Virus record (IMG/VR): IMGVR_UViG_3300001041_000038
Coordinates: 1-37,299 of that record
DNA: 37,299 bases
Reading direction: 5' to 3' (one strand)
Origin: a virus
Position numbers and translations under genes: made by a program. Every line of letters starts with the position of its first letter. Within the stretch, counting starts at the first letter, position 1. The notes under the pieces are model-generated. The model saw nothing but the letters and a program-made list of their open reading frames with translations. It searched no databases and had not been told where the DNA came from. Positions 1-37,299 of the stretch are shown here, one piece after another.

Positions 1-606
1 GTTTTGTATTTTGAGTGCGTCTTTCGTCTTTCCCTCGTAGTCGACATTGTAAGGAGGGTCACTCAGGTACATATCCGCCTTGCGCCCGTTCATCAGCTTC
101 TCGATATCTTCCAGCTTCGTGCTGTCTCCGCAGAGAACCCGATGATTACCGAGAACATACAGATCTCCCTCCTTGCTGCGCACAACTTTCGGCTCCTCGG
201 GTACTTGGCCGTCCTTCTCCGAGTTTTCAATGATCAGGTCGCTTGAGAACCCTGTCAGGTCCACCATGGGCGCCGATAAATCCTTCAGTTCCTCAATCAC
301 GAGTTTCATGTCCCAGTCGCTCTCGTTGAGCTTGTTATCCGCCAGCCGGTACGCCTTCGCCTGTTCCTCGGATATATCCACCGTTACCGTAGGGACATGG
401 TCCATTTTAAGTACCTCTGTTGCCGCCAAATAGCGCCCGTGGCCGACGATTATCACTCCGTTGGCATCTACTACTATCGGCTGGTTAAATCCGAACTCCT
501 GAATGCTTCTCGCTATTTGCTCTATCTGACTCTTCGGATGCTTTTTTGCGTTCTTCTCGTATGGCTTCACTTCCGATACTTGACGCATTTCGATTTTTGT
601 TTCCAT
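1..606 (-). CDS. ParB-like domain / DNA methylase fusion (partial)
   Basis: The reading frame starts with ATG at 606 and runs off the left edge after 202 codons. Residues about 5-100 look like a ParB/Srx-type domain: a KPYEKNAKKHPKSQI opening, then VGHGRYLAA and YRLADNKLNES. The part still in the window ends with LCGDS and SDPPYNVDYEGK, the DPPY catalytic motif of N6-adenine or N4-cytosine DNA methyltransferases. This ParB-plus-methylase layout is common in phages and usually means a modification enzyme that protects phage DNA or marks host DNA. The SAM-binding half lies outside the window. No good Shine-Dalgarno precedes the start. Confidence 0.9.
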   Translation of the reverse strand, partial: METKIEMRQVSEVKPYEKNAKKHPKSQIEQIARSIQEFGFNQPIVVDANGVIIVGHGRYLAATEVLKMDHVPTVTVDISEEQAKAYRLADNKLNESDWDMKLVIEELKDLSAPMVDLTGFSSDLIIENSEKDGQVPEEPKVVRSKEGDLYVLGNHRVLCGDSTKLEDIEKLMNGRKADMYLSDPPYNVDYEGKTKDALKIQN

Positions 607-656
607 ATGGTTTGTTTACATCTTCCCGTTAATATAAACGGAATGGGCGATTTTGT

Positions 657-1181
657 TTACTTTATTACATACCAAACTCTCTGGTCCTTGTTTGCCTCGG
701 GGAGTAGCTCATCGACCGCCCTGCGCACTCCCTCCTGATGTGGCGTATAGTCATCTCCGCATAATACTTTGGTTGCCCTATCCTTCCACAGTTCTATATC
801 GAGCTTCACGTCTTCGTATTGGTGCGATCCGTCGATGTAGATTAGGTCTGCTTTCCCTACTCGCACTGGCTTCGCCGCTTCTTCGGATGTCATCCTGACA
901 ACATGCACCTTGTCCGCTATACCGAGCTCCTGCATATTGAACATAAATTGCTCGTATAGGGTCGGGAGTCTTTTTTGCACTTCCTCACTTCGGTTTATAT
1001 CCGCGGCGCCCTCGAATGTATCAATCGACACAACATTACATCCCTGCTCGACGAAGAACTTTGTCGAAAGGCCGAGGAAGCACCCAATCTCAATGACCGT
1101 TTTTACGTTATGCTCCTTGATTAGCTTTGCGAGTGTATCTTTATTCTCTTGTGGCATCCAGCCGTATAGGTCGAGTTTCAT
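657..1181 (-). CDS. Class I SAM-dependent methyltransferase (Methyltransf_24-like)
   Basis: A 174-residue protein. VIEIGCFLGLST near residue 30 is the glycine-rich SAM-binding motif I, VVSIDTFEGA follows as motif II, and LIYIDGSHQYEDVKLDIELW is the hallmark of the Methyltransf_24 group, which includes sugar and small-molecule O-methyltransferases. The gene overlaps the upstream membrane-protein gene by 4 bases (ATGA), so they are probably translated together. With the glycosyltransferase, cytidylyltransferase and LicD-like genes nearby, I infer a role in decorating a glycan; the substrate is unknown. Confidence 0.85.
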   Translation of the reverse strand: MKLDLYGWMPQENKDTLAKLIKEHNVKTVIEIGCFLGLSTKFFVEQGCNVVSIDTFEGAADINRSEEVQKRLPTLYEQFMFNMQELGIADKVHVVRMTSEEAAKPVRVGKADLIYIDGSHQYEDVKLDIELWKDRATKVLCGDDYTPHQEGVRRAVDELLPEANKDQRVWYVIK

Positions 1182-1363
1182 TGTTTTTGTTCTATGTTGA
1201 ATGTTATATGAAATTGATCTGCAAGCATCCAGTCAAGAATGACAAGTAGTACAAGCATGACGATATAAATTACCACCGCAGGCAATAAACACAGCACGAG
1301 TATGATTTTACGGAGCATTGACAATTTCCGCTTTTTATTCTTTTGTCCTTTTTTTATTTCCAT
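1178..1363 (-). CDS. Small membrane protein
   Basis: 61 residues: a lysine-rich N-terminus (KKGQKNKKRK) and a long hydrophobic stretch (about residues 19-48) that could span the membrane once or twice. The 4-base overlap with the methyltransferase gene supports it being real. The second Met (residue 16) is an alternative start. No family recognised; it could anchor a partner at the membrane. The start lies immediately after a tRNA-like 3' end. Confidence 0.6.
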   Translation of the reverse strand: MEIKKGQKNKKRKLSMLRKIILVLCLLPAVVIYIVMLVLLVILDWMLADQFHITFNIEQKQ

Positions 1364-1921
1364 AGTGGAGGAGAAGGGATTTGCACCCTCGTCCGATCAA
1401 TATCACATTCGTACATCTACGTCGCCTATCCGGTTGCGAACCGGCAACATCCTCGAACATCTCCACCAGCCCTCTCGGGCATGCTTTCTTTATTACTCCA
1501 AGGTCAGACCGCGAAAGCGAACTGTCTGTTTGAAGTGAGCGACAAATAGTCGCTCAAGGTAACACCTGTTTTTGCAGTTGTTGGTTAGCCGTGGTTAAGG
1601 AGTCAGCGGCCATACTCCGCGATGCATACGAATGTTTTAAAGAACGTCTAATCTATTACTCCCCCGAATGATGCAACACAGCTTCCGGCTTATTGCACCG
1701 AGAACCCTTCCGGGCTCAGTAGGCTGAATGATGAGGGAGGATTTCCACCCCGGGACCAATCGGGAGCGACCCGAACGTCATTTATGGACCCACGCGTTTG
1801 ATGTAATCTCCCTGCGCAGTTCGCCCCTGCTTGTTAGGCACGCCGCCTTTGACCTCTGTATATCCGTCGATATACTGCCGTCTCGTGCGTTCATTCATCC
1901 TACCGAGCCCACAAGCTCGGT
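1364..1921 (-). ncRNA. Candidate large structured non-coding RNA
   Basis: No convincing gene lies in these ~558 bases, but the minus strand is dense in perfect hairpins: 1903-1920 (6 bp), 1858-1875 (7 bp), 1700-1717 (stem capped by a GGAA GNRA loop), 1537-1555 (7 bp GAGCGAC/GTCGCTC), 1505-1528, 1469-1480 (GCCC-GAGA-GGGC, GNRA) and 1430-1444 (6 bp). GNRA loops appear as such only on the minus strand, which sets the orientation. The size and the nearby tRNA-like genes recall ornate phage RNAs such as ROOL or GOLLD, but I cannot match it to a family. It could also be several small RNAs. Confidence 0.5.
1366..1467 (-). tRNA. tRNA-like element with very long variable region (doubtful)
   Basis: Minus strand: 5' GGTGGAG pairs with 3' CTCCTCC (6 of 7), a T-arm GAGGG-TGCAAAT-CCCTT precedes the 3' acceptor strand, and CCGG-TTCGCAA-CCGG could be an anticodon arm (anticodon CGC). 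Against a normal tRNA: the T-loop has G where U55 is expected, no good D-stem forms, the 38-base variable region is too long even for class II, and no CCA is encoded. It may be the 3' domain of the larger structured RNA or a degenerate tRNA. Confidence 0.3.
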
Positions 1922-2107
1922 TTACTTTCTGTTTTTCCTGCCTTCCTTATGGAACCATGACTTGTCCGTCTTCAGGTCGCTTGTGAGGTGATATTGATGG
2001 CACCACTCACATACATAGCAACGCATCCGCTTCCCGTGTTTCTCGATTGCTCGCTGAGAATGATGCGCAGCTTCCTTTGACCTGTACGCCACTTTTTTGC
2101 AGGCCAT
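1922..2107 (-). CDS. Small zinc-ribbon-like protein
   Basis: 61 residues, strongly basic, with a compact metal-binding pattern CYVCEWCHQYHLT at residues 30-42 (three Cys plus two His in range). Such small phage proteins usually bind nucleic acid. It starts 3 bases after the stop of the 151-residue gene, so it belongs to the same transcript. It is followed at once by the hairpin at 1903-1920. Function unknown. Confidence 0.65.
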   Translation of the reverse strand: MACKKVAYRSKEAAHHSQRAIEKHGKRMRCYVCEWCHQYHLTSDLKTDKSWFHKEGRKNRK

Positions 2108-2110
2108 AGA

Positions 2111-2566
2111 TCATTCTGATACTGGGCGCTCTTCGTCTTCGCTTATCTCATCGATAGGTGCGCCACAGTCCATAGTTGTTATCTCATTTAGTAACAATGA
2201 AAACAATGATTCCGTAAGCCTGAGATAATCGCTGAGCGTCAACTGCGTATAATCAACGCCAATCTCGGAAATGCAGAACTTCTTCAGCTCGAGCGATGCA
2301 ACTTCCTGTGCCTGATATGCCTCGAACACCTCCGGGTATTCCTTCTGAAGTATCTTTCCTGACTCGCACGCTGGGCCGAGATGGAATACTTCCAGCCACA
2401 TAGTTTTCTCTGCTATCTCGATCTCCTTCCCTTCGCGATCGATCTTGTGCGTCTTATCTTTGAATCGATCCTGCGCGGTGCGCAATAATTCAGATGCGTT
2501 CTCTTTCGCGGTATTTACCGCTTCGGTAAGCTCGTGGAGCTTGTTAAGGTTTTCTCGTGTAATCAT
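2111..2566 (-). CDS. Hypothetical protein, helical and acidic
   Basis: 151 residues, mostly charged and helical, with an acidic tail (ISEDEERPVSE). No family recognised. A TATAAT -10 box lies exactly six bases before the ATG, so the transcript probably begins at or next to the start codon. It opens a short unit running into the zinc-ribbon gene and the structured RNA. Confidence 0.65.
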   Translation of the reverse strand: MITRENLNKLHELTEAVNTAKENASELLRTAQDRFKDKTHKIDREGKEIEIAEKTMWLEVFHLGPACESGKILQKEYPEVFEAYQAQEVASLELKKFCISEIGVDYTQLTLSDYLRLTESLFSLLLNEITTMDCGAPIDEISEDEERPVSE

Positions 2567-2578
2567 GTGTGTATTATA
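2567..2578 (-). promoter_or_regulatory. Leaderless-type promoter (TATAAT-N6-ATG)
   Basis: TATAAT at 2573-2578 (minus strand) followed by ACACAC and the ATG at 2566. No clear -35 at 17 bases. The spacing is identical to that before the genes starting at 7048, 13008 and 26804. Confidence 0.55.
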
Positions 2579-2586
2579 AACTATTT

Positions 2587-4212
2587 TTACAATTCTTTAT
2601 ACCTCTTTAATGATCCGTCCCCAGTCAGCTCGACCACCTGACCATTCTGATATTTCACTCGTTTCGCTCCGTGCTTCTTCAGCATGAAAATCTGAAACTC
2701 ATCACGCTGCCTCATCTGTTTATAGTCCGCGTCGCGCTCCGCCGGCGGATGATCAACAATGACCTCGGGGATATACAGCACATAGAACGGCACGTCCTTC
2801 ATCCGTATATAGAAATCAAGATGCTCGCTCACTTTTAAATCTTGGTCCCATCGAATATATGCAAACATATCCTTTCGCATCAGCGCGAAGTTCAGCACAC
2901 ATCCAGTCCGCTTGTACCGCATACCGTCGTGCATTCGGTAATTATCTCCGTCACTTGTATGCTCAATAGTATCGCCAATCTTCTTCGGAATGAACTCGAA
3001 ATTGATCTTATGTCCGAGCTGTTCAACACATCCTCCGACAACTCCTGCCTTCGGGTGTGCCTCCATCAGGCTGACCATCTTCCCGATGTCGGTCTTTTCC
3101 GTAAATGCAAAGTCGTCATCGAGGATCAGCTTGTACTTGTTCGGCGTTGTTGCGACAAGATGGTTCCGCGCATAGGAAATACCACAATCGTATGGCAATG
3201 ACTCTGCCGATATTCTTTTAATCAGCCCTGCATCGTAGGCGCGCGAACGCAGTCCTTTATAAAACTCACGGTCAAACTTCTCATTCTGATCGGCGATATA
3301 TATATTCGCCATCGGGTAATGTTCCGCAATCGACAAAACGAGCTTCTCAACTGCCTTCGGCCGTTTGAATGTCGTGATACAGAAATCGACGAACTTCGTA
3401 TCGTTCCTTTTTGAGTGGACGATATGCCCCGGTTTAAAATCCTTCATGCCGTTCATCGTTATGGTATAATCGACACCGAACTTTTCAAAGAACCGATCCT
3501 TATCGCTCCGTCTGCTGCGGAATGCCTTATATTCGAGATCCTCCTGTGGGTCCACATTCGCCGGCTTGTGTACTACTACCGCATCGGGAGTGAAAGCGAC
3601 CTTATATCCTGCCTCTTTGAAATCTATGAACCACGAGAGGTGCTCGTATGCAACTTTAATCTCCTCGTCCCACGGCACCGCCTTTACCTTCTCGGTCCGC
3701 GCAACAAAGAAGTTAAACGTCAGGTCTGCTGGGCAGTAACGGATATCACGCAGAACATCCGTCATATAGATATTTGAGTCATCCACGGCAAGCGGCGTAA
3801 GCTTGATTGACTTTTCGCTTCGATCGATATGTCCCTGATAGTTTCGCAGGACGCCGTCCTGTATAACTCGGCCGCCGATTAGATCAAACGTATCGCAATA
3901 CTTCAGAAATTTGACCATCTTCTCAATCTGAGCGCCATCTGTATAGAAAAAGTCATCATCCCCAACGAGTACATACTCCGTGTCCACCTGCTTGACGAGC
4001 TCGTTTCGGCCGACGCATACACCGCTATCATAGGGGAGCTGGATATATTCCGCATCGTGGTTGTCGCAGTAGTCCTGCATATCCTCGCTGAACTCGCCAT
4101 TCTCCCCGACGAGGATGTTTATGTCGGGATAGAGTGTTCGCAATGATTTGATACAGGCTTTCGTATATCCGGGTCTGAGGAAACTAATGATGATGGCTGT
4201 TACGTTTCTCAT
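2587..4212 (-). CDS. Tandem GT-A (GT2-type) glycosyltransferase
   Basis: 541 residues made of two related glycosyltransferase domains. Domain 1 (about 1-260) opens with VTAIIISFLRPGYTKACIKSL and carries the metal-binding VGDDDFFYTD (Asp85-87). Domain 2 (about 272-541) repeats the pattern with FCITTFKRPKAVEKLVLSI and ILDDDFAFTE (Asp365-367). Both also share the YDxG(V/I)xxxRN motif. Such enzymes move sugars from nucleotide-sugars onto proteins, glycans or DNA bases. Two domains in one chain could add two sugars in turn. The target is not visible; virion or host envelope decoration fits the neighbouring LicD and cytidylyltransferase genes. Confidence 0.88.
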   Translation of the reverse strand: MRNVTAIIISFLRPGYTKACIKSLRTLYPDINILVGENGEFSEDMQDYCDNHDAEYIQLPYDSGVCVGRNELVKQVDTEYVLVGDDDFFYTDGAQIEKMVKFLKYCDTFDLIGGRVIQDGVLRNYQGHIDRSEKSIKLTPLAVDDSNIYMTDVLRDIRYCPADLTFNFFVARTEKVKAVPWDEEIKVAYEHLSWFIDFKEAGYKVAFTPDAVVVHKPANVDPQEDLEYKAFRSRRSDKDRFFEKFGVDYTITMNGMKDFKPGHIVHSKRNDTKFVDFCITTFKRPKAVEKLVLSIAEHYPMANIYIADQNEKFDREFYKGLRSRAYDAGLIKRISAESLPYDCGISYARNHLVATTPNKYKLILDDDFAFTEKTDIGKMVSLMEAHPKAGVVGGCVEQLGHKINFEFIPKKIGDTIEHTSDGDNYRMHDGMRYKRTGCVLNFALMRKDMFAYIRWDQDLKVSEHLDFYIRMKDVPFYVLYIPEVIVDHPPAERDADYKQMRQRDEFQIFMLKKHGAKRVKYQNGQVVELTGDGSLKRYKEL

Positions 4213-4224
4213 TTTTGATGGTTT

Positions 4225-4398
4225 TTATTTTTTAGGGAAAACATGATATATCGACTTCTCTTTCTTAAGGATCTTGTCGCCTTTGATTGGGAGCTTGTCG
4301 CGCTCCACTCTTTCAAATTGTGCCTTCTCCGCTTCAGTGAACTTCTCCCACGGCTTGCCGTACATCCGCTCGTAATACTTCTGCGCTTCTTTTGTCAT
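4225..4398 (-). CDS. Small hypothetical protein
   Basis: 57 residues beginning MTKEAQKYYERMYGKPWEK and ending HVFPKK. Very polar and Lys/Glu-rich, probably helical. Its ATG overlaps the stop of the preceding gene (ATGA), which supports translation. No family recognised. Confidence 0.6.
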   Translation of the reverse strand: MTKEAQKYYERMYGKPWEKFTEAEKAQFERVERDKLPIKGDKILKKEKSIYHVFPKK

Positions 4399-4655
4399 CG
4401 ATATTTTCCGCCATGAGTTAATACATGGGGAACAACGACCATGAGTTCACTATCCTTCTGCCCGGGTCGTAACAATCGAATCGACCCTTGATTTTTGAAA
4501 TTGCCTTTGATACTGATGCGCATATTATTCCTGCAATTTGTCAGGCGCAACACTCCACCTTTTCTGATGGTCACGAATAGCGTTTTTAGATCCTCGCTTT
4601 TCGTATCGACCGTCTTTTCTTTATTTTTTCTGACGTATATAAATAATTTTTTCAT
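4395..4655 (-). CDS. Hypothetical beta-rich protein
   Basis: 86 residues from the ATG at 4655 (MKKLFIYVRKNKEK). The middle, LFVTIRKGGVLRLTNC followed by RISIKG and SIRLLRPG, alternates like a small beta-barrel and faintly recalls CsrA, but key CsrA residues are not clearly present, so I leave it unnamed. A longer frame starts at a GTG (4724), but that stretch is better explained as a tRNA-like element. No Shine-Dalgarno precedes 4655. Confidence 0.55.
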   Translation of the reverse strand: MKKLFIYVRKNKEKTVDTKSEDLKTLFVTIRKGGVLRLTNCRNNMRISIKGNFKNQGSIRLLRPGQKDSELMVVVPHVLTHGGKYR

Positions 4656-4657
4656 GT

Positions 4658-4728
4658 TGCGGTGGCTGGTAACGCTCCTGCTTCTCCAACTTATGAGGCT
4701 GGCGACTTTACTTTTAGTCCACACCGCT
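4658..4728 (-). tRNA. tRNA-Met(CAT)-like element, divergent
   Basis: On the minus strand a cloverleaf can be drawn: acceptor AGCGGTG/CACCGCA (6 pairs), D-stem GAC/GTC, a perfect 5-bp anticodon stem CCAGC/GTTGG with loop CTCATAA (anticodon CAT), variable loop AGAA, T-stem GCAGG/CCAGC (4 of 5). The D-loop lacks the GG pair and the T-loop (AGCGTTA) lacks TTC, so it may be a decayed or highly divergent tRNA. It abuts the ATG at 4655. Confidence 0.4.
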
Positions 4729-4747
4729 ATATTCCATCCTCTTGCGT

Positions 4748-4761
4748 GCTCGGCGCCGAGC
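4748..4761. repeat. Perfect 14-bp palindrome within a larger hairpin
   Basis: GCTCGGCGCCGAGC is fully palindromic and sits inside an outer CCATCC/GGATGG pairing (about 4733-4767). It lies between the two tRNA-like genes and may be a processing hairpin or a protein-binding site. Confidence 0.5.
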
Positions 4762-4792
4762 AGGATGGAGAACTGCTCTCTTATGCAGTCCG

Positions 4793-4890
4793 TATAGGGG
4801 GCAAGACTTGAACTTGCAAAATAGTGTACTGGTCGCGCTTTCCACTATTACGCTTTACCCGCGCGCGTCTGCCAATTTCGCCACCCCTAT
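4793..4890 (-). tRNA. Class II tRNA (Leu- or Tyr-like), atypical
   Basis: 98 bases on the minus strand. The acceptor stem is perfect (ATAGGGG/CCCCTAT), the D-arm is Leu-like (GCG-AAATTGGCAGA-CGC), and the T-arm is perfect (GCAAG-TTCAAGT-CTTGC). The anticodon arm is ambiguous: GGGTAAA on a short GCGC/GCGT stem would give GTA (Tyr), while a one-base shift gives TAA (Leu). Position 33 is G rather than U in either reading. The variable arm is very long, with a 7-bp AATAGTG/CACTATT pairing. No CCA is encoded. Confidence 0.65.
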
Positions 4891-4912
4891 GCGCACCGCA
4901 CAAGGCGATGCA

Positions 4913-5065
4913 TTATGCTGTTTTCTTTCCGGCCATGTAGTACCCGATGACCGAGAATAGTCCGAACAACATCCCGAGCACGAATGCTCGACCCTTCTTG
5001 CGTCCGTTCTTTTCCGCGATCTTCATGCACCAAAATCCAAACAGTAAAATGATGATTAGAATCAT
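4913..5065 (-). CDS. Small membrane protein (50 aa)
   Basis: 50 residues, starting MILIIILLFGFWCMKIA, then a basic loop (EKNGRKKGR) and a second hydrophobic segment (FVLGMLFGLFSVIGYYMAG): a two-helix hairpin. Its ATG overlaps the TGA of the upstream 66-residue gene. No family known; it may be a membrane accessory of the operon. Confidence 0.65.
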   Translation of the reverse strand: MILIIILLFGFWCMKIAEKNGRKKGRAFVLGMLFGLFSVIGYYMAGKKTA

Positions 5066-5262
5066 TGCTTTGCGATTTCCCGATCTACCTCATCGACCGC
5101 GGCCGTGAGACATTCTCGAAAATCTTTTAAATCCGTTTTGATATCAGTCCTCAATTGAAAGTTCAGTGCCACGTTCCCTTTCTTGAAACCGAAGTTTCTA
5201 CTGGTCGTATGATCCGCTTGTACGAAATCGACCTTCTTTCTTGTCTGCGTTTTTTTACTCAT
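5062..5262 (-). CDS. Hypothetical protein
   Basis: 66 residues (MSKKTQTRKKVDFVQADHTT...). It has a basic N-terminus and a helical acidic C-terminal half (DLKDFRECLTAAVDEVDREIAKQ). It overlaps by 4 bases both the upstream nucleotidyltransferase fusion and the downstream membrane-protein gene, so it is very probably translated. Function unknown. Confidence 0.6.
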   Translation of the reverse strand: MSKKTQTRKKVDFVQADHTTSRNFGFKKGNVALNFQLRTDIKTDLKDFRECLTAAVDEVDREIAKQ

Positions 5263-6296
5263 AATGCTGCTTTTTCTTTTCTGATCTGCGTCGTGCTGAC
5301 GCCCTCCGTGTACGGTACGACCTTTATTTCAATGCCTAATTCTTCCACTTTATCACGGCCCGGAAATTGTAACCAATCGTCACCGCGAATATACACTATG
5401 CCATGCTTGCTATATTTTTTACATACAAGCATGATCTCTTCCTTTGGATTTTTATTCTCTGTAATAAATACTTCATTTACTAATCCTGTTAGGATAAGGT
5501 TTTCTGCTCTATGCTCGTATGATTGAATTGATACATGCCCTTTGTTTTCAAAAACAGAGTGATCATCATGCAATATAACAATGACATAGTCAGCTATCTT
5601 ATTCATCTCATAAAGTAGGTTGTAATGCCCTTTATGAAATATATCAAACACCCCACACGTAATCGCTATATTTATTTTAGAGTCCCTTTTTTTTGCATTA
5701 CACGATATACATAGAGGTCTTATGTTTCCAATCGAATTATTACCACCTTTTGATATTGGAACGATATGATCTTTAGTAAGAAGACAGAACCCCGTGTGTG
5801 TGCTCTCCCATTTTGATTTTAACTCATCCTCAGAAATCGAACATACTGCACATTTGAATCCATGTTTTTTCTTTAAAGATTCCCATTGTCTTATAGAGTG
5901 TGAACCCTCTACCCCTTTTAAGCGAAGTATTCTTTCTCTATTTTTTAATAGAATTAAATCTTTATTTCTCTTTCTCCAATCAGACCCAATCTCTTTATAC
6001 AATATCGGTTTTTTCTTCTTTGATACTGCCGACGCTTTGTTTTGTTCTTCTCGGTATACAGTATCTGTTGACCTTCTTTTTGCATGCCATTCCTGTTGAT
6101 ATTTCCTTGCTTTTTCTGTTTTATAATATCCTAACGCTACTAACCTTTTTGATTTTCCCTTATTTGTATCTTTGTGTCTAATATATGCGCATCCAGTCTT
6201 ATTATCCCTATCTCCGCAATAAATATGTCTAGGATTTTTTGCAACAAATACGCATTTACAATCTTTACATTTAGTTTCTTTAGGAAATCCTTTCAT
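5259..6296 (-). CDS. HNH nuclease fused to TagD-like cytidylyltransferase
   Basis: 345 residues. The N-terminus has a Cys-rich ribbon (C10, C13, C27, C36). An HNH domain follows (about 130-205): FKCAVC, KDHIVPISKGG (D176, H177) and NIRPLCISCN. From about 208 the protein is a glycerol-3-phosphate cytidylyltransferase-type enzyme: CGVFDIFHKGH (HxGH, 221-224), SYEHRAE, RGDDW (304-308) and EGVSTTQIR (331-339). This family makes CDP-activated alcohols from CTP. No Met lies at the junction, so it is a true in-frame fusion. The gene is visibly AT-rich compared with its neighbours, suggesting recent arrival, perhaps of a homing nuclease. The start ATG follows AATAAAACC. LicD-like gene lies 4 bases upstream. 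Confidence 0.87.
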   Translation of the reverse strand: MKGFPKETKCKDCKCVFVAKNPRHIYCGDRDNKTGCAYIRHKDTNKGKSKRLVALGYYKTEKARKYQQEWHAKRRSTDTVYREEQNKASAVSKKKKPILYKEIGSDWRKRNKDLILLKNRERILRLKGVEGSHSIRQWESLKKKHGFKCAVCSISEDELKSKWESTHTGFCLLTKDHIVPISKGGNNSIGNIRPLCISCNAKKRDSKINIAITCGVFDIFHKGHYNLLYEMNKIADYVIVILHDDHSVFENKGHVSIQSYEHRAENLILTGLVNEVFITENKNPKEEIMLVCKKYSKHGIVYIRGDDWLQFPGRDKVEELGIEIKVVPYTEGVSTTQIRKEKAAL

Positions 6297-6300
6297 GGTT

Positions 6301-6855
6301 TTATTTTCTTACATTTTTCGGTCCATATTGCCAATCCCATTCCTTTACTGGTGTCCTCCACTCCGGCCCATACTTCGCTATCAGCACCGCGATTGGATCT
6401 GCCGGCGCCATATATTCCCTATTCTGAAAATATATAGGCTTTCGTTTTTCAATCAGCTCCGCAGGATACTCGTAGGTTATTACATCTTCAGGCAGATTCC
6501 GTCCGCCGTTTTTAAATGCGTGGAATATGCGCTTATCACCCTCGGACCGGTAGAAAAACAGGTCTATTTTTATTCCATCCCTCGTGAGTGCGATCTCGAA
6601 ATACTTATCGAGCTCGCCGAACTGATGATGTATTATAATACCATCCTCCTCAAGTTGTTCTGCAAATTCGTCGATTGAAAGCGGATGCCATTCCTCGGCA
6701 TATACACCAAGATCAATATCGCCATCGTGCGCAATAAAGTCTCCTTCGCGTACCGCTCCGAGCAGTGTACCGTCGATCAGGAAATAATCAAAGTCTAAAC
6801 TCTCAAGCGCGCTCACGACATCGGACAGAAGTTTTGCGGCATCACTTTTGATCAT
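6301..6855 (-). CDS. LicD-family phosphotransferase
   Basis: 184 residues. Residues 26-52 hold the LicD/fukutin signature: FLIDGTLLGAVREGDFIAHD followed by GDIDLGVY. Asp residues in the GDIDLG stretch bind metal. Members transfer phospho-alcohols (phosphocholine, phospho-ribitol and others) from CDP donors to sugars. The next gene encodes a TagD-like cytidylyltransferase, which makes such donors, so the two probably work in sequence. It overlaps the upstream 68-residue gene by 14 bases. Confidence 0.85.
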   Translation of the reverse strand: MIKSDAAKLLSDVVSALESLDFDYFLIDGTLLGAVREGDFIAHDGDIDLGVYAEEWHPLSIDEFAEQLEEDGIIIHHQFGELDKYFEIALTRDGIKIDLFFYRSEGDKRIFHAFKNGGRNLPEDVITYEYPAELIEKRKPIYFQNREYMAPADPIAVLIAKYGPEWRTPVKEWDWQYGPKNVRK

Positions 6856-7048
6856 CTTTGATTGCCTTCAGTACCTTTGAATATACTGTCTTGTCTTGCA
6901 AACTTGCCACGAGCGTGTCGAGGATTGTTTGTCGCGTAACTGTTTTGCCGACCGCGTTACTCATGTCGAGTGAATGCTGTGCAAGCTCTCGTGCACGGCT
7001 CGGATCGATCGAATAATTACGACGATTTTCTTTTTTTTCTTGTTTCAT
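6842..7048 (-). CDS. Hypothetical small protein, possible RHH-like regulator
   Basis: 68 residues with a basic N-terminus (MKQEKKENRRNYSIDPSRARELAQH) and a helical remainder (TRQTILDTLVASLQDKTVYSKV). The size and pattern are like ribbon-helix-helix DNA-binding proteins, but I cannot confirm this. It is first in a unit running into LicD and the cytidylyltransferase, and its ATG lies six bases after a strong -10 box. Confidence 0.55.
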   Translation of the reverse strand: MKQEKKENRRNYSIDPSRARELAQHSLDMSNAVGKTVTRQTILDTLVASLQDKTVYSKVLKAIKDDQK

Positions 7049-7054
7049 AATACG

Positions 7055-7082
7055 ATTATACCATACCTGTAATATCGTGCAA
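7055..7082 (-). promoter_or_regulatory. Strong sigma70-type leaderless promoter
   Basis: TTGCAC (7077-7082), 16-base spacer, TATAAT (7055-7060) with extended TGg. Six bases then separate it from the ATG at 7048, so the predicted first base is the A of the start codon. The block TATAATCGTATTATGAA recurs exactly before the gene starting at 13008. Confidence 0.8.
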
Positions 7083-7092
7083 CTATTCGCAT

Positions 7093-7101
7093 TGTGGATA
7101 A
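7093..7101 (-). promoter_or_regulatory. Perfect DnaA box upstream of promoter
   Basis: TTATCCACA on the minus strand, 10 bases before the -35 of the promoter at 7055-7082. The same box with the same orientation precedes the promoters at 11858 (20 bases) and 13015 (9 bases). Confidence 0.7.
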
Positions 7102-7102
7102 C

Positions 7103-7471
7103 TTATTCGGGCAACTGCTCGATATAAACCTCCACTCGCGGATTGCTTTTGTCGATATAGAATTGATCCACGAACCCTGCGACGAACTTTCTCGAGTCGT
7201 TCTGCAATACGCCAGCGGTAACGAGTCCGTCGTTGATAAACTTTTTCGCAAACGCAACGTTGTCGGTATCTTTCCGGTTATCCTTGCAATACCAGCAATA
7301 TATAATTCGCACCGGATACTTCTCGACCTTGCCTATTCGAGCAACCTTCGCCGCAAACGCGACGCGATCCGTTTCTGAGTGCTTAATACTGTTTCCACTC
7401 CATCGGCACGAATTGAGCGCCTTTATATACGCATTGAGATCTGTAAGTTCTCCGGGGATCGTAAAGTGCAT
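7103..7471 (-). CDS. rusA: RusA-like Holliday junction resolvase
   Basis: 122 residues from the ATG at 7471 (MHFTIPGELTDLNAYIKA). The core KDNRKDTDNVAFAKKFINDGLVTAGVLQNDSRKF matches the RusA signature, including the Asp-rich active site (DTDN, ND). RusA cuts four-way DNA junctions, resolving recombination intermediates before packaging. It fits with RecT and the nuclease-translocase upstream. A longer frame extends to 7558 but would overlap the preceding gene, so I prefer 7471. Confidence 0.85.
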   Translation of the reverse strand: MHFTIPGELTDLNAYIKALNSCRWSGNSIKHSETDRVAFAAKVARIGKVEKYPVRIIYCWYCKDNRKDTDNVAFAKKFINDGLVTAGVLQNDSRKFVAGFVDQFYIDKSNPRVEVYIEQLPE

Positions 7472-7472
7472 T

Positions 7473-7730
7473 TTAGAATAGGGAGTTTTTTGGTTTGATT
7501 CGATAAGACTTGAAGCCAAACTCATCGGTAAAATCGCTCGCCTCGATATCGTGGCCATCCTCCTGAAGCTGGAAGATCCGCGCGTGGTACTGCGATATCA
7601 ACATCGTTTGCAGAAAATAGCGACCGTTTACCCATCCGCCGGCCCCATTGGCGTTTTGTAATACTGCTAATACTCTATCACATTGCGTTGGTTTTTTCTC
7701 TATGGCTTGTGTCATGTGTTTGTATTCCAT
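7473..7730 (-). CDS. Helix-turn-helix-like early protein
   Basis: About 85 residues. The sequence CDRVLAVLQNANGAGGWVNGRYFLQTMLISQYHARIFQLQ, then EASDFTDEFGFKSYRI, resembles small winged-helix proteins common in phage replication regions. The start is uncertain: ATG at 7730 (MEYKHM) or 7715 (MTQAIEKK). It ends one base before the RusA start, so the two are cotranscribed. It sits directly after the DnaA-box cluster, so a role at the origin is possible but not shown. Confidence 0.65.
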   Translation of the reverse strand: MEYKHMTQAIEKKPTQCDRVLAVLQNANGAGGWVNGRYFLQTMLISQYHARIFQLQEDGHDIEASDFTDEFGFKSYRIKPKNSLF

Positions 7731-7736
7731 CCCCAC

Positions 7737-7992
7737 TCTACTAATTATGTATTCTTAGTAGTAATAGTAGTAGAGCGAATGGGGATAAGTTGTGAGTATG
7801 CGGTTTTTACCGCTCTATTACTACGTTTATTGAATAATACCGATGTGGACAACCTTGGGATAACTGCATAAACACGTGGGGATAACCAGCGCACAATAAG
7901 CGGATTGTGTGGGATAACTCTCGTAATAATTTTAGTATTATGTCAAGTTTATTTTACTATCCTCGAGTTATCCGCCAGTTATCCACATTCGG
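7737..7992. other. Candidate replication origin: DnaA-box cluster with AT-rich stretch
   Basis: No gene lies in these ~250 bases. A perfect DnaA box TTATCCACA is at 7979-7987, with near matches at 7780-7788 (TTATCCCCA on minus), 7853-7861 (TGTGGACAA), around 7877 and 7907 (GGGGATAA, TGTGGGATAA) and 7967 (TTATCCGCC). An AT-rich block (about 7920-7960) could serve as the unwinding element. Purine-rich TAGTAG iterations and an imperfect inverted repeat (GTAGTAATAG...AGAGCG against CGCTCTATTACTAC) lie at about 7757-7830. The region sits beside the DnaA-like gene. Confidence 0.6.
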
Positions 7993-8307
7993 TTATTTGA
8001 GAAATCCCCACATTTTCCACTCCTTTTCTATACCCTCCTTGACCCATTCCTGAAGGTTTGTCGGCTGGCGATCTACCTTACTTACCCCGTGCATTATGGA
8101 TGTATGATCCCGATTATACAGCCGGGCAATCATAGTGTATGGCATGCCAATATGCTTATTAAGCACGAACCATACTGCCATGCGCGCGTCTACAAACTCG
8201 GGCAGCCGAGCCGGCCCCCTCATATCCTCTACGGATACGAGCGAGGCCGAATTTACGATACTCTCTACAAGATAAACCTTATCAACGAAGTCCTTTTGTT
8301 TTTTCAT
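7993..8307 (-). CDS. Stand-alone DnaA domain IV (DnaA-box-binding) protein
   Basis: 104 residues. Residues 30-78 match the C-terminal DNA-binding domain of the initiator DnaA: RGPARLPEFVDARMAVWFVL, then GMPYTMIARLYNRDHTSIMHGVSKV. The NRDHTSIMHG segment corresponds to the DnaA signature that reads the TTATCCACA box. The AAA+ ATPase domain and the N-terminal DnaB-contact domains are absent, so it cannot open an origin as DnaA does. It could bind DnaA boxes as a regulator, a host-DnaA competitor or an origin marker. The next gene region holds a DnaA-box cluster. Confidence 0.85.
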   Translation of the reverse strand: MKKQKDFVDKVYLVESIVNSASLVSVEDMRGPARLPEFVDARMAVWFVLNKHIGMPYTMIARLYNRDHTSIMHGVSKVDRQPTNLQEWVKEGIEKEWKMWGFLK

Positions 8308-8309
8308 GG

Positions 8310-10334
8310 TTATGACATATATCCCTGCAATCGTTCTACTCCGCTATCTCCTACGAATAACATATCACCCTTGCCGGAAAGCTTCTCGGCTCCTGAATCG
8401 TCAAGGATTACTATGCTATCGATTGCCTTTGCTGTTTTGAACACGACCTTTGTTGGGAAGTTTGCCTTGATTGTTCCCTTGATAACATCAACCCGTGGGC
8501 TTTGCGTTGCGATAATAATGTGGATACCGGCAGCGCGCGCCATCTGTGCAAGGCGTAAAATCTTCGTTTCAATCTCTTGCGATATGTTTCGCTTGATTTC
8601 TTCTGTCTCCTCCATGCCAGCCTTTGATCCTCTCGTGAATACATGGCCGGTATATACTGTCTTTACGTCGATATGCTTTGATGCTATCAGCTCGCCAAAC
8701 TCGTCGATTACTACGAATTTATAAGGCATCGTTGGAATACCGGATATATTACGCACGCCTGCCTTCTCCATTTCGCTATACCGCGATTCCATTTCAGTCT
8801 CAAGGCGCTCAAGACCTGCGTGGATGTCCATAATATCACTCTTATATTCAACCGCTTTTTTCTTGTGATGCGATAACTCGACGCGCTTAGGATCGAATAA
8901 ATGTATTTCAGTATTCGGTATGCGCGATAGTTGATCTATAAGCGCGCTTAGGAATACCGATTTTCCGCTTCCTGAGGCCCCTGCAACGAGCATATGGGGC
9001 GCAGTCCGTATATCGAACCGTCTTGGCGCTCCCATGAGCGTCTGGCCGATTGCTACGTCGAATCCGCTACCTTCAGGAACGGTCGGGAAGGTTCGTTCTG
9101 TACGAGGTACTTCAAACCCTATCATTGTGCTATTCGGAATAGGGGCCAGCACGCGCACGCCAGTTATACCGAGTACCTGCTCGATGTCGTCTACATATCC
9201 GCGGATCTTGCTCATCTTAAGCCCTATGGATGGCGTGTACTGGTAAAGGTCAATCGTTGACCCCTCTATCATGCTGTCGAATTGCAACATCATGCCGTGC
9301 TCCATAAGTTTTGTTTGTATCTTCTCTTCGTTTTTCATTGTGGAATAATTAAGATTTTTTGCCGAGACAAATTGCGCTTCGACCGTTTTCATAAGCTTGC
9401 GCATATTGCCGGCGCTTTGGATCTCTTTCTTAAGCAGATCTGTTATGTTTGTGACCTGATGCTTCTTCATAAGATTTGCCTTCTCCACCACCTCATCGAG
9501 GCGATGGATATAGGCAATCATTGAAACCTCGTTGTCGAACATAGCGTGTACATTCGGTACATACACCATTTCGCCATTGAGCGCGCGCGTCATATCCTCA
9601 TAAAAGCGGAAGAAGAAATCAAAGTATAAATCGTTCTCGCTGAACACCATTTCATATTGGCGTACCTGCGACGATCCATCTCTGTTTGCCGTCAGCTTCA
9701 CTTCTTCGAACATTACGGAGTATGGCTCCTCGCCGTACTTTGCGTATGCGAGCAAGTAGTATGTGACCGCTTGCAATATCTTTGCGCCGTCAATCTTATC
9801 AGGGTCCGAGAATGACCTGCACGTTTTGTAATCCTTAATCTTCAGCTTTCCGTCTTCTCGATATACTTGGTCAACATATCCCTTCAGCTTTACCGGAAGG
9901 TTGAGTCTATTACCGCGCCATTCTACATCAATATGCTCTTCAATCTTGTCCTCGGTTGCTATAAGCGAACCGACATGATAAGGGATTTGTTTAATGTACG
10001 AATTGAATGCAAATGTAAATAACTCGTATGCCTTCTGTTTATTTGGAACCGTCTCGGTAAAGTTTATCCAGCCGTCGGGATAATTCTCCAAGAATGTGAG
10101 CCCTCCAGTAAGGCCGAACTTGATGGCCTCCTGCTCGTCTGTCGGTATCATGTCGTCGCATCCGCCATAGTATATCTCCATAGCATTGTGGAATGCCGTG
10201 CCAATGACTCCAGATATTCCCATGGTCGTGTCAAACCGATCCTTGTTCACATAGATGATCTTGAATAGAAGCGGATTTGTCGAAAACTTTGTCATTGACG
10301 ATGCCGAGTAGTGGTCCACCGGAAACGTGCTCAC
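8310..10334 (-). CDS. RecB-like PD-(D/E)XK nuclease fused to FtsK/SpoIIIE translocase
   Basis: 674 residues from a GTG at 10334 that follows GAGGGCGAT just past the RecT stop. The frame is open to an ATG at 10472, but that would overlap recT by 131 bases. Residues about 8-200 are a Cas4/RecB-type nuclease: YSASSMTKFSTNPLLF, GTAFH (H49), GYVDQ (D155), IKDYKT (D168, K170) and LQAVTYY (Q188). No Fe-S cysteine cluster is seen. Residues about 385-674 are an FtsK motor: LAPIPNSTMIGFEVPR, Walker A GASGSGKS (452-459), DPKRVEL, Walker B FVVIDEF (D544, E545) and IIIATQSPRVDVI. No gamma domain follows. I infer a translocating nuclease that makes ends for RecT. Confidence 0.88.
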   Translation of the reverse strand: MSTFPVDHYSASSMTKFSTNPLLFKIIYVNKDRFDTTMGISGVIGTAFHNAMEIYYGGCDDMIPTDEQEAIKFGLTGGLTFLENYPDGWINFTETVPNKQKAYELFTFAFNSYIKQIPYHVGSLIATEDKIEEHIDVEWRGNRLNLPVKLKGYVDQVYREDGKLKIKDYKTCRSFSDPDKIDGAKILQAVTYYLLAYAKYGEEPYSVMFEEVKLTANRDGSSQVRQYEMVFSENDLYFDFFFRFYEDMTRALNGEMVYVPNVHAMFDNEVSMIAYIHRLDEVVEKANLMKKHQVTNITDLLKKEIQSAGNMRKLMKTVEAQFVSAKNLNYSTMKNEEKIQTKLMEHGMMLQFDSMIEGSTIDLYQYTPSIGLKMSKIRGYVDDIEQVLGITGVRVLAPIPNSTMIGFEVPRTERTFPTVPEGSGFDVAIGQTLMGAPRRFDIRTAPHMLVAGASGSGKSVFLSALIDQLSRIPNTEIHLFDPKRVELSHHKKKAVEYKSDIMDIHAGLERLETEMESRYSEMEKAGVRNISGIPTMPYKFVVIDEFGELIASKHIDVKTVYTGHVFTRGSKAGMEETEEIKRNISQEIETKILRLAQMARAAGIHIIIATQSPRVDVIKGTIKANFPTKVVFKTAKAIDSIVILDDSGAEKLSGKGDMLFVGDSGVERLQGYMS

Positions 10335-10341
10335 ATCGCCC

Positions 10342-11271
10342 TCACTCTTCGTCGTATTGGATCTCCGGCAAACCTTCGGGAGCGTCAGCTTTGTCTTGAC
10401 CCTCTTTACCTTCTGCTTTTTTGGCGACTCTTTCTTTGGCTGCTTCGTGCTTTTGGTTGATTGTTTTGTCATTGATTTGTAGATTTCCCATTGTTAATCC
10501 TTTCGTTTCTGCCTTCGCCGCTTCAATCCGATCGGCTATGATACTATCTTTGTTGTCTTCAGCAATTGCGATGTTCAGTGTCTCATTCTTAGGAGCAAGT
10601 TTTGCTGCCTGCTTGAGCACTGTCTTTCGCGGCATCCATCCTTCAGGGTCGTTGGATGCATTCCATGGAGAAAACTCTGAGGCAAAGCTCTTCGAGAACT
10701 TTTTGCCATGCGCGACGATATCTTCTATGCGCATAAACTTTCCGATCTCTCCTCCTGTCTTTGTCGTGATGATCGCATATGCTCCTATCACCTCACCTCG
10801 TTCCGCGAGTGTCTTGAACGGATCTATCTCATGGTAGATGTTTGTATTGATGATTTTAAATACATCGTTTTTATGGACCAATTCTGAGACGATAGACTTC
10901 GCTCCTGCCCGGTAAAGCAACGTGACGATTCCCTGATAGCCGAGTTGGAATTGCGCTTCCATCACCTCGACCCATGCATTGCCTACTTTCTTTTTGCTCT
11001 TATAGGGAAGGACATACGCCTCACCGGAAACATCCGAGGGCATGAACTCGCATTGAGCGACCATCATGAAACTGTTTATGAAACTGATCTGCGTACATTC
11101 GAGCAACTTTGGGTTGCGCTGTACTGCTGCCGTCACTGAGCTCATGAATCGCAGCGCTTTCTTCTGATCTCCAAAATAGTTTTGGATCTGAGTTGTGTAG
11201 TCATGAGCCAATGTACTCTTGAGATCGTTTATCCCTTTGAACTTCACTAATTCATTCTGTTGTTCTGTCAT
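10342..11271 (-). CDS. recT: RecT-family single-strand annealing protein
   Basis: 309 residues. The core matches RecT: RFMSSVTAAVQRNPKLLECTQISF, then FMMVAQCEFMPS, YLPYKSKKK-like stretch, QFQLGYQGIVTLLYRAG and PWNASNDPEGWMPRKTVLKQAAKL. The C-terminal 60 residues are charged and low-complexity. RecT coats single strands and anneals them, normally after a partner exonuclease. Here the partner is probably the nuclease-FtsK fusion encoded next. ATG follows CGATAAAATT, without a Shine-Dalgarno. Confidence 0.93.
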   Translation of the reverse strand: MTEQQNELVKFKGINDLKSTLAHDYTTQIQNYFGDQKKALRFMSSVTAAVQRNPKLLECTQISFINSFMMVAQCEFMPSDVSGEAYVLPYKSKKKVGNAWVEVMEAQFQLGYQGIVTLLYRAGAKSIVSELVHKNDVFKIINTNIYHEIDPFKTLAERGEVIGAYAIITTKTGGEIGKFMRIEDIVAHGKKFSKSFASEFSPWNASNDPEGWMPRKTVLKQAAKLAPKNETLNIAIAEDNKDSIIADRIEAAKAETKGLTMGNLQINDKTINQKHEAAKERVAKKAEGKEGQDKADAPEGLPEIQYDEE

Positions 11272-11275
11272 AATT

Positions 11276-11479
11276 TTATCGTGCCGGAGCAGTTGCCCTC
11301 GGTGTTAATCGTTTATAATCTGCTTCGCTCATTGCAAGTGGGCATGGCTCGGTGTGCCTATATGCCTCCCTGCGAAAGCGTTTGTCGTGGCCGTTTACTG
11401 GCCGTATGAATGCTATCTTCATCTTGTCTATGAAGTCGAGACGTCGGCAGCATTCGCATCTCACTCTTTTGCACCGCAT
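11276..11479 (-). CDS. Small zinc-finger-like protein
   Basis: 67 residues, rich in Arg and Cys (C3, C8, C10, C11 and a later CPL). It overlaps the upstream gene by 19 bases from the ATG at 11479. A GTG at 11464 overlapping that gene's TGA is an alternative start. Probably binds nucleic acid; no family recognised. Confidence 0.5.
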   Translation of the reverse strand: MRCKRVRCECCRRLDFIDKMKIAFIRPVNGHDKRFRREAYRHTEPCPLAMSEADYKRLTPRATAPAR

Positions 11480-11805
11480 ACATTTGGAAGTTTTTTGTTT
11501 CTTATCTGACGCTCCACGACTGTTGCGTCGAACTCATCAAGCCCTACAAATTCCCGACCATCCTTCCCCGGCCTCATCACTCCGATAAGCACATCCCCCA
11601 GTATTTCGTATCCTGCGTAAAACGGATTGATCGGCGATTCTTTATGTCGCGCCTCCTCGTCCATGCACAAGGTTACATTGCCGATAGTTTGCATCTCTAC
11701 GCATCCTCCGCCGGCTGTAAGTCCTTGTAATAGCTCGAGGTCAATCGGCTTTTGCGTTTCGATTGCCCAATGTTCTCCGTCAGTCTTTAGGTAAAAATAT
11801 ATCAT
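11461..11805 (-). CDS. DUF3846-like protein
   Basis: 114 residues. The order of motifs (LQGLTAGGGCVEMQT, LCMDEEARHKESPINPF, DVLIGVMRPG, FVGLDEF) resembles the phage and mobile-element family DUF3846, whose function is unknown. It is the first gene of the unit that leads into recT, the nuclease-translocase and the DnaA-like gene, and follows the best sigma70 promoter in the window. Confidence 0.65.
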   Translation of the reverse strand: MIYFYLKTDGEHWAIETQKPIDLELLQGLTAGGGCVEMQTIGNVTLCMDEEARHKESPINPFYAGYEILGDVLIGVMRPGKDGREFVGLDEFDATVVERQIRNKKLPNVCGAKE

Positions 11806-11857
11806 TTATGTTTTTTATTATATGATTTATTGCTCGACCTTTCTACAACTTATATAC

Positions 11858-11915
11858 AGTATATCCCCACCCTAAAACAATGTCAACACGATTTCGTATT
11901 GCAAATTGTGGATAA
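11858..11915 (-). promoter_or_regulatory. Consensus early promoter with upstream DnaA box
   Basis: TTGACA at 11881-11886, a 17-base spacer, and TATACT at 11858-11863. A perfect DnaA box TTATCCACA lies at 11907-11915, 20 bases upstream of the -35. A second TATAAT at 11817-11822 lies 11 bases before the ATG at 11805 and may give a second, near-leaderless transcript. Confidence 0.8.
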
Positions 11916-11970
11916 CTTTACAGCACAAATTGACCAATTTCGTCAATCGGCTAATATGGTCGGGGCAAAC

Positions 11971-11996
11971 AAAAAACAGCCCCCGGGCTGTTTTTT
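11971..11996. terminator. Bidirectional rho-independent terminator
   Basis: AAAAAACAGCCC, a short C loop, then GGGCTGTTTTTT. It ends the methyltransferase-remnant transcript on the minus strand and insulates the early promoter next to it. Confidence 0.9.
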
Positions 11997-12000
11997 ATAT

Positions 12001-12666
12001 TTATTCGTTCGGTATGTGCCCGAGGATGTGTGAGATCACATCAGCGTTGAACGCATTGCCGAGGCAACGATATTGTTGGTTATTGCTTATCACCTCCGTG
12101 TAATGATCGGGTACAGATTGTAACCTGCAACACTCTAACGGGGTTAACCTTCGCACAATAAGATTTCCGTCATTATATAATTTTATGAAGTTATTATATT
12201 GCCACGATGATCCTGTGAGTGTTGGCGCCTTTTCACTTGATTGATAACCAGCATTCTTGCCCCTTGATTTCCCAACAATGGCAATCTGATCCCAATTGTG
12301 CTTATCTCCGAACTTCGAACCGAGACCCGAGGTTCTGATGGTATTCGATTTCAGCTTTTCTGATCCATCGGGATTGATCGCATATAGCCCAGTTTTCGCT
12401 CCCGTACCTCCTCCGCCCGAAGATAGTGTGACCGATTTGCCGTCTATCTCGTGAATGCGGAATGCTTGCGCGATCGGTTTCCCTTGGCGCATCTTCTCGA
12501 GGATTGTCTGAAGCGTTGCATCGCTGATGTAATACTTCTCGTCTACCTCCTGCTCGAGAATATCTTTGAGGAATATCTGCCTGTCTTCAGGAAGTTTCAC
12601 GCCGGGTATGTTGGTCCAAAATAGTCTCTTTCTTCTTTGTGCAGACACAAGCGCTGCGTCGATCAT
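12001..12666 (-). pseudogene. 5'-truncated DNA (cytosine-5) methyltransferase
   Basis: 221 residues matching only the C-terminal half of a Dcm/DNMT-type enzyme: MIDAALVSAQRRKRLFWTNIPG (like motif VIII), a variable target-recognition region, then RRLTPLECCRLQSVPDHY and RCLGNAFNADVISHIL (motifs IX and X). The SAM-binding motif I, the catalytic PCQ loop and the ENV motif are missing, and the frame is blocked by a stop about 70 bases upstream of the ATG. No other frame nearby supplies them. It is probably an inactive remnant, unless the N-terminal half is made from elsewhere. Ends just before the strong terminator. Confidence 0.8.
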
Positions 12667-12745
12667 AATAGGTGCTCGGAAGCATGTTATATTCGCGCTC
12701 GACGCACGCTTCGTATTGTGAGTATGCTTCGTCCTTTATTTGATT

Positions 12746-12829
12746 TTACCGCGTGGACCACGCCATCAGGATATACCCGAAGGCGAACATTGCGACTGAT
12801 AGTAAGATGAATTTTTGTGTGTTGTTCAT
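12746..12829 (-). CDS. 27-residue membrane peptide
   Basis: MNNTQKFILLSVAMFAFGYI and on to MAWSTR: one transmembrane segment. Its ATG overlaps the upstream stop (ATGA) and follows AAGGACTTTT, one of the few good Shine-Dalgarno sequences here. No family can be assigned to so short a peptide. Confidence 0.55.
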   Translation of the reverse strand: MNNTQKFILLSVAMFAFGYILMAWSTR

Positions 12830-13008
12830 AAAAGTCCTTGATCTATTTCTTTACATAGCTGTTCGACCGCCTGATTTATTGCATCGAGCTCCTCTTTTGT
12901 TTTTGCATTTCGAATGCGTCTTCGTGCATTCTTCAGTACCGCGATCTTCTTCCGTGCTTTTATCCCCGGAAGCATTAACTTTTCGAATACCCAGTTTGAT
13001 ATATTCAT
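12826..13008 (-). CDS. Small basic helical protein
   Basis: 60 residues from the ATG at 13008 (MNISNWVFEKLMLPGIKARKK). Rich in Lys/Arg and predicted coiled (NARRRIRNAKTKEELDAINQAVEQLCKEIDQ). The start is chosen because TATAAT lies six bases upstream and the frame further up would sit inside the promoter. Function unknown; probably an early gene. Confidence 0.6.
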   Translation of the reverse strand: MNISNWVFEKLMLPGIKARKKIAVLKNARRRIRNAKTKEELDAINQAVEQLCKEIDQGLL

Positions 13009-13014
13009 AATACG

Positions 13015-13061
13015 ATTATACGATTTAACATTTATCAACGCAAGTATGGGAATGTGGATAA
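13015..13061 (-). promoter_or_regulatory. Leaderless promoter with upstream DnaA box
   Basis: TTGCGT (13038-13043), 17-base spacer, TATAAT (13015-13020), then six bases to the ATG at 13008. A perfect TTATCCACA (13053-13061) lies 9 bases upstream of the -35. The layout and the downstream block match the promoter at 7055-7101. Confidence 0.8.
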
Positions 13062-13104
13062 CTCAGGGACTTGAAACATTACGAGAAATATGGCGTTATA
13101 TAAT

Positions 13105-13187
13105 ACAGAGAGGATAGTACCCTCCGAAACAGTTGGTAACGCCATTGTACTCGCTCCGTCTGATGACATATAGGGAGCGAGTTTTTT
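13105..13187 (+). ncRNA. Candidate small RNA on the plus strand
   Basis: TATAAT at 13099-13104 (weak -35) is followed by about 80 bases that end in a plus-strand-specific terminator: ACTCGCTCC (13149-13157), GGAGCGAGT (13174-13182) and a T run. Internal GAGG/CCTC and TGG/CCA pairings give a folded body. Nothing else in the window is read on this strand. Confidence 0.5.
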
Positions 13188-13192
13188 ATATC

Positions 13193-13222
13193 AAAAAAGA
13201 TCCCCGAAGAAGGATCTTTTTT
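13193..13222. terminator. Bidirectional rho-independent terminator
   Basis: AAAAAAGATCC, an 8-base loop and GGATCTTTTTT: a symmetrical stem with U-tracts both ways. It separates the two convergent small transcripts. Confidence 0.9.
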
Positions 13223-13336
13223 GTCGGACTATGATGCCGTTGCATAGAGCCGGTTCGCAGGATGCTGACGAACACCCGAGCTACCGAAGGTGAGGAATGA
13301 AAGACAACGGGCAGTATAAATGTGTCCCCTGCTTTC
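13193..13336 (-). ncRNA. Candidate small RNA on the minus strand
   Basis: About 140 bases between a near-consensus promoter (13343-13371) and the terminator at 13193-13222. There is no convincing gene; a frame starting at 13389 would run through the promoter. Hairpins such as GTTCG/CGAAC and CACC/GGGTG can form. It converges on the plus-strand small RNA, with the two terminators back to back. Confidence 0.5.
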
Positions 13337-13342
13337 GCTATC

Positions 13343-13371
13343 AGTATATCATCACGAAAAAAAAGAGGCAA
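13343..13371 (-). promoter_or_regulatory. Extended -10 promoter for minus-strand small RNA
   Basis: TTGCCT (13366-13371), 17-base spacer and TATACT (13343-13348) with extended TGa. The TGATATACTGATA stretch is the same as in the attenuator promoter at 24845. Confidence 0.7.
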
Positions 13372-13385
13372 TAACATTGTACGCC

Positions 13386-13547
13386 TCATTTTATCTTACA
13401 ATCGGGGCAATGGGTATATTCAATCTCATGCGTTTTATCTTTGACCCATTCGCACATCTGAAGCCACTGAGCGTTGGTCACGATGACCCATTCTCCGAAT
13501 CTTCTGAACCGCTTACACTTTCGGCAGCGTTGCAGTATTTGCTTCAT
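13386..13547 (-). CDS. Small zinc-ribbon protein
   Basis: 53 residues with two Cys pairs, CRKC near the N-terminus and CPDC near the C-terminus, the classic zinc-ribbon layout. AAAGGAG lies at good distance before the ATG. It overlaps the upstream zinc-finger gene by 35 bases in another frame. Likely nucleic acid binding; target unknown. Confidence 0.65.
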   Translation of the reverse strand: MKQILQRCRKCKRFRRFGEWVIVTNAQWLQMCEWVKDKTHEIEYTHCPDCKIK

Positions 13548-13695
13548 GGCACACTCCTTTGTCGTGATCGGCTGGTTCCTCGTTGAGGCCGATAGTTATA
13601 CTGCATTTCTCTTTGCACGAAAAACATGTCCAGCGTTGCTTTGCAGGGCCTGTTCCGTGCGCCATGATACCATTTCGCATCCATCTCGGTTCCAT
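13513..13695 (-). CDS. Small Cys-rich protein
   Basis: 60 residues (MEPRWMRNGIMAHGTGPAKQ...), with CFSCKEKC and a later CHE that could bind zinc. The start is fixed by a near-perfect Shine-Dalgarno AAAAGGAGG five bases before the ATG. A short hairpin (13709-13723) sits just above that site and could modulate ribosome entry. Confidence 0.6.
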   Translation of the reverse strand: MEPRWMRNGIMAHGTGPAKQRWTCFSCKEKCSITIGLNEEPADHDKGVCHEANTATLPKV

Positions 13696-13698
13696 ATT

Positions 13699-13723
13699 GC
13701 CTCCTTTTGGCCCTGTGTGGGCC
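13699..13723 (-). promoter_or_regulatory. Strong Shine-Dalgarno with adjacent hairpin
   Basis: AAAAGGAGG next to GGCCC-ACACA-GGGCC. This and the following gene are among the few in the window with a clear Shine-Dalgarno. Confidence 0.6.
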
Positions 13724-13845
13724 TGTGGCGTGGATTTTATGCAAAAACGAGGGATAATGCCACTCGTATTGTAAAAGAGCTCAGGAGCCCAACAGGACGA
13801 ACGGCAACCATCAACCATTCGCCCTGATGGACGCCCGAAGACGTA

Positions 13846-14286
13846 TTATTTATTCAGCTTGTCATCCACGAACTCGTTGATCTTCTTTTGTACCGCGCGC
13901 GCATACTTAAATCCAAGGAGCGCCGAGTTTTCGAGGATCGAAATAATCTCGGTCACGGCAATCAACGCCTCGATCATATCGTCGAAGAAGTCCGGGACGA
14001 AGTGGATATGCAATGCCTGATGCGCCATGATCAGAAGCATCATGTATATGAATAGCTTGTAGAGCGTCACCCCTAACGATGCCGAGCTGAACCGCTTGTG
14101 CTTGATCGATACCGCAATTCCCATGAGTAGGTCAATCCCAACGAGGTATGCAATCGCGGTAACAACTATATAGTCATACCCGAGCGAGTATGACAAAAAA
14201 CCCAAAATGGAAGAAGCGATTATCTTTATGTCGATATTCGCGATCAATGATTTTATTGCAAGCGTCATTTTTGAAACGTGGGTCAT
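13846..14286 (-). CDS. Holin (Phage_holin_4_1-like)
   Basis: 146 residues with several membrane segments: ILGFLSYSLGYDYIVVTAIAYLVGIDLLMGIAVSIKHKRF and LYKLFIYMMLLIMAHQALH, followed by the typical FFDDMIEALIAVTEIISILENSALLGF. This order is that of the TcdE/Cph1-type holins, which open the inner membrane so the endolysin can reach the wall. It is the last gene of the lysis set. Confidence 0.85.
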   Translation of the reverse strand: MTHVSKMTLAIKSLIANIDIKIIASSILGFLSYSLGYDYIVVTAIAYLVGIDLLMGIAVSIKHKRFSSASLGVTLYKLFIYMMLLIMAHQALHIHFVPDFFDDMIEALIAVTEIISILENSALLGFKYARAVQKKINEFVDDKLNK

Positions 14287-14317
14287 TTCAGTAATAATTA
14301 CGGTCAGATGTTCGGCC

Positions 14318-14336
14318 GAGCGGACATAATCCGCTC
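14318..14336. repeat. 7-bp inverted repeat between lysis genes
   Basis: GAGCGGA-CATAA-TCCGCTC, with no U-tract on the minus strand. It may stabilise or modulate the message between the two membrane-protein genes. Confidence 0.5.
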
Positions 14337-14357
14337 AACCCAAAACCCAAAGATTCC

Positions 14358-14639
14358 TCATTTCTTTACGAAGCTGACGATATCGTTCACATAGTTGGAT
14401 CCGCGACCGATTATCAATCCCGATATAACATATCCAGCGAGCGGAATCGATGTCACGAGTCCACCCATTGAGAGGATATCTATACGGTAGATGATTGAAA
14501 CGATGATCCCGAATGCAAGGGATACAAACTTGATATACGGTCTGGTCGGGCTATCATTCGATTCCCCGAAGATATATGTAATCAATCCCTCGATGAGGGT
14601 CGCCAAGATAAAAATGCCTGCTACTGCTTCCATAATCAT
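14358..14639 (-). CDS. Lysis-associated membrane protein
   Basis: 93 residues with about three hydrophobic segments (AGIFILATLIEGLITYIFG, YIKFVSLAFGIIVSIIY, SIPLAGYVISGLIIG). Its ATG overlaps the endolysin stop. It may be a second holin, antiholin or a helper of the holin; sequence alone does not decide. Confidence 0.65.
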   Translation of the reverse strand: MIMEAVAGIFILATLIEGLITYIFGESNDSPTRPYIKFVSLAFGIIVSIIYRIDILSMGGLVTSIPLAGYVISGLIIGRGSNYVNDIVSFVKK

Positions 14640-15709
14640 TTATATAGTTTATTTATATGCGCACGAGTCTTAGGGCCTACTCGACCATAGCCCGATGTTG
14701 ATGGTGTACCTTCCGAGATGATGCCATAGCGCGCTTGATAGTCCTTCGTGCAACGCTCCGTTATTTCGCCGAAATAATCAGACCCCGAATGATTCGCAGG
14801 GAATAATCCTTCGTATTTGTATACGGCCTGTAATGCGCGGACATCTTCGCCAGTCATCCCTTTTTCGAGATCTCGTTCGAGTAATACTTTTGGCCGCACC
14901 GGCTTTATGTCAATGACGGAATATCCTTTGAATGATGTCGGGACCAGTCCGGGGATATAGTTCCGCTTTGAGAAGAACTCCCTCGTAATGAACCGCACGC
15001 CTGTTCCGTTGATGCCGGTTGTTCCCCAGCTATCCTCAATCGTAAACCCTTCCTGTCCATTCCATATTCCGAAGTTCGGAGTCGCGCATACCTCGTGGCG
15101 CACGCTCGCATTTTCGAGGAACAATCCTGCGTCGATTATGGTCGGCACATCGCGGTTCCATTCTGATACCGTAGCGAAGAATCCGAGTGGAATAGGCTTT
15201 CCGGTCGCATGCAAGGTCGAGATGATTGTGTCGAAATCATACGCAGGGAGCGAATAGAACGCATCCAGTAATGAAAGCCCTGCAACCTGCTTATCGAAAC
15301 CGCTCTGCACGACTGCCTTCAGCTCGTCGGCCGACACATTGTTTGATATCTCCAATACCTCCAAGCCGATGCCTTCCTTGCGCAATAGATCCAATGCTTC
15401 CACCGGATACGCTCCTTCAGCTGGCTTGTTGCTCCGCTTATTATAATCCGCAGCGCTGAACTCGATGAACTCACCGCGCTGTTGTTCGTGTAGGATGCCT
15501 GCCATCTTTGCTCGAGCATGAAATACGCACGAGCTTTGACTCATCTGATTGCGCCTCGGCCATATCTTCCACCGATCGGGCGATGTTTGCCCCAATGAAA
15601 CAGGAGCGGACGCAGAAACAAGCTCCTTGAATTGAAAGAGCTTGTTTTTTTGTTCCGATGTTCCGAGGTCAATGACGCCTGAGTATTTCTTGTCGTTAAA
15701 GATTTGCAT
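14636..15709 (-). CDS. Endolysin: papain-like (C1) peptidase with peptidoglycan-binding domain
   Basis: 357 residues. The C1 peptidase core has QMSQSSCVFHARAKMAG (C61 as nucleophile), RHEV (H205) and EDSWG (D226, where papain has Asn). About residues 280-355 form a PG_binding_1 domain (LEKGMTGEDVRALQAVY, then FGEITERCTKDYQARYGI). Cutting peptidoglycan cross-bridges or wall proteins is the likely role. C1 peptidases are rare as phage lysins. No signal peptide is visible, in keeping with a holin system. The ATG follows ACATAAAACC. Confidence 0.82.
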   Translation of the reverse strand: MQIFNDKKYSGVIDLGTSEQKNKLFQFKELVSASAPVSLGQTSPDRWKIWPRRNQMSQSSCVFHARAKMAGILHEQQRGEFIEFSAADYNKRSNKPAEGAYPVEALDLLRKEGIGLEVLEISNNVSADELKAVVQSGFDKQVAGLSLLDAFYSLPAYDFDTIISTLHATGKPIPLGFFATVSEWNRDVPTIIDAGLFLENASVRHEVCATPNFGIWNGQEGFTIEDSWGTTGINGTGVRFITREFFSKRNYIPGLVPTSFKGYSVIDIKPVRPKVLLERDLEKGMTGEDVRALQAVYKYEGLFPANHSGSDYFGEITERCTKDYQARYGIISEGTPSTSGYGRVGPKTRAHINKLYK

Positions 15710-15713
15710 GGTT

Positions 15714-16901
15714 TTATGTGGTCAGATTAAAGATGTAAGAAGATCCTGAAGCTCCCGTTGTTCCAGTCGATCCGGCCGCTTGACCGGTCGATACCCCTCC
15801 TGACGCACCTGCATTCCCACCTGTACCTCCTGCACCGCCTGATACATCAATGACATCTGCGATGGTTACATTTGTGATGAAGTTTACTACAACAATAGAT
15901 CCTCCGTTTCCGCCCGATCCTCCGGCGCCTCCTCCGCCTGCTCCTTTCTGGGAGCTATTCTGAGCGGTCCCTCCATCGCCACCGTTTCCGCCGTTTCCGC
16001 CGTTTCCGCCCTTAGATTGGAATAATGTGCCAGTTCCTGCGTCGCTTATTGTGTATACGAATACACACATTACACCACCAGAACTTCCTGATCCACCGCC
16101 ACCGCCACCGGCAGCTGATATACCATTAGCGCTTGTTTGTGATCCTCCTGATCCACCGCCACCTCCACCGCCACCTGTTGGAGAACTATTATATCGAGTC
16201 CATGTTCCGTTATCGAAACTGTGCATCAGCTGAGCAAAGGTAAGCGTGCGCGGTTTGATTGTCGCAGCTGTTACCGTTCCTCCGCCACCGCCAGTTCCGC
16301 CACCGCCACTCCCTCCGCTCGGTACGGCACCTCCTTGTCCGCCGGTTGCTCCTGTAACGCCAGCATTCGTAGAAAGCGCAGTCGTAACATTCCCTCCAGT
16401 CGATCCGTTGCTACCAGTCGTTCCTGCTCCTTGTGCCGATACCCCTCCTGCACCAGCGCCTCCTGCAACACCAGCCACGCCTCCGCCAAGTGTTCCTGCT
16501 GTACGAACAACTCCTGCTGATCCGCCATTTCCACCGGGCGAAGACCCTGCACCGAATACAAAATTACTTCCCCCAGAACCATTTCCCCCGGTGTTTCCGT
16601 TGAACTTAATTTTATTCGTTCCGCTCCTCGCCAATACTCCGCGAATAAATAAGCGATAACCGTTCGTATCGAGGTCTCCTCCCGATAGAGTCAAATTATT
16701 AAAATACGCATCTCTTGTAAGCGCGTTTGATGTAATCGGACCAGACGAAAAAGAGCCCGAGTTTATTGTTACATCCCCATCAGAACCATCGCCGAAAAAA
16801 TTGACTACTTCCAACCTTTCATTAATAGCATCTCCGTGAGCATTAATATCAGTTGCATTTATAGGATCCCCCGGAGCCCAATTATTTTTTGCTGATGCCA
16901 T
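15714..16901 (-). CDS. Glycine-rich tail adhesin
   Basis: 395 residues. The N-terminus (WAPGDPINATDINAHGDAINERLE) resembles virion-attachment ends of tail proteins. From about residue 105 it is dominated by Gly-Gly runs interspersed with Ser, Asn and Thr, like the polyglycine-sandwich adhesins of T-even relatives. I infer a receptor-binding tip, of the kind that evolves fast by repeat change. It follows the tail gene set and precedes the lysin. Confidence 0.75.
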   Translation of the reverse strand: MASAKNNWAPGDPINATDINAHGDAINERLEVVNFFGDGSDGDVTINSGSFSSGPITSNALTRDAYFNNLTLSGGDLDTNGYRLFIRGVLARSGTNKIKFNGNTGGNGSGGSNFVFGAGSSPGGNGGSAGVVRTAGTLGGGVAGVAGGAGAGGVSAQGAGTTGSNGSTGGNVTTALSTNAGVTGATGGQGGAVPSGGSGGGGTGGGGGTVTAATIKPRTLTFAQLMHSFDNGTWTRYNSSPTGGGGGGGGSGGSQTSANGISAAGGGGGGSGSSGGVMCVFVYTISDAGTGTLFQSKGGNGGNGGNGGDGGTAQNSSQKGAGGGGAGGSGGNGGSIVVVNFITNVTIADVIDVSGGAGGTGGNAGASGGVSTGQAAGSTGTTGASGSSYIFNLTT

Positions 16902-16902
16902 A

Positions 16903-17460
16903 TTAAACGAATGTATATTTAGCCGAAATGAACATGCTACCAGATTTTACCCAGCCCCCAGTTGCAAGCAACGACCATGCCTGTCCCGAGTTTGCGCTTA
17001 CAGTCCCGTCAATAAACGCCCCCCATTCCGTATAGGTTCCGTCGGCAACATCGCCGGACGCGATGAACCAGTCTATATATGCGATATTCTCGTCGAATGC
17101 CTGACTGTCGGCCTGCGCGCGATATAATTCGCTGACGAGTTGTGTTGATGCGTTTGTGAATACTGGGCTTGACCCGTTTCCAATAGCGCCGTAATCAACT
17201 TCTCCGCTGTAGGTTGTATCCCCTGCAAGACGTCGTGCAAGCACATTTCGTCCAGTAGTTGGGATGATATTTTTTGCGTATTGCACTGCCAAAATAACAC
17301 CAGCAATCTGAAGCGTCTCGATTAGAGCTGTATTTCCCCATCGAAGCGCTTCCCGAATATCATTGACGATATGGTTATCGCGCTTTACCCATGAGGCAAG
17401 CGAAACAGCAGTATATTCCCCGATAACTTTTCCAATTTCCTGTGTCTTTTTGATTTGCAT
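16903..17460 (-). CDS. Tail protein, baseplate or fibre-associated
   Basis: 185 residues from the ATG at 17460 (MQIKKTQEIGKVIGEYTAVSLAS). The stretch GRNVLARRLAGDTTYSGEVDYGAIGNGSSPVF is typical of phage proteins next to tail fibres. The start lies just after an attenuator terminator and has no Shine-Dalgarno. A longer frame to 17784 would cross the terminator and is rejected. Exact role unknown. Confidence 0.7.
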   Translation of the reverse strand: MQIKKTQEIGKVIGEYTAVSLASWVKRDNHIVNDIREALRWGNTALIETLQIAGVILAVQYAKNIIPTTGRNVLARRLAGDTTYSGEVDYGAIGNGSSPVFTNASTQLVSELYRAQADSQAFDENIAYIDWFIASGDVADGTYTEWGAFIDGTVSANSGQAWSLLATGGWVKSGSMFISAKYTFV

Positions 17461-17465
17461 GATAG

Positions 17466-17559
17466 AAAAAGGGAGCGCAACGTTTGTCGCGCTCCCTCGG
17501 TACTTCCGTAAGGAGAAGCTTAATGAATATAGTATAGCACCATTTTTAGTATGCGACAA
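17466..17559 (-). promoter_or_regulatory. Promoter-attenuator module, copy 1
   Basis: TTGTCG (17554-17559), 17-base spacer and TATACT (17531-17536) with extended TGc. The leader carries TCCTTACGGAAGTACCGAG (core CGGAAGTACCG at 17498-17508) and then a terminator GGGAGCGC/GCGCTCCC with five Us (17466-17496). CTCC upstream of the core can pair with the GGAG of the terminator's first arm, so core hairpin and terminator exclude each other. The ATG at 17460 follows at once. Confidence 0.75.
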
Positions 17560-19120
17560 GTGAAATCCCAATACGGCCGGGACGCTTTGTATCAAGTTGT
17601 CCATTCGGAGTATACGGCGAGAGAACATAGATTGCATCCGTATCATCTCCCAGCGGATCGAGCAGGATGTTTTCCTGCGTTTCAACCTGTTGTTCATCAT
17701 CGAACGATGCGACAACTTCCGTCTCCTCCTGAACCGTAACGAGCTGCGTATCGGTAAAGATATCCTCGCTGGTTTCCCGTTCATCTCCCGGCCTTGGATC
17801 AGGCTCGAGGATTTTCTGCATCAGCGTAATAAAGTCGTATCGTTTCGTGGATATGAGTTCGACATCATAGTGGAAACTGTCGTGGTCCCTCATGCGAAAC
17901 GTAAGGCCCTTGATAATCAGCTCGTCGTCAATCCCCTGCACATCGCTTTGAATACGCAAGATCATTCCGGCGCGCAGGCCTGAAGTGTATGTCCTGAACT
18001 TTGCATCAATAACCGGCTCTGCATACGCATAGAGTTCTGCGTTTGCCCTTCGTCGTGCAACCACATTGCTTTCGATGGAGTCGTCGCGGATAAGCTTTTC
18101 GATTGTACCGTACTCCGCAATACTTACAGGGTCTTCAGCCACGGCGAATACAGGCACCTTAGGATTACCCGAGAACTCAATAATGTCTCCTGCGAAAAGA
18201 TTATTCTCGAAGCGGATCATCTGCTCCTGAAAGTTATAGAGCACATCATTCGCCGAGAAATCGTCAATAAAGTCAATGCCGACATTCTGACTGACCGTAT
18301 TAAGTAATACAGTCAAGTTCGCAAAGCGATAGGGGAGTTTGAACGATTTGCTGTCATTGCCGGATACCGTGATGCTGTCGGAATAGGTGAGTCCATTGTA
18401 TTCCCCTCCGCGGAGCTTGATGCGGTTTGCAACCTGACTGCCGTCTGCGTTCCGTCTGAGCGTCTTGTTGATATAGTTCCCGTTCGTGTCGGTCAGGTCA
18501 AATGGCGCAACCTTCTCATAACGAGCGAAAAAGTTGATGTCCTTCTCCTCACTTACATACCAGTCATAATTCACGATATCGGCAAGCCGTTTTAGGCATG
18601 TCGAAATTGCAATCTGATTGAATACAATCTTATCGATGATGAAGCTGGAGCTGACACCTGTCGTTGTGAAGGTAGGCGCGTATGTCGCAATGATGTCCTC
18701 GATGATTTCCGTTATTGTTTGGCCCTCATAGGTGCGCGCAACGAGCGTCTTGTCGAGCGTATAGGTATGATCGACGCATTTTATATCATATTCGATGCCC
18801 CTTGTTCCAACTGCGTGCTGTTGCTGTATCGTTACGATAGTTCCGCCGAATATCTTTACATCGCCATCGTATACGGAAACCTCATCGCCATATACCGGCG
18901 TGAATGTCTTTGATCCTGCCTTGCGGACCGTGAATGATGCGCTATCAACTTGACTCGTTATCTTCTGGGATACTTCGAGAGAGCCGTATTCTACCTGTAA
19001 AGAGATGTCTAAATCATTGACGAATACTTTTAGAAATGTAAAGTCCTGCGCAAACAAAAGGTTCCCTCCTTGGACGAGGGTAAGGAAGGAACCAGTTGTG
19101 AGTTGCAGTTTTGAGTGCAT
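17546..19120 (-). CDS. Tail hub / baseplate protein
   Basis: 524 residues. After a short leader it begins FLKVFVNDLDISLQVEYGSLEV and continues with SASFTVRK, VSVYDGDVKIFGGTI, ITEIIEDIIATYAP and RLADIVNYDWYV, the order seen in siphovirus tail hub proteins (gp27-like), which join tube and fibres. The C-terminal ~80 residues are acidic and low-complexity. The first 30 codons contain a 12-bp terminator-like hairpin. The ATG is 3 bases after the upstream stop. Confidence 0.78.
   Translation of the reverse strand: MHSKLQLTTGSFLTLVQGGNLLFAQDFTFLKVFVNDLDISLQVEYGSLEVSQKITSQVDSASFTVRKAGSKTFTPVYGDEVSVYDGDVKIFGGTIVTIQQQHAVGTRGIEYDIKCVDHTYTLDKTLVARTYEGQTITEIIEDIIATYAPTFTTTGVSSSFIIDKIVFNQIAISTCLKRLADIVNYDWYVSEEKDINFFARYEKVAPFDLTDTNGNYINKTLRRNADGSQVANRIKLRGGEYNGLTYSDSITVSGNDSKSFKLPYRFANLTVLLNTVSQNVGIDFIDDFSANDVLYNFQEQMIRFENNLFAGDIIEFSGNPKVPVFAVAEDPVSIAEYGTIEKLIRDDSIESNVVARRRANAELYAYAEPVIDAKFRTYTSGLRAGMILRIQSDVQGIDDELIIKGLTFRMRDHDSFHYDVELISTKRYDFITLMQKILEPDPRPGDERETSEDIFTDTQLVTVQEETEVVASFDDEQQVETQENILLDPLGDDTDAIYVLSPYTPNGQLDTKRPGRIGISLVAY
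19052..19093 (-). terminator. Terminator-like hairpin inside the 5' coding region
   Basis: Minus strand: GGTTCCTTCCTT (19082-19093), a 10-base loop and AAGGAGGGAACC (19060-19071), 12 pairs including one G-U, followed by TTTTGTTTG. It lies about 27-60 bases into the hub gene, so it could attenuate transcription into it. Confidence 0.6.
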
Positions 19121-19123
19121 AAT

Positions 19124-21172
19124 TTAGATTGTGATTTCAGTTGCAGTAAAGGTAAATGGAGTTGACCAACCAGATGCGTTAGAAAGTTCTGATACATTAA
19201 AGTAAGTTGCGATCGTCGTTTCTTTTGAGCAACGCACCGTATACGTCCTCGCTGTTGTGTTTGTTGCTGGCACAACTGCCTCCATAATCATAATACCTGC
19301 ATCATTTATATCATATCCTACTGCTCGCCATGACGCGGTGCCTCGCCTACGACTTCCTTGAGAGCTTCCGATACCTACTTGAGCCGCGTTGGTCACATCG
19401 TAGAAATCAAATACATGCAGGTCATTTACAGATTTACTGTTTACAGAAAACATTGCACGCAACAAGATATAACTGCTCGCACTCTGCGGTGTAATAGCAA
19501 CCCTCCAATTTGTAGAAACCTCTGTAGCCGCTTGTGTTGTTGTAGAGAGTGCCGTGGTATCAGTTATCTGCTTTATTTGCAATACCACTCCTGCCACTGA
19601 TGCTCCGGCTACAGAGTACTCGTTCGATGGGTCGAAGAACAATATATCGGCCGTATCAGCTGATCCTATCTTCCGCTGGATTGCCCCTGCGGTTGTAGGC
19701 TTTGCAACAACAATCGCGCCAGCTGATTCTGAGATATAGACGGGTGCGCCGACTGTGAGAGTTGGGAATAATGCGTCTGCTCTGATTTTCCCAAAGAGCA
19801 AGATTTCCGTCGCTCCGCTTCCTGTAACTGCAAGTACGCAGATACCAATCTTAACTGCACCTGCGGTTGCATCTGCGTTAGCGTCTGTCTTCCACCATTT
19901 GCTATCAGCTGCTTTGAGATATACGAGGTCGCCGAATACGAGCGTTTCGCCTGATGTCCCTGCTTCTGTAATGCCTGAATGTTTTCCGTCGGCTGATAAT
20001 GATGCATCCAATTTGAGTGATGCTTCTCCGAGTTGGATTGCTTCGAAAGATGCTGTTCCTGTAAATGAAGGAGATGCGGCCGGCGCAAATCCAGTATGCC
20101 CAGAGTTTGCAAAAGAAAGGTTCGAAAGCGCTGAGTGATCCGTTGACGGAGAAAAATTGAATGTCTGCGTAAATGCAGAGTCTATCTCGGTTGCCGATGA
20201 GGCGCTTTTTTGCACAATGATCCTGCCGACAAGAATTGACGATGAAGTAATCTCGGCCGGTAATGAAGTCGGAACGGTAGATTGCTGGGCCTGCACCAGC
20301 GTATAATCCCCTGTTCCGAGGACGATATAGCACTCCTGCTGGTTCGAATTGACTGCGCGGAACACCCAGTTTACCGCATAACGTCCTGCTGTGAGAGTTG
20401 CAAGAGCAGTTCCGTTATCATACTGCGTATTATCATATTGCGTGATGTCAGATTTCGTCCATACGCCTGCCACATGGGCATAAAGCTCCAGTTCATCGGT
20501 TGCGGACGTAAACGCCCCAAGGACGGCCTGATGAGCCCCATTCCATACGTTCCCTGCGGTTACCGTAACGGTTCTTGTGGCTACTTCTCCCAGCGCAAGG
20601 CCTCCCGGCTCCAATGAAAACCGATCGGTAAGAACAAGTCGTCGCATCAGCTTGTTTGCGAGTCCCTTTCCTGCGGCGTCCCATTCCAAAATATCAAGAT
20701 GTGTTCCGCTTCGAAATACAGTCAGCAACGGAATGACACTTGTGTTGTCGATTGTCGATGTAGAAGTAACCACCGTGATAGTCGGGGAGCCTCCGTTATA
20801 GTTTGCAACGATGTAATTTGTTACGCCATCAGTGAAAGAATAATCATCTCCGACGATCGAAAACTTCACAAAAGGAGGCGTTCCAACTGCGTCAGTCGAG
20901 AATACATATTCGCCATCTCCCAGCGTTACCGTGCCGTCCATATTGTCCGTTATTGTCGGGCTGACATAAATTCCGGCCGAAACAAAGACATCATGCACAT
21001 GGCCTAACTCCTCGTAGAGCGTGTCGAAATACGTCTTTAAAAATGCCTTCACGGTCGCCCATGTGATCTTCTTATCGACAGGGGTTGCCTCAGGTGTGGT
21101 AACAGTATAAAGCAAGCCGGTATCTGCTGGGCTTGCGTCTGCTGGTAATTCGATTAGTTCTTTATCTGCCAT
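19124..21172 (-). CDS. Tail fibre / receptor-binding protein
   Basis: 682 residues, rich in Thr, Ser, Ala and Val. The N-terminus (ELIELPADASPADTGLLYTV) is the usual attachment form; a doubled TQYDN motif sits mid-protein; DHSALSNLSFANSGHTGFAP is a phrase common in tail fibres. The C-terminal ~150 residues look like a beta-sandwich. A host-recognition role is likely. ATG follows ATATAAAACT. Confidence 0.78.
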   Translation of the reverse strand: MADKELIELPADASPADTGLLYTVTTPEATPVDKKITWATVKAFLKTYFDTLYEELGHVHDVFVSAGIYVSPTITDNMDGTVTLGDGEYVFSTDAVGTPPFVKFSIVGDDYSFTDGVTNYIVANYNGGSPTITVVTSTSTIDNTSVIPLLTVFRSGTHLDILEWDAAGKGLANKLMRRLVLTDRFSLEPGGLALGEVATRTVTVTAGNVWNGAHQAVLGAFTSATDELELYAHVAGVWTKSDITQYDNTQYDNGTALATLTAGRYAVNWVFRAVNSNQQECYIVLGTGDYTLVQAQQSTVPTSLPAEITSSSILVGRIIVQKSASSATEIDSAFTQTFNFSPSTDHSALSNLSFANSGHTGFAPAASPSFTGTASFEAIQLGEASLKLDASLSADGKHSGITEAGTSGETLVFGDLVYLKAADSKWWKTDANADATAGAVKIGICVLAVTGSGATEILLFGKIRADALFPTLTVGAPVYISESAGAIVVAKPTTAGAIQRKIGSADTADILFFDPSNEYSVAGASVAGVVLQIKQITDTTALSTTTQAATEVSTNWRVAITPQSASSYILLRAMFSVNSKSVNDLHVFDFYDVTNAAQVGIGSSQGSRRRGTASWRAVGYDINDAGIMIMEAVVPATNTTARTYTVRCSKETTIATYFNVSELSNASGWSTPFTFTATEITI

Positions 21173-21176
21173 AGTT

Positions 21177-22724
21177 TTATATTGCGAACCTTGTGTTCAT
21201 TCTTAGTGAGTTCATAATTGCATCCTGAACTTTAGAAACAAGCTCATTTCCCGAAACATCGCCATTCACAACAACATTGACCGTAGTGCCTCCTGCTCCA
21301 TTGGGTATGATTGTTCCGCTTGATCGTGGGACGAATACCTCGGGGCCTCTTTCGCCGACCATATACGGCGACCCTCCTGTTACCGGTCCGCCTGTTGCGC
21401 GTCCGGGGAGTAGGAAATTGAGCGCTCCTGTTATTGCATTGCCGGCGAAGCTTCCCGTCTTTGATGCAACCTTCCCTGCCCATTCCCATGCCTCCTTGAA
21501 CCGCTCGATCAGCTTCTCAACCGATGTTATAACCGTAGAGAACGCATCTCGGAGTCCATTGAGCCGGTCAATGAATATGCTGGCAATGAAATCTGCGAGC
21601 TTCGTGAGCCATGTCAGCACCTTTATCAGTCCCTCTATAAATCCCTGTATGAGAATGACAACCGTTGAAAGAGCAACGGCAAGTACGAATCCGATTACTT
21701 GCGCGAGTGCTTCGAGGTAGGGCTTGAGTGGCTGTAATGTATCCCATAGGTCGGTCAATGCCGGTCGAAGTTCCTCATTATAAAGCGACACGATACTCGC
21801 CCATGCGTCCTTCAGGAGCGTAACGAGTCCTGTATTCTCCTCGATACTTTCGAGAAATGTTCCGAGCTGGTTCGATAACTCTCCCATGTTGTCCTTGTAA
21901 TTCATCAACCAAGTAGACGCCCGAGACATTGATTCCGTAAGAGCATCGAATAGGCCCGAGCTTTTCACAATATCAGAAAGGAATATACCGATACTATCCT
22001 TCATGTTCGACATCGCTTGATTGAATGTACCTGACTGGTTCACGTACGCATTAAAGAACCGACCACCTGAATCGTTCGCCTTATCAAACATCTGCGTGAG
22101 CAATTCGAATGTTACTCCTCCGCTATCCACAAGCTCTGCGAGCGCGTCTCCGCTCTTTCCCGTTGCCTCCGTGAGCATTTCATAAATAGGGATACCTGCG
22201 AATGCAAACTGCTTGATGTCAATCGTTGCAGCCTTTCCAACCGCGGCGATTTGCTGAAGGTTCACAATGATACGATCGAGTTCCGCCTGTCCTTTTCCCA
22301 TAGCGGCAAGACCTTCTCCGATGTCGAGAATGATGTCAATGGATTTGTCGCCGTCCTTTGTAACGGATGTAAGCAACTGTACTGCCTGAGAAAGCCCGGG
22401 AAGTTCAAAAGGCGTCCTTGCTGCCTCCTTCTTCAGCCGGTTCATTGTCGTGCGTGCCTTCTCGGCCGATCCGAGCAGGGTAGTCATACCAACCTCTGCC
22501 GTTTGTAGATCCGCGGCAACCTTTATTCCCCATGTAGCACCAGCAATTGCAGCGGTTCCAAGCGCGGTCGCCGCGTATTTTGCAGCGCTTGCAACATACT
22601 CCAAAGAGCCGCCCCAGCGTGAGGTGCTTTTTTCAGCGGTAGCAAACTCGCCGGAAATCTTCCTGAGTTCCTTTGATGCCTCATCCTGCAATTTGAGAAC
22701 GATTTGTAATTGGCGCTGATCCAT
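21177..22724 (-). CDS. Tape measure protein
   Basis: 515 residues. Begins with a helical RQLQIVLKLQDEASKELRKISGEF, then a hydrophobic stretch, then the tape-measure core (LLGSAEKARTTMNRLKKEAARTPFELPGLSQAVQLL, IPIYEMLTEATGKSGDALAELVDSG). Two hydrophobic segments (about 335-375) follow. It ends with the usual GPEVFVPRSSGTIIPNG. By the common rule of 0.15 nm per residue the tail would be about 75 nm, which is short. Confidence 0.9.
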   Translation of the reverse strand: MDQRQLQIVLKLQDEASKELRKISGEFATAEKSTSRWGGSLEYVASAAKYAATALGTAAIAGATWGIKVAADLQTAEVGMTTLLGSAEKARTTMNRLKKEAARTPFELPGLSQAVQLLTSVTKDGDKSIDIILDIGEGLAAMGKGQAELDRIIVNLQQIAAVGKAATIDIKQFAFAGIPIYEMLTEATGKSGDALAELVDSGGVTFELLTQMFDKANDSGGRFFNAYVNQSGTFNQAMSNMKDSIGIFLSDIVKSSGLFDALTESMSRASTWLMNYKDNMGELSNQLGTFLESIEENTGLVTLLKDAWASIVSLYNEELRPALTDLWDTLQPLKPYLEALAQVIGFVLAVALSTVVILIQGFIEGLIKVLTWLTKLADFIASIFIDRLNGLRDAFSTVITSVEKLIERFKEAWEWAGKVASKTGSFAGNAITGALNFLLPGRATGGPVTGGSPYMVGERGPEVFVPRSSGTIIPNGAGGTTVNVVVNGDVSGNELVSKVQDAIMNSLRMNTRFAI

Positions 22725-22727
22725 GGA

Positions 22728-23257
22728 TTACTTATTTTTACTGCGCATTTGTTTGATGCGTTCCTGCCGATTTATCTCGGCGATTATTTCGATGTACTGA
22801 TACACATCCTCGATGTTCATATCCCTGATTTCATTCGGCGTCCATCCGTATCGGTGCGATAGTGCTTCCATCGTTACCGGCTCGCTCCATGGCTTTTTAC
22901 CTTCCAGTTCGAGCCGAAGATGTATGCCGAGTATTATTTTTTTTTTGGATTCGTGATTGCGTTCACGGCGTCGAATAATTTATCGCCATCCTCGATGCAA
23001 AGATTATCCATCCAGTCCTTTGAATACGGAATCTCAGTACCGTCTATCAATGTGATCTTCTTGATGCACAGTTCGAGCGCCTTATACTTCGCGCTTGCAA
23101 GTACTGACGCATCCAATTCGAGGTTTTGCTTTTCGTTTGCTGCGAGTCCTGATACGCGCAATCCACCCAGCATGGCCGAGCGGATCTGTTCCTGCATTCC
23201 CCATGTGATCGTATCGGCTACTTCCACCTGTCCTATTGAGAGTTTTATTGTTTGCAT
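22728..23257 (-). CDS. Tail assembly chaperone GT fusion by -1 frameshift
   Basis: The first-frame gene (22934-23257) ends PKKK-stop on a run of ten A (22937-22946). Slipping back one base there opens a second frame that stays open to 22728 and reads IILGIHLRLELEGKKPWSEP, then ALSHRYGWTPNEIRDMNIEDVYQYI and a basic end. This second part has no good start of its own. The position between tail tube and tape measure is where nearly all siphoviruses carry this frameshift. The product helps wrap the tape measure during tail building. Confidence 0.85.
22934..23257 (-). CDS. Tail assembly chaperone G
   Basis: 107 residues (MQTIKLSIGQVEVADTITWG...), ending NAITNPKKK. It is the unshifted product of the chaperone pair, normally made in excess over GT. 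The ATG follows CATAAAACC. It lies after a GC-rich hairpin that closes the tail tube gene. Confidence 0.8.
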   Translation of the reverse strand: MQTIKLSIGQVEVADTITWGMQEQIRSAMLGGLRVSGLAANEKQNLELDASVLASAKYKALELCIKKITLIDGTEIPYSKDWMDNLCIEDGDKLFDAVNAITNPKKK

Positions 23258-23271
23258 GGTTTTATGGTTTT

Positions 23272-23299
23272 GCCCGGGAAGTCATTTGACCGCCCGGGC
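23272..23299. other. GC-rich hairpin downstream of the tail tube gene
   Basis: GCCCGGG...CCCGGGC with an inner GTCA/TGAC pairing. On the minus strand no U-tract follows, so it is probably an RNA stabiliser or partial pause rather than a full terminator, keeping tube mRNA abundant. Confidence 0.65.
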
Positions 23300-23314
23300 A
23301 TTTATTTATCTTGA

Positions 23315-24301
23315 TTATGCCGACGGCACGTTCGTATACGAGGCGGTCAGGTTCTTGATGGTCGTAGTAGACTGTTCGCTATCCGTTGCATTGTAGAATG
23401 CACGGAATCCGACAGTTTCAACAACGAGTTCGTTCGCTCCACCTGATCGGCCCCAATCCATCAGTTGCACCTTATTTAGAATTACTGTGATTGTCGGCTT
23501 GTTTCCTGAGCCGAGGTCTGCATCTCCTTCGATCGTGAGGCTCATATACTTTGCGGCATCTCCGAGATATAGATCCTTGAAGGTCTCATCGGCGAAGTTC
23601 AGAGTGAAGCTTCCGTCGATCATCATGCGCGCATTGTAGATGTCATCCGGCGTATAGGAACCGACGACATGATCCGTGAGCAATCCTTGATCCCATCGGA
23701 CGCTGAGGTCCTTTATCTTGAGTGCGGTTGCTCCTGCAAGCCCTGCTTCAGTATCGGCAATCTTTACCGTGATGTCCTTCGCGATGAAGTCGTATTCGGT
23801 ATCATAGCTCGGCGCGTCTGCGTTTGAAGCGGCAACCGAAGCGATAAATGAAGCATTGAAGCGCACATAGTCATCAAGCGCGGCGGTTATCTCGAGCGTG
23901 TTGATCATCGCATTCGAGAATGTCTGCTGTTGTACCGATCCGTCCTTCGCAAAAAGCGTAAGGCTCGGGTGCTGGATATTCTGTCCCAGCGAAAATGCGT
24001 GCGACTTTACAGAGCCGGTTACGGTTGTGGTTACAACGACTCCATAGATATTCGACAAGAGCCATCCCAAAACATCGGCATGCAATATGCCTTCGACTTC
24101 TCCTTCGACATGCTTCTGTACTACCCGGCGACCTTCGCCATCCTCGAAGCGTCCGCGTGTCGTTTCATCGATCGCGTGAACGGCTTTTTCGATCACATTC
24201 GCAGTGACCTTTCTCATCCATTTATCCGCAGTTGTTTCCGCGGATCCTCGGCTTGCCTCAGTGGCAACGCCAAATTCAATTTCGCGCCCAATTAGTTCCA
24301 T
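23315..24301 (-). CDS. Major tail (tube) protein
   Basis: 328 residues. Beta-rich, with regular Thr/Val strands, and placed between head-tail genes and the chaperones, as tail tube proteins are. Features such as GREIEFGVATEASRG at the start and GFRAFYNATDSEQSTTTIKNL at the end fit the family. An HNH gene with its own attenuator module is inserted upstream. Confidence 0.8.
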   Translation of the reverse strand: MELIGREIEFGVATEASRGSAETTADKWMRKVTANVIEKAVHAIDETTRGRFEDGEGRRVVQKHVEGEVEGILHADVLGWLLSNIYGVVVTTTVTGSVKSHAFSLGQNIQHPSLTLFAKDGSVQQQTFSNAMINTLEITAALDDYVRFNASFIASVAASNADAPSYDTEYDFIAKDITVKIADTEAGLAGATALKIKDLSVRWDQGLLTDHVVGSYTPDDIYNARMMIDGSFTLNFADETFKDLYLGDAAKYMSLTIEGDADLGSGNKPTITVILNKVQLMDWGRSGGANELVVETVGFRAFYNATDSEQSTTTIKNLTASYTNVPSA

Positions 24302-24305
24302 TTTA

Positions 24306-24770
24306 TTAGATAATTTTAATTTTTAATGCATTTTTATGGATTGCCATGTGACTACTATGGCAATCAAACAGTTCAAGATTCTCTATCCGATTATCATCCT
24401 TTATCCCGTTGATGTGATGTATGATTTCCTTTTTCCCAAGAATGCGATTCAATGATGCCTCCATAATCAATCTATGTTCCCTGACATATCCGTCTTTAGT
24501 ACATAGTTGATGCAATGGTGCATATATCATCACATAGCCAGATCCCGTAAGATATCGACCTCCTGTTTTTAATTTCCCTTTATTCCCTAATCCTATCTTT
24601 TGCTTATGCAGGTCAGTGAGTCTTCTTCCTGTTATTGCGCCGTGGTAACATACTTTGCTACAAAAAAATCTTTCTTGCCCTTTTTCCGTTTGCGATCGTA
24701 TATACCATCCGGAAAAATACTTTTCTTCTCCACAAGCATCGCACGCTATATTTTTACCTGTTTTCTTCAT
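24306..24770 (-). CDS. HNH homing endonuclease-like protein
   Basis: 154 residues from the ATG at 24770. A zinc ribbon (CDACGEEK ... FCSKVC) is followed by the HNH_3 core: GYVREHRLIME, IIHHINGIKDDNRIENLELF and SHMAIHK. It is AT-rich, unlike the flanking structural genes, and interrupts the usual order between tail terminator and tail tube genes. That is typical of a free-standing homing nuclease. No intron signs were seen. It starts right after the attenuator. Confidence 0.85.
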   Translation of the reverse strand: MKKTGKNIACDACGEEKYFSGWYIRSQTEKGQERFFCSKVCYHGAITGRRLTDLHKQKIGLGNKGKLKTGGRYLTGSGYVMIYAPLHQLCTKDGYVREHRLIMEASLNRILGKKEIIHHINGIKDDNRIENLELFDCHSSHMAIHKNALKIKII

Positions 24771-24776
24771 TTGAAT

Positions 24777-24873
24777 AAAAAAGGGGACACGCGCATGGAC
24801 AATGCACATGCCCCTCGGTACTTCCGCAAGGACTTTTCAATATCAGTATATCAGATTACTCGGAAGTCAACAA
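24777..24873 (-). promoter_or_regulatory. Promoter-attenuator module, copy 2
   Basis: TTGTTG (24868-24873), 17-base spacer and TATACT (24845-24850) with extended TGa. The leader contains TCCTTGCGGAAGTACCGAG (core 24816-24826), then a terminator starting GGGGCATG and closing with GTGTCCCC, and six Us (24777-24782). The CC before the core can pair with the terminator's GGGG, giving the same either-or fold as copy 1. Confidence 0.75.
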
Positions 24874-24876
24874 GCA

Positions 24877-25299
24877 TTATGCGCTCGTTAGAAGTTTGAT
24901 TTCAACATTCAGCGGCGCATACGCAACCAGCCCATCCTCCTCCTGCGATAACTCCCATGCGTCCGCGCTGTCTATCTTGACCCATACCCGATGGCCGTCA
25001 ATCGTTCCCTGATTCCAATCGGCGTTAAACTTCGCAATAATCGCATCGACCGTCCGAGGAAGTATCACATCAAACGCCTGTGCTTCCGTTGTCTGTGCCG
25101 TGCCGACCATCACGATCATCATAAACCGATATGTCGCCATGTTCTCGTTCTGAGTTTCAAAGGTATTGGTAAACCCGGAAGGCTTGAAGAATACGCAAGG
25201 GAACTTCGTCAGCTTCGTTTTCGGGACAGAGAATACATCCTTAACCTGCGTTACTTCCGCGAGTGTCGCTTTAATTTTTATAACCAGTTGTTCGTACAT
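24877..25299 (-). CDS. Tail terminator / completion protein
   Basis: 140 residues (MYEQLVIKIKATLAEVTQVKDVF...). Size, position after a gp10-like gene and before the tail tube, and the alternating strands (YRFMMIVMVGTAQTTEAQ, LVAYAPLNVEIKLL) fit the small proteins that cap the tail tube. No catalytic motif. Confidence 0.68.
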   Translation of the reverse strand: MYEQLVIKIKATLAEVTQVKDVFSVPKTKLTKFPCVFFKPSGFTNTFETQNENMATYRFMMIVMVGTAQTTEAQAFDVILPRTVDAIIAKFNADWNQGTIDGHRVWVKIDSADAWELSQEEDGLVAYAPLNVEIKLLTSA

Positions 25300-25303
25300 A
25301 TTT

Positions 25304-25741
25304 TTATTTTGCCATATCGGCCGTTATGTTGTCCAACATTTTCAGATACAAAGCCTCGATTGCGCCCTCCTTTTGATACTTCACGAAATCGAGCCATGGC
25401 CTTCCCTGCATCCTGCGCGTCCCATCATGGACGTATTTTGCATAGGGAGCAGTGACCATGTTCGGTCCAATTCGGCCGACAAGCCCATCGATTTCCGTAA
25501 TATGCGTATCCCTGAGGTTCCCAGAACGCTGGCGCTGTGCCTTCCGTTTATACCGTGGATCATTCGATACTGGGGCGCCTCCGCCTCGTCCGCCTATTCG
25601 CCACGGCGCATTTACAATACCGCTCTTATACAAGGCAAGGCCCCGGGTCAGGAATAATCGCCCCTCATCCAGTACTACCTGAGGGTTGCGCTTGATTGCC
25701 GCATTTAGTTCTCTCAATCCTTTCCATTCGACGTTAGACAT
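25304..25741 (-). CDS. HK97 gp10-like head-tail / tail completion protein
   Basis: 145 residues. The motif VTAPYAKYVHDGTRRMQGRPWL is the family hallmark (YAxYVxxGT...RPFL). It acts at the neck or tail end in virion assembly. It precedes the tail terminator gene by 4 bases. Confidence 0.8.
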   Translation of the reverse strand: MSNVEWKGLRELNAAIKRNPQVVLDEGRLFLTRGLALYKSGIVNAPWRIGGRGGGAPVSNDPRYKRKAQRQRSGNLRDTHITEIDGLVGRIGPNMVTAPYAKYVHDGTRRMQGRPWLDFVKYQKEGAIEALYLKMLDNITADMAK

Positions 25742-25774
25742 AGTGTTCTAAAAGTGTTCAAGATACTCCCCTGC

Positions 25775-25820
25775 CCACTCCTCCGAAAATGACTATACCA
25801 TTTTTACCACTCCTCCGGAA
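25775..25820 (-). promoter_or_regulatory. Extended -10 promoter flanked by direct repeats
   Basis: The 128-base gap 25742-25869 holds TATAGT (25792-25797) with extended TGg. Two exact copies of CGGAGGAGTGG lie at 25775-25785 and 25807-25817, 32 bp apart (three helical turns); one covers the -35 and one lies just downstream of the -10. This is a likely operator for a regulator. Confidence 0.6.
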
Positions 25821-25869
25821 AAAAGCGATGGAGAGTGAGAGTAGGGGAGAGTGAAAGACCGCATAAACA

Positions 25870-26184
25870 CTAATCTTTTATCAATGTGAGTTCTTTGTGC
25901 TGATTGAGGCCAGTTGCGTTGATCTGCGTATTTTTCACGGAATAAGTACCAGCATAATCGCCTGAAGCGATCGTAATGGTATCCCCGGGCTGTATATTTG
26001 CGTCCTCATCGACCCATCCGAGGAAGGTCTTGCCCCACGCCTCCGCTATATGTTCTATGAAATCGGGACTCGCCTGCTGGATATGCCCCAAAACCGAACC
26101 AGCCGAAACCTCGGCGGCGCTTTCATTGCTCCATGACATACGGGTCACGGCAAAGGTTGTGGTAAAAAATCGGTCGATGCTCAT
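25870..26184 (-). CDS. Head closure (stopper) protein
   Basis: 104 residues with a compact beta-barrel look (GDTITIASGDYAGTYSVKNTQI). Placed between the connector and gp10-like genes, where siphoviruses encode the head stopper. It overlaps the connector gene by 4 bases. Confidence 0.68.
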   Translation of the reverse strand: MSIDRFFTTTFAVTRMSWSNESAAEVSAGSVLGHIQQASPDFIEHIAEAWGKTFLGWVDEDANIQPGDTITIASGDYAGTYSVKNTQINATGLNQHKELTLIKD

Positions 26185-26804
26185 ATCAGTATGCGCTTAT
26201 AGGCCTGCAATATGTTCTGTGCGCTTTGAAAATCCCCCCATGAATCGTTCCCATTATCCGAATTGTAGGTCACGGAATAGTTGCCGATACTCTCGGTCTT
26301 GATCTGTTCTCCGCCTGATCGGCTTTGATTTAGTATTCCGGCAACAAACACGGTCGCCGCGAACTGAATATCGGCAGGGGCCGTTGCGCTATATCCCCAT
26401 TTTGCTGTGATGCGGTTGTTTTGCATGCCCTCGGGAAACGAGCGTGCATTGAGCACGATGCTCGATGCTGGGAATCCCTTTGCCGCGAAGTTCAACGGGT
26501 ACAGGAAATACCGGTCGGCGCCGGTCGCTATAACTTCCTGAAATGATGATCCATATCCGTCGAGGCCGACTTCGACCTTCGTAATTGCTATGCATTCGTC
26601 TATAAGGAGCTCATTCGTACCGTCTCCATCGTAAAGCCGGGCCGATGCGGTTTCATCAGCGACGAAATTGCGCTGAGTAATGTTGTCGATGATCTTCTCA
26701 ACACTTACAATCCAATCATTAAGTTGGCCATCAAATACCTCATCTATTTCCTGCAATATATAGTTCTCTATTGCTGTTTTTGTGGTGTATCCTTTTGGAG
26801 TCAT
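26181..26804 (-). CDS. Head-tail connector (adaptor) protein
   Basis: 207 residues. Begins with a helical YTTKTAIENYILQEIDEVFDGQL and continues with WIVSVEKIIDNITQRNF, then a beta region and a helical end, as in gp6/gp15-like adaptors that sit under the portal. A consensus leaderless promoter precedes it. Confidence 0.75.
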   Translation of the reverse strand: MTPKGYTTKTAIENYILQEIDEVFDGQLNDWIVSVEKIIDNITQRNFVADETASARLYDGDGTNELLIDECIAITKVEVGLDGYGSSFQEVIATGADRYFLYPLNFAAKGFPASSIVLNARSFPEGMQNNRITAKWGYSATAPADIQFAATVFVAGILNQSRSGGEQIKTESIGNYSVTYNSDNGNDSWGDFQSAQNILQAYKRILI

Positions 26805-26810
26805 ATATTT

Positions 26811-26839
26811 ATTATAAGTCTTTTAGTGGTGATTGACAA
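26811..26839 (-). promoter_or_regulatory. Consensus leaderless promoter
   Basis: TTGTCA (26834-26839), 17-base spacer and TATAAT (26811-26816), then six bases to the ATG at 26804. It would start an mRNA at the first codon of the connector gene. Confidence 0.8.
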
Positions 26840-26840
26840 C

Positions 26841-29228
26841 TTATATTACCTCTCCCGATATAGATTTCAGTTTTACTGAATCTGAATCCATTGCCGCTAC
26901 AACTGCGTTAGCAATAGCCACGGAGTCCCCAACTTGTTCAGGCATAATTTCCAAAGGCAGTGCGTTGTCAAACGTATTCATGTTCGTGATGTCATTTGTG
27001 CCATTCATGATGTCTGCAATATAGATGTAAGCTCCTGCGGTTGCACTCTTGGCGGTAATGGTAACTGTTGCCAAGGCGTATTCCGTACCTGTGTATTCGC
27101 CTGTAACCGTGATTGACTTATAAGTCTCTAAATCATTGGTAGCGGTCTGCGTGTCGATAGCGGTAGACTCTCCAGGGAGTTGCAAGGTTACAGTCACTTC
27201 ATCAGTTGAAAAGGCAGTGTTTTTCTTGATAAAGACTGGTACGGAAAGAGCCTGCCCTGGTCTTGCCAAAACTTTAAACGACCAGCTTATCCCGGTAGTA
27301 TTGGCTGGAGCTAGTCTTAGATTTTTAGTACCTGCTGTTCTTACGTTGGTGTCGGTCAACCCTGCTCCTGTAGACTGATAAACACCTTCTGGGGTGTAGA
27401 CAAAATGTGCTCCTGCTACGTTGTTGATGTTATGGAAAGCTATCTTAGAACCAGCGGTCAACAAGAGATAAGCCGTTCCTAGTATATTGTTTCCAAATCC
27501 ACAATTGTTGAAGTACATAGTATCTACTACGTCGGGAAGTAACTCCATATCTATTTCATTATTACCCCTTGAACCAACCGAACAATTATTGAAGACAATA
27601 TTTTGAGCAGCACTAACATACAAACCTTGCTGACGGTTGCAGTTTATCTCACAGTCATTAAATGTAATGTTTCCAGCGGTTGAGGTCATTGCTACGCCTC
27701 CGACAGTAGAGGCACTTGACGCACCATTGGCATTTGAGACGCAACGGTTTATTTCAAGATTGTAAGAAGAAGCGTTTAATCCATAGCGTTGATTGCCTAC
27801 GAAAAAACAATCGTTCAAGATTTTATTATTAGCAGAAACTTGAAAGCTAAAAGCATAACCGCTGAGAGTGGAGTTTCCAAAGACACAAAAAACATTATTA
27901 AACGTCATTGGGTCTTTCAACGCTGAAAGCAGCACTCCGTAGTTTTGATGGTTGTAGATAACACTGTTATCAAATCCTAAAAATTGAGTATCTGCTTCTG
28001 ATTTTATTCCCTCCTTGTCTCCAAGCCCTGGGTTTGCTCCTGTTTTTTCGCACCGAACTCCGACTAAATTGAAGTCTCCAGCCACAGTAGATTGATTGTA
28101 AGCATACCAACCGTTCGTTGCATGGGTGGTGGTGAAGATAATGTTTCTAGTTACATTCAATATCCAAGCGTTCGTATTGTGAGTATAAGTAAAAGCTGCT
28201 TCTGCTCCGCCCGAAGTAGCCGAAAGAACATAAGAAGTTGAGGAGTTTTTTGTAATGACAAAGCGTTTTTCCACCTCATTGTAATTGGTAGAGTTGTCGC
28301 TAGTTGCTGTGATAGCAAGCTCTGTTCCTACTGGCCAGTCAACTGCTCTATCTAAAATCAAGGGGTCAGCAGTAGTTCCTACACCTGAAATAAGTTTGGC
28401 TTTCAAATTAGCTTCTACAACCGTACCATGCGGTCTGCATTTCCCACCAAGGAAAACTCTAAGCCCAAAATCACCACCAGTATCTTCGACGAATTTGATT
28501 GTTATATTATTAGTGTAAGGCGTAACGTCATCAAAGAAAGCACCATTTTTGCCAACAGCAACATCTCCGTCAATCGTAAAGTCAACAGGTGAGGCTGTGT
28601 CAGCGTCAATTATCCCACCATGACCCACATAAATAGCATTAGAAGCAAAGTTTCTAGTAGCGACTATAACCGCTACGTTAGTTCTCACTCCAGCTCCGAC
28701 GGATTGAGTTCCGTCACCCGTAACCACTATCGGAGTAGTGTTGTTTTCTCCAATAACAAAGACGCCTTCAGCTCCAGGGACGCCTGTTCGGCTGTCGATA
28801 TTAAAAAATCCTATTAGCGTTCCGCCTGAATCAGCCGCAGCGTCTCCAGCAGATACAGTAGCGGTCCTTAATTTCCAACGATAATAACCTGCAGAAGTAG
28901 TGGTGAATTGATAAGGAGTAGCGAGCGAGAATCTGACATAAAAGTTGTCGGTACGGTTTGCTGCTGTAATACTCGCCGAAGCTACGTCGCTCCATGTTGA
29001 GCCGTTATATTCTTGTAATGTAGCAGTCCAATCCGCTACACCATCGTCAACGCAGTAGAAGATGACACCCTTACAAAAATCAGAAGTTGAGGGGGCTGTA
29101 AAAACATCCGTAAATTTATCGGTGTTAGTGATTATGATATTTGTAGTTGCGTGCAAAGTAGGGGTGTTTGTAATAGTTCCCCATGTGGCGGCACTGCTCC
29201 ATAAGCCTGATTGTATGGCTGCTTTCAT
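26841..29228 (-). CDS. Beta-helix surface protein with G8-like start
   Basis: 795 residues. The first ~30 (SGLWSSAATWGTITNTP...NIIIT) resemble a G8 domain. The middle (about 380-610) has repeated NN-rich rungs (ITFNDCEINC, IVFNNCSV, MYFNNCGFGNN) typical of a right-handed parallel beta-helix. The end is beta-sandwich-like. This architecture is found in spikes and surface proteins that bind or cut polysaccharides. It lies between head genes and connectors, so it may be a capsid-bound or neck-bound spike. No catalytic residues can be named. Confidence 0.7.
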   Translation of the reverse strand: MKAAIQSGLWSSAATWGTITNTPTLHATTNIIITNTDKFTDVFTAPSTSDFCKGVIFYCVDDGVADWTATLQEYNGSTWSDVASASITAANRTDNFYVRFSLATPYQFTTTSAGYYRWKLRTATVSAGDAAADSGGTLIGFFNIDSRTGVPGAEGVFVIGENNTTPIVVTGDGTQSVGAGVRTNVAVIVATRNFASNAIYVGHGGIIDADTASPVDFTIDGDVAVGKNGAFFDDVTPYTNNITIKFVEDTGGDFGLRVFLGGKCRPHGTVVEANLKAKLISGVGTTADPLILDRAVDWPVGTELAITATSDNSTNYNEVEKRFVITKNSSTSYVLSATSGGAEAAFTYTHNTNAWILNVTRNIIFTTTHATNGWYAYNQSTVAGDFNLVGVRCEKTGANPGLGDKEGIKSEADTQFLGFDNSVIYNHQNYGVLLSALKDPMTFNNVFCVFGNSTLSGYAFSFQVSANNKILNDCFFVGNQRYGLNASSYNLEINRCVSNANGASSASTVGGVAMTSTAGNITFNDCEINCNRQQGLYVSAAQNIVFNNCSVGSRGNNEIDMELLPDVVDTMYFNNCGFGNNILGTAYLLLTAGSKIAFHNINNVAGAHFVYTPEGVYQSTGAGLTDTNVRTAGTKNLRLAPANTTGISWSFKVLARPGQALSVPVFIKKNTAFSTDEVTVTLQLPGESTAIDTQTATNDLETYKSITVTGEYTGTEYALATVTITAKSATAGAYIYIADIMNGTNDITNMNTFDNALPLEIMPEQVGDSVAIANAVVAAMDSDSVKLKSISGEVI

Positions 29229-29449
29229 ATAGTTATTTCGAGGTCGTCAGGGATTAGTTCTGCGGTTTCTCTTTGTTCTTTTAAGGCTCTTGTGGCTTGC
29301 TCCATTGTTGCTTCCACTTCTTCTGGCTTGCAAAGAATGTGCATGTTCGGATAAAGATTTTCTCCGTCAATCAAAACCTCGAACCACACATCTACGAAAC
29401 CTCCTGCATCTACGCTTGATATTTGTTTTAATTTTGCTTTGTAGGTCAT
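29225..29449 (-). CDS. Hypothetical structural-region protein
   Basis: 74 residues (MTYKAKLKQISSVDAGGFVDVWFEVLIDGENL...), acidic at the end. Overlaps both neighbours by 4 bases. It looks like a small accessory beta protein; no family recognised. Confidence 0.6.
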   Translation of the reverse strand: MTYKAKLKQISSVDAGGFVDVWFEVLIDGENLYPNMHILCKPEEVEATMEQATRALKEQRETAELIPDDLEITI

Positions 29450-30000
29450 GATAATATTTTTGAAATTAAGTTACCACCAGAATAGTTGTAGGTGAGCGTC
29501 TTGACAACAGTCTCAGTTCCTTCCTCTTTCCAAATCTTTTGATTTACCGTTCCGTCTTCGTTATAGGAAATGTAGAGATCGTAGGTTGGGATTTTGTCTG
29601 CAGCTTTTTGGAGGGTGTCTTCGGTGGCTAATCCTGTCTCCGGATTAGCAGTTGGATTTGCGATCGTGACTGTTCCTGATATCGGCTGCGTCCCCGGGAA
29701 GTTTATCACTGTTACCCCATGATTATTCGGTAGCTGTTTTTCAGCGGTTGCAGGGTTAAATGCTGGATCATCGTAGAATATCTGCAAATCATCAGTGTCC
29801 GCCATTTCCGAGGTGTCATAGTCGAGTGTCAAAACGTTGCCCGATACTACTCCGCCACTTTTTGCGAAGTTGTAGATTATGGCATTGCTCGTTACATTCG
29901 TAATTAAAAGCACGCCATCCAAGTCAATGGTTTCGTAATCAGAAAAAGTTACCTCTTTCGTTGTTTTATTAAACGAGTAATTTTTGACTTGTAGTTTCAT
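29446..30000 (-). CDS. Structural-region protein of unknown function
   Basis: 184 residues. Beta-rich, with GVVSGNVLTLDYDTSEMADTDDLQIFYDD and a C-terminal stretch ending YNEDGTVNQKIWKEEGTETV. Such proteins occur with virion surface genes in many phages. It overlaps both neighbours by 4 bases, placing it in one long transcript. Confidence 0.65.
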   Translation of the reverse strand: MKLQVKNYSFNKTTKEVTFSDYETIDLDGVLLITNVTSNAIIYNFAKSGGVVSGNVLTLDYDTSEMADTDDLQIFYDDPAFNPATAEKQLPNNHGVTVINFPGTQPISGTVTIANPTANPETGLATEDTLQKAADKIPTYDLYISYNEDGTVNQKIWKEEGTETVVKTLTYNYSGGNLISKILS

Positions 30001-30185
30001 AGTGCGATTGCATACGCGATTGCCAATGATTCTGTGTCATCAATATCTTCCTGTACTTCCTTAAGAAGGTTGGCTTTCGTTATTTTTTTTGTTTCGCCTT
30101 CAGAGACATCAACAATAGGCAACAAATCTCCTTGCGCCGCGGCTTCCAATTCTGTCAGCTGGGTTACTTTCTTTGATGTACTCAT
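29997..30185 (-). CDS. Small fibre-N-terminus-like protein
   Basis: 62 residues: VTQLTELEAAAQGDLLPIVDVSEGETKKITKANLL is the common virion-attachment opening of tail-fibre proteins, but here the protein ends soon after. It may be an attachment piece made separately from its fibre. Confidence 0.65.
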   Translation of the reverse strand: MSTSKKVTQLTELEAAAQGDLLPIVDVSEGETKKITKANLLKEVQEDIDDTESLAIAYAIAL

Positions 30186-30526
30186 AGTAATATCATGCCT
30201 CCATTTTCCTGTAATAACGTTCTGCTATTTTCCTGTAATAATACCGGACAGAAGTATTTTATCCCCGATATTGTTTTCTGTTGACCGTATACATCGCGCT
30301 CTGAGTATGGTTTTATTGCAGACCCGAGTACAACATCCTTTTTAGCAAATGGAGCCAGCACAGCCCCATACGGACCGATTTTACCCCCACAGAGAGCCTT
30401 ACTTGGACCGAATATATCCTTTTTAGCGCCGTATCGGTCTTTTTTTGCTCCAAGTACATCTTCTTTCTTGGAGTACGGGCTATCCTCTTTCTGATATGGG
30501 GTTTGGTTGCAGGTTATTTCTGTCAT
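30182..30526 (-). CDS. Short-repeat protein
   Basis: 114 residues built on loosely repeated units of about 8-10 residues: KKEDVLGAKKDRYGAKKDIFGPSK and so on through KKDVVLGSAIK. Rich in Lys, Tyr and Gly. Unknown function; the repeats suggest an extended or filamentous linker. Overlaps its neighbour by 4 bases. Confidence 0.55.
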   Translation of the reverse strand: MTEITCNQTPYQKEDSPYSKKEDVLGAKKDRYGAKKDIFGPSKALCGGKIGPYGAVLAPFAKKDVVLGSAIKPYSERDVYGQQKTISGIKYFCPVLLQENSRTLLQENGGMILL

Positions 30527-30538
30527 ATCTATCCTTTT

Positions 30539-30946
30539 TTATTTTCCTGCCTTTTTCCATCCCTCGAGGAACGCTACCACGAACCTCGCAATCCAGCGAA
30601 TAATCGGGACGTTCAACAGGATGGTCCGAATAGATACGGTGTCCTGTTCGGTTGTTGATGTAGGTGTACTTTCGCATGGTTCTTTTTCGTCGTCATCGCT
30701 CCACACGGGCCGTTTCTTGAACGAGTAGGCTATGACTCCATCTTTGTGCTTTATCGTGCCACGGACGGTCTGTGCTGCGATATTTTGGCGTAACAGGACG
30801 ACTACTATCTCGTCCAAAATGTCCGGTTCGATCTTTTCGGTCGATTCGATATGCATTTCGCCGAAAACATCATCCACATCGTAGGAATATCCGGGGACCA
30901 TTCCCATTTCGCCTTCCAGTTCAATTTTCTGTTCTTTGAATATCAT
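30539..30946 (-). CDS. Hypothetical protein with C-terminal hydrophobic helix
   Basis: 135 residues. Acidic and mixed N-terminal part (YSYDVDDVFGEMHIES), an acidic patch (WSDDDEKEPCES), and a C-terminal hydrophobic helix (IIRWIARFVVAFLEGWKK). First gene after the capsid hairpins. An extended -10-like TGATATACG lies 3 bases before its ATG. Confidence 0.6.
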   Translation of the reverse strand: MIFKEQKIELEGEMGMVPGYSYDVDDVFGEMHIESTEKIEPDILDEIVVVLLRQNIAAQTVRGTIKHKDGVIAYSFKKRPVWSDDDEKEPCESTPTSTTEQDTVSIRTILLNVPIIRWIARFVVAFLEGWKKAGK

Positions 30947-30970
30947 GGTCGTATATCATACCCATCCCAA

Positions 30971-31015
30971 CCCCGAAATACATCGGGGCAGGGTGGATAC
31001 GCTATCATGCGTATC
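30971..31015. other. Two hairpins downstream of the capsid gene
   Basis: GATACGC/GCGTATC (30996-31015, 7 bp) and CCCCGA/TCGGGG (30971-30988, 6 bp). Neither is followed by a U-tract on the minus strand. They probably stabilise or partly terminate the abundant capsid mRNA. Confidence 0.65.
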
Positions 31016-31022
31016 AGCTCGC

Positions 31023-32357
31023 TCAGGCTGAAGCCGCGGCGGTGGTAAGCTTGGTAACTGCTGTTGGCACAATGCGGATATATCCGGTGCGCTCGGTCCA
31101 TCGGATCGCTTCTCGATCGGTTGTGATGAGGTTGATGTCTGCATTGTTTGCGACATTCCTTACAACACCCGAGTTATGACGAGAAACTTTCAATCCTGAA
31201 GCCTTGAAGCCCTGAATACATGCCTTGCGCAAATCTCCGAACAATACGAACGAAGTATCGGCGGCAGTATCAGATGCAGTCGGCATAGCTTCGACGAGTA
31301 CCTCAGGGTAACCCCATACGGTAGCCGGTCCGCTTACTGACGGCGCCTGATAGATGTATGCATTCTGGTCATCCTTTAACTTGCGGATGATGCTCTTGAT
31401 CGTGCGGTGGTAGAAGAACTTTGCATTTGCAAGTGCTCCTGCCGGTGTTTCGTCGATCATGTCGAGCAAGTCGTCTGCGGTCATCGAGGCAAACGTGGTT
31501 CCGGTCAATGTAACTTCATTCACATCGGACGCTACAAGCAATCCGGTAAATGAACCATAGGTCGAAGTTCCGTCTCCCTTGAAGAACGCAAGGTCCTCAG
31601 CGCGAGCAAATCCTTCTGCTACTCGAGATGCGATAAATGAGATCAAATCGATTTCAGTATCTTCGAGCAATTCAGAAGTCAATGTTACGATGGCTCCCAA
31701 CTTCTTGAGGGTCAATTCCTCTTGTCCAATGACTGCCTGCGTAGAACCGACAACCGCGCCTTCATCTACCCAGTAGACAGTAACATCAGTTGCGAGGTTG
31801 TTCGCTTTGTATGAACCCTTGGTCAACGGAATGGACATCATCTCTCGGCGAGCGACACCATATTCTGTGATCAAGTGACGGATTTCAGCCGACAACTCAG
31901 TGTCGACCGTATATCCTGCATACGGAGAACCGGATGCATCGGTCGTCATTTCCTTGAGCAATACATCATTGCCGGAAAGCAACGCCTTTGTGATATCGCG
32001 CACGCGACCGGATAATTCCTTTCGCTTTACGCTGATATCAGGATGATATACACCAGCTTTCTGCTCAATGAGCAAACGCTGTTCATCAAGATAGGTCTTG
32101 ACCTCGTTCTTGATACTCTGAGCTTCCCGAGCGAACAAGGCTTTGATACCCTTTTCGATCTGCTCTTCTTCTCCTTCCTCTCCCTCCTTCTTCTCAGGAG
32201 CATCCGGGAGTTCTGCGACCTTCTCGGTCTCCTCCGCGATTGCTGCCTGATCTGCCGGCTTCATTTCGCCGACCTCCTTTGCGATGAGCGCTTTTTCCTC
32301 GGCAGTGGCAAAGCCCTGCGCGATGAGTGCCTTCATCTTTTTCAATGTTGTAAACAT
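31023..32357 (-). CDS. HK97-fold major capsid protein
   Basis: 444 residues from the ATG at 32357. The first ~110 are charged and helical (delta-like scaffold arm, Glu/Lys-rich). The rest has HK97 features: YTVDTELSAEIRHLITEYGVARREM, a stretch with LTLKKLGAIVTLTSELLEDTEIDL, and VEAMP...FGDLRKACIQGF, ending in AIRWTERTGYIRIVPTAV. The N-terminal arm is probably removed by the protease encoded upstream. No Shine-Dalgarno, but an A/C-rich leader. Confidence 0.92.
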   Translation of the reverse strand: MFTTLKKMKALIAQGFATAEEKALIAKEVGEMKPADQAAIAEETEKVAELPDAPEKKEGEEGEEEQIEKGIKALFAREAQSIKNEVKTYLDEQRLLIEQKAGVYHPDISVKRKELSGRVRDITKALLSGNDVLLKEMTTDASGSPYAGYTVDTELSAEIRHLITEYGVARREMMSIPLTKGSYKANNLATDVTVYWVDEGAVVGSTQAVIGQEELTLKKLGAIVTLTSELLEDTEIDLISFIASRVAEGFARAEDLAFFKGDGTSTYGSFTGLLVASDVNEVTLTGTTFASMTADDLLDMIDETPAGALANAKFFYHRTIKSIIRKLKDDQNAYIYQAPSVSGPATVWGYPEVLVEAMPTASDTAADTSFVLFGDLRKACIQGFKASGLKVSRHNSGVVRNVANNADINLITTDREAIRWTERTGYIRIVPTAVTKLTTAAASA

Positions 32358-32464
32358 GTGTGTGTTTGTTTTCGTTAGATTTTTACTTAGAAACATTGAT
32401 GCCCTGCGCCTTGAGGGGTGTTCGACCTTGTCATGGTTTAGCGCATATCATCCCTTTAAAATAC

Positions 32465-33385
32465 TCATTTCGATTTCATCAACATACGGATTGCCTGATT
32501 GACCTTCCGTTTGCGAATCTGCTCCATTGCTGGCTTATCGGCTGTCAACAGGTTGTCCACAATCTCGGCAACCTTCTTCAGGCGCGCGCGTTCCTGATCG
32601 TTTATACGTTGGAGTGCGCTTGCAACCTGATGCTTATACGATGCTACTATCGGCTTCACTTCTTCTTCAGGGGAAACATCTTGTTGATCTCCTGCATCTC
32701 CGGGATGCTCTTCGGCTTCCTCATCACTCTCAGCTGGTTCGCCTTCACTATCGTCGCTGTTGTCGGCAGGCTTTTCTTCATCAGCCTCCGGTACTTCGTC
32801 GCCTTCTGAAAGTTCGTCATCGTCTCCCTCGGGTTCGTCCTGTTCGGTTCCCGGTTCGGTTGATTCGTCATCTTCGTGTTGTGGTAATTCGTCTACATCG
32901 ATTCCCTTCGCCTTTGCGAGCGCGCGTGCATTCGCAGGGACCGATACGGCAGACACCTCGAGCAGTTCCGCCTCCTCGATGGTCCACCAGTCTTTCGAGC
33001 CGTCCTTATTCTCCTTGAACTTCTTTGGAATAAAGCCGACCGAGAACGCGCTGAGAAATCCTCCAGCGTATAGGTCGAATATAACCTTTGCCTTCGGGTT
33101 CTCGGCCACGGCAAACGTGATCTTGCCGACCAACTTGCCATCCTCAATCTTCACGTTCGACGCCTTTCCGATAACTTCGGTAGCATCGCCGTAATTGTGG
33201 CTGTTTAGAATGACTGGGTTCTTTTTGAAATGCTTGAGGTCCCACCCTTCCTGCATAACTACATCGCCATGGCGATCGACGTCCTGAGTCGAGAATATGG
33301 CATCAAGGGTTCCCATATCCTTGTTGACAGACTTTATCTCGACCGGCATCTGAATATATGATTTTTCTCCTTGTTTGATTTTCAT
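32465..33385 (-). CDS. Prohead protease (U35) with acidic scaffold-like tail
   Basis: 306 residues from the ATG at 33385, which follows TAAATAAAACA. The protease part (about 1-175) has DVDRHGDVV, NSHNYG (H63, catalytic) and GGFLSAFSVGFIP (S112 or S115 as nucleophile). About 80 very acidic residues follow (for example DDELSEGDEVPEADEE), and then a basic helical end. I infer a protease fused to a scaffold-like segment. A longer frame to 33550 overlaps the portal gene and is rejected. Confidence 0.88.
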   Translation of the reverse strand: MKIKQGEKSYIQMPVEIKSVNKDMGTLDAIFSTQDVDRHGDVVMQEGWDLKHFKKNPVILNSHNYGDATEVIGKASNVKIEDGKLVGKITFAVAENPKAKVIFDLYAGGFLSAFSVGFIPKKFKENKDGSKDWWTIEEAELLEVSAVSVPANARALAKAKGIDVDELPQHEDDESTEPGTEQDEPEGDDDELSEGDEVPEADEEKPADNSDDSEGEPAESDEEAEEHPGDAGDQQDVSPEEEVKPIVASYKHQVASALQRINDQERARLKKVAEIVDNLLTADKPAMEQIRKRKVNQAIRMLMKSK

Positions 33386-33393
33386 TGTTTTAT

Positions 33394-35376
33394 TTAGATA
33401 ACGCACCGGCAATTTATGACTTCCTCGGCCGACCCTCTCGGATCTCCCGGGAACATTAGTCCGTTTGAAAATGGTCTGTCTATCGGACGTTCCTCGCCGT
33501 CGACTCCGGCGTGGCTTTCTCTCGTGGAACCGTCTACCACCGCAACCCATATCTTCGTGTTTAGCCCTGCCTGCTTATACCCTTGCATCGTTCCGAACTG
33601 GGTCGCGTTATGCACCTCAGTCCGCGCTATCAGCGCGCCTCGCGCCTTCTTGATGCCTCCGTAGGTATCCTGAATGCGATTGATAAGCGCCTCGCGTCCT
33701 TCCTCGGCCGCTATACTTGCGGCGAACTCTCCCTTGAGCTTATCAAGCGTCGTCTCGTTTATGCTCCTCAGGAAGATATCGGCACGGTCGCCGATCCAGT
33801 TCTGAATATCAGATCCCATATTGAATGCTCCTTCGCTTCCTGCAAACTCCATCGCGTCTATACCTGCCTGCTTGAGCAAATCAACCATCAGCGGAATGAA
33901 TACGGTCTTGCCGATTTTCACTTCGACATCGATATGGAATAGATCATCAATCAGCCCCTTCTTTCTGAATGTCCGCGTATTCGCCGGTTGCAGTTGTTCT
34001 ACCATTCGGTCGCGCTGGTCTTCGAAGTATTTATCGAGTGCTGATTTAAACCCTTTCTCACGGGCATCCATCCGTTTGATCTGCACTCCCCAGTACATCC
34101 TGCGCATATCGTAATCCTTTAGTGGATGAGAAGGGGTCTCGTCTTTTAAACGCAAAGATTTGAGGATTGACTTTTGCTTATCGTTCAGGTCTTCCGGTCC
34201 GTCTCCGAGTGGCATTACAGAGAAGGGGACCATGATATCATCTGCTCCGTCAATCGGGTCGAGGCCATGCCTTTCGCGCGCCTCGTTGATTGTCATGTAA
34301 TAATTCTTGATACCCGACTCTGTCTCCTTCAGCTTTTGGTCGATGTTCTCCGGTGTTGGGTCAACGAATGTCAGGTTCTTTCCGTCAGGGAATAGGAACT
34401 CGTCAAGCGCGGTCGTCAATGTAACGAGTAATGGTTTGATTGTTTCCCTTAGGAATATGGAACGGTCAGCGTCGGCATTGTCAAACTTTACCTCGGACGT
34501 TGAGGCAAGCATGCTCTTTGGTACGCCAGTAAGGATGCAGATATCCTCGAGCGTCATCTTTTTCGCGTCAAGGAATGAAAGCTCATCAGGGGACATGCCC
34601 GTCTTGATATACTGTGCATCACCACCCAAAAATAGTGGCAAGCCTGCCTTCTTTGCTGCGCCGTATTCTTTCTGATACTGGCTCTTGAGATTTTCGAGCT
34701 GTTGTTCGGTAAGCGAAGGGGTCTTGAATGTAAACACGCCCTCTACCTTTCCGCCGTTCTCAAGGATACGGCTATGATATGCGCCAATCTGTGTTTCGGT
34801 CTGAATTGCTGTTACACCAGCTTTGAGCAAAGATTGACCTCGTAGCGGATGCTTCGGATCAGGGTTGTGGATGTAGATGATCTGCTCAGGCCTGTATGTT
34901 ATCTCTCCCGAGTTTGTCTTGTATGTATATCCAGTCGGCGCGCCATCTGCGTCAAACTTCGGTTCCACCATCGTCGGATTGAGCAGGTGCATTGCGCTTA
35001 CTTTCTTTGCGTCGAAAATCTCCCGAGAACTTTCGATGAGAATGTATGCCTCGCCGACCGCGTCGTAATACTTCTGATACAGGGACCAAAACTGTCGCCC
35101 AGTGAATACCTTGTTCGGCTTATAAAGCAGGCTCAGTAACGGATCGTTCTCGATTTTCTTCCCCTTTGCGTCCTGCAAAAGAAACTCAATCTCTCCAACC
35201 TTGTCGGCGCGCTTTGCAATGGCCCTGTTAACATAAAGCGACGCGTCGAGCGCGTTCAAAAAATCAGATGATCCCCACTTTGTAGAACCAATCGGCAGGT
35301 TCCCATGAATGATGCCGACATATTTCTTAGCTCGTACCTGATCCCCTATTGATTTAAAAAAATTACGGAAGTCCAT
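33394..35376 (-). CDS. Portal protein fused to MuF (SPP1 gp7-like) domain
   Basis: 660 residues from the ATG at 35376 (MDFRNFFKSIGDQV). Residues about 30-430 are an HK97-type portal (ASLYVNRAIAKRADKVGEIEF, HLLNPTMVEP, ILTGVPKSMLAS). The C-terminal ~130 residues are a MuF domain (RGALIARTEVHNATQFGTMQ, IDRPFSNGLMFPGDP, VINCRCVI). The two are usually separate genes. Another ATG at 35397 lies inside the attenuator hairpin and is less likely. Confidence 0.92.
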   Translation of the reverse strand: MDFRNFFKSIGDQVRAKKYVGIIHGNLPIGSTKWGSSDFLNALDASLYVNRAIAKRADKVGEIEFLLQDAKGKKIENDPLLSLLYKPNKVFTGRQFWSLYQKYYDAVGEAYILIESSREIFDAKKVSAMHLLNPTMVEPKFDADGAPTGYTYKTNSGEITYRPEQIIYIHNPDPKHPLRGQSLLKAGVTAIQTETQIGAYHSRILENGGKVEGVFTFKTPSLTEQQLENLKSQYQKEYGAAKKAGLPLFLGGDAQYIKTGMSPDELSFLDAKKMTLEDICILTGVPKSMLASTSEVKFDNADADRSIFLRETIKPLLVTLTTALDEFLFPDGKNLTFVDPTPENIDQKLKETESGIKNYYMTINEARERHGLDPIDGADDIMVPFSVMPLGDGPEDLNDKQKSILKSLRLKDETPSHPLKDYDMRRMYWGVQIKRMDAREKGFKSALDKYFEDQRDRMVEQLQPANTRTFRKKGLIDDLFHIDVEVKIGKTVFIPLMVDLLKQAGIDAMEFAGSEGAFNMGSDIQNWIGDRADIFLRSINETTLDKLKGEFAASIAAEEGREALINRIQDTYGGIKKARGALIARTEVHNATQFGTMQGYKQAGLNTKIWVAVVDGSTRESHAGVDGEERPIDRPFSNGLMFPGDPRGSAEEVINCRCVI

Positions 35377-35470
35377 AGTAGATGCTTTATTTTGCATCCG
35401 TCGGTACTTCCGTAGGGATATATCACTTATATTTTCGCAGTTATTGTGAATAAGGTCAAGTACTCCGACA
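35356..35470 (-). promoter_or_regulatory. Promoter-attenuator module, copy 3
   Basis: The core CGGAAGTACCG is at 35402-35412. Here the terminator is formed by the core itself: TACGGAAGT (35406-35414) pairs perfectly with ACTTCCGTA (35364-35372), followed by a seven-U tract (35356-35362), so the 3' arm lies in the first codons of the portal gene. An inner GATGC/GCATC hairpin is enclosed. The promoter is less clear (TTGACC, then TATAAG or TGATATATC). Confidence 0.65.
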
Positions 35471-35683
35471 TCAATCCCTCATGCCGATATTTATGACCCT
35501 GCTTTCTTCAGTAACGGTCAGCCGATCAATCTTTCCATTCCGTATGCCGAACTCGATCGTTACCTTCCCGAATTGTACACGCTCAGCCTCTTGATGTAGC
35601 AGTCCGAGAAGCAGTCGCTCCTCCTTCGTTTCCGCTTCGCGCTGCGGAATACTGTTGATGGTGTTGTGCTTTTGTGGCTCCAT
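35471..35683 (-). CDS. Small hypothetical protein
   Basis: 70 residues. A helical charged N-terminus (PQREAETKEERLLLGLLHQEAERVQFGK) and a beta end (VTIEFGIRNGKIDRLTVTEESRVI). This resembles small phage proteins seen between terminase and portal. Function unknown. Confidence 0.6.
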   Translation of the reverse strand: MEPQKHNTINSIPQREAETKEERLLLGLLHQEAERVQFGKVTIEFGIRNGKIDRLTVTEESRVINIGMRD

Positions 35684-35686
35684 AGG

Positions 35687-35881
35687 TTATATGCTTTTAT
35701 ACACTGCTTTTAAATAACGGAACTTGAACAGCGGAGCGTATATAATGATCCATACGAACCGCGGAATATACTTCGGACGCTTTCGCACAAGCTTCGCAAG
35801 AGCCTGCATACCGGTACCGAAATTATGGTCGACCTGCCGGCGCGCTTCCTTGCGGATTTTCTTAAATGTTTTTTGAGACAT
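35687..35881 (-). CDS. Small basic protein
   Basis: 64 residues, strongly basic (MSQKTFKKIRKEARRQVDHN...), with a hydrophobic C-terminal segment (PRFVWIIIYAPLFKFRYLK). The ATG follows GAATAAACC. An extended -10 promoter sits 22 bases upstream. Function unknown. Confidence 0.6.
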   Translation of the reverse strand: MSQKTFKKIRKEARRQVDHNFGTGMQALAKLVRKRPKYIPRFVWIIIYAPLFKFRYLKAVYKSI

Positions 35882-35903
35882 GGTTTATTCTCTATGTGAT
35901 TTC

Positions 35904-35912
35904 ATTATAGCA
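35904..35912 (-). promoter_or_regulatory. Extended -10 promoter for the head genes
   Basis: TGcTATAAT directly after the terminase gene, with no good -35. It could start the transcript that runs into the portal, protease and capsid genes. Confidence 0.6.
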
Positions 35913-35915
35913 CTT

Positions 35916-37193
35916 TTATACAAAACCAACAAACATCTGACGGGAGTGTGTCCATATTCCATACCGGGTGCCGTCCATCGCGTGGTTGAACTTATCGACC
36001 GGGTCGTTTGTCGGCTCCTTGTTCCGATCCATGGCCCATTTGTACTCCTGTACTTCAGTCGCAATGTTCTCGCTATCCTCGGTGTAGAATACCTCCTTTT
36101 CGAGAAGCATATTGATGCCGGCGGTTACGCTATCAGGCCCCTTGTCTGCTGGCCGAACATCCCAACCGTACCCTCTCAACTCCTCGATTGACTTCGGTTC
36201 CGAACTATCGGCATAGATGATCGCGCTCTTTGGTATTCCCAGCTCCTCCATTCGCTTTGACAGTTGTTTATTAAGCAATCCTGTTTCGTAGATCATCTCC
36301 CTGAGCCACACTTTGTCGTTGTGCTGTTTGATGCCTATCAGCGCGGCAGGGTCGTTCGTAAAGCCGAAATCCAATCCGTATATTTCCTGAAAGGGGAGTT
36401 GCTCGTATACCGCGGTTGTTGTTGGCGTCCAGTTTTTAAAGATACGACCGCGCGATCCTTCACTCACCAGCCCTTCGATCATGTTGTAATAATGGTCTGG
36501 CCGAATATCCTTGTAGTTTTCGAAGTTCGAAATCGTTGTTTCGTTCAGGTTCCTGACATTGTCCCTGAAGGTTGAATGGATGAATAGCGTATCGGTGTAT
36601 GACTGCTTCAGCTCGGGCCGGTAGAATCCTTCTCTATCTGACTCCACAAGATTAAACCACCGCTTTATGATCCAATGATTCTTATGCGGAGGATTTAACA
36701 TCATCATAATCGTGATGTCCGACTTCATGGTGCGGAGTGAGTCATCCAACTGCATGAAGTCCTCCTCATTGATTTCGTCTGCTTCTTCGATGATGACGCA
36801 GTTATAGTTTGCGAGCGACTTGAGCTTTGATTTTTGATCACCACTCGACTTCCGAAAACCGATGCCGTTTATTTTGTTGTTCCCGTACTCGAATGTGAGT
36901 AGATGCTCCTTCACGCTGATAGATTCTTCGAGGCCGTGTTCCTCTATGCGGTCATAGATGTCCTGATAGATACTGTTGCGGATATCCCCGAGAACAAGGC
37001 GCATGATCGCGCATCGAAAATACTCGGGCGCCCTTAGCTTTGCAAGAGCGAACTGGCTCGCCACAGTAGAACGTCCTGCTGCGCGACCGCCCATCAGGAT
37101 GATATAGCGTGGCTTCTTCAGGAATACATCCCGGTATTTATTGTTGACCAATTGGCTCGTCTGCATGTTCTTCTTGTTTTTCTTCGATGGCAA
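35916..37193 (-). CDS. terL: Terminase large subunit
   Basis: 425 residues. The ATPase has a Walker A of the form GGRAAGRST (35-43) and Walker B VIIEEADE (E136/E137). The nuclease has LDFGF (D275), IIYADSSEPKSIEEL (D329) and a C-terminal FNHAMDGTRYGIW (D407). It packages DNA through the portal. The start overlaps the small-subunit gene by 56 bases; an ATG at 37166 is an alternative. Walker A has Arg in place of Lys, a known terminase variant. Confidence 0.95.
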   Translation of the reverse strand: MPSKKNKKNMQTSQLVNNKYRDVFLKKPRYIILMGGRAAGRSTVASQFALAKLRAPEYFRCAIMRLVLGDIRNSIYQDIYDRIEEHGLEESISVKEHLLTFEYGNNKINGIGFRKSSGDQKSKLKSLANYNCVIIEEADEINEEDFMQLDDSLRTMKSDITIMMMLNPPHKNHWIIKRWFNLVESDREGFYRPELKQSYTDTLFIHSTFRDNVRNLNETTISNFENYKDIRPDHYYNMIEGLVSEGSRGRIFKNWTPTTTAVYEQLPFQEIYGLDFGFTNDPAALIGIKQHNDKVWLREMIYETGLLNKQLSKRMEELGIPKSAIIYADSSEPKSIEELRGYGWDVRPADKGPDSVTAGINMLLEKEVFYTEDSENIATEVQEYKWAMDRNKEPTNDPVDKFNHAMDGTRYGIWTHSRQMFVGFV

Positions 37194-37299
37194 AATCTAC
37201 AAAGGCAATCGCATTAGGTTGGACAATCTTCTCTCCGCCACTCGTTACATCGGTCCTCGTTGTGTATCCCTCATCCTTTCGCTTCATCTTCAGGTAAGT
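37138..37299 (-). CDS. terS: Terminase small subunit (partial, C-terminal end)
   Basis: The frame enters from the right edge and ends at 37138 after 53 codons: YLKMKRKDEGYTTRTDVTSG and on to VDFAIEEKQEEHADEPIGQQ. The RTDVTSGG phrase is typical of the C-terminal end of small terminase subunits, which recognise the packaging site and hand DNA to TerL. The N-terminal DNA-binding part is outside the window. Confidence 0.75.
   Translation of the reverse strand, partial: TYLKMKRKDEGYTTRTDVTSGGEKIVQPNAIAFVDFAIEEKQEEHADEPIGQQ

Follow-up and report, generated by a model that had tools for sequence, protein, structure and literature searches.

A phage PD-(D/E)XK nuclease joined to an FtsK-type motor and encoded beside RecT: probably an ATP-powered recombination exonuclease

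The locus and its gene products

The window analysed here is a 37,299-base IMG/VR virus record, considered over its whole length and with positions given as 1-based within it. The span 8310-11271, to which the original prediction had drawn attention, comprises two minus-strand genes in different frames, namely a gene for a nuclease-FtsK fusion (8310..10472) and, directly upstream and overlapping it by 131 nt, recT (10342..11271), so that the claim of a RecT encoded immediately upstream is borne out. The fusion gene starts with an ATG at 10472 and encodes one chain of 720 aa, while recT encodes a single-strand annealing protein of 309 aa (Pfam RecT 4.1e-31, PHROG 148 3.4e-52, NCBIfam TIGR00616 above cut-off). 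From its Lys-rich N-terminus onwards, the fusion protein consists of a PD-(D/E)XK (RecB/Cas4/RecE-like) nuclease domain (9570..10310, minus strand as for all features of this gene; residues 55-301, Pfam PDDEXK_1 4.9e-11), a conserved inter-domain linker (9360..9569, residues 302-371), an FtsK alpha domain (9105..9359, residues 372-456, Pfam FtsK_alpha 6.8e-13) and an FtsK beta, or RecA-like motor, domain (8325..9062, residues ~471-716, Pfam FtsK_SpoIIIE 5e-23 at 471-660). The motor domain contains Walker A (8958-8981, residues 498-505, including K504), Walker B (8697-8714, residues 587-592, including D590 and E591) and, 3' of Walker B, a variable insert that is predicted to form a beta-hairpin (8586..8672, residues 601-629). 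The Pfam matches to PDDEXK_1, FtsK_alpha, FtsK_SpoIIIE and RecT all lie above the gathering score, and phmmer aligns the motor to the solved FtsK motor of P. aeruginosa/E. coli (PDB, 4e-46). The gene ends after FtsK beta, and Pfam gave no FtsK_gamma match in the fusion. The iron-sulphur staple of AddB/Cas4 needs more than three cysteines; since the whole 720-aa chain has only three, the fusion should be devoid of a staple of this type.

The putative catalytic residues of the nuclease domain are H95, D201, D214, K216 and Q234 in full-ORF numbering. These are the residues that had been named earlier as H49, D155, D168, K170 and Q188, a correct choice with numbers offset by 46 because they were counted from an internal GTG at residue 47. 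We favour the ATG at 10472 as the start, since relatives conserve sequence 5' of this GTG: a basic '..KL.LPKV..' N-terminus is kept in them, including in a locus where recT does not overlap the fusion gene (L009).

The next gene downstream of the fusion encodes a DnaA C-terminal HTH-like protein (7993..8307, minus strand; Pfam Bac_DnaA_C 1.2e-11), which is also found in loci L007, L009 and L066, and the same module includes a RusA-like Holliday junction resolvase (7103..7558, minus strand; PHROG 1682 1.4e-33), also present in L007 and L009. These neighbours place the fusion in a replication/recombination module.

Elsewhere in the window, a divergent phage tmRNA that ARAGORN missed is matched at 1363-1665 on the minus strand (Rfam RF00023, 74 bits against a gathering score of 47, E 4e-27), with AKTGVTLSDYLSLTSNRQFAFAV* as a possible tag frame; no tmRNA was found in the 11 related loci that were scanned. 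A weak tRNA-like match (35.6 bits), also missed by ARAGORN, lies at 4657-4728 (minus strand). An unusual fusion of an HNH endonuclease to a cytidylyltransferase-like domain (5259-6296, minus strand) adjoins a gene for a LicD-like protein (6301-6855), with a glycosyltransferase nearby (2587-4212). The gene for a cytosine-5 DNA methyltransferase (12001-12666, minus strand) covers the C-terminal half only (Pfam profile positions 186-322 of 324), and the N-terminal half was not found upstream of it. A single gene (33394-35397, minus strand) combines a portal protein with a Mu F-like head morphogenesis domain.

Conservation of the fusion

At least 32 further contigs, from viruses or MAGs, encode the same architecture, at identities down to 31%, which answers the question of whether this domain order exists elsewhere. 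A search with the full protein retrieved two viral contigs that keep the same order (65-66% identity), and a search with an alignment of nuclease and linker retrieved true relatives in nine viral contigs and one 6.4-kb Patescibacteria MAG contig; in all ten of these nuclease-side relatives the fusion is full-length or truncated by the contig. One locus cut at a contig end (L014) was left out as evidence, and a further candidate initially taken as a relative (H1, MT836718) was rejected, being a cellular-type FtsK beside metabolic genes. In an alignment of 32 fusions, whose members are 31-66% identical to that of the window and of which 30 extend to the motor, H95, D201, D214 and K216 are invariant (32/32) and Q234 is kept in 31/32, being replaced by A in one relative (L006/L080). 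Likewise, none of the 30 sequences extending into the motor departs from Walker residues K504, D590 and E591. Together with the Pfam matches, these residues uphold the claim that one chain carries both PD-(D/E)XK and FtsK Walker A/B motifs.

Conservation of the linker equals that of the domains (0.68-0.73), and the spacing from the end of the nuclease to alpha is constant within clades, at exactly 84 aa in 23 members, 67 aa in six and 62 aa in three, a constancy which suggests that nuclease and motor are held in a fixed geometry. Within the motor, by contrast, the length from Walker B to Q643 varies among relatives between 15 and 89 aa. The last beta motif, 'RLQG', is followed by only 2-3 residues after 'LQG' in every member in which it was located, and these members therefore lack a gamma domain.

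It might be supposed that a sequencing error has joined two proteins, or that an internal start or cleavage splits them in vivo; the window record has no exact copy, and some Met codons fall within the linker. However, no stop codon interrupts the fusion frame, the same frame is unbroken in the at least 32 other independent contigs, no start codon with a ribosome-binding site is conserved in the linker region among relatives, and the linker is strongly conserved and constant in length. An artefact or a pair of separate proteins is thus hardly credible and was rejected. As far as can be judged from sequence, the fusion is a single chain with intact active sites and a linker of constant length, and without a gamma domain.

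In a tree of motors, those of the fusions group together as a single clade (97/92), separate from 30 Patescibacteria FtsKs and from other phage FtsKs. In the nuclease tree, which has a very long outgroup branch, the nucleases of group B are paired with stand-alone nucleases of Patescibacteria, a topology compatible with one fusion event as well as with two. Loci L083-L089 represent an intermediate fusion clade, 32-35% identical to the window fusion and with the 67-aa linker. In a 40.7-kb relative (G006, IMGVR_UViG_3300048588_000134) the fusion gene spans the ends of the record (bases 3-1946 and 40536-40712), so that this record apparently represents a complete, circularly permuted genome. A phage contig with a distant fusion (L012) also carries GroES-like and GroEL-like genes, recognised by eye, at 7045-8918.

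As to the host, two hints tentatively suggest Patescibacteria: one fusion contig comes from a Patescibacteria MAG, though it may have been binned in error, and relatives of the fusion nuclease occur as stand-alone chromosomal genes in 3/380 Patescibacteria genomes. The latter, on the chromosomes L020, L021 and L022, are relatives of the nuclease domain of 275-299 aa, that of L020 being without an NCBIfam name.

Association with RecT and replacement by YqaJ

A RecT-family gene is present with the fusion in the window and in all 32 other fusion contigs, and adjoins it in most. Among the ten true relatives from the nuclease-side searches it lies directly upstream in every case; in seven of the ten this is a close RecT, and in L011-L013, where the fusion is ~32% identical, a much diverged RecT-family gene overlaps the fusion start by 1-8 nt. 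So that the fusion itself should not bias the sample, the linkage was also approached from the RecT side with a search that used a RecT alignment alone, blind to the fusion, and yielded 36 loci. Where RecT was at least 38% identical, the fusion was found downstream of recT in 28/31 loci, overlapping recT or within 5 nt of it in 23 and at a distance of 0.4-2.4 kb in five; other genes sit between recT and the fusion in L083, L088 and L089. A wider search with diverged RecT found the fusion only in three contigs that were already known. The linkage with RecT is therefore conserved when viewed from either gene.

Three of the 31 loci have no fusion. Two of them (L073 and L081) have a stand-alone YqaJ exonuclease in its place (PF09588 1.8e-17 and 3.6e-19) and no FtsK, and a third (L090) has a 317-aa ORF. 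In the RecT tree, L073 and L081 nest inside a 98/99-supported clade of RecTs that are otherwise linked to the fusion. Searches of whole records found YqaJ in 0/30 records with the fusion, and in the four records without it no FtsK scored above the curated cut-off; in fusion records, the lengths of FtsK-scoring frames fit the fusion itself. The mutual exclusion of YqaJ and fusion has a Fisher p of 7e-4, uncorrected for kinship between records. The window has no YqaJ match, and at Pfam thresholds the fusion nuclease belongs to PDDEXK_1 and not to YqaJ/lambda-Exo or DUF3799/RecE, with a weak DUF3799 match below cut-off in L011. In Firmicutes phages, the usual neighbour of recT is a YqaJ or DUF3799 exonuclease, according to a survey that makes no mention of FtsK (PMC8093625).

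Taken together, the RecT linkage, the replacement by YqaJ and their mutual exclusivity point to a RecT/exonuclease (SynExo) pair in which the exonuclease has its own dsDNA translocase. The fusion is probably an ATP-powered version of a phage recombination exonuclease, since it stands beside RecT where related phages keep an ordinary exonuclease. The view that it is the exonuclease half of such a pair, permanently joined to an FtsK-type translocase, is the one that we consider likely from these genomic patterns, and the earlier proposal of a recombination pair whose exonuclease gained a translocase appears well supported by them.

Moving DNA is the usual job of FtsK motors and many phages encode stand-alone FtsK-like proteins, which would fit a translocase that serves packaging, genome segregation or the resolution of dimers and whose nuclease part trims DNA in that step. 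Such a role is quite improbable, given that the fusion has no gamma domain, that no FtsK is found where YqaJ holds the slot, and that the known phage FtsK proteins checked (Bobby, KKP_4050, Mater, Bp8p-T, 268TH004 and PK3.5) contain no nuclease. Furthermore, the window encodes its own portal, capsid and terminase large subunit genes, and as the last of these (TerL, 35916..37193, minus strand; Pfam Terminase_3 1.9e-31 and Terminase_3C 2.5e-12, PHROG 2 1.3e-32) is an ordinary Terminase_3 protein, the packaging role that had also been envisaged is disfavoured. In Mycobacterium phage Bobby (L053, 1791-4296), a Ku-like protein that binds DNA breaks is encoded two genes upstream of the stand-alone FtsK translocase, which is another link between a phage FtsK and DNA ends.

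Predicted structure and comparison with known systems

A shallow full-length AF2 model reached a pLDDT of 74 and a pTM of 0.46, with low pLDDT at residues 325-372; this poor linker and low pTM weigh against the reading of the fusion as a motorised RecT partner, as do the A in place of Q234 in L006/L080 and the 0.4-2.4 kb between recT and the fusion in five loci. The best fold matches of the full-length model are FtsK motors, followed by TcpA and HerA, and its best viral match is BFVD A0A8S5RDL0 (E 7.6e-30, 25% identity), a 400-aa protein of virus sp. ctkyY8 named only 'PD-(D/E)XK nuclease', which may be a partial relative of the fusion. A nuclease-only model (pLDDT 90.6) matches the ACE1/Cas4, AdnAB, AddB, MGME1, RecB and RecE nucleases (Foldseek). 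The nuclease fold is thus of the RecB/AddB/AdnAB kind.

Known SynExo pairs (RecE-RecT, lambda Exo-Red beta, YqaJ-RecT) resemble the fusion locus in that a RecT-family annealase is encoded beside a PD-(D/E)XK exonuclease; the fusion exonuclease differs in lying outside YqaJ/lambda-Exo/DUF3799 at Pfam thresholds and in being joined to an FtsK motor. To our knowledge, the exonuclease partners of known SynExo pairs are motor-less toroids. The original prediction had likened the protein to RecBCD/AddAB, a comparison that holds for the nuclease fold, and for the general idea of a motor and a nuclease at DNA ends shared with RecBCD, AddAB and AdnAB, but not for the motor, which is an FtsK/HerA-class pump in a single chain in which Pfam found no superfamily-1 UvrD-type helicase domain. 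For the same reason HerA-NurA is the closer mechanistic analogue. This system of archaea and Deinococcus combines a hexameric dsDNA pump with a nuclease and is proposed to process DNA ends, NurA docking on the N-terminal HAS-barrel face of HerA, at the DNA exit (PMC9960219). What the fusion shares with it is an FtsK/HerA-class dsDNA pump that carries a nuclease, plausibly on the N-terminal face. On the other hand, HerA-NurA is encoded by two genes and not as one chain, NurA belongs to another nuclease family, the fusion has FtsK alpha instead of the HAS-barrel, and six nucleases per ring are expected in the fusion as against two in HerA-NurA. Profiles of NurA and of the HAS-barrel have no match in the fusion, and that of the HerA central domain matches weakly.

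Combinations of a nuclease with HerA/FtsK also occur in host defence (PMC10853773; PMC11291478), and they bring in a further possibility, namely that the fusion is a machine that destroys the DNA of the host or of competing phages or plasmids, with recT nearby as a member of an early-gene cluster and not as a partner. HerA-NurA-type and DndH-type systems have been proposed to act in this manner, and the HerA-NurA of T. kodakarensis degrades both strands and performs no resection (PMC12977600); a motor-nuclease of this class thus need not leave a 3' tail, which leaves room for a degradative role. PADLOC matches the motor part to SspH (3.3e-27), mad8 and HerA. Like the fusion, the 'HerA/FtsK capture' proteins DndH/SspH combine in one chain a HerA/FtsK ATPase and, N-terminal to it, a REase-type nuclease, but DndH is a protein of ~1700 aa and eight domains from a host defence operon, whereas the fusion has ~700 aa and three domains and lies in a phage beside recT. 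The DUF4297-HerA anti-phage complex, a nuclease and HerA motor supercomplex that cuts dsDNA (PMC11291478), differs from the phage fusion in comprising two proteins and in acting in host defence by abortive infection. The PADLOC matches cover the motor only, the RecT linkage holds across deep divergence, and a canonical RecT exonuclease fills the slot where the fusion is absent, all of which makes a DNA-destroying role unlikely; no specific support was found for the earlier suggestion of an attack on host DNA.

Proposed mechanism and significance

If the fusion is the exonuclease of a RecT pair, its FtsK alpha/beta domains would assemble as a ring, presumably a hexamer, on a dsDNA end, such as one arising from replication or packaging. 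As the gamma domain is lacking, this ring would not be steered by KOPS-like sequences. ATP hydrolysis would drive DNA through the pore and on to the nuclease domains, which the constant-length linker would keep at a set distance from the ring, on its alpha side; by analogy, the position of the nuclease N-terminal to FtsK alpha plausibly corresponds to the face on which NurA docks on HerA. One strand, presumably the 5' strand, would be degraded, and RecT would then be loaded onto the exposed 3' strand and anneal it.

Among open-licence papers no description of the fusion with RecT was found, and none of the annotated phage (50,697) and plasmid (72,556) records covers 80% of the fusion protein. 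On balance, we lean towards an undescribed and widespread class of motorised exonucleases for phage recombination, possibly in viruses of Patescibacteria; an FtsK ring fused to a RecB-like nuclease would here take the place of the toroidal partner of RecT (RecE, lambda-Exo or YqaJ), and end resection would be ATP-driven and highly processive. Recombineering is built on phage annealase systems, whose exonucleases as so far described run without a motor; the fusion could serve as a new recombineering part and would offer a compact, testable model of the coupling between pump and nuclease through a linker of fixed length. In conclusion, if a single natural chain that acts as both exonuclease and translocase stands in for YqaJ next to the same RecT, then the motor-plus-nuclease principle known from RecBCD and HerA-NurA has arisen in phage recombination too.
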